From NCBI RefSeq assembly GCF_009834875.1, contig NZ_WVHT01000007.1:124001-188000 (forward strand): 64,000 nucleotides of DNA, in the 5' to 3' direction. This document shows, piece by piece, positions 1 to 64,000 of this stretch (position 1 is its first letter; each line of letters starts with the position of its first letter). The stretch is from Hufsiella arboris (GTDB lineage Bacteria; Bacteroidota; Bacteroidia; Sphingobacteriales; Sphingobacteriaceae). The notes beneath the pieces were generated by a model. The model ran no database searches and was not told the DNA's origin. It saw nothing but the letters and a program-made list of their open reading frames with translations. A program made the translations under genes and the position numbers.

Positions 1-1
1 C

Positions 2-1603
2 GGATCGTGGGCTAATCAGGGTGCCACTGTGGGAGATGGGAAGCCGCTTGATCGTTATTTATACGCAGAAAGTGAACGGATTGTAAGCACTTACGGCAAT
101 CATCCTTCTTTTTGTCTGATGGCTTATGGAAACGAACCTGCCGGGAAAAATCATATTGCGTATTTAACCAGCTTCGTAAAATACTGGCAGCAGAAAGATA
201 AGAGGCGTTTATATACCACGGCCGCCGGGTGGCCGATAGTTAAAGAGTCTGATTATAACAGCACGCCTGCGCCGAGGATTCAGCAGTGGGGCGAGGGCCT
301 GACTAGTATAATCAATAGCAAAGAGCCGAACACAATGTATGACTGGTCGGCGAAGTTACAAGGTTTGAAACAGCCAACAGTAAGCCATGAAATTGGCCAA
401 TGGTGCGTTTATCCTGATTTTGATGAGATAAAGAAATATAACGGTGTTTTAAAAGCTAAAAACTTCGAGATCTTCCAGGATTTACTGAATGAGCACGGAA
501 TGAAAAATCGTAGCAACGATTTCCTTTTTGCCTCGGGTAAGCTACAGTCGCTTTGCTACAAAGCAGATATTGAGGCTGCTCTAAGAACCAATGGTTTCGG
601 GGGGTTTCAATTACTTGGGTTAAATGATTTTCCAGGCCAGGGCACCGCACTGGTAGGAGTGTTAGACGCTTTTTGGCAGGACAAGGGTTATATATCTGCG
701 AAAGAATTTAGTCAATTTTGCGGGCCTGTAGTTCCGTTGCTGCGGCTTCCGAAGATGATTTACAATTCTGCAGAAACGATTAAGGGGCATATAGAAGTTG
801 CTCAGTTTGGACCCTCGGAACTTAAAAACGTAGCGACTGAATGGGAAATTACCGATGATCGCGGCAAGATGTTATTCTCCGGCAAACTGCCGGCTAAAGA
901 CATTGTAAACGGAAACATTAGTTTGGGTGATTTTTCGCAGCCTCTTTCTTCGATAACCAAACCTTCCCATTTAACTATTAAAGTAGAGATAGAAAATTAT
1001 AAAAACGCATGGGACATATTTGTTTACCCACCGGAAAAGGCCGCTAACGATAACGGAATATTAATTGTCGATAAACTTACGGTCGATGTGACAACACAAT
1101 TAGAAGCGGGCAAAAAAGTATTATTGACATTGAAAAAAGGTTCGTTAAAACCTGAATTCGGCGGCGACATAGCCATCGGTTTCTCTACGATCTTCTGGAA
1201 TACAGCCTGGACAAAAGGTCAGCCGCCTGTTACTATGGGAGTTCTTTGTAATCCGGAACATGCGGTTTTTGAAAACTTCCCAACTCAAAAATATAGCAAC
1301 TGGCAATGGTTCGATGCCATGACGCATTCAAGCCCAATCTTGTTAAACAAGCTATCCGACAATATAGATCCTTTGGTCCGCGTTATTGACGATTGGGTAA
1401 CTGCCAGGCCGCTTGGCTTATTATTTGAATGCAAAGTAGGCAAGGGAAGTTTAATGGTTTCGGGGATTGACCTGTTTACTGACATGGACAAAAGGCCGGT
1501 GGCAAAACAACTGAAATACAGCATTCTGAATTACATGGCAAGTGGTAGATTCTCACCTGATAAAACAATCAGCGCGTCTGCTATCAGCCAAATTTTAAAT
1601 TGA
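2..1603 (+). CDS. Glycoside hydrolase family 2-like enzyme (5' end missing)
   Basis: This is the 3' part of a glycoside hydrolase. The frame is open from base 2, so the GTG at 29 is internal and the true start lies outside the window. The motif AYGNEP supplies the usual GH2 acid/base glutamate (codon 134-136), and SHEIGQW supplies the likely nucleophile glutamate (codon 389-391), so the catalytic TIM barrel is partly present. Beta-sandwich-like sequence follows to the C terminus. GH2 enzymes are retaining exo-glycosidases (beta-galactosidase, glucuronidase, mannosidase); the substrate cannot be told here. It converges on the araC-type gene, with a terminator between them. Its position beside a GH35 operon suggests use of plant or host galactosides, which is inference. 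Confidence 0.8.
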   Translation, partial: GSWANQGATVGDGKPLDRYLYAESERIVSTYGNHPSFCLMAYGNEPAGKNHIAYLTSFVKYWQQKDKRRLYTTAAGWPIVKESDYNSTPAPRIQQWGEGLTSIINSKEPNTMYDWSAKLQGLKQPTVSHEIGQWCVYPDFDEIKKYNGVLKAKNFEIFQDLLNEHGMKNRSNDFLFASGKLQSLCYKADIEAALRTNGFGGFQLLGLNDFPGQGTALVGVLDAFWQDKGYISAKEFSQFCGPVVPLLRLPKMIYNSAETIKGHIEVAQFGPSELKNVATEWEITDDRGKMLFSGKLPAKDIVNGNISLGDFSQPLSSITKPSHLTIKVEIENYKNAWDIFVYPPEKAANDNGILIVDKLTVDVTTQLEAGKKVLLTLKKGSLKPEFGGDIAIGFSTIFWNTAWTKGQPPVTMGVLCNPEHAVFENFPTQKYSNWQWFDAMTHSSPILLNKLSDNIDPLVRVIDDWVTARPLGLLFECKVGKGSLMVSGIDLFTDMDKRPVAKQLKYSILNYMASGRFSPDKTISASAISQILN

Positions 1604-1636
1604 CACCTTTAACCGGAGTTCAATTAGCATTATTAT

Positions 1637-1660
1637 TAAAGGCCCTGTGAAGGGCCTTTA
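1637..1660. terminator. Bidirectional terminator between GH2 and araC-type gene
   Basis: A perfect 10-bp stem, TAAAGGCCCT paired with AGGGCCTTTA, carries a GTGA tetraloop and lies between two convergent genes. Confidence 0.75.
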
Positions 1661-1664
1661 TCTG

Positions 1665-2561
1665 TTAATTCTTTTTATGCTTGCTTCTATATTTTGCTGG
1701 TGAGGTGCCCATAAGTTTTTTAAAGAGTCTCGAAAAATAATACGGATCATCGAAGCCCAGCCTGGCACAAATTTCCTTAATGCTTAAATCGCTGAAATAT
1801 AAATATTGGCAGGACTTCTGAATTTTCAGAAGGCTGAAATATTGATTGGGTGAACTACCAGTTTTTGCACGGAAAAGCCTGGAATAGTGCGATACAGACA
1901 AATGCTGACTTGAAGCGAAATGATCAACAGAAAATCGGCTGTCAAGATTTTTTTTCATAAATACGATCGATTTCTTAATCAGATCGTCGTCTTGAATTGT
2001 CGGATTAATTTCCTTGAAATAAATGAATGAGCTGATGAAATCCAACAGTTTAATATTGGCGATTTCGACGTTTCGCAAATCAAAGCTGTTTTCGAGCAAT
2101 TCAAAAATGGCGTCGAATGCTTCGATACGTTTTTCTTCATAAGGAAGCGCCATAAAAGAGTTTCCCGTCTCAATATACCGCTGATAAAGAGAGTCGGCCA
2201 GCTCCCCGGTAAAATGCAACCAGTAAATTGACCAAGGATCTTCTTTGGAGGATTTGTAATGGTGATAAGAGTTTTTAGGTAAAATATAAAAAGTATTCGG
2301 TGTAAGAGTGTAAATCGCGTCCCGGATTTTTATTGACCCTGAGCCATTTGTACAATACAATAAAATATATTCACTGCATCCGGCTTTGCGTTCCCTATCA
2401 TGATAACTCGCATGCGGATAATATCCTATCGCCGTGAGATGAAAATTTTTAATAAGATCATTTTTTAAAATTCCTTTCTTTATATCCGGAGGTAAAACGA
2501 TCATTTTCTGGCCAACGAATCCTTCTTTAAGCTTTTTATCGGTTGTCGCTATATTGTTCAT
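1665..2561 (-). CDS. AraC family transcriptional regulator
   Basis: About 298 residues. The N-terminal half is a cupin-like AraC effector-binding domain (YILLYCTNGSGSIKI, then LTPNTFYILPKNSYHHYK). The last ~100 residues hold two helix-turn-helix motifs, ending in the classic GFDDPYYFSRLFKKLMGTSP. The frame extends to 2624, but ATG at 2561 is preferred: AGGA sits just upstream and the protein then begins MNNIATTDKK. It is divergent from the GH35 operon across about 230 bp, the usual place for a sugar-responsive activator to act on its neighbours. A beta-galactoside or its breakdown product is the likely effector by context only. Confidence 0.85.
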   Translation of the reverse strand: MNNIATTDKKLKEGFVGQKMIVLPPDIKKGILKNDLIKNFHLTAIGYYPHASYHDRERKAGCSEYILLYCTNGSGSIKIRDAIYTLTPNTFYILPKNSYHHYKSSKEDPWSIYWLHFTGELADSLYQRYIETGNSFMALPYEEKRIEAFDAIFELLENSFDLRNVEIANIKLLDFISSFIYFKEINPTIQDDDLIKKSIVFMKKNLDSRFSVDHFASSQHLSVSHYSRLFRAKTGSSPNQYFSLLKIQKSCQYLYFSDLSIKEICARLGFDDPYYFSRLFKKLMGTSPAKYRSKHKKN

Positions 2562-2793
2562 AATTTTTCCTGGCTTAGAAATTAATGCTTCTGATAAAAG
2601 TTTTTGCCATATAAACGTGTTCAAATTGAGCCATGCCGGAGCTGTAAATACCTGGCATCTGCTTCAAATAATTAAAATCATTCATCGGAATTCAAGGTAC
2701 ATAAAAAGTAAAATTATCCATCTTTTACACTTCATAATCCATTTGCCACAGCTAGGACAGCGATTATTTTTAGAAAACCAATTACACCTGTTA

Positions 2794-5277
2794 ATGACTG
2801 TTTACGTAACTGATTTTACGATATTTTTTTTCGGAAACAAACCGAAATTGTTTGCGCTTATGCTGATCCAACTGTTATTTGTTCATAGCAGTTTTGCACA
2901 GGTTAGAGAATTTAAACTGGATATCAGCAAAGTTCAACCGATAGCGCCGAACGAACTTACCGAACTGAGCGGTTCAGATCCGTCTGGCAATAAACTATCG
3001 GCTAACAGTTATTACATCAGTAAAAATTTAGTTCCTTTTATTCCGGTAACTGCAGAATTTCACTTTTCACGATATCCCGAACAGTATTGGGATGAGTCGA
3101 TCAAGAAGATAAAAGCTGGCGGTGTCAATACAATCGCGACCTATATTTTCTGGAATATCCACGAAGAAAAGGAAGCAGTTTTTGACTGGACCGGAAATAG
3201 GAATCTTCGAAAATTTATAAAGCTCTGTGCCGAAAATTCCATGATGGTTATGATACGAATTGGTCCATTCGACCATGGAGAGATCAGAAACGGTGGATTG
3301 CCGGATTGGCTACTTTCGAAGCCTCTTACAGTGAGAGATAATGATCCCGAATATCTGCATTATGTAGAATTGCTGTACAATCAGATAGCCGGGCAGCTTA
3401 GAGGTCTTTATTTTAAGGACGGCGGCCCGATCATCGGAACGCAGATTGAGAATGAATATCAGCATTCGGCATCGCCGTGGGGACTTACATATCCCGGCCA
3501 GCCTTATGATTTTACTGTAGCCGACCGCGACCGCTCTTCTGCAAAGGAGGGCGTAAGTGTGGCAAGCGCGGATAATCCTTATGCTAATCTGGGCGACAAT
3601 CATATGAAGGTGCTTAAAGCCCTGGCTCAGAAAGCAGGGATAACAACGCCGTTTTATACCGCTACCGGCTGGGGCTATGCTGCTATCATTGAAAATGAAA
3701 CGCTTCCGGTAACAGCTGCGTATGCTTATCCTACATGGACGACAAAAAATGAATTGTCGCCATTCTACCTTTTTACCGAACTGCACAAAAAGCCTGATTA
3801 TTCGCCTGTCAGGTATGATCCTTTACGTTATCCGGCATTTTCAGCGGAACTTGGTTCTGGAATTATGTCTACTTACTCCCGGCGGCCGATTGTGCCAGCG
3901 GAAAGCGTCGATGCACTGATCAACCGTACGCTTGGAAGCGGTGCAAATGGCATCGGTTACTACATGTTTCACGGCGGTTCCACGCCGATTGCAAATCAGT
4001 ACTTTTTTAATGATGAAGCTTACGGTTATCCTAAAATATCCTACGATTTTCAGGCACCTATTGGCGAGTACGGACAAATAAATCCTTCCTTTAACCGGCT
4101 TAAGCTGCTCCATTTCTTTATCAATGACTTTGGCGATGTGCTGGCAAAGCAAATCACGGTATTGCCAAAAAATGCTGCAGGAATAAATCCTGAAAGCACC
4201 GATCTTCGCTATGCGGCCAGAACGGACGGTAAATCTGGATTCTTATTTATAAACAACTTTCAGGATCATTTTAAAACGCCGGATCAAACCAATCTGCGGA
4301 TAACAATTGAAGCTGATAAGGAAACAATCTCTATTCCTCAGTCGGGTAGCTTTTCTTTAAAATCAGGCGAAAATATCATTATGCCATTTAATCTGGATAT
4401 TAATGGGAACCGCCTTGTTTACTCCACCGCGCAATTGCTAACAAAGTCGGATAAGTCAGACAGACCTTTTTACATATTCTTTTATCCGGAGGGAACGAAT
4501 GCGGAGCTAAGCTTCGCAAATAAAGATACCCGGATCCGCAATCTGAAAAACGCAAGTGTTCTACAGTATAGCGAACGACAAATCATCAAATGCTCGCCTG
4601 GAAGTGTCGCGGAGTTTACAATCAGTTCGTCCGGGAAGAAAGAAACCAACGTTCTTGTAATTCCTAAAAAACTGGCGTTGAAGGCACAGCAAGTCTTAAT
4701 TTCAGGAATTAAACACCTCGTGTTTTCGGATGCACTGTTACTAAATGACAATGAAGGTTTTCAATTATTGTCAACAGGAAATGCTACAGGAAAACTAGAA
4801 GTTTATCCGAAAATTACCAGGACGCCAACCACCGATGTTGGCACAATCAAAAAAATTAGCGGAAACACTTCTTTTACAGGTTTTGCGTTTGGTTTGCCCG
4901 CAGTTAAGCTAAGTCCAGACTTTAAAACGGTAGGGCAGCGAAAGCTATTTGTCAATTTGCCCACAAAATTGCCTGCAGGATTAAACGATGTTTTTTTAAC
5001 GATTAACTATACAGGAGATACCGGCATGTCTTTTCTCAATGGAGAGCTTGTTGCTGATGATTTTTACAAGGGAGTTCCCTGGCAAATAGGTCTCAAGCGA
5101 TTTATAAGTCCCGGACATCCGCAAATGGCTTTTTATTTCAGGCCGATTTTTAAAGATGCACCATATCTGATGGACTTACCTGACGCGGTTAACAAGCAGG
5201 TATCAAATGAAAAGCCGTTACTGAAGATAAACTCAGTGAGTTTTATTCCGGAATATAAAACCAACCTAAAATTTTAA
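2794..5277 (+). CDS. Secreted GH35 beta-galactosidase-like glycoside hydrolase
   Basis: An 827-residue GH35 enzyme. With ATG 2794 the N terminus carries a signal peptide (hydrophobic LFALMLIQLLFVHSSFAQ), so the enzyme is probably periplasmic or outer-membrane associated; a shorter start at 2860 would also keep most of it. The open frame extends back to 2554, into the araC gene, and that part is not believable as protein. The TIM barrel begins near TAEFHFSRYPEQYW. IENEY holds the acid/base glutamate (about E221) and FSAELGSG the nucleophile (about E352). Beta-sandwich domains follow. Its stop overlaps the next start by one base (TAATG), so it is translationally coupled to the transporter. It probably releases terminal beta-galactose from oligosaccharides. 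Confidence 0.9.
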   Translation: MTVYVTDFTIFFFGNKPKLFALMLIQLLFVHSSFAQVREFKLDISKVQPIAPNELTELSGSDPSGNKLSANSYYISKNLVPFIPVTAEFHFSRYPEQYWDESIKKIKAGGVNTIATYIFWNIHEEKEAVFDWTGNRNLRKFIKLCAENSMMVMIRIGPFDHGEIRNGGLPDWLLSKPLTVRDNDPEYLHYVELLYNQIAGQLRGLYFKDGGPIIGTQIENEYQHSASPWGLTYPGQPYDFTVADRDRSSAKEGVSVASADNPYANLGDNHMKVLKALAQKAGITTPFYTATGWGYAAIIENETLPVTAAYAYPTWTTKNELSPFYLFTELHKKPDYSPVRYDPLRYPAFSAELGSGIMSTYSRRPIVPAESVDALINRTLGSGANGIGYYMFHGGSTPIANQYFFNDEAYGYPKISYDFQAPIGEYGQINPSFNRLKLLHFFINDFGDVLAKQITVLPKNAAGINPESTDLRYAARTDGKSGFLFINNFQDHFKTPDQTNLRITIEADKETISIPQSGSFSLKSGENIIMPFNLDINGNRLVYSTAQLLTKSDKSDRPFYIFFYPEGTNAELSFANKDTRIRNLKNASVLQYSERQIIKCSPGSVAEFTISSSGKKETNVLVIPKKLALKAQQVLISGIKHLVFSDALLLNDNEGFQLLSTGNATGKLEVYPKITRTPTTDVGTIKKISGNTSFTGFAFGLPAVKLSPDFKTVGQRKLFVNLPTKLPAGLNDVFLTINYTGDTGMSFLNGELVADDFYKGVPWQIGLKRFISPGHPQMAFYFRPIFKDAPYLMDLPDAVNKQVSNEKPLLKINSVSFIPEYKTNLKF

Positions 5278-6653
5278 TGAATCATTCAATACACATTCCA
5301 GTTACGGATCAGGCCGGTATGAAGTATAATCACGGCTATATTTTGGGAATATCCTTCGTGTCGGCACTCGGGGGTTATCTATTCGGTTTTGACTTCGCTG
5401 TTATATCGGGCGCGCTGCCATTTTTACGTAACACCTTTGGTTTGACATCCTGGTGGGAAGGATTTTTAACGGGCAGTTTAGCTTTGGGATGCATCGCGGG
5501 CTGCCTGGTTGCCGGAAAAATATCGGACAAGTATGGACGAAAGCCAGGATTAATCATGGCAGCAGGAATTTTTGCATTGTCATCGCTTGGCATGGCTTTC
5601 TCCGGAAACCTGCTTATTTTCATTGTGATGCGATTTTCGGCTGGAATCGGTGTCGGAATGGCCTCTATGCTCAGTCCTTTATACATTGCGGAAGTGTCTC
5701 CTGCAAGTGTAAGAGGACGTAACGTTGCTATTAATCAATTAACTATTGTTATTGGAATACTTATAACCAACCTTATTAATTACTTCATTGCGGATCAGGG
5801 CGGTGATGTCTGGCGGTGGATGTTTGGCCTGGGAGTAGTGCCGTCTTTATTATTTCTGATCGGCGTTATTTTTCTGCCGGAAAGTCCCCGATGGTTGATT
5901 AAAGATGGACAAAATTCAAAAGCTGAGGCTATCCTCAAAAAGATTGGGTCCAAACCGTATGCAGATCAGGTGATGACAGATGTTAAGTCGTCATTATCTG
6001 CCGGTCCCATAAAAGTATCCTACCGTGACGTGTTCGCAAAAAAAGTCAGGCCCGCGCTTATTATTGGTATTGTGCTTGCCGTCTTTCAGCAACTGTGTGG
6101 AATAAATGTCGTCTTTAATTATACCTCTACGATATTTCAGGCGGTCGGCGCCGATTTGAACAGGCAGCTTTTTGAAACGGTAGCAATTGGAATTGTTAAT
6201 TTATTATTCACGCTGCTGGCGATGTGGCAGGTCGATAAATTGGGCCGTAAGCCTTTAATGTTAGCCGGCTCCTTCGGCTTAATGCTGGTTTATGTTGTGC
6301 TGGCCCTCTTGCTGCAGGAAAAAGCAGCTGCGCTTTGGGTATCGATATTTGTGCTGGCCGCCATCGGACTGTACGCCACCTCACTAGCGCCTGTCACCTG
6401 GGTGGTGATCTCCGAAATTTTTCCTAACCAGATAAGAGGAGCCGCTTCATCGGTAGCCATCGTCTGCTTGTGGCTGGCTTATTTCATCCTGGTTTTTACA
6501 TTCCCGGTGCTTGCGGAATACCTGGGAACTTATGGCCCTTTTTATTTGTACTCGGCGATTTGCCTGTTTGGTTTTGTATTTATCATGGTTAAAGTGAAAG
6601 AGACGAAAGGCCAAACCCTCGAACAATTGGAACAAACTTTTAACGAACAATAA
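5277..6653 (+). CDS. Sugar porter, major facilitator superfamily (GalP/XylE type)
   Basis: A 458-residue inner-membrane protein with about twelve hydrophobic segments. Sugar-porter signatures are plain: GGYLFGFDFAVISG in helix 1, KYGRKPG in the loop after helix 2, the central PESPRWLI, and VDKLGRKPLM in the second half. Members bring hexoses or pentoses in with H+. The start overlaps the stop of the GH35 gene by one base, so the two are made together. The natural reading is that GH35 frees galactose or a similar sugar and this protein imports it. Confidence 0.93.
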   Translation: MNHSIHIPVTDQAGMKYNHGYILGISFVSALGGYLFGFDFAVISGALPFLRNTFGLTSWWEGFLTGSLALGCIAGCLVAGKISDKYGRKPGLIMAAGIFALSSLGMAFSGNLLIFIVMRFSAGIGVGMASMLSPLYIAEVSPASVRGRNVAINQLTIVIGILITNLINYFIADQGGDVWRWMFGLGVVPSLLFLIGVIFLPESPRWLIKDGQNSKAEAILKKIGSKPYADQVMTDVKSSLSAGPIKVSYRDVFAKKVRPALIIGIVLAVFQQLCGINVVFNYTSTIFQAVGADLNRQLFETVAIGIVNLLFTLLAMWQVDKLGRKPLMLAGSFGLMLVYVVLALLLQEKAAALWVSIFVLAAIGLYATSLAPVTWVVISEIFPNQIRGAASSVAIVCLWLAYFILVFTFPVLAEYLGTYGPFYLYSAICLFGFVFIMVKVKETKGQTLEQLEQTFNEQ

Positions 6654-6667
6654 AAACCTCTGAAGAT

Positions 6668-9600
6668 ATGAGTGTAAAGATCTGGCAGGAGACTGTAACC
6701 ATACCAACGTATCCGGTTGGGGCGCCGGAAAAAAATCCTATGTTTTTTGAAAAAAGGGTGTACCAGGGAAGCAGTGGGGTTGTCTACCCAAATCCGGTAA
6801 TCGAAAAAGTAGAAGATACCAAAGTAGATAAGGATTACCTGGGTTTGTTTCTCGAAAATAAGTATCTTAAAATTTTGATCCTGCCTGAGATTGGCGGTCG
6901 TGTTCAAATGGCTTATGATAAAATTGCCAACCGCCACTTTATCTATTATAACCAGGTAATAAAGCCGGCCCTGGTCGGTTTGTGCGGTCCCTGGATTTCA
7001 GGTGGGATAGAATTTAACTGGCCTCAACATCATCGCCCCAGTACTTTTGAGCCAGTAGATTTCAAACTAGAAGAAAACGCCGACGGCAGTAAAACAATAT
7101 TGATCAGTGAAGTGGAAAAGATGTTCCACACCAAAGGAATGGCAGCTTTTACCTTGTATCCCGACAAGGCATATCTTGAAATAAAAGGCAAGTTGTATAA
7201 TAGGACGAATATTCCTCAAACATTTTTATGGTGGGCGAATCCTGCGGTAAGTGTGGATGAGCATTATCAGTCGGTATTTCCTCCCGATGTGCATGCTGTT
7301 TTTGATCACGGCAAGCGCGATGTTTCAAGTTTCCCGATTGCTACCGGCACATATTATAAAATTGACTATTCACCGGGAACTGATATTTCGAGGTATCAAA
7401 ATATACCGGTTCCAACTTCGTACATGGCTGTCGATTCGAAATACAACTTTATCGGCGGTTATGAGCATGATACTAAAGCCGGATTGTTGCATGTTGCCGA
7501 TCATCATGTTTCTCCCGGTAAAAAGCAATGGACCTGGGGAAACGGCGATTTCGGTTTCGCCTGGGACAGAAATTTAACCGATGAGGATGGGCCGTACATC
7601 GAATTAATGACCGGTATGTACACTGATAATCAGCCCGATTTCAGCTGGCTGATGCCGTTCGAGGAAAAATCTTTCGCCGAATATTTTCTGCCCTACCGGG
7701 AATTAGGTTTAGTTAAAAATGCGTCAAAGGACTTATTGTTGAACCTCGAAAGGCGAGGAGACAAAATAATCCTAAAAATACAGGCTACATCCGATCTCGA
7801 GGTAAGCATCGCGTTACGTCACGGTTCAGAGGTGTTGTTTGAAGAGCAAGCTAAGCTGAATCCGGAATCCATATTCAGCAAGGAATTCAGTTTTCCGCTT
7901 GAGGAAACAAAAGATTTGTTGGCGGTAACGATTAATAACTTGTCAGGATTTCCATTGCTGGAGTTTAAGGAAAAAGAACCCACCGAAACGGAAATTCCCG
8001 AGCCGGCAAAACCTGCGCTCCGTCCCGAGCTGGTTGAAAACAATGAGCAACTTTTTTTAACCGGGCAGCACCTGGAACAATACCGGCACGCTACTTATAG
8101 TCCGGTACCTTATTATGAGGAGGCTTTGCGCCGCGATCCGCAGGATATTCGTGTTAATAATGCTTTAGGATTATGGTTGTTGAGAAGGGGACAGTTTGAA
8201 AAAAGCGAAAAGTATTTTCGGACCGCAATCAAAACTGCTACCTCAAGAAATCCAAATCCATACGATTCGGAAGCATATTATAATTTGGGGTTATCGCTGA
8301 AATGCCAGGGAAAACTTGCCGAAGCTCATGATCAGTTTCATAAGGCAGCCTGGAGCGCGGCATGGCAGGACTCCGCATATTTTTATGTTACACAGTATGA
8401 TATCTTGCAAAAAGATTATGCAGCCGCTCTAGAGCATATTGATTGGTCTCTCGATAGAAACGCGCGTAACGGTAAAGCCTGGATGCTTAAGGTTCATATA
8501 CTTCGAAAGCTTAACAGGATTAATGAAGCGCTTGAAACTGCAAACCAGGGGCTGAAAAGAGATGAGTTTAACTTGAGCGTATTGTTTGAACTGTCTCGCT
8601 GCCACCGGGATTGTGACTCACCTGAAGCTTCTGAATATTTACTTAATGAACTGAAAGCTTTAAGTAGAAGCAATGCGAATACGCTGGTTGATTTTGCAAT
8701 CGAATATATAAACATCGGGCTTTATTCGAACGCCATTGAACTAATGGAATGTGCATCAGTTTCAGAGCTCAGTACGCCGCTGATTCAATATTACCTTGCT
8801 TATTGCTGGTTTCATTCTGGTTGCCCGGAAAAATGTTCAGAAATTCTTAAAGTCGCCGAAAAAGCTGATCCTTCTTTTTGTTTTCCGAACAGACTGGAAG
8901 ATATCGGTGTGTTACAATTTGTTATCGCTCAGAACCCTGGTGACTATAAAGCACTTTACTATCTTGGAAATTTATGGTATGACAAAAGGCAGTACCCTGA
9001 AGCGCTCGAAGCCTGGAATAAATCCGCTGGTTTAAACAATTCTTTCGCGACGGTGCTGCGAAATCTTGCGATAGCCGCTTTTAATAAGGAGGCAGACGCC
9101 GCAAAATCATTGGAGTATTTCGAGCGCGCTTATAATTCAGATCAGAACGATGCAAGAGTGCTGATGGAACTTGATCAGCTATATAAGAAATTGAATAGGT
9201 CGCCTGCGGAACGGCTTACTAAATTAAAAGATGTAAAGGGTGTAGCATGGACTCGCGACGACATTTATTTAGAAATGATCGCTCTGGAAAACTTCCTGGG
9301 CAACTACCAGGCTGCGTTAACAATGATACAAAATCGTACGTTTCATCCCTGGGAAGGAGGAGAGGGGAAAGTATCAGGACAATACGTTTTTAGTTTAGTT
9401 GAACTGGCAAAAATTGATATTAAGAACAAGCAATATCATGATGCAATTCAAAAGCTGGAGCAGGCTCAGCAGTATCCTCATAATCTTGGTGAGGGCAAAA
9501 TCGCCGGAGCTCAGGAAAACGATATTTTTTATTGGTCGGGCGCCGCGTTTTTCTCTTTAAAAGAATCTGGAAAAGCAATTGAATATTGGGAAAAGGCTTC

Positions 9601-10006
9601 AAAGGGGTCGGCAAATTTCGGAGCCGCTATATTCTATAATGATCAGCAGCCTGATAAAATCTTTTACCAGGGACTTGCCTTCAGGCAACTTAAACAGGAG
9701 GATAAAGCCCGGGGAATTTTTGAAAGCATGATCAATCATGGAAAAAACCACCAGTCTGATGAAATTGAAATAGACTATTTCGCTGTTTCTTTGCCTGATT
9801 TGTTAATCTTCGAAGACGATTTAAACAAGCGAAACTTTATTCATTGCCAGTATTTATGCGGATTAGGATATTTAGGGCTGGAAGATTTTGATTACGCGGC
9901 ATCTTTTTTTAATTCCGCTTTGAAATTGGATGCGATGCATTTCGGTGCCCGCACTCACCTGGCGTTAATTGAAGTATTTAATGATGCCAAAAAACTTCAC
10001 AGTTGA
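6668..10006 (+). CDS. DUF5107 domain protein with long TPR array
   Basis: A 1112-residue protein with no signal peptide. The first ~340 residues match my memory of DUF5107, with strings such as LPEIGGRVQMAYDKIANRHF and GPWISGGIEFNWPQHHRP; the style resembles the galactose-mutarotase beta-sandwich fold. From about residue 450 onward it is helical repeat sequence of the tetratricopeptide type (for example AYYNLGLSLKCQGKLAEAHDQFHKA). It starts 14 bp after the sugar porter and is the last gene of the operon. DUF5107-TPR proteins commonly sit in glycoside-hydrolase operons, but I know of no settled activity. A cytoplasmic carbohydrate-binding, epimerase-like or hydrolase role is inference. Confidence 0.85.
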   Translation: MSVKIWQETVTIPTYPVGAPEKNPMFFEKRVYQGSSGVVYPNPVIEKVEDTKVDKDYLGLFLENKYLKILILPEIGGRVQMAYDKIANRHFIYYNQVIKPALVGLCGPWISGGIEFNWPQHHRPSTFEPVDFKLEENADGSKTILISEVEKMFHTKGMAAFTLYPDKAYLEIKGKLYNRTNIPQTFLWWANPAVSVDEHYQSVFPPDVHAVFDHGKRDVSSFPIATGTYYKIDYSPGTDISRYQNIPVPTSYMAVDSKYNFIGGYEHDTKAGLLHVADHHVSPGKKQWTWGNGDFGFAWDRNLTDEDGPYIELMTGMYTDNQPDFSWLMPFEEKSFAEYFLPYRELGLVKNASKDLLLNLERRGDKIILKIQATSDLEVSIALRHGSEVLFEEQAKLNPESIFSKEFSFPLEETKDLLAVTINNLSGFPLLEFKEKEPTETEIPEPAKPALRPELVENNEQLFLTGQHLEQYRHATYSPVPYYEEALRRDPQDIRVNNALGLWLLRRGQFEKSEKYFRTAIKTATSRNPNPYDSEAYYNLGLSLKCQGKLAEAHDQFHKAAWSAAWQDSAYFYVTQYDILQKDYAAALEHIDWSLDRNARNGKAWMLKVHILRKLNRINEALETANQGLKRDEFNLSVLFELSRCHRDCDSPEASEYLLNELKALSRSNANTLVDFAIEYINIGLYSNAIELMECASVSELSTPLIQYYLAYCWFHSGCPEKCSEILKVAEKADPSFCFPNRLEDIGVLQFVIAQNPGDYKALYYLGNLWYDKRQYPEALEAWNKSAGLNNSFATVLRNLAIAAFNKEADAAKSLEYFERAYNSDQNDARVLMELDQLYKKLNRSPAERLTKLKDVKGVAWTRDDIYLEMIALENFLGNYQAALTMIQNRTFHPWEGGEGKVSGQYVFSLVELAKIDIKNKQYHDAIQKLEQAQQYPHNLGEGKIAGAQENDIFYWSGAAFFSLKESGKAIEYWEKASKGSANFGAAIFYNDQQPDKIFYQGLAFRQLKQEDKARGIFESMINHGKNHQSDEIEIDYFAVSLPDLLIFEDDLNKRNFIHCQYLCGLGYLGLEDFDYAASFFNSALKLDAMHFGARTHLALIEVFNDAKKLHS

Positions 10007-10022
10007 TCCAATCGTGTTGGTT

Positions 10023-11678
10023 TTATCTTGAACAAGTTTCTTCCATGGAATTTGGATACCAGTGTACATTGAAAGGCGGACCGGAATATGCTGTCGGACA
10101 TTTTGGTTCGCAGTTATTCCGATCGCCCGCCGGCGAACCGCTCATTGGCCAGCCATCGTAACCTGCGTAAGCCCAGGCAAGTGAAGCTTGAAAGTTCGAA
10201 GAAGGTGTCGCCACGCCCGAGACACCTGAACCTTTATACATATCAATAAAGGATTTCATCGCCACCCGGTTATAATCGTCCGAGACTTTGTCATGACATA
10301 ATTTGAACATCAATCCATAAATAACATAATTCGACGAACCGGCATGGTGGCAATCCGTGTCGATCTGGACGGATTCACCACAAGTTGGCTTAGCACCTTT
10401 GGTTGCACAGGGCGGCCGGTATTGCTCGTTGATCCATGCATTATTATGCAATTCGACAATGTCCCACGAACAATCGCCAACCCCGAAGCTTACCAATGCA
10501 TCACAGGCTTCTTCCTGTTGATCGGCATTCCAACCAAGGAACATTGTTTTTGCTTTATCAACTGCTCCTGCCACTTGCGACGTGACGTCGGGGCCGCAAA
10601 GGAACTCGGGAACATCAACCTCAATAAGTTCGCTTTCCGATTCGTCAATATCGAGGGTACTTTGCACCTGTTCAATCATGACGGCTCGGTTAACCGTCCG
10701 GTCGGCGGGGATATGATTTGGAACCAGACAGTCAGTAATTGCAGCAGCCTCAATGCTAGCTACATTGGCTTTTGCTTTGGCGGGCAGGATTTTATAGATA
10801 GCTTCGGCACGAGCTTTCCGAATAGCCATGTTTGATTTTTCTGTACCATCGCAGTCTGAAAGGCCCCAGATATTCCAAATCGTACCAGGTTTTGCCATGA
10901 GCTTCATAGCGTTTTGCCAGTAGATCAGATCTTTAAGATTTTTTTTGATATCGCTGTGGCCGATTTCAAAATTTACTACGTAAAAATTCGTAGGATCACT
11001 TAAAAATGCCATTGGTCCCTTTTTTGAATTCTCTTCCTCGCCCTTTTCCCTGGCAGGACATTTTTCTCCTGACAAAGAAGGCTGATCACAGGCGACAAAT
11101 CGTTTTAACTTGTTTTCATAATCCTGCTGAAGGGTATGTGTCAGTTCATGGGCTAACAATTTTTTACCGGAAATACTGTGCTCATCAAAACGTCCCTGGT
11201 TAAAATAGATATCGTTCCCCGTGGTGAATGCGTGTGCATTTATTTCCTTGCTCATTTCTGCCGCCTGATGACCGTTGTGTATTCTTATATCAGAAAAATC
11301 ACTGTTGAACCGGCTTTCCATAAAATTTTTTGAACTTTCGGGCAGCGGACTGCCGCTGCCTTGGCTGGCAGTTAGAGAAGACATAAAAGAACTTGAAAGT
11401 TCCACCGGCGATGCGGAGCTCTGTGCATTGCGGCTAAGGATATGTTCATTCAGATCGTCATTCGCTGAACAAGTACATTTTCTGTAAATGACATTCGGTG
11501 GTGCCGGGGGTGAATCTGTTGGTTGAGACACCTTATTTATTGACTGGATAGTTAACGACGCCAAAGGATTTAAAGAAATATCAGGACGCACATCAACATT
11601 AATTTGCCCCAAACTCGCAGCTGGCATAACGGCAGGACTTGTCCCGGGCGAGAAGTTGGATGGTTCTGCGAAGGCCAT
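10023..11678 (-). CDS. DUF4157 (eCIS core) protein with OmpA-like and Cys-rich domains
   Basis: 551 residues, no signal peptide. Residues 1-95 are Ser/Pro-rich and disordered. Residues ~100-190 are a DUF4157/eCIS-core domain: SRFNSDFSDIRIH, AFTTGNDIYFN, and the metallopeptidase-like HELTH at 177-181. Residues ~232-338 look OmpA-like (WGLSDCDGTEKSNMAIRKAR, then VNRAVMIEQ). The last ~190 residues contain about ten cysteines and are not recognised. DUF4157 is found in proteins linked to extracellular contractile injection systems, and also in many orphan Bacteroidota proteins; no sheath, tube or baseplate genes lie nearby. It converges on the DUF5107 gene with a 16-bp gap. Function unknown; an effector or secreted protein is possible. 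Confidence 0.8.
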   Translation of the reverse strand: MAFAEPSNFSPGTSPAVMPAASLGQINVDVRPDISLNPLASLTIQSINKVSQPTDSPPAPPNVIYRKCTCSANDDLNEHILSRNAQSSASPVELSSSFMSSLTASQGSGSPLPESSKNFMESRFNSDFSDIRIHNGHQAAEMSKEINAHAFTTGNDIYFNQGRFDEHSISGKKLLAHELTHTLQQDYENKLKRFVACDQPSLSGEKCPAREKGEEENSKKGPMAFLSDPTNFYVVNFEIGHSDIKKNLKDLIYWQNAMKLMAKPGTIWNIWGLSDCDGTEKSNMAIRKARAEAIYKILPAKAKANVASIEAAAITDCLVPNHIPADRTVNRAVMIEQVQSTLDIDESESELIEVDVPEFLCGPDVTSQVAGAVDKAKTMFLGWNADQQEEACDALVSFGVGDCSWDIVELHNNAWINEQYRPPCATKGAKPTCGESVQIDTDCHHAGSSNYVIYGLMFKLCHDKVSDDYNRVAMKSFIDMYKGSGVSGVATPSSNFQASLAWAYAGYDGWPMSGSPAGDRNNCEPKCPTAYSGPPFNVHWYPNSMEETCSR

Positions 11679-11906
11679 AGTTCGTTTAAAGGAAAATCAA
11701 GTCAACCGGGCGCAACGGTGCCTGTTCAAAATCGGAGATACCGTGTAGCGTTGTTCCAAAGCTAGTGTCGATTTGATGAATCAGCAATAGTTAGTTATAG
11801 CTATTTTGAAGAAACCGGAGCCGACGCGACCCGGCCAGCTGTTTTGAACAGGCAATATGACGTAATCACTCTTTACTAGCGGGTGTGAGAGAATTAATCG
11901 AAACAA

Positions 11907-11939
11907 AAAGCCCTGATACGGACATGTATCAGGGCTTTG
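11907..11939 (-). terminator. Terminator of the tRNA-Leu/tRNA-Gly unit
   Basis: Inverted repeat AAAGCCCTGATAC / GTATCAGGGCTTT lies directly after the 3' end of tRNA-Leu on the minus strand. It is followed by a U-rich stretch when read in that direction. Confidence 0.8.
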
Positions 11940-12024
11940 TACTCGGGGCGGGAATCGAACCCGCACTCCTTTAACGGGAACAGGATTTTAAGTCCTGCGT
12001 GTCTACCAGTTCCACCACCCGAGC
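11940..12024 (-). tRNA. tRNA-Leu (anticodon UAA)
   Basis: An 85-nt tRNA with the long variable arm of class II tRNAs. The acceptor stem is GCTCGGG with CCCGAGT, the anticodon loop CTTAAAA (anticodon TAA) sits on stem CAGGA/TCCTG, and the T-loop is TTCGATT. CCA is not encoded. It follows tRNA-Gly by about 50 bp on the same strand and is probably cotranscribed with it. Confidence 0.95.
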
Positions 12025-12046
12025 AGGCGATTAACCTTTTAACATT

Positions 12047-12074
12047 AAATCCCTTCCTTTTCGGGAAGGGATTT
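12047..12074. other. Hairpin between the two tRNA genes
   Basis: Arms AAATCCCTTCC and GGAAGGGATTT flank a short loop just downstream of tRNA-Gly. It could be a weak terminator, a processing signal or a spacer hairpin. Confidence 0.5.
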
Positions 12075-12075
12075 G

Positions 12076-12148
<73 letters not shown>

Positions 12149-12246
12149 AATTCGCTTGAACTATTTGTCCCTTGCGTTTTGGTGAGTGCAAATATAGGCA
12201 GAAAAGCAATCCTGTCAAGAAATTTTTTACTTTTTTTGATAAAAGA

Positions 12247-12723
12247 TCATAACTCTTTGTCTCTCAGTATTTCAAAAATCAAATCTCTTTCATAGCCTTT
12301 AGCAGTGGCGTACTGCGAGAGCTTGTATCGATTTTGTATTGGATTTTTAGCGACAGTTTGTAAGGTTTTTTTGTCCAGCAGGGTTGCTAAGGTTTGATAA
12401 TAATCATCATCATCTATTTGTTTCAATGCCTTTTGGATCAATTTTTCCGGAACGCCTTTTAATTTTAATCCTTGCCTGATCTTAATTTTTCCCCATTGCT
12501 TCATTCTGAATTTTCCCAGTGCATACGCTTTAGCGAAACGCTCTTCGTTCAAAAAGTTCTGTTGTATCAAATCCGAAATGATCGTCTCTAAATCTTCTCC
12601 ATAAATGCCCAGATCTATGAGTTTGTAACGCACTTCCTTTTGTGAACGCTCCTGGTAAGCGCAGTAACTTTCAATCTTTGAAACGGCTTCGTTTTTTGTT
12701 ATAACTTTTTTAGGTGATTCCAT
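12247..12723 (-). CDS. recX: Regulatory protein RecX
   Basis: About 158 residues, almost wholly helical, with the repeats of RecX three-helix modules: YCAYQERSQKEVRYKL, QNFLNEERFAKAYALGKF and WGKIKIRQGLKLKGVPEKLI. RecX binds RecA filaments and limits RecA activity. The frame opens further up to 12765, but ATG 12723 (MESPKK) matches the family start and leaves room for a promoter shared with the divergent murF-alr. No recA is in the window. Confidence 0.88.
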   Translation of the reverse strand: MESPKKVITKNEAVSKIESYCAYQERSQKEVRYKLIDLGIYGEDLETIISDLIQQNFLNEERFAKAYALGKFRMKQWGKIKIRQGLKLKGVPEKLIQKALKQIDDDDYYQTLATLLDKKTLQTVAKNPIQNRYKLSQYATAKGYERDLIFEILRDKEL

Positions 12724-12769
12724 GTTATAGCCATGAAAATCGTAAAAATTAAATGAACTTAGCAAGCTG

Positions 12770-15235
12770 ATGAGCCATAAACTTTATACAATCCAGGAAA
12801 TACAAGCGATCATTCATGCCGATGGTGTTATCAATCACCCGGAAACCTCAATCCGTACACTTTCGATTGATAGCCGCAAACTAACTGATATGGAACATGC
12901 GCTTTTCTTCGCATTAAAAGGCCGGAGAAACAGCCATGATTTTATAACCGACATCTACGAAAGCGGGATAAGGAGTTTCGTGATTTATGATAAGGAATTT
13001 AATGTTTCAGCATTTCCTGACGCTAATTTTTTAATTGTTGATGATACCTTGAAGGCGCTTCAATTACTTGCAGCTTATCATCGCAGCTTGTTTACTTATC
13101 CTGTAATCGCTATCACGGGGAGCAACGGGAAAACTATTGTTAAAGAATGGCTTTACCAGCTTTTATCGCCTGAGTTCACCGTTATTCGCAGTCCGAAAAG
13201 TTACAATTCGCAAATTGGTGTGCCGCTTTCGGTTTGGCAAATGACTGATGAGCACACACTCGCAATTATCGAAACCGGCATATCAAAAGCAGGGGAGATG
13301 GAGGCGCTTGAAAAGATCGTTAAGCCAACTATCGGTATTTTAACGAATATCGGGGAAGCGCATAATGAAGGCTTTTCATCAACCGAAGAAAAGATCGAAG
13401 AGAAGTTAAAGCTATTTGAAAATTGTGGCTTGTTTATTTACTCACCGTTTTATTTACGCGGATATACAGGCACTATTCCCGGAAGAACACAGTTCACCTG
13501 GTGCCATCATGCCAAGGCGGACCTTGATGTTTGGGGCGATGAAATCCTGGAAAACAAATACCAGTTTCTGCGTGGCGAATTTAAAGGCGGTGAAGTTCAA
13601 TGTATTATACCTTTTACCGATCACGCTTCGGTTGAAAATGCCATTTGCTGTTGGGCGACGATGCTGGCGATGGATTATAATCCCGAAATATCCGATAAAA
13701 GACTGGAGAAATTGCTTCCTGTAAGGATGCGTCTGGAAATGAAAACTGGCAATAATAATTGTTCTGTAATCGATGATTCATACAGCCTGGATATTTCTTC
13801 TCTAACCATTGCGCTAGACTTTTTAAGGCAGCAAAATCAACACGTAAAACGAACCTTGATCCTTTCTGATATACCTGAAAGCGGCGTTGATCCTGCAAAT
13901 TTATATGAACAGGTTGCCCGGCTCCTGGAAAATAAAGATCTCGACAAATTAATTGGAGTGGGGCCGATGATTAGCAGTAATAGCGACTTATTTAAGATAG
14001 AATCACGTTTTTTTGATTCTACGGAAGATTTACTGCAGCACTTGAATGAATTGCCGTTTTTTAATGAAACGATATTATTAAAAGGAGCGAGAGCTTTTGG
14101 TTTCGAAAAAATAAGCCGTGCGTTAACTCAAAAGGTACATGAAACGGTTTTAGAGATCAATCTTAACGCCCTCGAAAACAACCTCAATTTCTATAAATCA
14201 TTATTGAATCCTGGCGTGAAGGTGATGGCAATGGTTAAAGCTTTCTCTTACGGTAGTGGCAGCTTCGAAATTGCAAATCTTCTACAGTTTAATAAAATCG
14301 ATTATCTCGCGGTAGCTTTTGCCGATGAAGGCGTGACACTTAGAAAAGCTGGCATCAATTTGCCTATTATGGTGATGAATGCCGACGAATTAGCTTTCGA
14401 AACAATCATTCAGCATAAGCTCGAACCTGAAATATACAATTTCCGGGTACTCGAAAACTTTATCGATATTCTTAACCAGAAAAATATTGAGCAGTATCCT
14501 GTTCATATTAAGATAGACACCGGCATGCACAGGCTGGGTTTTATGGATAACGAAGTTGACGCATTACTTGACCTTATTCATAATACTGATGCGATAGAAG
14601 TAAAGAGTGCTTTCTCTCATTTGGTGGGCTCAGAAGATGTGTCCCTGGATGATTTTACAGATCAGCAGATCTCATCTTTTGCAACAATTACTGATAAAAT
14701 TGAAAAATCACTAGGATATAAATTTATCCGGCATATCGCCAATACTTCCGGAATTAGTCGCTGGAAACAGGCCCAGTTCGATATGGTAAGGCTTGGAATC
14801 GGATTGTATGGAATTGACAATGCTTACCAGGAGCGTTCGCCACTCGAATCAGTGGCAGTTCTTAAAACTAGTGTATCGCAGCTCAAAAATTTAAAAGCAG
14901 GAGAGTCCGTTGGTTATAACCGAAAAGGAGTATTGTCTGATGACGGTACCATCGCGACCGTGAAAATCGGTTACGCAGACGGCTATGATCGCCGGCTTGG
15001 AAATGGTGTTGGGCAAATGTCGATCAATGGTAAAATCGTTCCAGTGATCGGGAATGTATGTATGGACATGTGTATGCTTAATGTAAGCGGGATCGATGTG
15101 AAAGAAGGGGATGAAGTGATCGTTTTCGGTAAGGATATCAAAATTGAAAAGGTGGCTGCTGATATCGGAACTATCGCCTACGAATTATTGACGGGGATTT
15201 CACAGCGGGTTAAGCGGGTTTACTTCTCAGAATAA
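12770..15235 (+). CDS. Bifunctional MurF ligase / alanine racemase
   Basis: An 821-residue fusion of two cell-wall enzymes. Residues 1 to ~455 are MurF, which adds D-Ala-D-Ala to the UDP-MurNAc-tripeptide; the ATP-binding loop is GSNGKTIVKEW near residue 120. Residues ~460-821 are alanine racemase: the PLP lysine is in MAMVKAFSYG (about K490), and the second half carries RLGIGLYGID and GYADGYDRR. The fusion couples D-Ala supply to its use and is common in Bacteroidota. The MurF half has VKEW where many ligases have TKE, as is usual in this fused type. Divergent from recX. Confidence 0.95.
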   Translation: MSHKLYTIQEIQAIIHADGVINHPETSIRTLSIDSRKLTDMEHALFFALKGRRNSHDFITDIYESGIRSFVIYDKEFNVSAFPDANFLIVDDTLKALQLLAAYHRSLFTYPVIAITGSNGKTIVKEWLYQLLSPEFTVIRSPKSYNSQIGVPLSVWQMTDEHTLAIIETGISKAGEMEALEKIVKPTIGILTNIGEAHNEGFSSTEEKIEEKLKLFENCGLFIYSPFYLRGYTGTIPGRTQFTWCHHAKADLDVWGDEILENKYQFLRGEFKGGEVQCIIPFTDHASVENAICCWATMLAMDYNPEISDKRLEKLLPVRMRLEMKTGNNNCSVIDDSYSLDISSLTIALDFLRQQNQHVKRTLILSDIPESGVDPANLYEQVARLLENKDLDKLIGVGPMISSNSDLFKIESRFFDSTEDLLQHLNELPFFNETILLKGARAFGFEKISRALTQKVHETVLEINLNALENNLNFYKSLLNPGVKVMAMVKAFSYGSGSFEIANLLQFNKIDYLAVAFADEGVTLRKAGINLPIMVMNADELAFETIIQHKLEPEIYNFRVLENFIDILNQKNIEQYPVHIKIDTGMHRLGFMDNEVDALLDLIHNTDAIEVKSAFSHLVGSEDVSLDDFTDQQISSFATITDKIEKSLGYKFIRHIANTSGISRWKQAQFDMVRLGIGLYGIDNAYQERSPLESVAVLKTSVSQLKNLKAGESVGYNRKGVLSDDGTIATVKIGYADGYDRRLGNGVGQMSINGKIVPVIGNVCMDMCMLNVSGIDVKEGDEVIVFGKDIKIEKVAADIGTIAYELLTGISQRVKRVYFSE

Positions 15236-15276
15236 GACCCGTTCTTCAGAAATTAGTGTAAAGAGCTTAATTCAAT

Positions 15277-15284
15277 TAAATTTG
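15277..15284 (+). promoter_or_regulatory. Candidate -7 promoter element before the DUF502 gene
   Basis: TAAATTTG fits the Bacteroidota -7 consensus TAnnTTTG and ends only 4 nt before the ATG at 15289. If used, the transcript would be leaderless or nearly so. No good -33 TTG is seen. Confidence 0.4.
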
Positions 15285-15288
15285 CTGC

Positions 15289-15894
15289 ATGAATAGGATC
15301 GTAAGGGCGTTGCTCAATTATTTCGTGAAAGGAGTATTAGTAGTGGTACCAATTGGCGCCGCAATATTTCTGATATTCTGGATCATGTCTTCAGTAGACG
15401 ACGCCCTGAACCTCAGCGATGTACTATGGGTGAATCCCAAAACGGGTAGGCCAATTTATATTCCGGGATTAGGAATTTTAACGGTGCTCGTCATTATCAT
15501 GATTGCGGGAATCGTGGTAACTAATTTTGTAACAGACCCGATAAAAAACTGGGTAGGCCGATGGTTCAACCGCTTGCCTCTGTTCAATTTTCTATATTCC
15601 TCAATTAAAGATTTGACGGAGGCCTTTGTTGGCGACGAGAAGAAATTTAATGAGCCAGTACTGGTTGAAGTAAACGAGACTGGTTTAAAGAAAATCGGAT
15701 TTCTGACACAAAAGGATTTGACTTCCCTCGACCTGCCCGGAGAGGTAGCTGTTTATTTTCCTTATAGCTATTCGTTTGCCGGGCAACTTTGCGTGGTAAG
15801 TAAAGAGAAAATCCAACCGCTTAAAATGAATGGGCCCGACGCAATGAAATTTGTTGTAAGCGGCGGAGTCAGCGGCATCGGGCACCATCGTTAA
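15289..15894 (+). CDS. DUF502 family inner-membrane protein
   Basis: 201 residues with two strong transmembrane segments (YFVKGVLVVVPIGAAIFLIF and LGILTVLVIIMIAGIVVTNF) and a soluble C-terminal part. The run WFNRLPLFNFLYSSIKDL followed by KKFNEPVLVEV is typical of DUF502. No biochemical function is settled for this family. It follows murF-alr by about 50 bp on the same strand and may be cotranscribed or use its own promoter. It is tail-to-tail with the macro-domain gene, 8 bp apart. Confidence 0.85.
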   Translation: MNRIVRALLNYFVKGVLVVVPIGAAIFLIFWIMSSVDDALNLSDVLWVNPKTGRPIYIPGLGILTVLVIIMIAGIVVTNFVTDPIKNWVGRWFNRLPLFNFLYSSIKDLTEAFVGDEKKFNEPVLVEVNETGLKKIGFLTQKDLTSLDLPGEVAVYFPYSYSFAGQLCVVSKEKIQPLKMNGPDAMKFVVSGGVSGIGHHR

Positions 15895-15902
15895 CGTTTT
15901 TC

Positions 15903-16430
15903 TCAGGTTCCGATCAGTTTGCTGTAGATCGAAAAGTTTTCTTCATCGTAACAAACAAAAATCACTTTGTGTATAGCATCACTGCCAGATAAAAAATCAG
16001 TAACAGTTTTTAACGCTATTTCGGCAGCTTCCTGTTTGGGGAAATGGTAGATGCCGGTACTGATATTTGGAAATGAAATGATTTTAATCCCTTTATTCGA
16101 CGCGATCTCAAGCGAGTTTCGATAACAGCTTGCAAGGAGCTTGCCTTCGTTGTGCTTTTCGCCGTTCCATACCGGCCCGACGGTATGGATTACATAATCC
16201 GCCGGGAGTTTACCTGCTTTAGTTATAACTGCTTCACCAGTATTACACTTACCCTGCCTGGCAATTATATCCCTGCATTCGTCAAGTATTTGCGGCCCGC
16301 CAGCCCGGTGAATTGCTCCGTCCACGCCACCGCCGCCCATCAATGAAGTATTTGCTGCATTTACAATTGCATCGACGGCTATTTTAGTTATATCGCCCTG
16401 TATAACGCTTATCCTGTTTTTTAAATCCAT
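15903..16430 (-). CDS. Macro domain protein, O-acetyl-ADP-ribose deacetylase (YmdB-like)
   Basis: About 175 residues, a single macro domain. Ligand-binding motifs are clear: [35 protein letters not shown], and [14 protein letters not shown]. Such proteins remove acetyl or ADP-ribose groups from ADP-ribose derivatives, and YmdB also modulates RNase III in E. coli. ATG at 16430 (MDLKNRIS) aligns with the usual start; the frame also allows ATG 16475, adding 15 residues with no clear function. Confidence 0.9.
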
Positions 16431-16533
16431 AAAGGAATAACAAGTACTTCCGGATATAGATTTATCAAAAAACATATTGCCATTAAATGAGAAACGAGCA
16501 TGGTTGGCAATAAGTATTAAACTAGGTTTGCTG

Positions 16534-17355
16534 TTATCCCAGGTAGAATTTGGCCTTTTTCATGGAAAACACCGGTATAAAGGGAAAAAGTACCGGCACA
16601 TTTTTAATAAACGCCTGGTAATCCGGCTGATCTCCATACCGCTGGTTTTGTTTTATTTCAAGACGTTTTGTTGAACCGAGCATAATAAGCCAAATGCAGA
16701 CGAGGCCTGCAAGTGCGATCGCCCAGTGCCACCAAAAAACCAGGAACGGAATAGCAATGATGAAATTTCCTGACCAAAACAGGATCTCACCGAAATAATT
16801 GGGATAACGAATAAAGCGGAAGAGGCCGCCCAGGTAAATTTTTTGTGGATTAGATTTTTTATATGCTGATTTCTGCCTGTCGGCAATACCTTCAATTGTA
16901 AATCCTGTGTATTGAATGATAATTCCAGCAATCATAACCACATGCTTCAGCGTTCGGTCAAAGTGTGAAAAATGTATAGATGTGAATATTGACGGCGAAA
17001 TCATACACACGTATAAAACGCTTACCCCGACCCAGATAAGTAGCTTAACAGGAAATTTTACGGCGTTTGCTTTCGCGGCCAGATCTTCGATGCTATTATT
17101 GTAAGCGGTGTTCTGTTCTCTTTTTAACACAAAAAATCCAAGTCTCAAGCCCCACGCAAGTAGGGCGAGATTTTGAAACCAGTTATAAATCCGGAGCTCT
17201 GGAAGGTAAAAAATGCAAATTATCAGTGCCATTGCCATCACGCTGAATGCATATCCAACGCTTATAAACCAATAGGTTTTTCTGAATCCGGCAGCTGTAA
17301 CCAATAAGGCCGCTACAAAACAATAAAAAAGCAGGTTTGTAGCGGCTATATTCAT
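16534..17355 (-). CDS. DUF1295 family membrane protein (steroid 5-alpha-reductase-like)
   Basis: 273 residues with about seven hydrophobic segments. The C-terminal motif [19 protein letters not shown] is the hallmark shared by DUF1295, isoprenylcysteine methyltransferase and steroid-reductase folds, where it binds a nucleotide cofactor. The substrate is unknown. It starts 2 bp after the stop of the LOG-family gene on the same strand, so these two and probably the upstream symporter form one minus-strand unit. Confidence 0.85.
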
Positions 17356-17357
17356 GA

Positions 17358-18062
17358 TTAAAAGTTTGGCTTTAGTACATATTTGTTGTAGAAGCGGAAG
17401 ATATGTTCCGCGGCTTCTTCCGCTGTATCAACCATCCTGAACAAGTTCATGTCGTCGGGGCTGATGTTTTTAGCTGCCAGCATATGTTCTTTTACCCAGT
17501 CTATTAAGCCGCCCCAATATTCGGATCCCACAAGAACAATTGGAAAGCGGGCGATTTTGCCGGTTTGAATAAGTGTGATAGCTTCAAACATCTCATCCAG
17601 TGTTCCGAATCCACCCGGCATAATGATATATCCCTGGGAGTATTTCATGAACATAACCTTACGAACGAAGAAATAATCGAACTCCAGGATCTTATCACGG
17701 TCGATGTATTTGTTGTGAAACTGTTCGAAAGGAAGTTCAATATTTAACCCAACCGATTTTCCACCGGCTTCATAAGCGCCTTTGTTGGCGGCTTCCATGA
17801 TTCCAGGCCCTCCGCCAGATATAACACCATATCCGCGTTCTGTGAGCAGCCTCGCTATATCCTCCGTCAGTTTATAGTATTTGTTATCGTTCGATGTTCT
17901 TGCGGAGCCGAAAATAGATACACAGGGACCTATTTTTGCAAGTTTTTCAAAGCCGTCAACAAATTCGGCCATGATCTTAAATATCTGCCAGGAGTCAGTA
18001 ACTTTTATTTCCTGCCAATCCTTATTTTCGAAAGCGTTTCTAATCTTATCGTCACTAGTCAT
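17358..18062 (-). CDS. LOG family protein (TIGR00730 Rossmann fold)
   Basis: 234 residues. The two signatures of the family are present: SGGGPGIMEAANKGAYEAGG and MPGGFGTLDEMFE (the PGGxGTxxE motif). LOG proteins act as nucleoside 5'-monophosphate phosphoribohydrolases; some make cytokinins, and many bacterial members are general nucleotide hydrolases once misnamed lysine decarboxylases. The cellular substrate here is not known. It lies between the symporter and DUF1295 genes with gaps of 13 and 2 bp. Confidence 0.9.
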   Translation of the reverse strand: MTSDDKIRNAFENKDWQEIKVTDSWQIFKIMAEFVDGFEKLAKIGPCVSIFGSARTSNDNKYYKLTEDIARLLTERGYGVISGGGPGIMEAANKGAYEAGGKSVGLNIELPFEQFHNKYIDRDKILEFDYFFVRKVMFMKYSQGYIIMPGGFGTLDEMFEAITLIQTGKIARFPIVLVGSEYWGGLIDWVKEHMLAAKNISPDDMNLFRMVDTAEEAAEHIFRFYNKYVLKPNF

Positions 18063-18075
18063 ATTCGAATTTACT

Positions 18076-19554
18076 CTAAAATTTTGTTTGCATGCTTGTT
18101 GGCTTACTTGTACTCAACAGCAGCAAATATGTTATCAATGCGTTTAAAATGATGAGCTCAAAGCTCATCGAATAGCCAAACCATTTTACAGAATGTGTAT
18201 CAATGATATAGCAGAGTATCGGCGAAAGCACACAAAAATACGGAACAAGTTTATCCGTTACAGCCCGTTTGCTGATCATCCCGAAAGCAAATAAACCAAG
18301 CAAAGGCCCGTATGTGTATCCGGCGGCTTTAAAGATAGAATTTACAACTGAATCATCATTGATAACCCGGAAGATCAGGATTACAATCGTCATGAGCAGT
18401 GAAAAACCGATGTGTACCCAATGCCTTGTTGTAACCAATTTCGGATCATTTTGATTTTCTTTTTTATCAAAATGCAGAAAATCGACACAAAACGAGGTTG
18501 TCAATGCTGTTAACGCCGAATCGGTTGTGGCGAATGTGGCGGCAGTAAGGCCGAGCATAAAAATAATTCCCGGAAGAATATTCAGATGTCTCAGCGCAAT
18601 CTCGGGGTAAAGATTGTCCGGCGTTCCCAATGACGCGACATCTATATTGTTTTGTGCGGCATATACATAAAGAAGAGCACCAACACTCAGAAAAAAGATG
18701 TTCATGATCACAAACACCGTGGTAAAGCTGAGCATGTTCTTTTGCGCTTCACCGATCGTTTTCATGCTCAGGTTTTTTTGCATCAAGTCCTGGTCCAGGC
18801 CAACCATTGCGATGGTAACAAACAGACCACCAAGAAACTGCTTGATAAAATGCTGCTTGTTTCCTGAAAAATCATCCCAGAAAAATATTTTTGAGTAGCT
18901 GCTGTTTTTTACCGCTTCTATTGTTCCGGCTATGTCGAGATTTAAGGATTTCGAAATAAAGTAAATAGACAAAACCACGGATAAAAGCAGGAATACGGTT
19001 TGCAACGTGTCGGTTATGATTATGGTTTTTAAACCTCCTTTTCGCGTGTAAAGCCAAATCAGAGTTAAGCAGATTACAATCGTCAGCCAAAAAGGAACGT
19101 TCCACGCGTCAAAAATAAATTTTTGTAATACGATGGCAACGAGATAAAGCCGGAAAGCCGATCCTATAGTGCGCGAGATAAGGAATATCACCGCGCCACT
19201 TTTGTAACTCCAGTAGCCTAAACGCTTTTCTAAATATGTGTAGATAGAAATTAACCGGATGCGATAATAAAGCGGCAGTAAAACGGTGGCTATGATGATG
19301 AAGCCAACGGCGTTGCCTAAAACAAACTGGAAATAGCCAAAACTGCTTTTTCCTACAGCACCCGGAACAGATATGAAGGTAACTCCTGAGAGAGCTGTGC
19401 CAATCATTCCAAAAGCAACCAGGTACCATTTGGAATTACGGTTAGCAATAAAAAAGGTTGAATTGTCTGATGATTTACGTGATGTTAGATAGGAAATGAA
19501 GATCAGAACTGCAAAATAGCTCAGTATAAAAGTTAATAGTATTGCCGGCGACAT
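18076..19554 (-). CDS. Sodium:solute symporter (SSS family)
   Basis: 492 residues and about thirteen hydrophobic helices. Features of the SSS fold include the early FFIANRNSKWYLVAFGMIGT and the helix MLGLTAATFATTDSALTAL, which matches the conserved Na+-binding TDS region. The substrate (sugar, amino acid, urea or another solute) cannot be read from the sequence. The alpha/beta-hydrolase gene lies 20 bp upstream on the same strand, so an esterase product may be the transported solute; that is inference. Confidence 0.9.
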   Translation of the reverse strand: MSPAILLTFILSYFAVLIFISYLTSRKSSDNSTFFIANRNSKWYLVAFGMIGTALSGVTFISVPGAVGKSSFGYFQFVLGNAVGFIIIATVLLPLYYRIRLISIYTYLEKRLGYWSYKSGAVIFLISRTIGSAFRLYLVAIVLQKFIFDAWNVPFWLTIVICLTLIWLYTRKGGLKTIIITDTLQTVFLLLSVVLSIYFISKSLNLDIAGTIEAVKNSSYSKIFFWDDFSGNKQHFIKQFLGGLFVTIAMVGLDQDLMQKNLSMKTIGEAQKNMLSFTTVFVIMNIFFLSVGALLYVYAAQNNIDVASLGTPDNLYPEIALRHLNILPGIIFMLGLTAATFATTDSALTALTTSFCVDFLHFDKKENQNDPKLVTTRHWVHIGFSLLMTIVILIFRVINDDSVVNSIFKAAGYTYGPLLGLFAFGMISKRAVTDKLVPYFCVLSPILCYIIDTHSVKWFGYSMSFELIILNALITYLLLLSTSKPTSMQTKF

Positions 19555-19574
19555 TCGTTAATCTGTATAAAGTT

Positions 19575-20498
19575 TTAGTTTGTTTTATTCAGCAGTCCAC
19601 TGCTTTGCATCCAGTTTATGCAGCGGTCGAACCATTGATCGCTGGTTGATTTATTGTTTAAGCCGAAACCGTGGCCACCCTTTGGATAGATGTGCATTTC
19701 GGAAGGAATTTTGTTTTTGATCAGCGCTTCATAATACCAGATCGTGTTCAACACTGGCACAACATTATCGTCTTCACAGTGAATAAGGAAAGCGGGCGGT
19801 GTTGTTGATGTGATCTGTTCTTCGTTCGAATAAAGTTTTACCTGCTCTGCCGGCGCAGATTTACCCAGCAGATTTTCTCTTGACCCTTTGTGTGCGATAC
19901 TATCGGTAAAACTGATTACAGGATACATCAGTATTTGGAAATCAGGACGTACACTTGTGTTATTGGAGTTTTCAATTACTGCCTTATTGTAATGTGTAGC
20001 TGCTGTAGACGCCAGGTGACCGCCCGCTGAAAAACCCATGATCCCGATTTTTGCGGGATCAACGTTCCATTCGCCGGCACGTTCGCGTACAAGTTTTATG
20101 GCTTGTTGAGCATCCTGCAATGGTCCTATTGATTTGTCCTTCATCGTAACATCACTCGGCAAACGATATTTCAACACGAAAGCCGTTATACCGCGCTTGT
20201 TAAATTCCTTTGCGATATCGTAACCTTCTTTCACGATTGAAAGTATAGCATAGCCTCCGCCGGGGCAAATGATAACCGCCGTTCCGTTAGCTTTGCCTTT
20301 TTCGGGTTGGTAAACAGATAAAGTCGGAACAGAAACTTTGCTCGCGCGTGTAATTCCATCAGCGGCAGTTTCGGTTTTTTCCAGGTTTTCGACGGCAACG
20401 GAATTTGGAACATTCTTATACAAAGGAATGATATTTTGAGCGGTAGAAATTTTGGCAAAAAACATCAGTGCAGAAACTAAAAAAAGATGTGTTTTCAC
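19575..20498 (-). CDS. Secreted alpha/beta hydrolase, acetyl-xylan-esterase-like
   Basis: 307 residues with an N-terminal signal peptide (HLFLVSALMFFAKISTAQ). The oxyanion-hole sequence ICPGGGYAILS and the nucleophile elbow GFSAGGH are present; the acid DDNVVP and the histidine in PKGGHGFGL complete a Ser-Asp-His triad. Bacteroidota esterases of this class remove acetyl or feruloyl groups from hemicellulose. It is the first gene of the minus-strand unit with the SSS symporter, LOG and DUF1295 genes, and is divergent from recR. Confidence 0.88.
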   Translation of the reverse strand: MKTHLFLVSALMFFAKISTAQNIIPLYKNVPNSVAVENLEKTETAADGITRASKVSVPTLSVYQPEKGKANGTAVIICPGGGYAILSIVKEGYDIAKEFNKRGITAFVLKYRLPSDVTMKDKSIGPLQDAQQAIKLVRERAGEWNVDPAKIGIMGFSAGGHLASTAATHYNKAVIENSNNTSVRPDFQILMYPVISFTDSIAHKGSRENLLGKSAPAEQVKLYSNEEQITSTTPPAFLIHCEDDNVVPVLNTIWYYEALIKNKIPSEMHIYPKGGHGFGLNNKSTSDQWFDRCINWMQSSGLLNKTN

Positions 20499-20550
20499 GA
20501 TGATTGAACTGAATTATGATTCGCAATATCATCTTTTTAATCTGAAAACA

Positions 20551-20558
20551 TAAATTTG
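20551..20558 (+). promoter_or_regulatory. Candidate -7 promoter element of recR
   Basis: TAAATTTG fits TAnnTTTG and ends 4 nt before the recR ATG, which would place the transcription start at or next to the start codon. No clear -33 element is seen. Confidence 0.45.
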
Positions 20559-20562
20559 TATC

Positions 20563-21180
20563 ATGAATTTTTCTTCGCGATTATTAGAGGATGCTGTTGC
20601 AGAGTTTTCGAAGTTACCGGGAGTTGGCCAAAAAACAGCGCTTCGATTAGTGCTTCACCTTTTGAACCAGCAAAGCGAGGATGTAGAAAAATTCAGCCAG
20701 GCAATTACCCGTTTACGAAACGAAATTAAGTATTGCAAGGTTTGCCATAACATCTCCGATTTGCATATCTGTGAAATCTGCTCGGCCGTAAAACGTGATA
20801 AGTCTATTATCTGCGTAGTTGAAGATACCCGCGACGTAATGGCCATCGAAAACACCAATCAATACACCGGAATGTACCATGTTTTAGGAGGATTAATCTC
20901 ACCTATTGACGGTGTCGGGCCGTCTGACCTGAATATCGAAAGCTTAGTGGATCGGGTGAAAAGCGGTGAAACAGGGGAAATTATCCTCGCGTTAAGCGCC
21001 ACCATGGAAGGTGACACAACAATATTTTATCTGTACAAAAAACTGAAGGAATTCAACCTGCCTATTACAACAATTGCCCGCGGTATTGCCTTTGGCGGTG
21101 AGTTGGAGTATGTAGATGAAATAACGTTAGGACGCTCGATCGCTACACGCATTCCCTACGAAAACTCTCTTGTTAAATAA
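20563..21180 (+). CDS. recR: Recombination protein RecR
   Basis: 205 residues, the normal RecR length. In order: helix-hairpin-helix ([20 protein letters not shown]), the zinc finger with cysteines in [16 protein letters not shown], and the Toprim domain ([15 protein letters not shown], then [12 protein letters not shown]). RecR works with RecO and RecF to load RecA at gaps. The SDR gene begins 3 bp after its stop and is presumably cotranscribed. Confidence 0.97.
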
Positions 21181-21183
21181 TCA

Positions 21184-21999
21184 ATGGATTTTAAGAATAA
21201 AACAATCGTCATCACCGGCGCCTCTTCCGGAATTGGGAAGGCTTGCGCCGAAGAATTCGCTAAGCGTGGAGCTAATTTGGTTCTTGGAGCGCGACAATAT
21301 GTTACCCTTTGTGAAATCTCCCAGGAGATAGAAAAGAAATTCGGGGTGAAAGCCGTGGCGGTTCAGTGCGATGTGGCAAGAGAAGACGATTGTGAACAGC
21401 TAATCAAGCAGGCTGTATTAACATTTAACAGGGTAGATGTGCTGATAAATAATGCAGGTATCAGCATGCGGGCGCTATTTAAAGATCTGGACCTGGTAGT
21501 GCTTAGAAACCTGATGAACGTAAACTTTTGGGGAACTGTTTACTGCACGAAATATGCACTTCCCGAACTGTTGAAAAGCAAGGGTTCTGTTGTTGGTGTG
21601 ACATCAATAGCTGGTTACCGTGGCTTGCCGGGAAGAACGGGATACTCGGCATCGAAATTTGCTATGAATGGCTTTCTGGAAGCGCTGCGGGTGGAAAACC
21701 TCAAAACAGGATTGCACGTAATGATTGCCGCTCCCGGATTTACCGCTTCTAATATTCGGAATACGGCGCTCGTTAAAGACGGTAGTCAGCAGGGTGAAAG
21801 CAGCATGGACGAAGGTAAAATGATGACCGCAGAGGAGGTTGCAGTAATAATCGCCGATGGAGTAAACGATCGGAAACGTAGTCTGATAATGACCGGGCAG
21901 GGAAAATTAGCGGTGCTGATGAATAAGCTGATCCCGGCCTGGGTTGATAAACAGGTTTTCAAATTATTCTCGAAAGAGAAAGATCCCTTGATTTCTTAA
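21184..21999 (+). CDS. Short-chain dehydrogenase/reductase (SDR)
   Basis: 271 residues, classical SDR. The cofactor motif TGASSGIGKA is near residue 12, NNAG near residue 88, the catalytic serine in VTSIAGYRG, and YSASKF (YxxxK) near residue 157. Substrate not identifiable. Its C-terminal extension (KLIPAWVDKQVFKLFSKEKD) is typical of DhrB-like members. It is tightly linked to recR, though no functional link is known. Confidence 0.92.
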   Translation: MDFKNKTIVITGASSGIGKACAEEFAKRGANLVLGARQYVTLCEISQEIEKKFGVKAVAVQCDVAREDDCEQLIKQAVLTFNRVDVLINNAGISMRALFKDLDLVVLRNLMNVNFWGTVYCTKYALPELLKSKGSVVGVTSIAGYRGLPGRTGYSASKFAMNGFLEALRVENLKTGLHVMIAAPGFTASNIRNTALVKDGSQQGESSMDEGKMMTAEEVAVIIADGVNDRKRSLIMTGQGKLAVLMNKLIPAWVDKQVFKLFSKEKDPLIS

Positions 22000-22302
22000 A
22001 GGAACAGGACTGGAGAACAGGGAGATGGGTTCTCAATGTTTCTTACGTACACGCAGATGTACTACAGCAGAAATTTCTTGCAGTGACGAAACTGAAGGTT
22101 TATAGTTGAACAGTCTGTCGTTCAATAAACCTGATGGCCGTGAAAAGCTTTTTGTTGAAATCGCCTTCGTGTTGGCATTTCCATTCATAAAAAGCTTGTA
22201 ACAAACAGCAGGGCCGTAGGGCCGATGAAATACTTGCGTTCGTTTTCAAAAAAAGAATATGAAAGATTTATGCTTTAATTATAAACCTTCTTCAGAGTAT
22301 AA
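22000..22302. other. Gene-free stretch after the SDR gene
   Basis: No supported gene, hairpin terminator or promoter was found here. It runs into the 21-bp repeat array. Confidence 0.6.
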
Positions 22303-22470
22303 ACGAATGCCTTTGGACCGTAAATGAATGCCTGCGGCCTGCATCCAAGTGACATTAACCAGGTTCAGATTGCCATCGGAATTAGGCTGGTTGTTATCGG
22401 TTAGAAGCAGGTTGTCTTCGGAATGAGTCCGGTAGCCTTCGGAATGAGCCCGGTTGTCTTCGGCTAGCTG
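22303..22470. repeat. Array of about eight 21-bp repeats coding heptapeptides
   Basis: The period is exactly 21 bp. Five well-kept units occupy 22366-22470, with cores such as GTCTTCGG, GCCTTCGG and GCCATCGG at a fixed spacing; three diverged units precede them in the same phase (cores at 22309 and 22330). Read on the minus strand, the array lies inside a 64-codon ORF (22473 to 22279) that begins 16 nt after the yitT stop and repeats heptapeptides like HSEGYRT, HSEDNLL and NSDGNLN. There is no signal peptide or known domain, so whether the ORF is translated is unclear. It is not CRISPR, as there are no unique spacers. Confidence 0.8.
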
Positions 22471-22488
22471 CATCTAAAGATTTGTCTC

Positions 22489-23373
22489 CTAATGCAGCGG
22501 CCTTCTTTTAACAATGCCGCCTTTTGTATCGGTAATCACGTTCATCACGATAAAAGCCTTGCGGTCAATGCGCTCCACTTCCTGTCGCAGCTTGGTCGTC
22601 TCCAATCGTGTTATAACGGTAAAGATAATATCTATGTCCTTATTCGTGTTGCCAATGCCAAAACCTCTTTCTCCTTTATAAATAGTTACGCCCCGGCCTA
22701 AATTATTAATGATCGCTTCCCTGATCTGGTTACTTTTGGGAGAAACGATGGTAACGCCGGTATATTCTTCGATACCCTGAACAATAAAATCAATGGTTTT
22801 AGATGCTGCCAGGTAAGCCAAAACCGAATATAATGCGCTTTCAATGCTTAAAACAAAAGCCGCAACGCCGAAGATGAAAAGGTTAATAATTAAAATAATG
22901 TCGCCGATGCTAAAAACGCTTTTGCGGGTAATGAAAACTGCAAGAATCTCTGTTCCGTCTAGAACGCCGCCGCCGCGCATCGCCAGGCCAATGCCTGCCC
23001 CAACAAAAAAACCACCGAAAATTGCAATCAGCAGTTTGTCGTGCGTAATCACGGGAAAATTGATGAAAAAGATCAGCAATGATAACATCATGATGGCTAT
23101 CAACGTGGTAACGGCGAATCTTTTACCTATCTGCTTGGCACCTAAAAATATGAAGGGGATATTAAAAACAACCAGCCAAACAGAAACAGGAATGTCTGTC
23201 AGCTGATTGGTTAAAAGTGAAATACCTGTGACCCCACCGTCGATAAAATGATTCGGAACTAAAAAACCTTTAAGGCCGAATGCGGCACTAAAAACGCCTA
23301 AAATGATTAAAAGGACATTTTTTGCTTCTTTCTGTAACTGGACAAATCTTCTGTAGCGTTTATTTAATTTCAT
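22489..23373 (-). CDS. YitT family membrane protein (DUF161/DUF2179)
   Basis: 294 residues. The N-terminal two-thirds hold five or six transmembrane segments with repeated glycine-rich motifs (FLVPNHFIDGGVTGISLL and GAGIGLAMRGGGVLDGTEIL). The last ~90 residues form the soluble DUF2179 domain (GVTIVSPKSNQIREAI, then RGVTIYKGERGFG). Function is not established; a transporter role is often proposed. Divergent from the trp leader region. Confidence 0.92.
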   Translation of the reverse strand: MKLNKRYRRFVQLQKEAKNVLLIILGVFSAAFGLKGFLVPNHFIDGGVTGISLLTNQLTDIPVSVWLVVFNIPFIFLGAKQIGKRFAVTTLIAIMMLSLLIFFINFPVITHDKLLIAIFGGFFVGAGIGLAMRGGGVLDGTEILAVFITRKSVFSIGDIILIINLFIFGVAAFVLSIESALYSVLAYLAASKTIDFIVQGIEEYTGVTIVSPKSNQIREAIINNLGRGVTIYKGERGFGIGNTNKDIDIIFTVITRLETTKLRQEVERIDRKAFIVMNVITDTKGGIVKRRPLH

Positions 23374-23465
23374 CGGCTAAAAATTTAAGGTGAGGTCATA
23401 AAATACAATTTTCAATCTTTTTAAACGAATTAAAAGCCGAAAAATGGAAAGATTTAACATTCAGC

Positions 23466-23496
23466 TTGCATCCCAAAAAAAGATTATACATATTTG
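23466..23496 (+). promoter_or_regulatory. Promoter of the trp operon
   Basis: TTG at 23466-23468, a 20-nt spacer, then CATATTTG at 23489-23496 (one base off TAnnTTTG). This is the Bacteroidota -33/-7 arrangement and would start transcription about 8 nt before the leader-peptide ATG. Confidence 0.65.
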
Positions 23497-23508
23497 TCAC
23501 CGAGCAAA

Positions 23509-23577
23509 ATGATTACAACAAACGCACATAAAAACTGGTGGTGGCATAACGAAAATTCGTTAGGCAATCCGCTGTAG
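23509..23577 (+). CDS. trpL: trp operon leader peptide (22 aa, three consecutive Trp codons)
   Basis: ATG at 23509, TAG at 23575. The peptide contains HKNWWWHNENS, with tandem TGG codons at 23536-23544. It is followed by an attenuator hairpin and then trpD. Charged tRNA-Trp lets the ribosome reach the stop codon; starvation stalls it on the TGG run. The gene is too short for ordinary gene callers. Translation is inferred from the layout. Confidence 0.88.
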   Translation: MITTNAHKNWWWHNENSLGNPL

Positions 23578-23631
23578 TGTGCTGTTTTTAAAATAACAGG
23601 GAAGGGTTGTCGTACAGGCAACCCTTTTTTT
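23547..23631 (+). promoter_or_regulatory. trp transcription attenuator (antiterminator and terminator)
   Basis: Three competing pairings can be read. A small hairpin TAACGA/TCGTTA (23547-23562) directly follows the Trp codons. Segment GGCAATCC (23563-23570) can pair with GGGTTGTC (23604-23611) as antiterminator. GGGTTGTC can instead pair with GGCAACCC (23617-23624) in a 10-bp stem, AAGGGTTGTC/GGCAACCCTT, with loop GTACA and seven Ts. A ribosome stalled at TGG leaves GGCAATCC free, allowing readthrough. A ribosome at the stop codon covers it, so the terminator forms. Confidence 0.88.
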
Positions 23632-23645
23632 ATGTCATAATTTTT

Positions 23646-24632
23646 ATGAAGAAAATATTAAACCATCTTTTCGAGAACAAAACCTTTTCTAAGAAAGAAG
23701 CTAAAGAGATCCTTACCAACATTGCGCTTGGAAAATATAACCAGTCGCAGATGGCTGCTTTTATGGTAGCCTATTGTATGCGAAGCATCACTGTAGATGA
23801 ACTGGAAGGATTTGGTGAGGCGATGCTCGAATTATGTGTCGATCCGCAATTAAACGGATATGACCTGATCGATTTATGCGGAACAGGAGGCGATGGAAAA
23901 GATACATTCAATATTTCTACGCTTGCCTCTTTTGTAGTTGCAGGAGCCGGGTACAAGGTCGCCAAACACGGTAATTATGGAGTTTCTTCGGGGTGCGGTT
24001 CATCCAATGTGATGGAATATCTTGGTTATAAGTTTTCTGCAGATCCGTCCGAACTTAAACGGTCGGTTGAGGAAGCCGGAATATGCTTTTTGCATGCGCC
24101 TCTTTTTCACCCTGCTATGAAAAATGTTGCTCCGATCCGTCGTGAGCTGGGCGTAAAGACATTTTTCAATATGCTTGGCCCTATGGTTAACCCTACGAAA
24201 CCAAAGTTTCAGACAGTTGGGGTATACAGCCTTGAGCTGGCCCGCCTTTACAATTATCTTTACCAAAAAACCGACAAGCGATACACGATTATCCACGCTG
24301 TGGACGGATACGACGAGGTATCGCTGACATGTGACTACAAAACATTTTCTAATGGCGGCGAAAAGCTGAACAGGCTTTCGGATATCGGATTCGAAAAAAT
24401 TGATCCCACATCTATCGAAGGTGGCAGCACAGTGGAGGACTCGGCAAAAATATTTAAGGATGTTTTAAACGGAAATGCCACTACCCAGCAAGTAAACGTG
24501 GTTTTATGTAATGCCGCGGTAGCCATTCAGACAATTAATCACGAATCATCGTTTGCAGATTGTTATTACGAAGCTGAGGAATCATTGTTAAGTAAACGGG
24601 CTTTAAAGAGCTTTGAAAAACTGATAAACTAA
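23646..24632 (+). CDS. trpD: Anthranilate phosphoribosyltransferase
   Basis: 328 residues from ATG 23646. The frame runs back to 23607, but that would place the start inside the terminator stem, so MKKILNHLF is chosen. TrpD joins anthranilate to PRPP. Motifs: DLCGTGGDGKDTFNIST (PRPP loop), KHGNYGVSSGCGSSNVME, RRELGVKTFFNMLGPMVNP. First gene of trpDFBA. The usual trpE and trpG neighbours are absent upstream, and trpC is absent downstream. Confidence 0.96.
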   Translation: MKKILNHLFENKTFSKKEAKEILTNIALGKYNQSQMAAFMVAYCMRSITVDELEGFGEAMLELCVDPQLNGYDLIDLCGTGGDGKDTFNISTLASFVVAGAGYKVAKHGNYGVSSGCGSSNVMEYLGYKFSADPSELKRSVEEAGICFLHAPLFHPAMKNVAPIRRELGVKTFFNMLGPMVNPTKPKFQTVGVYSLELARLYNYLYQKTDKRYTIIHAVDGYDEVSLTCDYKTFSNGGEKLNRLSDIGFEKIDPTSIEGGSTVEDSAKIFKDVLNGNATTQQVNVVLCNAAVAIQTINHESSFADCYYEAEESLLSKRALKSFEKLIN

Positions 24633-25282
24633 TGCGAAGCTCCGATCTTAAAATAAAGGTTTGCGGTATGCGGGACGCTGAAAACATCGTCGGCTTAGCT
24701 GCGTTAAATCCGCATTACCTGGGACTTATTTTTTACCCGCAGTCTAAGCGCTTCGCAGGCGATTTGAATCCCGGTATTTTAAAGCATGTTCCTGGAAAAA
24801 TCATAAGAACGGGAGTTTTTGTCAATGCATCAAAAGCGGAGATCGGAGAAAAAATTAGCCAGTATGGTTTAAAGGCCGTACAGTTGCACGGTGACGAAAC
24901 ACCACAATTCTGCAATGAAATAAAGAACTTAAATGTTGAGGTTATTAAGGCGTTTGGTTTGGATGAATCTTTTGACTTCGGGCGTTTGAACCAATATATT
25001 GAGTATTGTGACTATTTTCTCTTTGATACCCAAACTGCAGCTTACGGCGGTTCTGGCAAAAGTTTCGATTGGTCGTTGCTGCAACATTACACATTGAGCA
25101 AGCCGTATTTTTTAAGCGGCGGTATCGATGAGGTGAATATTGATTCGATACTTGAAATGACGGATGAGCGGTTATATGCGATTGATCTAAACAGTAAGTT
25201 TGAGTCAGAGCCGGGTTTAAAAGACCTGGCTAAACTTGATAAAGTTTTTAGAAAATTAAAGACAGCGAGGGCTGAAAAATAA
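24632..25282 (+). CDS. trpF: Phosphoribosylanthranilate isomerase
   Basis: 216 residues, a TIM barrel. The general-base cysteine is in IKVCGMRD, and the general acid is probably the aspartate of [17 protein letters not shown] is the phosphate-binding loop. It isomerises PRA to CdRP. The start overlaps the trpD stop by one base (TAATG), so it is translationally coupled. Confidence 0.95.
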
Positions 25283-25289
25283 GCGAACT

Positions 25290-26471
25290 ATGAATTACCA
25301 CGTTAACGAAAAAGGATATTACGGCGATTTTGGCGGGGCCTATATTCCGGAAATGCTTTATCCGAATGTAGAAGAATTGAGGCAAAAGTACCTGGATATC
25401 ATGAACAGTGCCGATTTTAAGAAGGAATTCGATCAGTTACTTAAGGATTATGTTGGCCGCCCATCTCCATTGTACCTTGCTAATCGCCTGTCAGAAAAAT
25501 ACGGCGCAAACATTTTCCTCAAGCGTGAAGATTTGAATCATACCGGTGCGCATAAAATCAATAATACCGTAGGGCAAATTTTATTGGCTGAACGGCTGGG
25601 AAAAAAACGGATCATCGCCGAAACCGGAGCCGGACAGCATGGCGTTGCGACTGCAACTGTTTGCGCGTTAAAGGGGCTTGAATGCGTTGTTTATATGGGT
25701 GAGATAGATATAGAACGCCAGGCGCCAAACGTCGCACGTATGAAAATGATGGGAGCCACTGTGGTAGCTGCAACTTCCGGAAGTAAGACTTTGAAGGATG
25801 CAACCAATGAGGCTATGCGCGATTGGATAAATAACCCAGTAGATACGCATTATATAATTGGGTCGGTTGTTGGACCGCATCCTTATCCTGATATGGTGGC
25901 CAGGTTTCAATCGATTATTTCTGAGGAAACACGCCGGCAGCTAAAAGAACATACGGGCAGCGAAAGTCCTGATTACGTATTGGCTTGTGTTGGTGGCGGA
26001 AGCAATGCGGCCGGGATGTTCTATCATTTCCTTGATGATCAGCATGCTAAACTGATAGCGGTTGAAGCGGCTGGACACGGTGTAAATTCAGGTGAATCTG
26101 CAGCAACGACTATCCTGGGAAAAGAAGGAGTTTTACACGGAAGCCGGTCTATCCTGATGCAAACGGACGATGGCCAGGTTATCGAACCTTACTCAATCTC
26201 CGCCGGTTTGGACTACCCGGGAATTGGCCCGCAGCACGCTCATCTTTTTAAAACCAGGCGAGCTGAATATGTTTGCGCGACAGATGATGAAGCAATGCAG
26301 GCAGGCTTACTTTTGGCCAAATTGGAGGGGATCATACCGGCAATTGAAAGCTCTCATGCCTTAGCCCACCTGGAGAAAATGAACTTCAAAAAAGGAGAAA
26401 CCGTAGTAATATGCCTTTCAGGCCGCGGCGACAAGGACCTGAATACTTATATGAAATATTTTAATTTATAA
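25290..26471 (+). CDS. trpB: Tryptophan synthase beta subunit
   Basis: 393 residues, standard length for a TrpB1. [11 protein letters not shown] is at the start, the PLP lysine is in HTGAHKINN, the catalytic glutamate in AETGAGQHG, and the phosphate loop is GGGSNAAGM. It condenses indole with serine. It lies 7 bp after trpF. Between it and trpA is a 76-bp spacer that holds a 7-bp repeat tract. Confidence 0.97.
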
Positions 26472-26490
26472 ATGAGTAAGAAAAAAGGAT

Positions 26491-26546
26491 GTAAGGCGTA
26501 AAGACTTACAACTGACCGGATAATACTTACTACTGATTACTTAAAA
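26491..26546 (+). repeat. Degenerate 7-bp repeat tract ending at the trpA start
   Basis: Eight consecutive heptamers in perfect phase fill the trpB-trpA spacer and stop one base before the trpA ATG. Examples are CTTACAA, CTGACCG, CTTACTA, CTGATTA and CTTAAAA. No Shine-Dalgarno sequence is present in the tract. Confidence 0.7.
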
Positions 26547-26547
26547 A

Positions 26548-27321
26548 ATGAACCGACTTAAACAGTTATTCGAAAATAAAAACAAACCGCTTTTATCGAT
26601 TTATTACACTGCCGGATATCCGGAGATAGACAGTACGGTAAATATCGCGGAAGCTCTTGAAAAAGCGGGTGCAGATTTCCTGGAAATAGGTTTTCCTTAT
26701 TCCGACCCGGTGGCGGATGGCCCTGTAATCCAGGAAAGTTCGCAAAAAGCGCTGCATAATGGAATGTCGCTTAAAGTACTGTTCGAGCGGCTAAAAGAGC
26801 TCCGTAAACGAGTGAGCATACCTGTTTTATTGATGGGGTATGTAAATCCGGTATTGCAGTTCGGCGTTGAGAACTTTTGCAAGGCTGCCGCAGATGCGGG
26901 TGTCGACGGGGTGATAGTGCCGGATTTACCGATGTATGAATATGAGGAACTTTACAAGGATTGCTTCCTGAAACATAATGTCAGCAATATTTTCCTGGTA
27001 ACTCCGCAAACATCTGAAGCACGTATTCGGAAGATCGATGACCTGAGTAACGCCTTTATTTATTTACTCTCGTCATCAGCTACAACGGGGAAACAACTGG
27101 ATGTCTCACAATCGTCCGAAACTTACTTCGGCAGGATCAAGGCTATGAATCTTAAGAATCCCTTGATGATCGGTTTTGGTATTTCCGATAAGAAAAGTTT
27201 TGATAAAGCGGCCGAATATACGAGTGGAGCCATCGTTGGCAGCGCCTTTGTACGCTTGCTTGGAGAACCTGATTACATGAATAAAATTAGTTCGTTCGTG
27301 CAAAGCATAAAGGGTAATTAG
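26548..27321 (+). CDS. trpA: Tryptophan synthase alpha subunit
   Basis: 257 residues, a TIM barrel. The catalytic glutamate is in FLEIGFPYSDP and the aspartate in ADGPVIQ; the GVDGVIVPDLP strand and GFGISDKKSF phosphate loop are also present. It cleaves indole-3-glycerol phosphate to indole for TrpB. Last gene of the operon. Its stop overlaps the convergent nhaA stop by 4 bases, with no terminator visible between them. Confidence 0.96.
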   Translation: MNRLKQLFENKNKPLLSIYYTAGYPEIDSTVNIAEALEKAGADFLEIGFPYSDPVADGPVIQESSQKALHNGMSLKVLFERLKELRKRVSIPVLLMGYVNPVLQFGVENFCKAAADAGVDGVIVPDLPMYEYEELYKDCFLKHNVSNIFLVTPQTSEARIRKIDDLSNAFIYLLSSSATTGKQLDVSQSSETYFGRIKAMNLKNPLMIGFGISDKKSFDKAAEYTSGAIVGSAFVRLLGEPDYMNKISSFVQSIKGN

Positions 27322-28496
27322 CTGCTTTCTTTTTTACTCAGAACAGAGAAATATATAAAGCCCAAAACGCCGGATAATAACGATGCCAGCAGGATAGCGA
27401 ACTTTGCTTCTTCCTGGAATTCAAAAATTTCTTTAAAGGACAAGAGTGAAATAAATACCGACATGGTGAAGCCGATACCAGCTAAAATACTTATCCCGAT
27501 TATGTGCTTCCACTGAGAATTTTCCGGTAAAACACTAAGCTTTAGTTTTACCGCAAGCCATGAAAATAAGCTGACACCGATAGGCTTCCCGAGCAACAGT
27601 CCTGCTATGATACCCAGGCCTAGCGGAGATGTAAGGCCATCCAGCATTTTACTGTTAAAATGAATATTGGTGTTGGCCAGCGCGAAGATAGGCATGATGA
27701 TAAAATTTACGGGTATATGCAGCTTGTGTTCCAAGAATTCAAGCGGCGAGGCTTTTTTCTCCGGATTTGTTGGAATGGTAAGCGCCAGCAAAACACCCGA
27801 AATGGTGGCATGAATACCCGAATTGTGAATCAAATACCAAAGAATAATTCCCGGCACCAGATACAAAATAATGTTCTTTACGCCCAAACGATTCATTAAA
27901 ACCAGGATGAATAACGCGCCGGCGGCTCCAAGCAAATAATCAAACTGGATCTTAGAAGTATAAAAAACCGCTATCACGATGATAGCGCCAAGGTCGTCCA
28001 CAATAGCAAGAGCGGCGGTAAATATCCGCATGCTGTAAGGTACCTTTTTGCCGAGAAGCGCAATTATGGCTAGCACAAAAGCAATATCGGTAGCCATGGG
28101 AATTCCCCAGCCTTGCGCCGATCCGGAATTGCGGTTAATACCATAATAGATAATGGCCGGCATCAACATTCCGCCTAAGGCGGCAAAAACAGGCAAGGCC
28201 GCTTTTTTTATCTCCGAAAGTTCTCCCTCAACTATTTCCCGCTTAATTTCTAAACCTACCAGCAGAAAGAAGACAGCCATCAGGCCGTCGTTAATCCAGC
28301 CTTCAACGGAATATCGTAAATGGAGTCCAAAAGGATTTCCGCCAAATTGTGTTTCAAGTAAGTGTTTGAATGTATTCGCCAGAGAGGTATTTGCAATTGT
28401 AATTGAAATAATCACGCAAGCAATTAAAATAATCCCGCTATTGCTGGCAGATCTGAAAAACTCACGAAAACGATTAAGATCAAAGGAAACGGCCAT
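27318..28496 (-). CDS. nhaA: Na+/H+ antiporter NhaA
   Basis: 392 residues, about twelve transmembrane helices. The paired aspartates of the ion site are in ALAIVDDLGAIIVIA, and ATDIAFVLAIIALLG marks helix 4. NhaA expels Na+ or Li+ in exchange for H+ and supports growth under alkaline or salty conditions. Convergent with trpA, divergent from the MBL hydrolase gene. Confidence 0.96.
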   Translation of the reverse strand: MAVSFDLNRFREFFRSASNSGIILIACVIISITIANTSLANTFKHLLETQFGGNPFGLHLRYSVEGWINDGLMAVFFLLVGLEIKREIVEGELSEIKKAALPVFAALGGMLMPAIIYYGINRNSGSAQGWGIPMATDIAFVLAIIALLGKKVPYSMRIFTAALAIVDDLGAIIVIAVFYTSKIQFDYLLGAAGALFILVLMNRLGVKNIILYLVPGIILWYLIHNSGIHATISGVLLALTIPTNPEKKASPLEFLEHKLHIPVNFIIMPIFALANTNIHFNSKMLDGLTSPLGLGIIAGLLLGKPIGVSLFSWLAVKLKLSVLPENSQWKHIIGISILAGIGFTMSVFISLLSFKEIFEFQEEAKFAILLASLLSGVLGFIYFSVLSKKESS

Positions 28497-28563
28497 TTGG
28501 CGTAAAATAAAAAAACCATTTTAATTTGCCCGATCTAACTGAGAAAACTATTATTTTTAGCAC

Positions 28564-29394
28564 ATGTCTTTGTTTGTGGCGTCGTTGAATTCGGGAAGTA
28601 ATGGAAATTGCTATTATGTGGGTAATGATGAAGAAGCAATCCTGGTAGATGTTGGCATATCGTGTAAAGAAGTAGAGAAGCGAATGGCCAGGATCGGGCT
28701 AAATATCCGCATAGTAAAAGCAATTTTTGTATCACACGAGCACACCGACCATATTAAAGGAATTCCGGTTCTGGCAAGAAAATATCAGCTCCCGGTTTAC
28801 GTTACTTTGCCAACCTGGGTCAATGGTGGTTTGCACATTGATGATAATCTGCTCCGCCCAATAGCAAGTTTCGACGAAATAAGAATTGGTGAAATAAACA
28901 TAACCGCATTTCCCAAAATCCACGATGCGGCCGATCCTCATAGTTTTTTAGTAGAATGTAATGGCGTAAAAATAGGTGTCTTCACTGATCTGGGCCATCC
29001 TTGCGAGCAACTCATCAGGTACTTTAAAGAATGCCATGCGGCGTTCCTGGAGGCCAATTATGATGAAGAAATGCTGAACAATAGCAGGTATCCTTACTTT
29101 TTGAAAAATAGAATCCGCGGCGGGAGAGGGCATCTTTCCAATTCGCAGGCGCTCGAGTTATTTAAAGCTCACCGCTCGCCGTATTTGAAGAGATTGTTTT
29201 TATCGCATTTATCGAGAGAAAACAATTGCCCTGATTTGGTTGCAAATCTGTTCAGCCTGCACGCAAACGGTGTTGAAATTACCGTCGCATCACGCTACCA
29301 GGAAACGGATGTTTACCACATTCAGCACTATGAAAAACCTACTGATTTTGCAATGACCGAAAGCCGGACTTACGTTCAGGCGTCATTGTTCTGA
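28564..29394 (+). CDS. MBL-fold metallohydrolase (YycJ/WalJ-like)
   Basis: 276 residues. The metal-binding motif is SHEHTDHIKG, with further ligands in KIHDAADPHSF and FTDLGHP. N-terminal FVASLNSGSNGNCYYVG is characteristic of the YycJ group, thought to act on DNA or RNA ends. An A/T-rich element (TATTTTTA at 28552) lies just before the ATG, so the leader may be very short. Confidence 0.88.
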   Translation: MSLFVASLNSGSNGNCYYVGNDEEAILVDVGISCKEVEKRMARIGLNIRIVKAIFVSHEHTDHIKGIPVLARKYQLPVYVTLPTWVNGGLHIDDNLLRPIASFDEIRIGEINITAFPKIHDAADPHSFLVECNGVKIGVFTDLGHPCEQLIRYFKECHAAFLEANYDEEMLNNSRYPYFLKNRIRGGRGHLSNSQALELFKAHRSPYLKRLFLSHLSRENNCPDLVANLFSLHANGVEITVASRYQETDVYHIQHYEKPTDFAMTESRTYVQASLF

Positions 29395-29468
29395 TTGATT
29401 AACAGATTGGGATAAGTTTAAAAAGAGAAGCCTGATTTTCTTCTTCTGGCATCCTTCGAATTGACCTT

Positions 29469-30089
29469 TCAGACATACTCTTCTAAAACACCTTTGCCCT
29501 GTCTTAAAATTTCAAAATCTCCTGATGTGCAATCTACTACCGTTGACGGAATTGCATCGCCATAACCTCCATCGATGACAATGTCTACGAGATCCTCAAA
29601 CTTTTCGTGAATTAACTCGGGATCTGTTGAATACTCCATGATCTCGTCTTCATCATGGATAGAAGTTGTAATGATCGGGTTACCCAGCTCATGCACGATT
29701 TGCCTTGGAATATTGTTGTCCGGAATACGAATTCCGACCGTCTTTCTGTTGGAACTTAAAAGTTTGGGAACGTTATTATTTGCATTAAAAATAAAGGTGA
29801 ACGGGCCGGGAAGTGCTTTTTTCAATAAACGAAATTGTGTAGTATCCAATGGTTTTACATAATCCGAAATATGGCTTAGGTCGTAGCAGATGAACGAAAA
29901 ATTAGCTTTGTCAGGCTTGATGCCTCGAATTTTACAAATTTTTTCGATAGCTTTTTGATTAGTAATGTCACAGCCTAAACCGTAAATAGTGTCGGTTGGA
30001 TAAATTACTAAACCTCCTGACTTTAAGCAATCTACCACTTGTTGAATCGCTTTGGGGTTTGGGTTTTCCGGGTATATTTTTAGAAGCAT
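29469..30089 (-). CDS. Sua5/YciO/YrdC family threonylcarbamoyl-AMP synthase-like protein
   Basis: About 206 residues from ATG 30089 ([12 protein letters not shown]); a longer start at 30116 is possible. The YrdC domain fills the protein: [40 protein letters not shown] and VGIRIPDN. TsaC/Sua5 enzymes make threonylcarbamoyl-AMP for the t6A modification of ANN-decoding tRNAs. YciO-type members may act differently, and I cannot separate the two by eye. Confidence 0.88.
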
Positions 30090-30167
30090 ATCCTTATAAT
30101 CGTTCGAAGGTAACATTGTTTAAATAAAAAAAATATTTTAGTCTATAGGAATTATAGATTGATTGTA

Positions 30168-30175
30168 TATATTTG
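30168..30175 (+). promoter_or_regulatory. -7 promoter element for the SAM riboswitch transcript
   Basis: TATATTTG is an exact TAnnTTTG match, 20 nt upstream of the riboswitch P1 stem. This supports a transcript that starts at about 30180. No convincing -33 TTG is seen. Confidence 0.6.
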
Positions 30176-30195
30176 CATCATAGTTCTTTTAACTA

Positions 30196-30289
30196 CTTAT
30201 CCAGAAAGACGGAGGGAAAGGCCCGATGATGTCTTAGCAACCTGTACCGACAAGGTGCTAATTCCTGCCTGTTTACAGGCGCAGATAAG
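30196..30289 (+). ncRNA. SAM-I (S-box) riboswitch
   Basis: The core of the S-box aptamer is easily read: P1 strands CTTATC and GATAAG, GGAGGGAAAGGCCCGATGA, then AGCAACC, AAGGTGCTAATTCC and a P4 hairpin CCTGTTTACAGG. SAM-I aptamers switch expression off when S-adenosylmethionine is plentiful. They normally precede methionine or sulfur genes. Here the next gene on the strand is a tRNA-Cys 60 nt away, and no protein gene follows before a strong terminator. The 60-nt linker has a short hairpin AGATGA/TCATCT but no clear intrinsic terminator. Confidence 0.92.
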
Positions 30290-30349
30290 AAAACAGATGA
30301 CAGCAAATCATCTTGACAGGAAAATTCAGGATAAATTTTTAATTGACAA

Positions 30350-30420
30350 AGCCATGTGACCGAGTGGATAGGTTATGGTCTGCAAAACCTTTTACGGCAG
30401 TTCGAATCTGCCCATGGCAT
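30350..30420 (+). tRNA. tRNA-Cys (anticodon GCA)
   Basis: A 71-nt cloverleaf. The acceptor stem is GCCATG/CATGGC, the D-arm lies around GAGTGGATAGG, the anticodon loop is CTGCAAA (GCA), the T-arm is GGCAG/CTGCC with loop TTCGAAT, and U73 is typical of tRNA-Cys. Positions 1 and 72 are A and A, so the acceptor has six rather than seven pairs, and one anticodon-stem pair is T-T. CCA is not encoded. It lies downstream of a SAM-I riboswitch on the same strand. Confidence 0.85.
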
Positions 30421-30438
30421 CGAAAAAATATAAGGTTC

Positions 30439-30481
30439 AAATGCAGAAAGGCCATCTTAACAAGATGGCCTTTCTGCATTT
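30439..30481. terminator. Strong bidirectional terminator (tRNA-Cys / htpG)
   Basis: A perfect 20-bp stem closes on a 3-nt AAC loop; the left arm is AAATGCAGAAAGGCCATCTT. It ends the riboswitch/tRNA-Cys transcript and the convergent htpG transcript. Confidence 0.85.
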
Positions 30482-30491
30482 AATGTTGCTG

Positions 30492-32372
30492 TTAAATCAG
30501 TTCAACGCTTCTTTTTACAAACTCCGTCAAATCCGAACCTGTCAACAATCCCTGAGACAATAATGCCAGGTCAAAAGCCTGTTTAGCAAGCTTCTCTTTT
30601 TCCGAATCATCTGCTTTAGCAATGCGGCTAATCAGCGGGTGATTCCCGTTAACTGCTACTTTGTAATTTTCAGGTAATGACCCATAAAAGCTCATTCCTC
30701 CGCCCATTTGCGCCATGTCTTTCATGCGGCGCATAAATTCATCCTGGGTAATGCTTACCGGAAGTTCATCAGGATTCAAACTTTCGATTTCAACTTTATA
30801 ATTTGCCTTACTGATCGCCTTTTCAAAAGCAGACTTTACAGTGGTTGTTTCATCTTCCGTCAGAACATGAGCAGGGGCATCGTCCTTTTTAATCAACTTG
30901 TCAGCGACGTCTGAATCTACACGTTTCAGTTGTGTTTTTTCAAGTTTTTGCTCAAGCTGATTAATAAAGTGATTGTCGAGCGGCGAGCTCATATCTAACA
31001 CATCGTAATCCTTGCGGTTAGCAGATTGAATAAAGGAATCCTGCTTGCTGGCATCAACGGTGTACAGGTAAACAACGTTTCCATCTTTGTCTGTTTGTAC
31101 ATCTTTAACCTTTTCGCGGTATTCATCAAGTGTAAAGAATTCTTTCTTCGTATTTCCAAGAAGTGCAAAATCCTTCGCTTTGTCGTAAAATTTATCTTCA
31201 CTGATCATTCCGTATTTCACGAAAAGGCCGATGTCCTGCCACTTTTCTTCAAAGGCTTTTCTGTCTTTGTTAAACAGTTCAGATAATTTGTCAGCTACCT
31301 TTTTGGTAATGTAATTATTGATTTTTTTAACGTTGCTGTCGGCCTGTAAAAAGCTTCTCGACACGTTTAACGGAATATCCGGTGAATCAATCACGCCGTG
31401 TAAAAGCATTAAAAACTCCGGAACAATATCCTTTACTTCATCAGTAATGAAAACCTGGCGGGAAAACAGCTTTATTTTGTTGCGCTGAAATTCCATGTCG
31501 TTTTTCACTTTCGGGAAATACAGAACACCTGTCAGGTTAAACGGATAATCTACATTTAAATGAATCCAGAATAAAGGATCTTCCGAGAACGGGTAAAGCT
31601 CTTTGTAAAATGCGATATAATCCTCGTCTTTTAGCTCAGATGGTGACTTTGTCCAGATTGGGTTCGGATTGTTGATGATGTTGTCAACTTCAACCGACTT
31701 GTATTTTGGCTTGCCTTCTTCATCTTCACCATCTTCAACACTTTCGGTTTTGGTACCAAATTGAATTGGAACAGGTAGGAATTTGCAATACTTATCAAGA
31801 ATTTCCTGTAGCTTATGCTGATTTAAAAATTCTTCTGAGTCAGCGTTAACATGTAAGATGATTTCGGTACCGCGATCGCTGCGGTCGCTTTCTGTTATTT
31901 CGAATTCAGTACTTCCATCGCATATCCACCTGGCTGGCTCGGCGCCTTCCTGGTAAGATAAGGTGTTGATTTCTACCTTGTCGGCAACCATAAATGCCGA
32001 GTAAAAACCTAAGCCAAATTTTCCGATAAGTTCGTTAGCATCTTTAGCATCCTTGAATTTTTCTACGAATTCAGTCGCGCCGGAAAAAGCAATCTGGTTG
32101 ATGTATTTTTTTATCTCATCGGCGGTCATACCTAAACCGCGATCGGTGATGGTGATGGTTTTTGCCTTTTCATCAAAAGCAACCTGAACTTTTAAATCGC
32201 CTAGTTCACCCTGGAATTGTCCAAGCGAAGAAAGTCTCTTAATTTTTTGTGTCGCATCGACAGCGTTTGAAACAAGTTCCCTTAAAAATATCTCATGGTC
32301 CGAGTAAAGAAACTTTTTAATAATTGGGAAAATGTTCTCGGTGTGAATCGAAATCGTGCCTTTTTCCTGCAT
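30492..32372 (-). CDS. htpG: Molecular chaperone HtpG (Hsp90)
   Basis: 626 residues, full length. The N-terminal ATPase (GHKL) domain shows ELVSNAVDATQKIKRL, ITDRGLGMTADEIKKYI and GKFGLGFYSAFMVADKVE. The middle domain has LYFPK and NVSRSFLQ. The C-terminal dimerisation domain follows. A homodimeric ATP-dependent chaperone in the cytoplasm. Confidence 0.97.
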   Translation of the reverse strand: MQEKGTISIHTENIFPIIKKFLYSDHEIFLRELVSNAVDATQKIKRLSSLGQFQGELGDLKVQVAFDEKAKTITITDRGLGMTADEIKKYINQIAFSGATEFVEKFKDAKDANELIGKFGLGFYSAFMVADKVEINTLSYQEGAEPARWICDGSTEFEITESDRSDRGTEIILHVNADSEEFLNQHKLQEILDKYCKFLPVPIQFGTKTESVEDGEDEEGKPKYKSVEVDNIINNPNPIWTKSPSELKDEDYIAFYKELYPFSEDPLFWIHLNVDYPFNLTGVLYFPKVKNDMEFQRNKIKLFSRQVFITDEVKDIVPEFLMLLHGVIDSPDIPLNVSRSFLQADSNVKKINNYITKKVADKLSELFNKDRKAFEEKWQDIGLFVKYGMISEDKFYDKAKDFALLGNTKKEFFTLDEYREKVKDVQTDKDGNVVYLYTVDASKQDSFIQSANRKDYDVLDMSSPLDNHFINQLEQKLEKTQLKRVDSDVADKLIKKDDAPAHVLTEDETTTVKSAFEKAISKANYKVEIESLNPDELPVSITQDEFMRRMKDMAQMGGGMSFYGSLPENYKVAVNGNHPLISRIAKADDSEKEKLAKQAFDLALLSQGLLTGSDLTEFVKRSVELI

Positions 32373-32745
32373 AATATGATGTAGTTAAATGTTAAAATTT
32401 ATAGAACACGTTCATCAAGGCTTGTTCCAAAGCGGTTTAATTGTCAAAGTGGCAGAATGATTGCGTCACTTGCCGGCTGCTGTGTTCGCGATATGAGTAA
32501 TAGCTTTGATTTATTGTTGATTAATTTTATCAGATATAAAAATTAGAAAAGCAATGACACACTTTCATGCCGACGGAAAGTCCCGTGCTTCGTTCATACT
32601 ACACGCGGCCTTAGCCACAAGCCGGTATCCACTTCGCCCGTGTTTAAATTTCAATGACACTTCAACTATGATCGTAGGCGCCGCCAAAACCTGGTTAGTT
32701 TCAGAATCTTAACTTCTTTAGTTTTCGAGTTTAGATGCTTTTGTG
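32373..32745. other. Intergenic stretch between phzF-type gene and htpG
   Basis: This stretch must hold the htpG promoter at its low-coordinate end, but no exact TAnnTTTG was found. No ORF, repeat or structured RNA is supported. Confidence 0.5.
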
Positions 32746-33534
32746 TTAAACAAAAATTTCTCCCTTCAAATATGTAATAGCCTGGCCCGACATAAGCACC
32801 CGATCTCCCTTCAGTTCACACCGCAATTCGCCGCGCCGCGCTGAAATCTGAAAAGCATGAAGCTCTGTCTTGTTTAATTTATCCGCCCAGTAAGGGATGA
32901 GGTTGCAATGTGCGGATCCTGTTACAGGGTCTTCATTTATGCCGGCTCCGGGTGCAAAAAACCTGGAAACAAAGTCGCAATCGCGACCTTTCGCTGTGAC
33001 GATAATTCCTACTGCATCTATTTTGCTCAACGCATTGAAGTCGGGGCTCATCGAAGCGACGTCTTCTTCCGAGTCGTAAACTAAAAAGTAATCGCGCGAG
33101 CGATAGGTTTCTTTAGGGATTTTTCCGCCCAAGGCAGCAATAATTTCAGATGGAATAGTAGTAGTTTCAACAGGTCGCGACGGAAAATCAAGCGTATACA
33201 GATTGTCATTCTTTGTTACCGTCAAAGTTCCCGCTTTCTGAGTATGGAAATGAATAATAGGATGAGCGTATCCCAGTTGGGTAAACAAAATGTGAGCCGT
33301 TGCCAAAGTAGCATGTCCGCAAAGATCTATTTCGAACTCAGGTGTAAACCAGCGCAAGTCAAAGCCATTAGTGGTTTCAACAAAAAAAGCCGTTTCGGCA
33401 AGGTTATTCTCTGCGGCGATTTTTTGCATGAGAGGCACAGGAATCCATTCATCCAAAGGACAAACCGCGGCGGGATTTCCACCAAAAAGCTTGTCGGTAA
33501 AAGCATCAGCCTGATAGATCTTTAAGGTTTTCAT
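32746..33534 (-). CDS. PhzF family isomerase
   Basis: 262 residues, two-lobed diaminopimelate-epimerase fold. Family marks: YQADAFTDKLFGGNPAAVC, the catalytic glutamate in NNLAETAFF, DLCGHATLATAHI, and GAGINEDPVTGSAHC. PhzF of Pseudomonas isomerises a phenazine precursor, but most homologues belong to unrelated pathways, and no phenazine genes are near. Stand-alone gene. Confidence 0.92.
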   Translation of the reverse strand: MKTLKIYQADAFTDKLFGGNPAAVCPLDEWIPVPLMQKIAAENNLAETAFFVETTNGFDLRWFTPEFEIDLCGHATLATAHILFTQLGYAHPIIHFHTQKAGTLTVTKNDNLYTLDFPSRPVETTTIPSEIIAALGGKIPKETYRSRDYFLVYDSEEDVASMSPDFNALSKIDAVGIIVTAKGRDCDFVSRFFAPGAGINEDPVTGSAHCNLIPYWADKLNKTELHAFQISARRGELRCELKGDRVLMSGQAITYLKGEIFV

Positions 33535-33772
33535 TTTCTATTGATTTATGCAAAGATTCAATTATTGTTGAAAGGCCGGAAAGTAATTGAACAGAATTAG
33601 GTCATATTCCGATTTATGAAATATCTCGTCTGGTGGCAATAGCCAGGACGAGTTAAGTGTCCGGTTTATCTTCGACTATATTTCGACGTAGCTACAATTT
33701 CACGCCTTGTTGATTATGTTATGTTTGCCCAAACAATCTATACCACATCATGTTAAATTTCCAACCTATGTA

Positions 33773-35344
33773 ATGCTGCAAAGTAAATCCGATACATCTA
33801 TCAATAACGCTTATTTAGCCGGAGGTGGCGAAATGGGCCAGCTGATCCGCTCATACGACTGGCAAAATTCTGCAATTGGCGCTCCGGACAAGTGGTCGCA
33901 AAGCCTGCTTACCACGATCAGTATCATTTTGAATTCAAAGTTTCCGATGTTTTTGTGGTGGGGGCCGCAGTTAATACAGTTTTATAATGATGCTTACCGC
34001 CCCAGTTTAGGAAACAATGGAAAGCATCCGACAGCTTTGGGGCAGCCGGGCGAAGAATGCTGGCCGGAAATATGGACGGTTATAAAACCTTTGATAGACC
34101 AGGTAATGACAGGGCAGGAGGCAACATGGAGTGAAGATCAGCTGATACCGATTTACCGTAATAATGCGCTTGAGGATGTTTACTGGACATTCGGCTATAG
34201 CAGGGTGAATGATGAAACCGGAAAACCTGCAGGCGTATTAGTAATTTGTAACGAAACGACAGATAAGGTCAAAGCTTACAACGAAATACACCGGGCAAAT
34301 AAAGAGCTTGAATTTGCTATAGAGGCCGCAGAGCTAGGTACATGGGATCTGGACCCCAAAACAAATGTTTTTATGGGCAACGATCGCCTTAAGACTTGGT
34401 TCGGTTTGCCTCATGACGAGAAGATTGATCTGGAAAAAGCTACCAACGTGGTTGTTGAAAAGGATCGGGAAAGGGTGATTGCTGCAATTTTTAATGCGGT
34501 CCAAAACGGATCGGATGGCAACTACAATATTATTTACACTATTCAAAGCCCGGTTGATAATATCCCAAGAATTGTAAAGGCAATAGGAAAAGCGTTATTT
34601 GATTCGGATGGAAATGCATACCGTTTAAGTGGAATTTTACAGGATGTAACAGACGAATTTCAATTGCAGCAGCGGAAGGATGAGTTTATAAGTGTGGCTA
34701 GCCATGAATTAAAAACTCCAATTACGTCATTAAAAGCTTCGATGCAAATTTTGCAGAAACTTATTAAGGAAGACCAGACTTCCATAAAATTACCCCTATT
34801 TGTCGATAAGGCTAATAACAATGTTGGCAAACTCACCAATTTGTTGGACGATCTGATGAGCGTTTCAAAAGTGCAAAACGGGCAGCTTATTTTAAATAAG
34901 ACCTGGATTAATCTGGCGAATTTGATCAATGGCTGTTGCGACCATGTGAGGTTAGCTGGCACTCACGAAATAATCCTCAAAGGCAATACTGAGTTGATGG
35001 TTTGCGCGGACTATGTGCGGATAGATCAGGTAATTGTTAATCTGGTAAACAATGCGGTAAAGTATGCGCCGCATTCCAAAGAGATAATTATCAATATCGG
35101 CCTGAGTAACGGAATGGCTCTTGTTTCAGTCAAGGATTTCGGGATTGGGATCAGTCCGGAAAAAATGCCGCATTTGTTTGACAGGTATTATCGGGTTGAT
35201 ACCTCTGGCGTTCAATTTTCAGGTTTAGGCTTAGGCTTGTATATCAGTGCTGAAATAATAAAACGCCATAACGGACAGATTTGGGTAGAAAGTGAATTGG
35301 GAAAAGGTGCAACTTTTTATTTTACCCTGCCGATTGAGCAATAG
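33773..35344 (+). CDS. Soluble PAS-domain sensor histidine kinase
   Basis: 523 residues from ATG 33773 (MLQSKSDT); the frame extends upstream to 33707, but those residues look non-native. A first PAS-like domain (FPMFLWWGPQLIQFYNDAYRPSLG) covers about residues 15-165 and a second about 180-290. HisKA follows with the phospho-acceptor histidine in VASHELKTP (about H311). The ATPase domain has N-box VNLVNNAVKYAP, G1 DFGIGISPEKM, F-box LFDRYYRVD and G2 FSGLGLGLYIS. No transmembrane segment, so it is cytoplasmic. No response regulator adjoins it. Its stop is 5 bp from the convergent endonuclease V stop. Confidence 0.9.
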   Translation: MLQSKSDTSINNAYLAGGGEMGQLIRSYDWQNSAIGAPDKWSQSLLTTISIILNSKFPMFLWWGPQLIQFYNDAYRPSLGNNGKHPTALGQPGEECWPEIWTVIKPLIDQVMTGQEATWSEDQLIPIYRNNALEDVYWTFGYSRVNDETGKPAGVLVICNETTDKVKAYNEIHRANKELEFAIEAAELGTWDLDPKTNVFMGNDRLKTWFGLPHDEKIDLEKATNVVVEKDRERVIAAIFNAVQNGSDGNYNIIYTIQSPVDNIPRIVKAIGKALFDSDGNAYRLSGILQDVTDEFQLQQRKDEFISVASHELKTPITSLKASMQILQKLIKEDQTSIKLPLFVDKANNNVGKLTNLLDDLMSVSKVQNGQLILNKTWINLANLINGCCDHVRLAGTHEIILKGNTELMVCADYVRIDQVIVNLVNNAVKYAPHSKEIIINIGLSNGMALVSVKDFGIGISPEKMPHLFDRYYRVDTSGVQFSGLGLGLYISAEIIKRHNGQIWVESELGKGATFYFTLPIEQ

Positions 35345-35348
35345 CTGT

Positions 35349-36050
35349 TCAAAATAAACTATGTTGGATACTGCTATCTTTTTCAAATCCTTTGCGAAAT
35401 TCGTTAACCAGTAAATGAGCCAGCCGAGTTGGTTCAGGTATCCGATGTTTTCTAACGCACGTTTTAATCAGTTCAATACTTTGCTTAAGATCTATCTTGT
35501 GGCCCGGAGAAACAAAAACAGGCTTGCAGTTAGGTTTTGTTCTTAATGCGGTTCCAATGATTTCATTTTTATCAAGCATCGGGCTCTCGTCAAACTGCTT
35601 GTTTCCTGGCTCTTCGTAACGACCTGACAGGCGGCTTTTTGCACAACCAATCGTAGGTACATTTGCCAGCAATCCGAAATGCACAGCGATACCTGTTCGT
35701 CTTTCATGTGCAATTCCCTGCCCGTCGAGGATCATCACATCCGGTTTTAACTGCAACTGCATCCAGGCATCGTAAACTGCCGGGACTTCTCTAAAAGCCA
35801 GCAAGCCAGAAATATATGGAAATTTGGTAGCCGTTTTAATACTAACCTTTTCCAGGATTTTCATATCCGGGTAGGAGAGGATTACTACCACGGCAAATAT
35901 GTCATCGGAATACTTATTGAAGGAAACGTCCGCTGCCCCTACTAACCGAATTTCTGTAGAGAGGTGTTGAATACAGATTTTTTTTCTTAATTCTTGTTGA
36001 AAATCGATTGCCTGTTCGGGACGCAGGGTTTCGTATTCTGAAGGCCGCAT
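35349..36050 (-). CDS. nfi: Endonuclease V
   Basis: 233 residues. Metal ligands and motifs of the family are visible: GAADVSF with the first aspartate, the FREVPAVYDAW segment, ILDGQGIAHERRTGIAVHFGLL, and GCAKSRLSG. The enzyme nicks DNA, or RNA, 3' to deoxyinosine or inosine. It lies downstream of rpoD on the same strand but is separated from it by a strong terminator. Confidence 0.93.
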   Translation of the reverse strand: MRPSEYETLRPEQAIDFQQELRKKICIQHLSTEIRLVGAADVSFNKYSDDIFAVVVILSYPDMKILEKVSIKTATKFPYISGLLAFREVPAVYDAWMQLQLKPDVMILDGQGIAHERRTGIAVHFGLLANVPTIGCAKSRLSGRYEEPGNKQFDESPMLDKNEIIGTALRTKPNCKPVFVSPGHKIDLKQSIELIKTCVRKHRIPEPTRLAHLLVNEFRKGFEKDSSIQHSLF

Positions 36051-36061
36051 GGCTTATAAAC

Positions 36062-36098
36062 AAAAAAACCGTTTCGGTAGTTTCGAAACGGTTTTTTT
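36062..36098. terminator. Terminator downstream of rpoD
   Basis: Stem CCGTTTCG/CGAAACGG with loop GTAGTTT, flanked by seven As and seven Ts, so it can work in both directions. It separates rpoD from the endonuclease V gene. Confidence 0.85.
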
Positions 36099-36114
36099 AT
36101 TACTGATTATATCG

Positions 36115-36975
36115 TTATCCTAAATAAGATTTTAAGATTTTGCTTCTTGATGTATGACGCAGACGTTGCAGGGCTTTGTCTTTAATCTGGCGTACACGTT
36201 CACGGGTCAGGTTGAATTTTTCACCTATTTCTTCCAGTGAAAGCGGATGATTGGTGCTTAATCCGAAAAATAGTACGATGATTTCACGTTCGCGCTCAGT
36301 CAATGTTGCAAGTGAGCGTTTAATCTCTTCTGACAATGATTCGTTGATCAGGTTACTGTCTGTATTTGGATCGCTGTTTTCTAACACGTCGAGTAACGTG
36401 TTTTCTTCGCCCTGTACAAATGGCGCATCCATGGAAACGTGGCGCCCTGAATTACTTAACGTATCTGATATTTTGTCTACTGTCGTTTCAAGTATATCGG
36501 CGAGTTCTTCCGGTGAAGGCTCACGTTCATATTCCTGTTCAAGCTTGGAAAAAGCTTTACTGATCTTACTTAATGATCCAACCTGGTTTAACGGAAGACG
36601 CACAATACGCGACTGTTCTGCAATAGCCTGCAAAATTGACTGGCGGATCCACCAAACCGCATAAGAAATGAATTTAAATCCTTTCGTTTCATCAAAACGT
36701 TTGGCGGCTTTAATCAAGCCAAGATTGCCTTCATTAATTAAATCCCCTAAGGTTAAACCCTGGTTTTGATATTGTTTTGCAACAGACACAACGAAACGAA
36801 GGTTAGTCTTCGTTAAACGTTCAAGTGCCGCCTGGTCGCCTTCACGGATTTTTTGAGCAAGAATAACTTCTTCCTCGGCAGTAATTAAATCTACCTTACC
36901 AATTTCATGTAAATACTTATCTAATGATTGTGATTCACGGTTGGTAATCGATTGGGTGATTTTGAGTTGTCTCAT
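36115..36975 (-). CDS. rpoD: Primary sigma factor RpoD (short Bacteroidota type)
   Basis: 286 residues with no region 1.1, as is normal in Bacteroidota. Region 1.2 ([16 protein letters not shown]), region 2 ([31 protein letters not shown], then [15 protein letters not shown] for -10 recognition), region 3, and region 4 ([16 protein letters not shown], then [18 protein letters not shown]). This factor reads the TTG/TAnnTTTG promoters seen across the window. Confidence 0.96.
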
Positions 36976-37006
36976 TTATTATATTGGGTCCCTTTCTAAA
37001 AGTCTG

Positions 37007-37014
37007 CAAAGTTA
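37007..37014 (-). promoter_or_regulatory. -7 promoter element of rpoD
   Basis: On the minus strand this reads TAACTTTG (an exact TAnnTTTG), 31 nt before the rpoD ATG. Confidence 0.55.
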
Positions 37015-37156
37015 ACAACTTTTACTGTTTAAACGATAATAAGCGGAAAAAGTTGGTTGGGAAGTATTGTTTTTTTCAAAATAATTAATTATCAAAAATC
37101 ATTCCATCAGCTTTGATTTTCAGCTTTGTCAGCTAATTCCTTGCATAGTAGTGACA

Positions 37157-37765
37157 CTAAAAATACAGTTTTGTTCCGATGCCAAGTTTCAAAATATTCG
37201 TGAAAGGAAACTCATCATGATTTTGAACAAAACTTATAAAATAAAGCTCGTTCGTACTTACTTCAGTATAAATACTAATATAACGCATCCTGCTTTTTGT
37301 AAAGATAATGTTCGGTTTGATTTTTAATTCGCTGCTTAAAGAAATATTCGGTCGTAACGCAGTCGACCACCAGTAGTATCCTTTTGGGTATTGATCATCG
37401 TTCCAGCCAATATGGTAATTGGAACCAAGGTGATAAGAAATGAAAAAACCTGGATTTACCGGAAGCAGATTTCCCCATTCTTTCAGTTTGATATTGAACG
37501 GCTTATAAGAAAATTTTACATTCAGGATATTAAGCGGGCCACCTTTCGACGCAGGAACAAAACCGTAACCAAAGTCCATTGTGCCACGTTCTTTTTTAAA
37601 AAGGTTATATCCAAAATCTCCACTGATGAAGCCGATACTTCCGGCATATTGTATAGTCACGTTTTTCGGAATCAGAAATTTTTGCGCAAGCAAGTTGTTA
37701 CCATAACAAAATGTGGTCAGGATTATAACAATGAATGATTTCGGTCTAATAGTCGATAAACTCAT
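37157..37765 (-). CDS. Exported protein, probable small outer-membrane beta-barrel
   Basis: 202 residues, not recognised by family. A signal peptide is likely (KSFIVIILTTFCYGNNLLAQ). The rest alternates polar and hydrophobic residues with many aromatics and glycines (YAGSIGFISGDFGYNLF, VNPGFFISYHLGSNYHIG) and ends in LKLGIGTKLYF, a terminal phenylalanine as in barrel proteins. The upstream phosphoesterase gene overlaps its start by 20 bp on the same strand, so the two are probably made together. Confidence 0.75.
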   Translation of the reverse strand: MSLSTIRPKSFIVIILTTFCYGNNLLAQKFLIPKNVTIQYAGSIGFISGDFGYNLFKKERGTMDFGYGFVPASKGGPLNILNVKFSYKPFNIKLKEWGNLLPVNPGFFISYHLGSNYHIGWNDDQYPKGYYWWSTALRPNISLSSELKIKPNIIFTKSRMRYISIYTEVSTNELYFISFVQNHDEFPFTNILKLGIGTKLYF

Positions 37766-38546
37766 AGTTTAGCTGCCCATTAAAAATTTTGATAATGGTA
37801 AACTCCCGATGCTGGATGGCGCTCGTTATGATATAGGGAATATTGTCACCATACGGGTAATACACACCACTTTTGTGTTTATGGGCATTCAGCGATGCAA
37901 GAAGGCCGGGTGTTGTGTCGAGTACTTTGCCATAACGTACAAACAGTGTTGGATCAAAATCGCCGTCGCCGGCTGGAACATGACAGACAGTAACAAAATT
38001 ATTGACGCCGGCTTGCGGTTTTAACTCATTCTGTATCCATTCAATATCCGGAGTTGTTCCATCGAAATTTGATTCACGCCCGTTGCTGTCATAGCAAACG
38101 AATTTTACACCGTCAAAAACAAAACTGTAATTAACCGGCCCGTACATGTTAATAAACACTTCTTTGCCATTGGCAACGCGGTCATGATTGCCAATAACGC
38201 CGAAATAAGGCACTTTGAGCTTAGAGTAATAGTCATTCACCCATTTCATCTCTTGCAGTAATCCAAAGTCTGAAATGTCTCCCGCCAAAAAAACAAAGTC
38301 TATGTTGGGAATAGAGTTAAGCTTATCAACAAATGCTGCCGTCTGCTCATAAGAGCGTTGTGTATCGCCGGTCAGAGCAATTTTTATGGTATCGTCATTG
38401 TTAACCGTTAGTAGTTTCTGCAGATTTTTCGCGTTAATATCCCGGGGAGAGTTATTGTCAAAAGCAACATTTGGACTATACTCAAACGCGTCGCATCCGG
38501 AAAGCAAAAAAAGAGATAAAAGCAAAAATCGAACGCCACAAATCAT
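37746..38546 (-). CDS. Metallophosphoesterase lipoprotein
   Basis: 266 residues. The N terminus is a lipoprotein signal with lipobox LLSGC (cysteine about residue 18). Calcineurin-like metal sites are in order: LTGDTQ, FLAGDISDFGL, VIGNHDR, VCHVPAGD and NAHKHKS. It would be a periplasm- or surface-anchored phosphoesterase of unknown substrate. It overlaps the following beta-barrel-like gene by 20 bp. Confidence 0.88.
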   Translation of the reverse strand: MICGVRFLLLSLFLLSGCDAFEYSPNVAFDNNSPRDINAKNLQKLLTVNNDDTIKIALTGDTQRSYEQTAAFVDKLNSIPNIDFVFLAGDISDFGLLQEMKWVNDYYSKLKVPYFGVIGNHDRVANGKEVFINMYGPVNYSFVFDGVKFVCYDSNGRESNFDGTTPDIEWIQNELKPQAGVNNFVTVCHVPAGDGDFDPTLFVRYGKVLDTTPGLLASLNAHKHKSGVYYPYGDNIPYIITSAIQHREFTIIKIFNGQLNYEFIDY

Positions 38547-38615
38547 GCTGTTAAAAACGTGAAAAGGCGTCTATTGCTTTATCTGGTGTGTTGTTTTATT
38601 GTAAAAACAGGCAGG

Positions 38616-39458
38616 TTAAAGAATGTCCTTTAATAAAAAAGTGCTTTTTAACCGGATTTTATCTTCAGTCTGCGTCAGCGTACAGCATTCGTTCACCGGG
38701 TCATGTTCAAGGAAAAGTATGTAATCATTTGAAGCCGCTTCTTTCATAAAAGCTTGTTTTTCAGTAAGAGTTTTTAAAGGGAACATGTCATAGGCCATAA
38801 CATAGGGCAGAGGAATGTGTCCCACGGAGGGAACCAAATCGGCCATATAAACGATCGTTTTATCCTTGTAACGTATAACCGGAAGCATCATCGCGTCAGT
38901 GTGTCCGTAGACAAATTTCAAGCTGATGTTTGAAGAAAAAGAAACATCCTGTTCTTCCTGGATAAATTGAAGTTTGCCGCTTTCTTTCAGCGGGAGAATG
39001 TTTTCAGAAAGGAAGGACGCTTTTTCGCGCTCATTTGGATTAACGGCCCAATCCCAATGTTTTGCGTTGCTCCAGAAAACCGCATTTTTAAAAGCTGGAA
39101 TTAACCTGTCATTTTCCCGTACCACGGCGCCCCCCACATGGTCGAAATGTAAATGTGTTAGGAAAACGTCGGTAATGTCATCCCTGTTAAAGCCGTTTTT
39201 TGCCAGCGACTTATCCAGTGTATCATCGCCATGAAGGAAATAATGACTGAAAAATTTTTCACTTTGTTTGTTCCCGATTCCTGTATCGATAAGAATTAGC
39301 CGGCCTTCATCTTCAATAAGCAGACTGCGCATTGCCCAGGTACACAGATTGTTTGCGTCAGCAGGGTTTGTTTTTTGCCAAATCGTTTTCGGAACAACAC
39401 CAAACATAGCGCCGCCGTCGAGTTTGAAGTTGCCGGTGTTGATAGAATAAAGTTTCAT
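38616..39458 (-). CDS. MBL-fold metallohydrolase (quorum-quenching-lactonase-like group)
   Basis: About 280 residues from ATG 39458 (MKLYSINTG); the frame runs further up to 39578, but that part is encoded by a repeat tract. Metal motif THLHFDHVGG, with later ligands in VYGHTDAMM and FLEHDP. The layout resembles the AHL-lactonase/MBL group, but no signalling context is present, so the substrate is open. The 5' flank is a 7-bp repeat tract. Confidence 0.87.
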   Translation of the reverse strand: MKLYSINTGNFKLDGGAMFGVVPKTIWQKTNPADANNLCTWAMRSLLIEDEGRLILIDTGIGNKQSEKFFSHYFLHGDDTLDKSLAKNGFNRDDITDVFLTHLHFDHVGGAVVRENDRLIPAFKNAVFWSNAKHWDWAVNPNEREKASFLSENILPLKESGKLQFIQEEQDVSFSSNISLKFVYGHTDAMMLPVIRYKDKTIVYMADLVPSVGHIPLPYVMAYDMFPLKTLTEKQAFMKEAASNDYILFLEHDPVNECCTLTQTEDKIRLKSTFLLKDIL

Positions 39459-39463
39459 AAGGC

Positions 39464-39526
39464 GAGTTGTGAATTGTGAGTTTAGTAGTGACGGTAAGTA
39501 GTAAATTGTGAATAGTAAGTAATTAC
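39464..39526 (-). repeat. Degenerate 7-bp repeat tract before an MBL gene start
   Basis: Nine heptamers in phase. Read on the minus strand they include CTTACTA, TTCACAA, TTTACTA and CTTACCG, and end 5 nt before the ATG of the MBL gene. The units match those before trpA. Confidence 0.7.
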
Positions 39527-40003
39527 GAACTAGAGTTGACGATGGAGCTGCCAGTTTATTGATCAAACCTGTCAGCATTTTGAAAATTGAAATTACCGTT
39601 GGCTGGATTTCAAAAATATCACCATTGTCAATTAAAGTGGTCGCAATCGCTATTTCTATTTGGGTATCGATTTCTACTAATGAACTTCTGCTTATTTCAT
39701 AGAATCTTTTTTTTCAGTCGACGACTTTCTGGAAGCTCCTTCAGCAATATTAGAATCTACAGATACTACCTCTTCTCAACTGAGAACTTAAGTCGAATTT
39801 TTTCATCAGTTGGTAATTTACTGGTTAGGATGTAAATCTGTTTAGCCAAAAGAATTGATGATTTGTAAACATCAAGATTTTATGAGAAAGAATAAGCATA
39901 TTGAATTATTTTATAATAAACATAGCTTAATCTGTTTACATAAATACTGCTGTATAACAAAAGGCAGAATAATTCCTGCCTTTTGTTATTTTAATAGCAT
40001 GTG
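39527..40003. other. Intergenic stretch between MBL gene and lpdA
   Basis: No supported gene. Two open frames on the plus strand have no family resemblance or ribosome site. It contains the lpdA terminator and is bounded by two inverted 7-bp repeat tracts. Confidence 0.6.
39954..39989. terminator. Terminator downstream of lpdA
   Basis: A perfect 14-bp stem, ATAACAAAAGGCAG/CTGCCTTTTGTTAT, with an 8-nt loop. Confidence 0.75.
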
Positions 40004-40067
40004 TTTACTATTCACAACTTCTGGTAACTTTTGTTATGACTTACTATTCTCCACTCACTACTAAAAT
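40004..40067 (+). repeat. Degenerate 7-bp repeat tract abutting lpdA
   Basis: About nine heptamers with one single-base slip at 40039, including TTTACTA, TTCACAA, CTTACTA and CTCACTA. The tract ends just before the lpdA stop codon. It shares the 12-mer TACTATTCACAA with the tract at 39464-39526, in opposite orientation. Confidence 0.65.
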
Positions 40068-40068
40068 C

Positions 40069-41457
40069 CTATAAATGTATAACCTCACCATAAGCATCAG
40101 CAGCCGCTTCCATAATTGCTTCGCTCATGGTAGGATGGGGATGAACTGATTTAATGATTTCCATTCCAGTAGTTTCCAGTTTACGGGCTACCACCACTTC
40201 GGCGATCATTTCCGTGACATTGGAACCGATCATATGGGCACCAAGGAACTCACCGTACTTCGCGTCAAAAATGACTTTCACAAAACCGTCTTTTGCTCCC
40301 GCAGCGCTGGCTTTTCCTGAAGCCGAGAATGGGAATTTACCCACCTTAATTTCGTAGCCAGCCTCTTTTGCCGCTTTCTCGGTGTAGCCGACAGATGCGA
40401 TTTCGGGAGTGCAATAAGTACATCCCGGAATATTATTGTAATTAATTGGCTCAGGATGATGGCCAGCAATTTTTTCAACACAGGTTATGCCTTCCGCTGA
40501 CGCCACGTGTGCAAGAGCCTGTCCTTTCACGATATCACCGATTGCGTAAACCCCTTCAATGTTAGTTTTGTAGAAATCGTCTACTAAAACTTTCCCTTTA
40601 TCAGTTTTTACGCCAACTTCTTCCAGTCCGATTCCTTCAAGATTTGTTGAAATTCCAACTGCCGACAGAACGATGTCAGCTTCAAGTGTTTGCGTGCCGG
40701 AAGCAGTTTTTACGGTTGCCTTGCAGCCATTTCCGGAAGTGTCGACCGACTCAACGTTAGCGCTGGTCATGATTTCAATACCGACTTTTTTCAGGCTTCT
40801 TGCAAGCGCTTTTGAAACTTCTTCATCTTCCAGGGGAACGATGTTATCAAGGTATTCAACTACGGTAACTTTTGTTCCGATTGAATTGTAGAAGTAAGCA
40901 AACTCAATTCCGATAGCGCCCGATCCTACTACGATCATTGATTTCGGCTGTTCAGGAAGGTTCATTGCCTGGCGATAGCCAATCACTTTTTTTCCATCCT
41001 GCTTTAAGCTTGGCAGTTCGCGTGAACGCCCGCCGGTTGCAAGAATGGTATGTTTGGCGGCATATTCTTTTACAGAACCATCGGCAGCTTTAACTTCTAC
41101 TTTTCCGCCTTTTTTAATTTTCGCGGTTCCCATGATGACATCTATTTTGTTCTTTTTCATCAAAAACTGGATTCCTTTGCTCATCCCGTCGGCCACGCCG
41201 CGGCTGCGTTTGATAATAGCGTTGAAGTCAGTTTTGGCACCATCAACTGTGATACCGTATTCGGAAGCATGATTAATATAGTCAAATACCTGTGCGCTTT
41301 TTAAAAGGGCTTTGGTAGGGATGCAGCCCCAGTTAAGGCAAATTCCACCCAATGATTCGCGTTCAACAATTGCGGTTTTTAATCCCAGCTGTGCAGCCCG
41401 GATTGCGGCCACGTATCCACCGGGACCGCTACCAATTACAATTAAATCGTAGTTCAT
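40069..41457 (-). CDS. lpdA: Dihydrolipoyl dehydrogenase
   Basis: 462 residues from ATG 41457 (MNYDLIVIG); the longer frame to 41484 overlaps the promoter and is rejected. FAD motif GSGPGGYVAAIRAAQLG, redox disulfide in GGICLNWGCIPTK, NAD motif VVGSGAIGIEFAYFY, second FAD motif GVYAIGDIVKG, and the catalytic HPHPTMSE. E3 component of the 2-oxo acid dehydrogenase and glycine cleavage complexes. Stand-alone here. Confidence 0.97.
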   Translation of the reverse strand: MNYDLIVIGSGPGGYVAAIRAAQLGLKTAIVERESLGGICLNWGCIPTKALLKSAQVFDYINHASEYGITVDGAKTDFNAIIKRSRGVADGMSKGIQFLMKKNKIDVIMGTAKIKKGGKVEVKAADGSVKEYAAKHTILATGGRSRELPSLKQDGKKVIGYRQAMNLPEQPKSMIVVGSGAIGIEFAYFYNSIGTKVTVVEYLDNIVPLEDEEVSKALARSLKKVGIEIMTSANVESVDTSGNGCKATVKTASGTQTLEADIVLSAVGISTNLEGIGLEEVGVKTDKGKVLVDDFYKTNIEGVYAIGDIVKGQALAHVASAEGITCVEKIAGHHPEPINYNNIPGCTYCTPEIASVGYTEKAAKEAGYEIKVGKFPFSASGKASAAGAKDGFVKVIFDAKYGEFLGAHMIGSNVTEMIAEVVVARKLETTGMEIIKSVHPHPTMSEAIMEAAADAYGEVIHL

Positions 41458-41481
41458 TTGATTCTCTAAAATGTTGAGCGC

Positions 41482-41513
41482 CAAAACTACTAATTGTTGC
41501 GTGCTGATACAAA
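41482..41513 (-). promoter_or_regulatory. Promoter of lpdA
   Basis: On the minus strand: TTTG (41510-41513), a 20-nt spacer, then TAGTTTTG (41482-41489). Both boxes and the spacing match the Bacteroidota consensus, and the ATG follows about 24 nt later. Confidence 0.75.
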
Positions 41514-41767
41514 AAAATAAGATAGGGCGTAAGTCATAATAAATACCACTTGCTGATAGTTATTAAATCAAAATGGTTTTGGTTACTGATAACTTGAACT
41601 ATAATATGAAGATGTAAACATTTGATAAAAAGCAGTTTTTTGAATTTTGTTTTGGAATTTCTTCTATTTTCAGAAAAAACATAGTTGTGTAAATTAAATG
41701 TTAATAAAAATATGGACTGTTAACATTAATTTAATCTGATTTTTCCATAAATATTGAAAAACCTGCA

Positions 41768-41775
41768 TATTTTTG
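41768..41775 (+). promoter_or_regulatory. -7 promoter element of the first TonB-dependent receptor
   Basis: TATTTTTG matches TAnnTTTG, 28 nt before the ATG. The ~280 bp upstream, back to lpdA, is A/T-rich and holds the imperfectly spaced arms ATGTTAA and TTAACAT at 41698-41726; no gene is seen there. Confidence 0.5.
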
Positions 41776-41803
41776 GTTCAAATATTAACAATAATCAAAA
41801 AAT

Positions 41804-44800
41804 ATGAAGAAGTTTCTACTTTTTACAGTTGTTTTAATGTTTGCTACTGCAGCGCTATTCGCTCAAGGTGTAACCACCGCTTCCATGAGTGGTTTGATTA
41901 CAGATACCAAAGGCGAACCAGTTGCAGGTGCGACCATTCAGGCACTGCATGTTCCAACGGGAACTAACTACACCACTTCAACCCGTGGCGACGGGCGATT
42001 TAACCTGCCCAACCTGCGGATCGGTGGTCCCTATACGGTTAAAGTGAGTTTTATTGGCTTTCAGACTTACAGCGAAAGCGAAATAAACCTGACTATCGGC
42101 CAGGATTACAAACTGAATGTTAAGATTACCGATAATGCTACCGCCTTACGAGAGGTAGTTGTTACCGGAACTCAAAACAAAGTGATCAATGCTTCCCGTT
42201 CAGGAACTCGGGAAACTATAACACGCAGCCAGATTGATCGTTTGCCAACTATCAGTCGTTCATTATCAGACTATACCAAGCTTACTCCGAGCGCGAATTC
42301 TACAGCTGTAGGCGGAAACTCGTTTGGTGGTCGCGGTACTAACGCAAATAACCTGACAGTTGACGGAGCTTTATTTAATAATACTTTTGGACTTGCGGGC
42401 AGCCTTGGCGGTCAAACCAACTCTCAGCCAATTTCACTTGATGCAATTGAGCAAATCCAGGTCGACCTGTCGCCTTACGACATTACCCAAGGCCGCTTTA
42501 CCGGGGCTGGTATCAATACGGTTACAAAATCAGGTACCAATCAATTTAAAGGCACCGCATATGGTTATTGGAGAGGAGCTGATTTAGTAGGCCGGAATAC
42601 GCTTACGACAGAAGTTCCGAAGCCTACGGTAGATTACCACGTGTACGGTGTAAGTTTAGGTGGTCCGATTATCAAGAACAAATTATTCTTCTTCGTATCG
42701 GGTGAGCAGGAACGCAATAACGACCCTGCAACGTCTTTACAGGCGGCACAAGCCGGACAAGTTACGGGCGGTAATATCGCCCGCCCAAAGCAGGCAGACA
42801 TGGATCAGTTAAGCAGTTTCCTGACCACAAAATATGGATACGATCCCGGAGCCTATCAGAATTATAACCTTCGTACCAATTCAGATCGTATTGCTGCAAA
42901 GCTTGACTGGAACATCAACTCAAAAAATAGCCTGTCACTGAAATATTTCTATCTGAAGTCATTCAGAGATGTTCCTCCGAGTGCTTCGGGCGCGCTTACA
43001 TCACGTAGTCCGGGTGCACTAACATTGCCATTCTTCTCCTCTTATTATACTATCAACAATAATTTCAACATAGGTATAGCCGAGTTGAACTCACGCATCA
43101 GCGCCAAGTTTTCAAATAAGTTGACTGTTGGGTACCAGGCTTTACGCGATTTCCGTTCTTCACCGGGAGGCTCACCATTCCCTTTGGTTGATATTCTTGA
43201 GTCCGGTTCTACGTTGACATCTTTTGGATATGAGCCGTTCACTGCATTTAACCTGTTAAATACAGATACCTGGCAGTTTTCTGATAACTTCCAGATTTTT
43301 GCGGGAAAACACGAGTTTACAGTAGGTGCAGCTGCCGAACTGAACAAATTCAGGAACGGTTTTGCACCGAGCTACTACGGTTATTATCGTTTTAACAGCT
43401 TAACGGATTTTTATAACTCGGCTAACACGGGATTAACGAATGCTGCGAGATATGATTTCCGATATTCTGCTTTGCCTGACGCGTCATTCCCTTATGCAGA
43501 TGTAAAAGTGGCTACTTATTCGTTGTACGGACAGGACAAATGGCAAATAAAAGATAATTTCCGTTTAACATACGGTGTACGTTTTGACCTGCCAACTTAT
43601 AATACAACGTCGCAGGCAAATCCTAACGCGGCTGCTTTAACCTTCCGCGACGGCCAGCATGTAGATGTAGCTAAATATCCCGATGCCAAAATACAATTCT
43701 CTCCAAGAGCCGGCTTTAATTGGGATATCAAAAACGACCAGAGCATTCAATTGCGTGGAGGTTTAGGGCTATTTGTTGGTCCGCCTCCATATGTTTACAT
43801 CTCAAACCAGGCAAGTAACAATGGTGTTCAGTTCGGTTCGTATTCTATCCAGCCAGGTACAGGCGGCGTGTTAGCTACTGATCCACGTCTTGCTTTTAAT
43901 CCGAATGTTGACGCGAACAGGCCGGCAGCAGGTTCGGGTATCGCGAGTACTTCATATAACCTTGCCGTTACTGATCCTGATTTTAAATTTCCTAAACTGT
44001 TCAAAGCTAACCTTGCGGTAGATAAAAAACTACCATGGGGAATTATCGGAACCCTTGAAGGATCATTCAGTAAGGATATAAACGGTATAATGTATCAGAA
44101 TATCAACCTGCCGTCAACCGGAGCAGCTTTAGCGGGTTCGGATAACCGTATCAGGTATAGTGCGAGCCAGATATACGGCTCAATACCGGCTGCGCAGGGG
44201 GGGAACACCGCTCAGAATCCGAACATATCTGACGTTACTGTGCTGTCAAATACAAATAAGGGTTACACCTATTTTGTTACCGCCCAGGTTCAAAAAACGA
44301 TTTCGGCATTCTATTTCAGTTTGGCATATACTCATTCCGACTCGAGAACTGTTAACGATGGTGGTTCTATCGCACAATCAACATGGAGAGACCGTGTGGT
44401 TTCAGGTGACCCGAACGCTGATGTTACTTCTTATTCGAATTTTTACATGCCGAACCGTGTGATCGCTACAGCTTCATACCGCAAGGAATACGCTAAATAT
44501 TTCGCAACATCGGTCGGTTTGACCTTCGAATCTGCAAACAATGGAGTGTCATCGTATACTTATTCGGGCGATCTTAACGGCGATGCACAAACATCCAATG
44601 ATTTGATCTATGTGCCAAAAACATCGGTGGATATCGTTCTCGTGCCAGATAACACTGATCCGACAAAAGGAGCGGTAGACTCACGTACACCTGCGCAGAT
44701 ATGGGCGCAATTAGATTCTTATATTAAGCAGGATGAATATCTTCATGATAAAAGGGGAGAGTATGCCAAAAGAAACGGCGTAGTGCTGCCATACTTCAAC

Positions 44801-45109
44801 AATATCAATCTTAACCTGTCCCAGGATTTCTTTGTTAAAGCCGGAACAAAGCGTAATACCATACGTGTTGAGTTTAACATCATTAACTTTACAAACTTCC
44901 TTAACAAGGATTGGGGCGTTTACAGGGTGCTAACCCGGCCGACATTGCTAACATATAAAGGATTAGAAGCGGGAACAGGCAAGCCAACATTCTCTTTTCC
45001 TTATCTTGACAGCAGTAATCAGATTCCTCTTACAAATTCTTATACGAATCTGACAACCCAGCTTTCACGCTGGCAGGCGCAAATTGGTTTAAGATACATC
45101 TTTAATTAG
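41804..45109 (+). CDS. TonB-dependent outer-membrane receptor, Oar-like (first copy)
   Basis: 1101 residues. Signal peptide (KKFLLFTVVLMFATAALFAQ), then a carboxypeptidase-regulatory-like beta-sandwich (GLITDTKGEPVAGATIQAL, DGRFNLPNLRIGGPYTVKV), a plug domain (TVDGALFNNTFG, LDAIEQIQVDLSPYD, INTVTKSGTNQFKG), and a long beta-barrel ending LRYIFN. Oar-type receptors lack a paired SusD; ligands may be peptides, proteins or glycans. A paralogue follows 213 bp downstream behind its own terminator and promoter. Confidence 0.93.
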   Translation: MKKFLLFTVVLMFATAALFAQGVTTASMSGLITDTKGEPVAGATIQALHVPTGTNYTTSTRGDGRFNLPNLRIGGPYTVKVSFIGFQTYSESEINLTIGQDYKLNVKITDNATALREVVVTGTQNKVINASRSGTRETITRSQIDRLPTISRSLSDYTKLTPSANSTAVGGNSFGGRGTNANNLTVDGALFNNTFGLAGSLGGQTNSQPISLDAIEQIQVDLSPYDITQGRFTGAGINTVTKSGTNQFKGTAYGYWRGADLVGRNTLTTEVPKPTVDYHVYGVSLGGPIIKNKLFFFVSGEQERNNDPATSLQAAQAGQVTGGNIARPKQADMDQLSSFLTTKYGYDPGAYQNYNLRTNSDRIAAKLDWNINSKNSLSLKYFYLKSFRDVPPSASGALTSRSPGALTLPFFSSYYTINNNFNIGIAELNSRISAKFSNKLTVGYQALRDFRSSPGGSPFPLVDILESGSTLTSFGYEPFTAFNLLNTDTWQFSDNFQIFAGKHEFTVGAAAELNKFRNGFAPSYYGYYRFNSLTDFYNSANTGLTNAARYDFRYSALPDASFPYADVKVATYSLYGQDKWQIKDNFRLTYGVRFDLPTYNTTSQANPNAAALTFRDGQHVDVAKYPDAKIQFSPRAGFNWDIKNDQSIQLRGGLGLFVGPPPYVYISNQASNNGVQFGSYSIQPGTGGVLATDPRLAFNPNVDANRPAAGSGIASTSYNLAVTDPDFKFPKLFKANLAVDKKLPWGIIGTLEGSFSKDINGIMYQNINLPSTGAALAGSDNRIRYSASQIYGSIPAAQGGNTAQNPNISDVTVLSNTNKGYTYFVTAQVQKTISAFYFSLAYTHSDSRTVNDGGSIAQSTWRDRVVSGDPNADVTSYSNFYMPNRVIATASYRKEYAKYFATSVGLTFESANNGVSSYTYSGDLNGDAQTSNDLIYVPKTSVDIVLVPDNTDPTKGAVDSRTPAQIWAQLDSYIKQDEYLHDKRGEYAKRNGVVLPYFNNINLNLSQDFFVKAGTKRNTIRVEFNIINFTNFLNKDWGVYRVLTRPTLLTYKGLEAGTGKPTFSFPYLDSSNQIPLTNSYTNLTTQLSRWQAQIGLRYIFN

Positions 45110-45130
45110 ATATTTCTTATTTACGATAGC

Positions 45131-45157
45131 ATAAAGCCACCTTTTAGGTGGCTTTAT
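45131..45157 (+). terminator. Terminator after the first receptor gene
   Basis: Stem ATAAAGCCACC/GGTGGCTTTAT with loop TTTTA, followed by a T-rich run. Confidence 0.8.
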
Positions 45158-45215
45158 TGTTTAAATATGTTTCCTTTTTTGCTTAAAACAAGAAAATATT
45201 TAGACAGTCGATTTA

Positions 45216-45232
45216 GTTAACAATTTGTTAAC
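45216..45232. promoter_or_regulatory. Perfect 17-bp palindrome, candidate operator
   Basis: GTTAACAATTTGTTAAC has 8-bp arms around one central T. It is centred about 65 bp before the probable transcription start of the second receptor gene, the place expected for an activator. No regulator is identified. Confidence 0.5.
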
Positions 45233-45274
45233 ATAGAAAGACTTATAAATATGAAATTTATGAGAAAACCTGTC

Positions 45275-45282
45275 TATATTTG
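45275..45282 (+). promoter_or_regulatory. -7 promoter element of the second receptor
   Basis: TATATTTG is an exact TAnnTTTG, 40 nt before the ATG. No -33 TTG at the expected spacing, which may mean that an activator is needed. Confidence 0.55.
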
Positions 45283-45322
45283 CGCAAAATTCACATAACT
45301 AAATTTCATTTAAAAACACTTT

Positions 45323-48300
45323 ATGAAGAAGTTTTTACTCTCATCGCTTGTTTTGATCCTGACGGCTTTTGCCGGCTTTGCTCAGGTGACGACGAGCAGT
45401 TTAACGGGTAGTGTTAAAGATTCAAAGGAAACTTTGATCGGCGCTTCCGTGAAAGCAACTCACCAGCCTACGGGAACCGTTTATGGTTCGTCAACCAATG
45501 GTGACGGACGGTTTACTATTCCCAATATGAGGGTTGGTGGACCTTACCTTATTGAGATAACCTATGTGGGTTATCAAACTTTGAAGTACGAAAACATTTA
45601 TTTGAAACTGGGTGAACCTTTCACTTTAAATGCGGTTATGCAAAATACCGGAACAGAGTTACGTGAAGTAGCTGTAACTGCTACAAACTCAAGGTCTGTT
45701 TTAAATGCAAAAAGAACTGGAACAACCACCAATATTGGCTCCAGAGATATCAACTCGCTACCTACTATTTCCCGCAGCTTAAATGATATGACACGTATCA
45801 CTCCGCAGGCATCTTCGGCTAATAGTGGTGCAATAGGTGGCGGTAACTATCGTCAGAACTTTATTACTGTCGACGGTTCTGATTTTAATAACTCTTTTGG
45901 TATCGGTACCAACCTTCCGGCTAACGGATCGCCAATTTCGCTTGATGCCCTTGAAGAAATCTCGATTAACGTAACTCCTTATGATGTAAAACAGTCAGGA
46001 TTTATTGGTTCTGCCGTAAACGCTGTTACACGTTCAGGTTCTAACAGCTTTTCGGGGTCAGCTTATTATCTGTTCAGAAATAACTCTTATCAAGGTGACC
46101 AGGTTGGCGATGTAAGCATTCCTGTTCAGAGAACTAATATCAGCACTTATGGTTTCAGATTGGGTGGACCGATTATTAAAAATAAGTTATTCTTCTTTGT
46201 AAACGCAGAAAAGAACAAGCAAATAGTACCTGGACAGAACAGGATTGCTTCTACTGCTGCCTTACCTTATTCGCCAAGTGGAACTGTAGTAGCTCGTCCG
46301 AGTGTAACCGAACTGGATGCTATTAAAAGCTATCTGGTAACTAATTATCAATATGAGCCAGGTGAATACCAGGGTTACGCATTTGCACAAGACAACACAA
46401 AATTCCTTGCTCGTTTAGACTGGAACATTGCTAAAAACCACCGATTCAATGTACGTTACAGCCAGGTAGAAAGCTCGAATCCAAGTTTTCCAAGTACCTC
46501 AAGTTCGCCAGTAACTAACTTTGCAACAGCAACCGGCCGTACAAGCATCAATGCACTGCATTTCTCAAATTCGAACTACTACCAGGAAGCTAACCTTTAC
46601 ACATTAGCTGCAGAGTTGAACTCTACATTTGGAAGCAAATTTTCTAATACGTTAAGAGGAAGCTATTCTCACCAGAATGACCCAAGAAGCTCTGATAGCC
46701 GTGATTTTCCATTTGTTGACATCCTTAAAGATGGTACTCCATTTACTTCATTTGGTTACGAGCCGTTTACAAAAGGAAATTTGAGAGATGTAACAACATA
46801 TACTGTTTTAGATAACTTCAACATGTATCTGGGGTCACATACTATTACCTTGGGTGCTCAGGCGGATTTCAGCCAGACTAAAAACGGATTCCAGCGCTTT
46901 GCGACAAGTTACTACCGCTTTAACTCATGGGCTGACTTTGTTGGTGGAAAATTACCGACGGACTACGCCATCACTTACTCGCTATCACCAGGTTTTGCTC
47001 AGGCTTTCCCTAGCTTTAAGTTTGCTCAATATTCAGCTTATGCGCAGGATGAATTCACAATTTCTGACCGATTTAAGTTAACTGCCGGCCTTCGTGTCGA
47101 GTTGCCAACTTATCCGGATGTTAGCGAAATCAAAACTCATGAGTTAGTTTACGGATTAAACTTCGCTAATGGTGAGAAAATTAACACCGGTGTTTTGCCA
47201 GATCAAAAACTTTTATTCTCTCCACGGTTAGGCTTTAACTGGGATATAATGGGAGACAGATCTGTACAAGTTCGTGGTGGTTCAGGTATTTTCACTGGAC
47301 GTGTTCCATTTGTTTGGATCGTTTCGCAGTCAGGCGACTCAGGTTTGCTACAAATCACCCAAACTTATTCGGGTAATACAGTACCAGGTCCATTTAGCCC
47401 GGACCCAACAAAATATCTTCCAGCTACTCCTCCGGCCGCTGGAACAACCATTCCAAGTACCATCAGTTCTATCGCTCCGGATTTCAAAAACCCTCAGTCG
47501 TGGAAAAGCAGTTTAGCGGTTGATGCAAAATTGCCATGGGGAATTGTTGGAACGTTAGAAGGGATTTACACAAAGGATTTAATTGTCGCGTTAGGTACAA
47601 ACCCTAACCTGGTTGAGCCAACTGCATTAAACGTTGCCGGTTACCCGGATAGCCGCCCGATGTATCCGAATTTTAACACACAAAAATTCATCAATCCGTT
47701 AATTAAAGGTCTGCCTGTTGCTCCGGGAACTACCGTTGATGGGAAACCTGTAGTTACTTCAAGCAATGATGCAAGTGCATTTAACGCAATCCAGTTACAT
47801 AACGTTAAAAATAAAGGTTATTACTGGTCTGTAACAGCTAAGCTGGATAAGCAATTCTCAAACGGACTATCGGCGTTTGTTGCTTATACAAGAAGCGAAG
47901 CAAAGAACATTTATGACGGTAACGGTGACCAGTTGTTAAATACATGGTCATTAAATAACATTTCCGGAAATCCTAACAATCCTGCCTTAAGCTATGCAAG
48001 CTACGTAGTTCCTGATCGTGTTATTGCAGGTATCAATTTCCGTAAAGAATATTTGAAGAGCCTGGCCACTCAGTTCTCATTATTCTATGAAGGATCAATT
48101 CAGGGCCGTTATTCTTATACTTATAGCACCGATTTTAACAGAGATGGTCAGGTTAATGACTTGATTTATATACCTAAAGATGCGTCTGAAGTTACATTTG
48201 TTCCATTAACCGTTGGTACCGGCGCATCTGCCGTTACTTATACACCGGAACAACAAAGTGCTGCATTCTTTGCTTATGTTGACCAGGATAAATACCTGAG

Positions 48301-48667
48301 CTCACATAAAGGAGAATATGCTGTGAGAAATGGTGCAAAACTTCCGTGGAGAAATCAGGTGGATGTTCGTTTCACTCAGGATATCTTCAAAAATGTTGGA
48401 GGTAAGAAAAATACTTTCCAGTTTACCTGGGATGTCTTCAACATCGGAAACCTGATCAATAAGGATTGGGGATTGGTTCAAACTGTCAATAACAGCAGTA
48501 TCCTTGTTCCAACCAACACAGCTAACCTTACGCCAGGCGGCACTACTAAGCCAACATTCAGATTAGCTACCTACCAAAATCAGCTGATCACTAAATCAGT
48601 GAATGATTTGCAAACGACGTTGTCAACTTACTATATGCAATTTGGATTCAGATACATTTTCAACTAA
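45323..48667 (+). CDS. TonB-dependent outer-membrane receptor, Oar-like (second copy)
   Basis: 1114 residues, same architecture as the preceding receptor and clearly paralogous. Signal peptide (KKFLLSSLVLILTAFAGFAQ), regulatory beta-sandwich (DGRFTIPNMRVGGPYLIEITYVGYQ cut here in description: residues ~60-85), plug (VTPYDVKQSGFIGSAVNAV), barrel and C-terminal FRYIFN. The pair LPTISRSL appears in both copies just after the sandwich domain. The extracellular loops differ most, so ligand ranges may have diverged. Own promoter and terminator, so it can be regulated apart from the first copy. Confidence 0.93.
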   Translation: MKKFLLSSLVLILTAFAGFAQVTTSSLTGSVKDSKETLIGASVKATHQPTGTVYGSSTNGDGRFTIPNMRVGGPYLIEITYVGYQTLKYENIYLKLGEPFTLNAVMQNTGTELREVAVTATNSRSVLNAKRTGTTTNIGSRDINSLPTISRSLNDMTRITPQASSANSGAIGGGNYRQNFITVDGSDFNNSFGIGTNLPANGSPISLDALEEISINVTPYDVKQSGFIGSAVNAVTRSGSNSFSGSAYYLFRNNSYQGDQVGDVSIPVQRTNISTYGFRLGGPIIKNKLFFFVNAEKNKQIVPGQNRIASTAALPYSPSGTVVARPSVTELDAIKSYLVTNYQYEPGEYQGYAFAQDNTKFLARLDWNIAKNHRFNVRYSQVESSNPSFPSTSSSPVTNFATATGRTSINALHFSNSNYYQEANLYTLAAELNSTFGSKFSNTLRGSYSHQNDPRSSDSRDFPFVDILKDGTPFTSFGYEPFTKGNLRDVTTYTVLDNFNMYLGSHTITLGAQADFSQTKNGFQRFATSYYRFNSWADFVGGKLPTDYAITYSLSPGFAQAFPSFKFAQYSAYAQDEFTISDRFKLTAGLRVELPTYPDVSEIKTHELVYGLNFANGEKINTGVLPDQKLLFSPRLGFNWDIMGDRSVQVRGGSGIFTGRVPFVWIVSQSGDSGLLQITQTYSGNTVPGPFSPDPTKYLPATPPAAGTTIPSTISSIAPDFKNPQSWKSSLAVDAKLPWGIVGTLEGIYTKDLIVALGTNPNLVEPTALNVAGYPDSRPMYPNFNTQKFINPLIKGLPVAPGTTVDGKPVVTSSNDASAFNAIQLHNVKNKGYYWSVTAKLDKQFSNGLSAFVAYTRSEAKNIYDGNGDQLLNTWSLNNISGNPNNPALSYASYVVPDRVIAGINFRKEYLKSLATQFSLFYEGSIQGRYSYTYSTDFNRDGQVNDLIYIPKDASEVTFVPLTVGTGASAVTYTPEQQSAAFFAYVDQDKYLSSHKGEYAVRNGAKLPWRNQVDVRFTQDIFKNVGGKKNTFQFTWDVFNIGNLINKDWGLVQTVNNSSILVPTNTANLTPGGTTKPTFRLATYQNQLITKSVNDLQTTLSTYYMQFGFRYIFN

Positions 48668-48684
48668 TCCAGGTTGATTGAATA

Positions 48685-48727
48685 AACAAGAAAGCCGCTT
48701 CGGGATAACCGGGGCGGCTTTCTTGTT
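48685..48727 (+). terminator. Terminator after the second receptor gene
   Basis: A 14-bp stem AACAAGAAAGCCGC/GCGGCTTTCTTGTT with a 15-nt loop that can pair further inside. Confidence 0.8.
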
Positions 48728-48948
48728 GGTACTGTGCGCGTTTTCAGCTATTTAGCCGGATATATTTTTGCTGATCAAAATTGTTCCATTGAAAAGAACT
48801 GCGTTTCGGTTGAATTGAAATGGCTTCCTGTTAATCAACCGGCTATCGTTTTTAACACTCTTTGTGAAATGTTAAAATCTTACGCTTGCTTTTACTTTTT
48901 TGTAGGGTTATCTTGTATGAACTTTCAACCAAAAGCTCTTATCAAAAA

Positions 48949-49302
48949 ATGCCCAACCAAACCTCAGGGGGTAATGCACCCGAAAACATCGAAGAATTAT
49001 TATCTCTTGCTGAATTGATTTTTCAGCAGCACCTGGAAGACGGCGAAGCCAGCCCCTTAAATGCATTACAAGGATATAACTGGAACGCGACAGGACCGAC
49101 AATTGCGATTGCGCTCGATAAACACCGCGAAGCAAAATCTCTGAAGAAACAGTCGGAACAAGCTTTCGAAGAGCGGGATATATTGTTCGCTCATATTAAC
49201 CGGATGGTAATGGCTTCCCGAGATTTGCTGATTTCGTCCGAAAGGAATATTTGCCTTGATATCGGTAAATGGGGATTCGATGTTAATGAAACTTCCAGGT
49301 AG
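48949..49302 (+). CDS. Small hypothetical protein (117 aa)
   Basis: 117 residues from ATG 48949 (MPNQTSGGN). No known domain. It is acidic and helical: NIEELLSLAELIFQQHLEDG, SPLNALQGYNW, a charged coiled-coil-like middle (KSLKKQSEQAFEERDILF), and a C terminus with KWGFDVNE. I recall similar small proteins in other Sphingobacteriaceae, without function. No signal peptide. A strong terminator follows. The frame extends upstream to 48886, but that part looks non-coding. Confidence 0.7.
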   Translation: MPNQTSGGNAPENIEELLSLAELIFQQHLEDGEASPLNALQGYNWNATGPTIAIALDKHREAKSLKKQSEQAFEERDILFAHINRMVMASRDLLISSERNICLDIGKWGFDVNETSR

Positions 49303-49313
49303 CCCAAGCCGCC

Positions 49314-49357
49314 AAAAAAGCAAAGAGCCGGTTTATTGCCGGCTCTTTGCTTTTTTT
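49314..49357. terminator. Bidirectional terminator (117-aa gene / purM)
   Basis: An 18-bp stem, AAAAAAGCAAAGAGCCGG pairing with CCGGCTCTTTGCTTTTTT, between two convergent genes. Confidence 0.85.
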
Positions 49358-49366
49358 GATTAATTC

Positions 49367-50545
49367 TTAATTATAAACAAACTCTCCAAATTCCGACTTT
49401 ATTGTCACCTGCTTTGTGTCAGCAGCTTCCACGCGCCCAACTATTTGCGCATTAATTCCGAAACTTTTTGAAATTTCAATCAGGCCGCCTGCGATTTCTT
49501 CAGGAACATATAGCTCCATCCGGTGCCCCATATTGAAAACTTTATACATTTCCTGCCAATCGGTGTTCGATTGTTCCTGTATCAGCTTAAACAGGGGCGG
49601 AGCAGGGAATAAATTATCTTTGATGATATGCAAATTGTCGATAAAATGGAGCACCTTGGTTTGCGCACCACCGCTGCAATGCACCATGCCGTTTATCTGG
49701 CTGCGATATTTGTCGAGGATTGTTTTTATTACCGGAGCATAAGTCCTGGTAGGTGATAATACCAGTTTGCCAGCATCAACGGCCTCTCCGGTTTCAACCG
49801 CAACTACATCAGTCAGCTTTTTATTACCAGCGAAAACCAGTTCGTAAGGAACCGCCGGGTCGTAACTTTCCGGATATTTTTCGGCAATATATTTATGGAA
49901 AACATCATGCCGTGCGGAGGTTAAGCCGTTTGATCCCATGCCTCCGTTATATTCTTTCTCGTACGTTGCCTTGCCGTAAGATGCCAGTCCAACGATTACA
50001 TCGCCAGCCTGAATGCGGTCATTCGAGATAACGTCTGAGCGTTTCATGCGGCAGGTAACGGTCGAGTCGACAATAACGGTTCTCACCAGGTCGCCGACAT
50101 CAGCAGTTTCGCCACCAGTTGAATAAATACCGATTCCCAATTCACGCAGCTCGCTTAAAATCTCTTCCGTGCCGTTGATGATCTCGGCAATCACCTCGCC
50201 TGTGATCAGGTTTTTATTGCGGCCGATAGTCGACGACAGCAGGATGTTATCAATAGCTCCAACGCAAAGCAAATCGTCGAGGTTCATAATGATCGCATCC
50301 TGCGCGATACCCTTCCAAACGGAAATATCACCCGTTTCTTTCCAGTACACATAGGCCAGCGACGACTTTGTTCCGGCGCCGTCGGCATGCATAATATTAC
50401 ACCAGTCGGCTTCACCTCCTAAAATATCCGGAATGATCTTGCAAAACGCTTTTGGAAAAATTCCTTTGTCGATATTCTTAATGGCGTTGTGGACATCTTC
50501 TTTCCCGGCAGAAACGCCGCGCTGGTTGTATTTGGTATCGGACAT
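49367..50545 (-). CDS. purM: Phosphoribosylformylglycinamidine cyclo-ligase
   Basis: 392 residues, the long form usual in Bacteroidota. The AIR synthase fold shows ADGAGTKSSLAYVYW, the dyad NLDDLLCVGAIDN, GGETADVGDLVRT and IVGLASYGKATYEKEYNGGMGSNG (residues ~185-208). It makes aminoimidazole ribotide in purine synthesis. Stand-alone; its 5' flank is a 7-bp repeat tract. Confidence 0.93.
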   Translation of the reverse strand: MSDTKYNQRGVSAGKEDVHNAIKNIDKGIFPKAFCKIIPDILGGEADWCNIMHADGAGTKSSLAYVYWKETGDISVWKGIAQDAIIMNLDDLLCVGAIDNILLSSTIGRNKNLITGEVIAEIINGTEEILSELRELGIGIYSTGGETADVGDLVRTVIVDSTVTCRMKRSDVISNDRIQAGDVIVGLASYGKATYEKEYNGGMGSNGLTSARHDVFHKYIAEKYPESYDPAVPYELVFAGNKKLTDVVAVETGEAVDAGKLVLSPTRTYAPVIKTILDKYRSQINGMVHCSGGAQTKVLHFIDNLHIIKDNLFPAPPLFKLIQEQSNTDWQEMYKVFNMGHRMELYVPEEIAGGLIEISKSFGINAQIVGRVEAADTKQVTIKSEFGEFVYN

Positions 50546-50547
50546 TG

Positions 50548-50589
50548 TTTAGATATGAGATTTGAGTACTGAGATATGAGAAGTAATAT
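50548..50589 (-). repeat. Degenerate 7-bp repeat tract at the purM start
   Basis: Six heptamers in phase; on the minus strand they read TTCTCAT, ATCTCAG, TACTCAA, ATCTCAT and similar, and end 2 nt before the purM ATG. Confidence 0.65.
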
Positions 50590-51167
50590 CTCAATATCTG
50601 TGCGGGACAAAAGTAAAAAATAGATCGTTGATAGGCGGTATAAATAGTCAAATGGCAGAGAAGTTGTTTTAGGAATAGACGTCTGATTATGTGTAAATCC
50701 CACGCCGGTCGCTAAAGTCTTTTAGAAAAACAATACCTGCCTAATATTGGTCATTTCAGTCCCGCTCTTTATTTCAAGTTTTTTGTCAATGATTTTCTAA
50801 AGCCGAAGGTATTCTGCGCCAAAAAAGCTTTCCATGCTGATCGGGTTTAAAACAGTCGGGACATACTTTCATCGGAAGAAATGCGGCGCTATTGTTGCAC
50901 AAACATTCATCATAAACGCGATTGAAGCGGATACCGGCCAGGTGGTTAAGGCCTGTGAAGTATGAGCGTAAAGCGCGGCTGCTTACTGATATTTGTGCTA
51001 ACCGCTGGTTTTCAAGTCTAAAATCTAAAGAAATATTTTGTCAGCATTGCAGTTTCTTGATTATTACTTTGCAAGCAAACGTACAGCTACTTTACTTTAA
51101 TATTCCAGCGTTTGATTTGTTAAAATTGTCAGTCATCTTAAACTCGTTCCTTCTCCATAAACAAAAA
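50590..51167. other. Intergenic stretch between purM and glnN
   Basis: No supported gene, repeat or RNA. One plus-strand frame (50922-51212) has no family resemblance and runs through the glnN terminator. Confidence 0.6.
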
Positions 51168-51193
51168 AATCCCGGAATTACTCCCGGGATTTG
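51168..51193. terminator. Terminator downstream of glnN
   Basis: Stem AAATCCCGG/CCGGGATTT, 22 bp beyond the glnN stop. The A-run on the plus strand gives the U-tract for the minus-strand transcript. Confidence 0.75.
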
Positions 51194-51214
51194 CTATTGT
51201 TATTTGGGTTGATT

Positions 51215-53386
51215 CTATTTGATGAATAACAACTCTCTGAATTTAGGTAACGGCCATTTTGCATCGTCAACTAATTGCTCCAGTTTGTCAACATGGTAAC
51301 GGATCGGATCGAAGAATGATTTTACCTTTTCATCGTAAGCGATTGATTTCTCACGCGCATCTTCGATAACATTCGCTTTTTTACGTTCTTCGATCATATC
51401 GTGTACGTTTGATTTGATGAAGTTAACGTGCGTTGAAATTTTCTTGATGATATCCAACTGTGCAGCGTAGGTATCTTCTCCCAAACCGATATCTTTCAAA
51501 CCTTTAACGTTGTTGATTAGCTCAGTTTGGTAGCCGATAGCGGTAGGGATAATGATGTTGTTTACCAGCTCGCCCATTACACGCGCTTCGATCTGAAGTT
51601 TTTTGTAATAGTTTTCCAATAAAATTTCGTGGCGGGCGTGGTTTTCACGTTTGCTGTAAACGCCGGTTTCTTCAAACAGCTTATCTGTAGTGTCAGTTAA
51701 TAAAACATCCAAAGCTTTCGGTGTGGTTTTGATATTTGCTAAACCACGGGTTTCAGCTTCTGTAGCCCACTCATCGCTGTATCCATTGCCTTCAAAACGG
51801 ATAGCTTTCGATTCCTTGATGTATTTCTTAATGATGGTCATCAAGGCAACATCTTTTTTCTCGCCTTTTTTCAAAAGCTTGTCAACCTCAACTTTGAATT
51901 TGTTCAACTGGTCCGCAACGATCAGGTTTAAAACCGTCATTGGGTTTGCCGAGTTAGCAGATGAACCTACCGCACGTAATTCAAATTTGTTGCCGGTAAA
52001 GGCAAAAGGAGAAGTACGGTTACGGTCAGTGTTATCTAACAGGATTTGCGGAATTTTAGGGATGTTAGTCCATAAAGCATTTTCCTGCTTCATTTTAGAT
52101 GTTACGCGTGAAGTTTCGATTTCATCTAAAACATCATTCAACTGGCTTCCAAGGAAGATAGAAATGATTGCCGGTGGCGCTTCATTGGCACCTAAACGGT
52201 GATCATTATTTACAGATGCGATAGATGCACGTAATAAATCTGAATGTTCAAAAACAGCCTTAACAGTATTTACAAAAAATGTAAGGAACATCAGGTTGTT
52301 TTTTGGCGTTTTACCTGGTGAAAGAAGGTTTTTACCGGTATTGGTTATTAATGACCAGTTATTGTGTTTTCCTGATCCATTAATGCCTGCATAAGGTTTT
52401 TCGTGCAATAACACCTTGAAATTATGGCGGCGGGCAACCTTGTCCATCAAATCCATTAACAATTGGTTGTGGTCAATTGCAAGGTTGATTTCCTCGTAAA
52501 TCGGCGCGCACTCAAACTGAGAAGGAGCAACCTCGTTATGGCGTGTTTTTAATGGAATACCCAGTTTTAATGCTTCGGTTTCCATATCCTGCATATAAGC
52601 CTGTACACGCTCAGGAATAGAACCGAAATAATGATCTTCTAACTGTTGGTTCTTTGCCGACATGTGGCCGAACAACGTTCTTCCTGTAAGGTAAAGATCC
52701 GGGCGTGCATTGTATAAAGCAAGGTCGACAAGGAAGTATTCCTGTTCGATACCCAGAGATGCATTTACTTTTTCGATGCTTTTGTCAAAATATTGAGCAA
52801 CTGATACCGCAGCTTTATCTAGTACACCTAATGCTTTTAACAATGGTGCTTTATAATCTAATGCTTCACCTGTGTATGAAACGAATACCGTTGGAATACA
52901 AAGAGTTTTTCCGATAATAAATGCCGGAGATGAAGGATCCCAAGCAGTATATCCACGGGCTTCAAATGTACTGCGAATGCCGCCGTTTGGAAAACTTGAT
53001 GCATCCGGCTCTTGCTGAGCCAATGCCTCACCCGAAAATTTTTCAAGACCGCTTTCACCAGATGGCTCAAAAAAAGAATCATGTTTTTCAGCAGTAGTAC
53101 CGGTTAATGGCTGGAACCAGTGGGTGTAATGAGTTGCACCTTTACCTATAGCCCATGCTTTCATTGCAGAAGCTACCTGTTCAGCAACTTCACGGTCCAT
53201 CGGTGTGCCGAAGTTGGTTGAGTTGTTTACACTTTCAAATGCTTCCTTCGAAAGAAACTCTTTCATTTTCTTTTTATCGAAAACATTAATACCAAAATAC
53301 TCAGATATTTTGTGTGATGGTGGTTTTACTTCAGGAATCGTCCTGGTAAGTACGGCATTAAGAGCCTGAAAGCGGAGGTTTGACAT
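51215..53386 (-). CDS. glnN: Glutamine synthetase type III
   Basis: 723 residues, the size of GSIII, far longer than GSI. Motifs: HYTHWFQPLTGTTAEKHDSF, GIEQEYFLVD (metal-binding glutamates), RHNEVAPSQFECAPIYEE, GINGSGKHNNWSL, and NDHRLGANEAPPAIISIFLG. It makes glutamine from glutamate, ammonia and ATP. No PII or ammonium transporter gene is adjacent. The ~270 bp before its start is A/T-rich and shared with the divergent tonB gene. Confidence 0.97.
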   Translation of the reverse strand: MSNLRFQALNAVLTRTIPEVKPPSHKISEYFGINVFDKKKMKEFLSKEAFESVNNSTNFGTPMDREVAEQVASAMKAWAIGKGATHYTHWFQPLTGTTAEKHDSFFEPSGESGLEKFSGEALAQQEPDASSFPNGGIRSTFEARGYTAWDPSSPAFIIGKTLCIPTVFVSYTGEALDYKAPLLKALGVLDKAAVSVAQYFDKSIEKVNASLGIEQEYFLVDLALYNARPDLYLTGRTLFGHMSAKNQQLEDHYFGSIPERVQAYMQDMETEALKLGIPLKTRHNEVAPSQFECAPIYEEINLAIDHNQLLMDLMDKVARRHNFKVLLHEKPYAGINGSGKHNNWSLITNTGKNLLSPGKTPKNNLMFLTFFVNTVKAVFEHSDLLRASIASVNNDHRLGANEAPPAIISIFLGSQLNDVLDEIETSRVTSKMKQENALWTNIPKIPQILLDNTDRNRTSPFAFTGNKFELRAVGSSANSANPMTVLNLIVADQLNKFKVEVDKLLKKGEKKDVALMTIIKKYIKESKAIRFEGNGYSDEWATEAETRGLANIKTTPKALDVLLTDTTDKLFEETGVYSKRENHARHEILLENYYKKLQIEARVMGELVNNIIIPTAIGYQTELINNVKGLKDIGLGEDTYAAQLDIIKKISTHVNFIKSNVHDMIEERKKANVIEDAREKSIAYDEKVKSFFDPIRYHVDKLEQLVDDAKWPLPKFRELLFIK

Positions 53387-53657
53387 GGTTTATTATGAAA
53401 TAATAATAAGTTTTTAATGAATTTCCTTTTCGGATGGAAAATTATCTAAAATGTTTGATAAAAATTAAAAAAAATTGAAAAATTATAAAAATCGTTCAAA
53501 AAAATCTTGCAACGACGTTTTTCTCACTTTTAGTATAGCTCTTATAATGTATAAAATGATTAATTCCACTAAATGGTGTCTTCACATCATTGATAAACAG
53601 TGATATATAACGTTTATGGAATTCTTTTTCTTTCCGCATCATGAAAGAAAACAGTTT

Positions 53658-54476
53658 ATGAACCTTTTCAAATCAGATCTGTACAAAATCGAGTGGCTCG
53701 ATGTTGTATTCGAAAATCGTAACAAGGAATATGGTGCTTATGAACTCCGGCATCATTACGGACAACGAATGACTAAAGCACTTTTAACAACCGGCTTTTT
53801 GGTGTCGGCATTGGTCGTTTTTTTCCTGATATCAAAAGGCAAAAAAACACTGGCAGACGTTGCCAAACTGGATAATGAGTTTAAAGTAACCAACGTCATA
53901 CTTCCGGATAAAGTTATTATTCCTAAGAATACTGAATCGCCGGCTGCCATCCAAAAGCCGAAAGCTGATACGAAAAAGTTTACCACCTTTAAAACTGTAA
54001 AGCGGGAAGAGGTTATTGAAGAAGCTCCTGCAATCGAGGATCTCACTAATTCGCTGATTGGAAAAATTAACAAAGCCGGTGATCCGGCCGGAACACAAAC
54101 TCCGGAAATAAATCCCTCTGCAGGAAATGGCATGCAGGGTACTGAAACGGCCGATCCTAATGCTGTTTTTGAATCGGTCGAGAAGCTGCCGCAATTCCAG
54201 GGCGGTGAAAAAGAATTTTATAAATACCTGAGCCGCAACTTACGTTATCCTGATAATGCAGTGGAGAATAATATAGGCGGACGAGTGTTTGTAAGTTTTA
54301 TAGTTGAACGTGACGGTAGGCTTTCTAATATAAAAGTTATGAAAGGGCTTGGCTTTGGTTGCGATGAAGAGGCGATGAGAGTAATAAAGAAATCACCGGC
54401 ATGGATACCCGGCGAACAAAACGGGAAAGCGGTGCGTGTACAATACACGATTCCAATTTCTTTTCAAATGCAATAA
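53658..54476 (+). CDS. tonB: Energy transducer TonB
   Basis: About 272 residues from ATG 53658 (MNLFKSDLYKIEWLD); the frame also allows a start at 53616. After a short cytoplasmic segment there is one transmembrane helix (ALLTTGFLVSALVVFFLIS), a periplasmic linker with few prolines, and the C-terminal TonB domain (QFQGGEKEFYKYLSRNLRYP, VSFIVERDGRLSNIKVMKG). It passes proton-motive energy to outer-membrane receptors. No exbB or exbD adjoins it, so it is one of probably several TonBs. Confidence 0.88.
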   Translation: MNLFKSDLYKIEWLDVVFENRNKEYGAYELRHHYGQRMTKALLTTGFLVSALVVFFLISKGKKTLADVAKLDNEFKVTNVILPDKVIIPKNTESPAAIQKPKADTKKFTTFKTVKREEVIEEAPAIEDLTNSLIGKINKAGDPAGTQTPEINPSAGNGMQGTETADPNAVFESVEKLPQFQGGEKEFYKYLSRNLRYPDNAVENNIGGRVFVSFIVERDGRLSNIKVMKGLGFGCDEEAMRVIKKSPAWIPGEQNGKAVRVQYTIPISFQMQ

Positions 54477-54489
54477 GAAGCCTAAACAG

Positions 54490-54522
54490 AAAGCCAGTTT
54501 GCCTGATGTGTGAGCTGGCTTT
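54490..54522. terminator. Terminator between tonB and the 149-aa gene
   Basis: Stem AAAGCCAG/CTGGCTTT with a 17-nt loop, followed by TTGTGTTT. Confidence 0.65.
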
Positions 54523-54527
54523 TGTGT

Positions 54528-54977
54528 TTATCGTTTTTTGTTTAAGAGATGCAGGATACCTGCCGTTGCCAATCCGCCGGCGACATAATAAAGGACAGTG
54601 AGATTTTTACGTTTAGTTGAACCGGCGACTGGTTCGGAATCAAGACCCAGCGGTTCCGGTAAAGACAGGGCGCCGATGCCTGCTGCCAATCCAAATAATC
54701 CGCCTTTAAGCCAGTACCTTGTTTTGTTTTTACCATCAATTAAGCTGTAGTACAATGCATTGCTTAAAATATCTCCCGCTAATGTAGCCTGGTATAACTG
54801 ATTTCCTTCCGGCGGATTGATGCCTATATTTACCATAGATTTGGACAGGGCCTGCTCGCCTAATTTATCCACCCGGGGAGCCGCAGGATCAAAATGTCTT
54901 ACGGTTTCATGAATGAAATTTAAAGTAAGGGCGCCGCCAAGACCAGCCAGCAAAGATTTAAATGTTCTCATATCCAA
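54528..54977 (-). CDS. Hypothetical membrane protein (149 aa)
   Basis: 149 residues, unrecognised. Hydrophobic stretches near the N terminus (LLAGLGGALTLNFIHET), around residues 62-80, 90-105 (LFGLAAGIGALSLPEP) and at the C terminus (VLYYVAGGLATAGILHLL), which ends in Lys/Arg. It resembles small glycine-rich membrane proteins common in this family of bacteria. Convergent with tonB. Confidence 0.7.
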   Translation of the reverse strand: MDMRTFKSLLAGLGGALTLNFIHETVRHFDPAAPRVDKLGEQALSKSMVNIGINPPEGNQLYQATLAGDILSNALYYSLIDGKNKTRYWLKGGLFGLAAGIGALSLPEPLGLDSEPVAGSTKRKNLTVLYYVAGGLATAGILHLLNKKR

Positions 54978-55515
54978 ATAAGTTTTCTGGCTGTAATTTT
55001 GTTTTCTCTAAGATCAATTGCCGTGTTGGGGCAGGTCAATTCCAACCACACAACATCTTAGGTAGGCAGCTGTTAAACGAATGAGTGTGCGCAAACCCGC
55101 TGCTTAATTAAAATATCGCGGACGAACTAGCAGTCGGTCCGGCACGGCATCCGATTTAGTTGCCTGGTGGTATCGCTAGATGTTTGTTTGAAAAACAGCG
55201 TGTATTCATTTTCTTTGCAAGCTGGCGCACTTTCGCTTTTTTTCTGTGCAATTACACAGTCTGTTACATACCTGTAAAAATACACTGAAACCATTAATCC
55301 TGTCACAAACACCAAATAGGTTAGCAAGAATCTGGATTGGTTAAATAGAGTTTTCACTTTGTTGTTTTTATATAGGTTAATAAAATAACGTGCCAATGGT
55401 CTAAAGGGTCTGAAAGGCATATTTTCTATAAGGGCGTGTTCGCAAACGAACATATTTTGTTCGCCGCTGATACAGTTATAATGTTTGTTTAGATGTAGAG
55501 AATTATTAGGAAAAC
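54978..55515. other. Gene-poor stretch with one doubtful ORF
   Basis: The only candidate is a minus-strand frame, 55453 to 55127 (108 codons), with a central hydrophobic helix LLTYLVFVTGLMVSVYFYRY and five cysteines, mostly in its C-terminal half. It has no recognisable family and no clear ribosome site, so I leave it as possible only. Confidence 0.4.
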
Positions 55516-55626
55516 ATGAGAATTAGTTTACAAGAATTATCACAACTTCGTAATAGCGCTCAGAGAAATAATGTATTTCTGTATGTTTATAGCTGCTTAC
55601 TAGTGCACATTAATAAGTTTTTATAA
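55516..55626 (+). CDS. Possible 36-aa small protein or sRNA gene
   Basis: ATG at 55516 is preceded by TTAGGAAAAC (AGGA at a suitable distance). The frame runs 36 codons to TAA at 55624 and begins MRISLQELSQLRNSAQ; the second half is hydrophobic (VFLYVYSCLLVHI). A terminator hairpin starts at the stop codon. A promoter-like TTATAATGTTTG lies about 30 nt upstream. The promoter-RBS-ORF-terminator layout suggests a real transcript. Confidence 0.45.
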   Translation: MRISLQELSQLRNSAQRNNVFLYVYSCLLVHINKFL

Positions 55627-55653
55627 AGGGAGCAACGGGCATTGCTCCCTTTA
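55624..55653 (+). terminator. Terminator after the 36-codon ORF
   Basis: Stem TAAAGGGAGCAA/TTGCTCCCTTTA followed by TTTGTTTG. From here to the SDR gene at 55998 no supported feature was found. Confidence 0.7.
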
Positions 55654-55997
55654 TTTGTTTGATCGGATTAAAATCAATAAACTGATTTTTTATAAAGGCG
55701 ATCATCTGAAAATCAAAGCTCAATTCTCCTGGAAGGTTAGCCCTTCTTTTCCTTCCAAATCCTCGTTCGTAACTCCTTTGGGTTTTCCGGTACAATTGAT
55801 AAATCTATGGACATTTCAGCATCTCCGTTTTCAGCTATCCGGAAATTGGGAAGTATTCTTGGAGGCAAATAAAAAGATGCGAACTTCAGAAAAAGGAGCT
55901 GCCTCGTGAGCGCATTTATCGTTAAAAAAGGTACAAGCTTTGCGTAAATCGCGTCCAAACTTATGTAGTTCTCTCCTGTTAAATTGAAAAAGGATAC

Positions 55998-56978
55998 ATG
56001 AAACAGCAAAAATCTATAGCGGGGCAAACCATCGTAATTACGGGAGCGAGTAGCGGCGCCGGATTAGCGATAGCCCTCGAGTTAGCAGCTTATCAGCCCA
56101 AACTGGTGCTTGCGTCGCGAAATGAACAAATACTTAAGGAAGTAGCAAGTGAATGCGAGGCGGCTGGCGCAGAAGTGCTGGTGGTGCCGACAGATGTAAC
56201 CGAAAAAGGCGCGATGATCAGCCTTGCGTCTGCCGCAAATAAAGCGTTTGGAAAAATCGATGTATGGGTAAACAACGCGGGTGTCCTTGCTGTAGGCGAA
56301 TTTGATAAAACTCCTCTTGAAATACACGACCAGGTTATTAAGACAAACTTGCTCGGATATATACATGGCGCACATGCCGTTATGCCTTATTTTAAAGGAC
56401 AGCAATATGGAACACTGATAAATAATATTTCGATAGGAGGATTTTTGCCAGTTCCGTATGGCACGGGATATTCGGCAAGCAAGTTCGGATTACGCGGCTT
56501 TTCAGAAGCACTTAGAGCTGAACTATCGGTATGGCCGGATATTTACGTTTGCGATTTGTTTCCGGCATTTCTTGACACGCCTGGTATCAGGCATGCAGGC
56601 AATTATACAGGAAAGGTGATTAAGCCGGCGCCGCCAGTTTATGATCCGCGGCGGGTAGCAAAGGCTGTGGTATCACTTGTTCAAAATCCGCGAAGCTCGG
56701 TGAGTGTAGGTAGCGCATCGTCGGTACTTCGCCTGGCACACGCTCTTTTTCCAGCCGTTACCACGCGATCTACCAGGCTTGTAATGAATACTTACCTCAA
56801 GCAAGCTAAGACTACCCCTGCAACGAGCGGCAACCTGTTCAACTCTCTTGATTTTGGTCATAGTATTTTTGGCGGACACGGCATTCCCGGGAAACCAAAG
56901 GCTCACAGGAAGTATATTGCCGTTGGATTACTATTTAGTGCAGCCTTAGGGGCTTTCGCTTTACTGAAACGAAATTGA
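55998..56978 (+). CDS. Short-chain dehydrogenase/reductase with C-terminal hydrophobic helix
   Basis: 326 residues. Cofactor motif TGASSGAGLAIAL (unusual GAG in place of GIG), NNAG near residue 93, serine in NNISIGGF, and YSASKFG (YxxxK). The tail KYIAVGLLFSAALGAFALLKR is a probable membrane anchor. AAGGA lies just before the ATG. Substrate unknown. Confidence 0.9.
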   Translation: MKQQKSIAGQTIVITGASSGAGLAIALELAAYQPKLVLASRNEQILKEVASECEAAGAEVLVVPTDVTEKGAMISLASAANKAFGKIDVWVNNAGVLAVGEFDKTPLEIHDQVIKTNLLGYIHGAHAVMPYFKGQQYGTLINNISIGGFLPVPYGTGYSASKFGLRGFSEALRAELSVWPDIYVCDLFPAFLDTPGIRHAGNYTGKVIKPAPPVYDPRRVAKAVVSLVQNPRSSVSVGSASSVLRLAHALFPAVTTRSTRLVMNTYLKQAKTTPATSGNLFNSLDFGHSIFGGHGIPGKPKAHRKYIAVGLLFSAALGAFALLKRN

Positions 56979-57035
56979 GCTGGCGGCCTTAAATGCAATG
57001 ATCTAAATTGGTATATTTAGGCAGACATTTATTGA

Positions 57036-57743
57036 ATGATGAATAACAAGAAAATCTTAATTACCAGCTTATTTGTTTTTATAGCAACTTCCTTATTTGC
57101 GCAGACAACTTCGAAACAGGTGACTGTTAGTCCATTCACTTCCATCACCGCTGCAAATGGTGTTGACCTCTATCTTAGCCAGGGAACAGCTGAAAAGCTG
57201 GAGTTAAAGGGCGACGCAGATCGCCTGAAAGATGTCCAGGTAAGCCAGGAAAACGGAGTTTTAAAAATTGAAGTGAAGAAAAGTGCCGGTTCACTTTGGT
57301 CAGGAAATAAAGAATCGGTTAAAGCGTACATTACTTTTAAAAGTTTAAAATCTCTCAACGTAAGTGGCGGTACCGATGTTTACGGACAAAACGCGATTAA
57401 TTTAAGTTCTCTGTCAATCAACGCGTCGGGCGGCAGTGACCTTAAACTAAACATCAATACCGGCGAATTAAATGTGTCTCTAAACGGCGGGTCTGATGCC
57501 GAGTTAAGCGGAAAAGCCAAAACCTTTACTATTGTGGCAAAAGGTGGTTCCGACGTGTCTGCTTATAAGTTACTTGCAGAAACCTGTAATGCAACTTGCA
57601 GCGGCGGGTCTGACGCTGAATTATACGCAAGCAAAACTTTACAGATTGCGGCCAGCGGCGCCAGCGACGTAAGTTACAAAGGCGGCGCCAGCGTGAAAAC
57701 AGTCAGCAGTTCCGGAAGTTCCGACATCAGCAAGGCAGATTAA
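57036..57743 (+). CDS. Exported head GIN domain protein (DUF2807)
   Basis: 235 residues; the ATG at 57039 is an equal alternative. Signal peptide (KILITSLFVFIATSLFAQ). The rest is a beta-helix-like auto-transporter-style domain: FTSITAANGVDLYLSQGT at the front, then repeated SGGSDxxL turns (ASGGSDLKL, NGGSDAELS, KGGSDVSAY). The role is unknown; such proteins are abundant in Bacteroidota and probably surface-exposed or periplasmic. The TlpA gene starts 7 bp after its stop. Confidence 0.88.
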   Translation: MMNNKKILITSLFVFIATSLFAQTTSKQVTVSPFTSITAANGVDLYLSQGTAEKLELKGDADRLKDVQVSQENGVLKIEVKKSAGSLWSGNKESVKAYITFKSLKSLNVSGGTDVYGQNAINLSSLSINASGGSDLKLNINTGELNVSLNGGSDAELSGKAKTFTIVAKGGSDVSAYKLLAETCNATCSGGSDAELYASKTLQIAASGASDVSYKGGASVKTVSSSGSSDISKAD

Positions 57744-57750
57744 GGCCACT

Positions 57751-58329
57751 ATGAAGCGCTTTAAGTTATCAGCGTCAAACATTTCATCCGCAGCTATACT
57801 GGTTTTTTGTTTAATCCTGTTGTTTAGCCCGGGTGCGAAAGCATTTGTATTACAAGGTTTGATGAAGGTTGGTCTTTTTCAGGTTGAACCGAATAGTGCA
57901 TATCCAGCAGAAGCTAAGCTGGTTCCGGAGATGTCTTTCAAAAATTCCGAGGGAAAAATAACAGATCTCCGCGATCTACGCGGAAAAGTCGTTTTTGTCA
58001 ATTTTTGGGCAACCTGGTGTCCACCCTGCCGGGCAGAAATGCCTTCAATTGAAAAGCTTTACCAAAGTTCAAAAGCAAACGATTCGATTGTTTTCATCAT
58101 GGTCGACGTTGATGGTAACCTGGCAAATTCCCGGAAATTCATGGATAAAAGAAAATACTCGCTTCCTGTTTATAGCGTAGAGGGGACAATTCCTGAAACG
58201 TTGTTCCGGGGCTCAGTTCCAACAACTTTCATTTTAAACAAACACGGCGAAATTGTTTTTCTGCATGAAGGAGTAGCCGACTATTCGGCTAAGAAAGTAA
58301 GTGATTATTTAGCACAGCTTAGCAAGTAG
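57751..58329 (+). CDS. TlpA family thiol-disulfide oxidoreductase
   Basis: 192 residues. An N-terminal hydrophobic helix (ISSAAILVFCLILLF) anchors or exports it, then a thioredoxin fold with the active site FWATWCPPCRAEMPS, and the cis-proline in SVPTTFIL. Such proteins reduce periplasmic disulfides, for example in cytochrome c maturation. Probably cotranscribed with the GIN-domain gene. Confidence 0.92.
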   Translation: MKRFKLSASNISSAAILVFCLILLFSPGAKAFVLQGLMKVGLFQVEPNSAYPAEAKLVPEMSFKNSEGKITDLRDLRGKVVFVNFWATWCPPCRAEMPSIEKLYQSSKANDSIVFIMVDVDGNLANSRKFMDKRKYSLPVYSVEGTIPETLFRGSVPTTFILNKHGEIVFLHEGVADYSAKKVSDYLAQLSK

Positions 58330-58504
58330 AAACTTCGCACGTCTATCGTGTATTATTGATTTGACCCTGAATTTAAATTGCCATTACAGTGAGTGTTCTA
58401 TAAGGGACCTTCGTCGTACCTGCTTCGGCTTTCAGTCCTGAAAAACGTAAGATACCCGAAGAAGAACCCTTTCAGATGCCTTACAGGCACGATCCGATGA
58501 CAGC

Positions 58505-58813
58505 TCAGAAACCATTCTGACAGCCTTTATCTTTACGCATGAAATCAGCGATAGCTGCGTGGTAAATGGATTTATTTGCCTGAACTTTGGTACGGTAAAC
58601 AGCGGCTTGCCGCGGATCGCTGATCACGGAACGGGCGTAGGCAACTGCTTGTTTGAACCGACTTTTTTTCGCCAGTTGAGCCGGGCTCGGTACGACTTTG
58701 CTCATGTCCGGGTAGGCGGTAAGGATTGTTTTTCCCAGCCAGTGTTTTACGACGACTTTCTTATCGTACTGGCCGGCGTATTTCGGATCGATTGGTTCGC
58801 GGTGAATACCCAT
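58505..58813 (-). CDS. Small hypothetical protein (102 aa), basic
   Basis: 102 residues starting MGIHREPIDPKYAGQY. Lys- and Arg-rich, helical, with the segment SPAQLAKKSRFKQAVAYAR. No signal peptide or known domain. The composition and clean start argue for a real gene; I recall similar proteins in related genomes but know no function. Nucleic-acid or phage-protein-like roles are possible from the basic character only. Confidence 0.65.
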   Translation of the reverse strand: MGIHREPIDPKYAGQYDKKVVVKHWLGKTILTAYPDMSKVVPSPAQLAKKSRFKQAVAYARSVISDPRQAAVYRTKVQANKSIYHAAIADFMRKDKGCQNGF

Positions 58814-59792
58814 AAGTTTTGTTTAAGGCTATTCATGAAGTAAAGCATCGGACACCGGTCATGCTACAACCAGCGGTTGTAATTAAGAACTTCGGGTTAT
58901 AATTACATGCTGTGTTCCTGCTAATAGAACTGGTTAAAATTTAGCGGCCGGAAGGCCGGAACGGGAAAGTTTTTCGACGGTTTTTTAGTATATAAAAAAA
59001 GACAGGATTTTGCTCTTTTTTAAGAAGTATATAAGAAGGGTTGACCTTGTGTTAAGGTTGTGTTGAGGGAGGGTGAAAAAGGAGCGTTTTTTAATGCCGG
59101 TTTGGTGCTAAAAACGCGGCAAAACAGGTTAGAAAAGGAGCTATTTTGCAAATTGGTCACGAGCTGCAATTCCGCGGGGAGCGGGCAGGAGCGACACTTC
59201 CGAAAACACCGATTAACGCTTTGTTTACCCATAACGTATGCATATCGATGCCCTGCCACCGTTATCTGCTAAGCTAAACGGAAAAGGAGCTTTCTTCACC
59301 GGTTAATCCTGTATCAGGCTTGCACTTGCACCCGCACTTATCTCCTGGATTGTTGAGGGAAATTTAGCTAGCAATCGCTCAACGTTTTGTAACAAATGTA
59401 ACCGGCAGATACGATTTTTTCAAAATCGCTGATAGTCAGTTTATTGCGAAATTAACGCTGACACTTTGCGCGCTGGGCTGCCATTATGCGCCGACAGGCG
59501 TCAGTTTACGCCAGATCGTAAGCGTTCAAAACGCGTATGAACAAGAAAAATACGATTGAGGCACAAGCCAGGCAGCGCATTGTTCGGGCGCCAAGAGTTG
59601 CGCCGGCAGGGCGATACTGAGCGGATGAAGTTGAAAAGTTCTGTCATAACAGGCATTAAGAAAATCTCCGCTCCATCTTCCCTTAAGCTTAAGCCAGGGG
59701 CGGGCCAGACAGCGATTATAAAAGATCGCTTAAATTAATATCTTTAAAAAATATAGAGTTTCCCTTGACATTCCGCATCGTTTTGCAATTAT
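58814..59792. other. Gene-poor stretch of about 1 kb
   Basis: No convincing gene. Overlapping frames on both strands near 59020-59272 have non-protein-like composition. The decamer GAAAAGGAGC occurs at 59132 and 59281, and as GAAAAAGGAGC at 59075, which hints at an interspersed element of roughly 200 bp. G+C rises locally compared with neighbouring gaps. Confidence 0.5.
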
Positions 59793-60890
59793 ATGAACAT
59801 ACGTTTTAAATTATTAGTCGCTTTTTTTCTCTCACTAAATTTTTCTTCCTTACTGGCGCAAAAAATTGATACCTCGCCCTTAGACGCTTATTGGAAAATG
59901 GTGGAACCCCTGAAGCATGGGGATTCGCTGGCTGTTGACGACTGGAACAAATTTCTAAATATTGAAGCTAACCATATTTACGTTGACAACCAGGGATTTG
60001 ATAAGAACTATTTGGAACGGCTGAGGAAAAATATCCAGTTCGTTTACATGCCTAAATACGATAGCCTTTTACAGTCGAGGTTAATAGCGATTAAAAAAGA
60101 CCCGGCGTCTTATTGGATGACCTATAAAGTTTATGTGTACAAAGAATATGAAAAGGAACTGAAGAATTACGAAAAACAGCTTTCAAACCCATCTTACCTG
60201 GATTCTATATATAAAAATGCTTTTAACTGGCTTCCACGGAACCTTCAAAAAAAAGATACAACGGTCAATATTCAATTTCTGGGAATAGAAAATGACGCGA
60301 TAGCAGGCGGAGGTACCGTAATTGCTACTTTATGGACCGCATATAACCAGGATAAGCTGAAAGAAGGGATACTTGGAGGACATGAAATGCACCATGTGTT
60401 GCGTAAAGGAAAGGCCTTCGAACATGTAGCTGATAACGAAAACGGCATTATGTATTTTCTTAATGGTGTTTTGAATGAAGGTACTGCAGATATGATCGAT
60501 AAGTCATACGAACTTTTGCATGAAAAAGAATTGCCAATGGAATTCCAGTTTTCTGATTTTGAGCTGTTCCAGGCCGACAGCATTGTCAGGCAGGTTGACA
60601 CGATCTTGCTGGATATGGCAGATTCGAAAGGTGAAAAGTTTAAGACAGAGAAAGAATTCCGGAATTTAATCAGGTGGACAAGCGGACACTGCCCTGGCTA
60701 TTATATGGCCGACATAATTGTGCGAAATGGTTTTAAGACAAATATGTTAGCAAGTATCCAAAACCCGTTTGCATTTATTTATCTCTACAATAAGGCTGCC
60801 GCCAGGGACAGTCAGAAGCCACCCGTGTTTTCAAAGAAATCGATAACCTATATTAAAGGAATGGAGAAAAAATACCGGCCGAAGAACTAG
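59793..60890 (+). CDS. DUF5700-type putative zinc metallopeptidase, exported
   Basis: 365 residues with a signal peptide (LLVAFFLSLNFSSLLAQ). At residues 197-201 lies HEMHH, an HExxH zinc motif within GILGGHEMHHVLRKG, and LNEGTADMID follows with a glutamate near 229 that could be the third ligand, as in gluzincins. This matches my memory of DUF5700. Peptidase activity is inferred. It converges on the ECF sigma gene, 22 bp apart. Confidence 0.8.
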   Translation: MNIRFKLLVAFFLSLNFSSLLAQKIDTSPLDAYWKMVEPLKHGDSLAVDDWNKFLNIEANHIYVDNQGFDKNYLERLRKNIQFVYMPKYDSLLQSRLIAIKKDPASYWMTYKVYVYKEYEKELKNYEKQLSNPSYLDSIYKNAFNWLPRNLQKKDTTVNIQFLGIENDAIAGGGTVIATLWTAYNQDKLKEGILGGHEMHHVLRKGKAFEHVADNENGIMYFLNGVLNEGTADMIDKSYELLHEKELPMEFQFSDFELFQADSIVRQVDTILLDMADSKGEKFKTEKEFRNLIRWTSGHCPGYYMADIIVRNGFKTNMLASIQNPFAFIYLYNKAAARDSQKPPVFSKKSITYIKGMEKKYRPKN

Positions 60891-60912
60891 CAGTATAAAC
60901 TAAAAAGCTTTA

Positions 60913-61485
60913 TTATTTTTTCATTGCGATAAGAAAACCTGACAGAGCTAATAAAAAAGCTACATCCTGCAACTTCAATTTTAAAATCCTGTAAGCGTTT
61001 TTTTTGTGATATTTTACAGTATTGACCGATATATCCAGTAGTTCTGCGATTTCATGATTTTTCGCACCCTTTAAGCTGTGCAACAGCACCTTCCTGCATT
61101 GATCATTGAGATTTTCCTGGATTGATTTTAAGATCAGCCGGTAAGCATCTTCTTCTATGGCTAACTGTTGGAAATAGATTTCATTGTCTTTTTCTGCTAT
61201 CTCTTCCTGAACATATTTTTCCCTAACCTTTAAACTGCGCAGGTAGTTCAATGCCTTATTTCGCGCGGTGGAATACAAATAGGATTTAATCGCCTCTTCA
61301 TTTCTGATCGTATCCTGTTTATCGAGCATCGATACAAAAGTATCTTGCGCAAGATCGACGGCTGCATCATAATCATTGGTAATGCGTTGAATGAAGGTTA
61401 CAACCGACCCGAAATACGCGCTGTAAGTTTTTTTAAAGCTGTTAAGATTGGAGGTTTTTTTTTCAAAACCAATGCTCACCGTCAT
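60913..61485 (-). CDS. ECF sigma factor (FecI-like, Bacteroidota family 1)
   Basis: 190 residues. Region 2 (DYDAAVDLAQDTFVSMLDK, KSYLYSTARNKALNYLRS) and region 4 (NDQCRKVLLHSLKGAKNHEIAELLDISVNTVKYHKKNAYRILK) are complete. A hydrophobic tail (VAFLLALSGFLIAMKK) ends the protein, as in many Bacteroidota ECF factors. Together with the divergent FecR and SusC-like receptor it forms a cell-surface signalling system. Confidence 0.93.
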   Translation of the reverse strand: MTVSIGFEKKTSNLNSFKKTYSAYFGSVVTFIQRITNDYDAAVDLAQDTFVSMLDKQDTIRNEEAIKSYLYSTARNKALNYLRSLKVREKYVQEEIAEKDNEIYFQQLAIEEDAYRLILKSIQENLNDQCRKVLLHSLKGAKNHEIAELLDISVNTVKYHKKNAYRILKLKLQDVAFLLALSGFLIAMKK

Positions 61486-61740
61486 CTACACTAAATAGTA
61501 AAATTATCCCCATATAAACCATTTATTTTCCAAGAAGATTGTAAATGAGCTGGCCAATATATTGCTAATTTTTAAATATTCAATCTGTAAATAAAAATTA
61601 GGGCCATTTATATTTCGAATCGAACAAAAATGCCTGCCGGAAATAAATTTCTACAATTTTTTATTTCTCATACTACCCACTTTCTTTTTGCCGGTGTCTT
61701 AGTGATTGTTAGCGGAAAGTTAACTAAGTAAGAAATTACT

Positions 61741-62907
61741 ATGAAACATCAACATATGTCAGATTTTCGGTTAAGTGAGCTTCTTGCGCGCAAGGTGCTT
61801 GGTTCAATTACTGAGAAGGAAACAGCGGAGCTTGAGCAATGGGTTAACTTAAACGCCGATAACAGGCAGTTTTATAACCAATTCATGGCTCAGTCATCCA
61901 TAGGAAAGAGGTTTGAGCGCCACGAAGAATTCGATATAAATGAACACTGGAATCAGTTTGTTCAACGGGCTGGCAACAGAGAACATAAAGCATCTCGGTC
62001 GCTGAGTATTTTAATTAAATATGCAGCAATTATTGCGCTTCCGGTTTTGATTGGAGCTGCGGTTTATCTCACGGTCTTTAATAAAAAGGATGTCCCGAAT
62101 TCACAAGCTTTTTCAAATAAGGCTCCGGCAGGCATTGTGCTTTATACATCAACGGGAGAAAAGATCAACCTGGATGATGCAAGTAAAATAGAAAACGGTG
62201 TAGTTGTTAAAGATAAGGATACAAAGGAGTTGGTTTATGATGCTACCGCGTCTGTAAAAGATCAGTACCACACAATCATCGTCCCTGCTCAGCGCGACTT
62301 TAAGATTCAGCTTGCCGATGGGTCAACCGTTTGGTTAAACGCAGGAACAACTTTCACTTACCCGGTCGCCTTCAACGGAAACATCCGCCAGGTTCAGTTA
62401 GATGGTGAGGCTTTCTTCGATATTAAGCACAATGAGAAACAGCCGTTCCTGGTAAAAACAAACGGGATCAATGTAGAAGATATCGGCACCTCGTTCAATG
62501 TAAAATCTTATAAAGCAGAATCAAAAACAACCACCACGTTAGTTAGCGGTAAAGCAAAAATGACAGATCCGGCGAACGTGTCGGCTACAGCACTTTTGGA
62601 ACCGGGTTTTCAGTCGTCTTACATTACCGGCAGCGGTCAAATGCAGGTAAGGGAAGTTGATGTAAATCCAGCAATAGCGTGGAAAGAAGGCCGATTTGAT
62701 TTTGAAGATCAGGCTCTCGGAGAGATCATGTCGGATCTGGGCAGATGGTATGGAGCGGAAGTTGAATTTGAAAATGAACAGCTCAGAAAGGTTCGTTTTA
62801 AGGGCTCGGTCAGCAAAACAGATTCTTTTGAACGTATTGCCAATATCCTTGAAGGAACAGGAAAGGTAAAGATCAGCGTAGCTGGCAATAAAATTTATGT
62901 AAAATAA
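61741..62907 (+). CDS. FecR family anti-sigma factor
   Basis: 388 residues. A cytoplasmic N-terminal sigma-binding part (~1-85), one transmembrane helix (ILIKYAAIIALPVLIGAAVY), the periplasmic FecR domain (VPAQRDFKIQLADGSTVWLN, VQLDGEAFFDIKHNEKQPFLVKT described at residues ~215-245), and a C-terminal DUF4974/secretin-like domain (FDFEDQALGEIMSDLGRWYG). It is 255 bp from, and divergent to, the sigma gene rather than following it as is more usual. It passes the receptor signal to the sigma factor. Confidence 0.93.
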   Translation: MKHQHMSDFRLSELLARKVLGSITEKETAELEQWVNLNADNRQFYNQFMAQSSIGKRFERHEEFDINEHWNQFVQRAGNREHKASRSLSILIKYAAIIALPVLIGAAVYLTVFNKKDVPNSQAFSNKAPAGIVLYTSTGEKINLDDASKIENGVVVKDKDTKELVYDATASVKDQYHTIIVPAQRDFKIQLADGSTVWLNAGTTFTYPVAFNGNIRQVQLDGEAFFDIKHNEKQPFLVKTNGINVEDIGTSFNVKSYKAESKTTTTLVSGKAKMTDPANVSATALLEPGFQSSYITGSGQMQVREVDVNPAIAWKEGRFDFEDQALGEIMSDLGRWYGAEVEFENEQLRKVRFKGSVSKTDSFERIANILEGTGKVKISVAGNKIYVK

Positions 62908-62942
62908 AACGAGAAGTGCGGTCACACTTCCCGTCAATTAGA

Positions 62943-62987
62943 ATGTGTGCGAACGGCGTCGGTCAACGTATTTCGCACTGTTAACTA
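62943..62987 (+). other. Hairpin between fecR-type and susC-type genes
   Basis: Arms GTGCGAA and TTCGCAC sit in the 97-bp gap; a second small stem GAAGTG/CACTTC lies just upstream. There is no T-run, so it is more likely a processing or stability element than a full terminator. Confidence 0.4.
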
Positions 62988-63004
62988 CTTAACTATACGA
63001 AAGT

Positions 63005-64000
63005 ATGAATAAAAAACGAAAACGGTTCTTCCCGGTAACGGGGAGAAGAAAACTTCTATTTCGAACGATGAAATTAACCACCTTGCTGATCCTCGCTGTA
63101 ACCATGCAGCTTTCGGCAACTGTTTACTCTCAGTCAGCTAACGTAAGTTTGAAGGTTAAGCATGCTGATCTGGAAACTGTTTTGCGAAAGCTCGAAAAAA
63201 GTTCGCAGTATAGTTTTTTTTATAGCGTAGATGATGTCGCTTCTGAAAAGAAGATAGATCTGGATATAAAAGACCAGCCCCTTGGCCAGGTATTATCAAC
63301 AGTGCTTAGCGATTACAACCTGGTTTACTCTATCAATAATAACCTGATTGTATTAAAACATGACGCGGAAAAAAGTATTCGTCCGCTGAAAAGCGAAGCA
63401 AGCAGGCCGGTGAAAATCATAAGAGGTACGGTTACCAGTGCGGAAGATCATGCACCGATGCCGGGTGTCAGTGTTTTTGTAAAAGGTAATCCTTCAGCCG
63501 GAACAAGCACTGATGCGAAAGGTAATTTCCAGTTATCGGTATCAGACGATGCAAAAATCCTGACGTTCAGCATGGCAGGATATAAAACCCGAGAGATCGC
63601 TATTACTGATCAGGGCAGCTTTAATGTTGAAATGTCAATTGAGGTAAAAGAGCTGAAAGATGTCGTTGTTACCGGGTATCAAAAAGTAGATAAACGGACG
63701 TTTACAGGTTCTGTAGGAAAGATCGGCGCCGACAAAATTCAGCAGCTTGCATTACCTGATGTTGGGAAAATGTTGCAGGGACAGGTTGCCGGTGTGAGTG
63801 TTGAAATACCTTCATCCACCTTCGGCTCAAAACCTAAAATACGTATCCGCGGCAGCTCATCGATCAGTGGTAACAAGGAGCCCTTATGGGTCGTCGACGG
63901 TGTAGTTCTGGATGAGATTGTGAATATTAACCCTAACCAGTTGTATAGCGGTGATGCCTCCGATCTTTTAAGTTCAGCTATCAGCGGACTAAACCCGAGC
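63005..64000 (+). CDS. SusC/RagA family TonB-linked outer-membrane receptor (3' end missing)
   Basis: 332 codons, open to the window end. The long basic leader and signal peptide (LTTLLILAVTMQLSATVYSQ) are followed by an STN secretin/TonB short domain (residues ~45-105), then a carboxypeptidase-like sandwich (IRGTVTSAEDHAPMPGVSVF), then the plug start (VVVTGYQKVDKRTFTGSVG, MLQGQVAGVSVE, IRIRGSSSISG). The STN domain marks it as a receptor that signals through FecR, here encoded 97 bp upstream. SusC receptors import glycans or peptides with a SusD partner, expected beyond the window. Confidence 0.93.
   Translation, partial: MNKKRKRFFPVTGRRKLLFRTMKLTTLLILAVTMQLSATVYSQSANVSLKVKHADLETVLRKLEKSSQYSFFYSVDDVASEKKIDLDIKDQPLGQVLSTVLSDYNLVYSINNNLIVLKHDAEKSIRPLKSEASRPVKIIRGTVTSAEDHAPMPGVSVFVKGNPSAGTSTDAKGNFQLSVSDDAKILTFSMAGYKTREIAITDQGSFNVEMSIEVKELKDVVVTGYQKVDKRTFTGSVGKIGADKIQQLALPDVGKMLQGQVAGVSVEIPSSTFGSKPKIRIRGSSSISGNKEPLWVVDGVVLDEIVNINPNQLYSGDASDLLSSAISGLNPS

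Follow-up and report, generated by a model that had tools for sequence, protein, structure and literature searches.

A SAM-I riboswitch aptamer leads into an auxiliary tRNA-Cys gene in Hufsiella arboris and in Mucilaginibacter

The window analysed here is a stretch of 64,000 nucleotides from Hufsiella arboris (Sphingobacteriaceae; contig NZ_WVHT01000007.1), in which a TsaC/Sua5-type L-threonylcarbamoyladenylate synthase gene (29469-30116; PF01300, TIGR00057) and the chaperone gene htpG (30492-32372; PF00183, NF003555), both on the minus strand, flank a set of plus-strand RNA elements to which neither of them belongs. The first of these is a SAM-I (S-box) riboswitch aptamer at 30194-30291, which matches the full Rfam model RF00162 (positions 1-108) with 77.5 bits where the gathering score is 44.4 (E 1.7e-16, Infernal), and whose core sequence and structure satisfy the family model over its full length. 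It is followed by a linker of 58 nt (30292-30349), the presumed expression platform, and by a tRNA-Cys gene with a GCA anticodon, called by ARAGORN at 30350-30421 and matched by RF00005 at 30350-30420 (plus strand) with 47.2 bits (Infernal). An initial annotation of this DNA had recognized both RNAs, which our searches bear out, and a linker between them, for which it gave 60 nt. According to ARAGORN and RF00005 the tRNA has the anticodon, U73 and the cloverleaf, and its acceptor stem falls short of seven pairs because A1 faces A72. An exact TAnnTTTG box (TATATTTG, 30168-30175, plus strand), read from the sequence and already pointed out in the annotation, lies 5' of the aptamer; we take it to be a promoter of the Bacteroidota type, and boxes of this length are frequent by chance and constitute little proof on their own. 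TTTG boxes also occur just 5' of most of the Mucilaginibacter direct units that were printed, direct units being those in which the tRNA-Cys follows the aptamer with no gene between them, and the 5' leader ahead of the window aptamer contains GTTCTTT (30183-30189), identified by eye, which is common to the Mucilaginibacter units.

SAM-I riboswitches normally control methionine and sulfur genes. At this locus the usual context of a sulfur or methionine protein gene is absent: we found no plausible CDS downstream of the aptamer on the plus strand, and the only two plus-strand ORFs of at least 60 codons that overlap 30168-30481, of 66 and 62 codons, lie over the RNAs themselves, so that the unit consists, as had been annotated, of a riboswitch followed by an RNA gene without a CDS. 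The 20-bp stem previously proposed as its terminator exists, at 30437-30483 between the tRNA-Cys and htpG, but it qualifies as a terminator for the minus strand alone, on the htpG side; on the plus strand it lacks the U-run required by the terminator scan, which called no intrinsic terminator on that strand between 29800 and 30900. Elsewhere in the window there are two matches to the Flavo-1 RNA (RF01705), at 22123-22219 (plus strand) and 50754-50852 (minus strand), with 44.9 and 44.3 bits for a gathering score of 42.

A scan of 84,980 species with a pattern joining the 3' part of the aptamer to a following tRNA-Cys, which may leave out records very near the window's genome, retrieved the same order in 37 contigs, 33 of them titled Mucilaginibacter and four Bacteroidetes MAGs. 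The order singled out for comparison in the annotation is thus found in relatives, and ARAGORN placed a tRNA-Cys(GCA) at the expected position in all 37 contigs as well as in the window. Among 395 genomes sampled across the phylum, a search pattern for a SAM-I element with any tRNA close behind it hit one, the window's own; the few genomes of Mucilaginibacter (genus g14) in this sample carry other forms. Together, the 37 further contigs and the single case in the phylum sample indicate that the arrangement is more than chance. The window's genome belongs to the same family as Mucilaginibacter and to a different genus (g1), and we did not detect the window's unit in any close relative: the sole genome of the same genus that we found contains two SAM-I elements, neither of them near a tRNA called by ARAGORN. 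Likewise, the orthologous Sua5 loci of six relatives show neither a tRNA nor htpG within about 1.5 kb, and hence hold no counterpart of the window arrangement. In 20 of the 23 direct units examined the next ORF lies on the opposite strand, which leaves the tRNA as the only evident product. In five direct units of Mucilaginibacter (L067, L068, L097, L107 and L112) long insertions enlarge the P3 region. In three other Mucilaginibacter loci (L084, L184 and L237) an auxiliary tRNA-Cys without SAM-I lies beside a transglutaminase-like gene, a neighbour that many direct units have too; compared with the direct units, these are cases of riboswitch gain or loss at one place.

The tRNA-Cys of the window is one of four in its genome, whose 43 tRNA matches were all inspected, with ARAGORN or by eye. 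The ordinary copy (G000:C34:300784; 61.7 bits) has no riboswitch nearby, whereas the other three score 47.2 bits (the window), 43.4 bits (C1:439073, with a bulged acceptor stem) and 30.9 bits (C45:117484, degenerate), the last two not being called by ARAGORN. Since a separate ordinary gene exists, the window copy is a second, non-standard one and not the main supply of the cell. This qualifies the proposal of the initial annotation that the level of SAM may set the supply of tRNA-Cys: as control of this particular gene the idea draws good comparative support from the 37 further contigs and from SAM-I-led units that include a tRNA-Cys, and would concern an auxiliary copy only.

With a pattern for this auxiliary type we obtained 133 matches in 119 of 399 genomes of the family, representing 8 of 25 genera, although the pattern also takes bulged and some normal-acceptor copies, at least one of them standard-looking (in G008). 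Bases 1 and 72 of 89 distinct tRNA-Cys sequences were A.G in 55, A.A in 12, G-C in 14 and A-T in 3, the remainder being G.A (2, misregistered), T-G, C.A and T.T (one each), while the nine standard tRNA-Cys variants are all G-C. Position 1:72 is unpaired in 71 of the 89; two of these (L176 and L194), bulged and in the wrong register, were left out, and the resulting set of 69 is therefore unpaired at 1:72 throughout by selection.

One could suppose that these tRNAs are pseudogenes hitch-hiking in sulfur units. The unpaired 1:72 or bulged acceptor agrees with decay, as do mismatches in the anticodon stem of 40 of the 69, which are compatible with a loosened constraint, the score of just 30.9 bits of one copy in the window's genome, and the presence of C33 in some Mucilaginibacter sequences. 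The rest of the molecule speaks otherwise. Compensatory changes preserve acceptor pairs 2-71 to 7-66 and the T-stem, which shows no unpaired cell among the 69, and U73 and GCA are invariant, the anticodon and T-arm being partly fixed by the search pattern. In total, 104 cells, over 12 pairs, carry changes in both partners of a cloverleaf pair, whereas shuffles gave 28.9 ± 4.8 and slid sequences no more than 27, a contrast that is not a probability because the shuffles ignore relatedness; further pair types in the same set showed no excess (25 versus 24.8 in shuffles). Moreover, the direct units have no other evident product than this tRNA, and we consider decay decidedly improbable. Six of the Mucilaginibacter genes (L102, L103, L120, L126, L128 and L131) have C33 in the anticodon loop in place of the usual U33, accompanied by T38 and, in a single gene, by T37 as well. 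A search for a second CysRS found none above the cut-off, with one PF01406 match in each of 12 genomes.

We applied a SAM-I covariance model to all 133 auxiliary-type matches; 19 SAM-I sequences from the same genomes served to build it, and these match it by construction. A SAM-I lies upstream on the same strand in 56 of the 133, all of them in Mucilaginibacter except that of the window. These comprise 25 direct units, counting G100 and G115 by their Rfam matches since the covariance model cut their long P3, and 18 units in which the tRNA lies past a 1-Cys peroxiredoxin gene, 12 past a cysteine desulfurase gene and one past another gene. The genes were named from Pfam and NCBIfam searches with one representative each and from similarity for the others, and the NCBIfam scores of the desulfurase fall below the equivalog cut-offs. 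A gene between aptamer and tRNA, which the initial annotation had considered, does therefore occur in relatives, but it is a peroxiredoxin or desulfurase gene rather than a met gene, and the tRNA remains part of the unit, with 6-36 nt between it and the stop codon (138 nt in the case of the second copy of a tandem). From their order on one strand, the SAM-I, the gene and the tRNA are probably co-transcribed. Tandem pairs of tRNA-Cys occur at L081:2521-2713, behind a SAM-I and peroxiredoxin unit, and at L077:2630-2865.

These gene-containing units bear on another reading, in which the SAM-I once ran a sulfur gene together with a tRNA-Cys and the gene was then lost, leaving the tRNA merely downstream. 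Gene loss, also put forward in the annotation, may well be how the minimal unit arose, as the peroxiredoxin and desulfurase units of the relatives make plausible, and only one genome is known to have the unit of the window, as might be the case for a relic. The linker of the window, however, contains no gene remnant in its 58 nt, and a relic should decay, whereas 37 contigs have retained the direct form, and their linkers end alike: in most Mucilaginibacter sequences the linker finishes in AAGTGATT before a U-run, and most direct forms have AAGTGATT..ATAGTTTT. That the present unit is only such a remainder appears improbable to us.

For the other 77 auxiliary-type genes, including all 40 of genus g13, no SAM-I was found in the upstream stretch searched, which varies in length and is shorter than 1,400 nt in three of them. 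A longer view, of about 10 kb upstream, was obtained for 36 of these loci and for the C1 copy of the window's genome (n=37). Six of the 37 have a SAM-I on the same strand, 2.5-6 kb upstream, and 15 have upstream on the same strand a short ORF that ends in at least three cysteines, five of them with a SAM-I too; in three the cysteine-run ORF is on the other strand, one of these being the leader of another auxiliary tRNA. These short ORFs are, as judged from their sequence, candidate cysteine attenuators in Bacteroidota. Examples 5' of an auxiliary tRNA-Cys and on the same strand are found in L253, L255, L266, L279, L280, L282, L285, L286, L288 and L291, one of which extends a residue or two beyond the run. 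In two further g13 loci (L069:2733-2918 and L070:3110-3296) the order is reversed, with the tRNA-Cys just 5' of a SAM-I that is followed by a DUF4833 gene, and with a second SAM-I close by on the other strand.

Control searches gave no such association. Across the family, 24 standard tRNA-Cys loci, covered to about 1.5 kb on each side (one shorter), yielded no SAM-I, and neither did 30 tRNA loci of the window's genome, in a search that did detect the window's locus; similarly, about 8 kb at each of two standard tRNA-Cys genes contained neither a SAM-I nor a cysteine-run ORF. It is thus very improbable that riboswitch and tRNA are neighbours by chance, with the tRNA transcribed from its own promoter and the riboswitch having no effect on it, given that the order recurs in 37 contigs and in several gene orders and is missing from the control sets. 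A weak sigma-70-like match (9 of 12) does overlap the linker, at 30297-30325, but the region contains three such sites against 3.0 in shuffles, that is, no excess.

The window's genome contains three other SAM-I elements, all ahead of protein genes that were named by eye from their translations. One of them (C23) precedes metH; another (C53) is followed by a 37-codon ORF ending in CACCCC and then by MetY (L088:2990-4630); and the third (C45) leads, in this order, into a thioredoxin gene, an ORF ending in six cysteines, SusC, SusD and the degenerate tRNA-Cys. The C45 order (L085:2765-8555) recurs in five Mucilaginibacter loci, L274-L278. The bulged tRNA-Cys of C1 lies past a cysteine-run ORF, SusC, SusD and a large ORF (by eye), and in this genome every non-standard tRNA-Cys gene, three in all, is consequently downstream, on the same strand, of a SAM-I, of a cysteine-run ORF or of both. 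The two SAM-I elements of the same-genus genome precede metH in one case and MetY, together with a cysteine-run ORF, in the other, while its auxiliary tRNA-Cys starts 29 nt after a cysteine-run ORF, indicating that the sensor placed ahead of the auxiliary tRNA-Cys differs within the genus. The succession of SAM-I, cysteine-run ORF and MetY is present in both genomes of the genus (C53; L299), and it is possible that these MetY units have two sulfur sensors in series.

Two competing partners can be drawn in the window for the 5' strand of P1 (CTTATCC, 30196-30202): the P1 3' strand GATAAG at 30284-30289, as in the cmscan alignment, with a duplex of -5.8 kcal/mol, or the sequence GGATAA at 30329-30334 in the linker, with -6.9 kcal/mol. 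In the unconstrained minimum-energy fold the P1 5' strand takes GGATAA and the tRNA acceptor stem is kept. When P1 is forced, a weak hairpin (ATCTTGA..TCAGGAT, 30310-30332, -4.0 kcal/mol) is predicted, followed by AAATTTTT, and its 3' arm overlaps the GGATAA partner; from these models the hairpin may take part in the switch, with no terminator called there. The predicted folds fit a unit that is on at low SAM and off at high SAM. Even so, 11% of shuffled window linkers do as well in the alternative pairing of P1, a shorter P1 segment pairs with -2.1 kcal/mol, for which 90% of the shuffles are as good, and the linker alone folds no better than its shuffles (z -0.59).

Folding in Mucilaginibacter allows for a more elaborate device, in which, with P1 formed, the C-rich linker would pair with the D or anticodon arm and spoil the cloverleaf, whereas without SAM the P1 strand would pair with GATAAGTG and free the tRNA. 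Linker-arm duplexes of -7.5 to -17.4 kcal/mol can indeed be drawn, with matching changes that are most convincing in the GGTTAAGGTC arm class, and for 23 of 38 linkers the pairing with the P1 strand surpasses that of 95% of shuffles. Pairing with the tRNA arm, however, exceeds 95% of shuffles in only 10 of the 38, and in three of six Mucilaginibacter arm classes a foreign arm beats the own arm. Furthermore, linker and tRNA pair in 37 of 39 folds with P1 forced but also in 32 of 39 without, so the folds do not show a switch. The mismatches in the anticodon stem were rejected as a sign of linker pairing because they are as common in other auxiliary tRNAs (28/46) as in direct ones (12/23). In the window itself the linker shows no signal with its own tRNA arm (z -0.1). 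We regard this device as rather unlikely, although it deserves mention for Mucilaginibacter.

The reading that we consider probable, from the elements themselves, their recurrence, their gene contexts and the kept fold of the auxiliary class, is a minimal unit led by a SAM-I riboswitch, which yields nothing but an auxiliary tRNA-Cys and does so at low SAM, as part of a response to sulfur starvation. With plentiful SAM, the P1 helix would be held together and the tRNA would be either not made or not matured; with little SAM, the P1 5' strand would pair with the downstream GGATAA and the tRNA would be transcribed through and processed. We infer in this that the aptamer binds SAM, that control has this direction and works by this step, that aptamer and tRNA share a transcript and that the tRNA is active. 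As the auxiliary class is placed behind SAM-I elements and cysteine-run ORFs, in Mucilaginibacter and in the window's genome, its units would be expected to respond to sulfur starvation.

Extra tRNA copies with a separate job have a precedent in the staphylococci, which have additional, structurally altered copies of tRNA-Gly that do not take part in protein synthesis. The auxiliary tRNA-Cys resembles them in being an extra copy of the same specificity with an altered structure; unlike in that case, a separate job is here only a candidate. A more far-reaching version of our reading, which we put forward tentatively and hold to be possible but doubtful, is that this is a distinct class of tRNA-Cys made only during shortage of sulfur amino acids, under SAM-I riboswitches and cysteine-run attenuators, whose acceptor stem has been purposely modified (by an unpaired 1:72 or by a bulged A) for a job other than ordinary decoding. 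If so, donation of cysteine outside the ribosome, altered decoding of Cys codons or a report on cysteine charging would be candidate jobs.

Several known systems share parts of this arrangement. In Clostridium acetobutylicum, according to the available part of the report, the ubiG operon for conversion of methionine to cysteine involves S-box-dependent antisense RNAs (PMC2940859), which likewise combine an S-box with a non-coding RNA in sulfur metabolism; that RNA is antisense to an operon, whereas the one proposed here to be under S-box control is a cloverleaf tRNA. Rli55 and AspocR of Listeria are non-coding RNAs under B12 riboswitches, and there, as far as the accessible text of the source goes, the riboswitch decides whether a full-length non-coding RNA is made, as we propose for the tRNA, but the ligand is B12 and the RNA either sequesters a protein or is antisense (PMC8079631). 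The same partial source describes SreA of Listeria as acting in trans, and by analogy the aptamer transcript of the window might itself be a trans-acting small RNA, but we find this extremely improbable, the tRNA being the partner common to the direct units. As for the gene-containing units, the 1-Cys peroxiredoxin LsfA of Pseudomonas is described, in the available portion of the article, as induced under sulfur starvation (PMC12581299), which by analogy fits the presence of a 1-Cys peroxiredoxin gene in SAM-I-led units with a tRNA-Cys, although that portion mentions no tRNA. Finally, polycysteine short ORFs of mycobacteria are reported to be cysteine-responsive attenuators (Canestrari et al. 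2020, as cited in the accessible part of PMC13236596). Our cysteine-run ORFs similarly precede sulfur units, and here also auxiliary tRNA-Cys units, but they belong to a different phylum and are candidates recognized from sequence, set against what the citing text reports for mycobacteria.

We found no description of a riboswitch-controlled tRNA gene in the open-access literature, among the matches listed. The aptamer is of a known kind: it matches the full SAM-I model (RF00162), and models give its P1 strand two candidate partners. The downstream product, a tRNA instead of a methionine or sulfur protein gene, is unlike the usual SAM-I and new to the literature searched. The known targets of riboswitches are protein genes and a small number of regulatory RNAs; with a tRNA as target, the sensing of SAM would be linked directly to the translation apparatus, and the two sulfur amino acids would be tied together. 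The direct units, made up of aptamer and tRNA alone, are small enough for tests in culturable Mucilaginibacter. In all, the locus is a real and recurrent SAM-I-led tRNA-Cys unit, which is best read as one member of a regulon for sulfur starvation to which an auxiliary tRNA-Cys class belongs; a second tRNA-Cys linked to starvation, with a consistently altered acceptor stem, raises the question of what purpose a special cysteine tRNA may serve in these bacteria.
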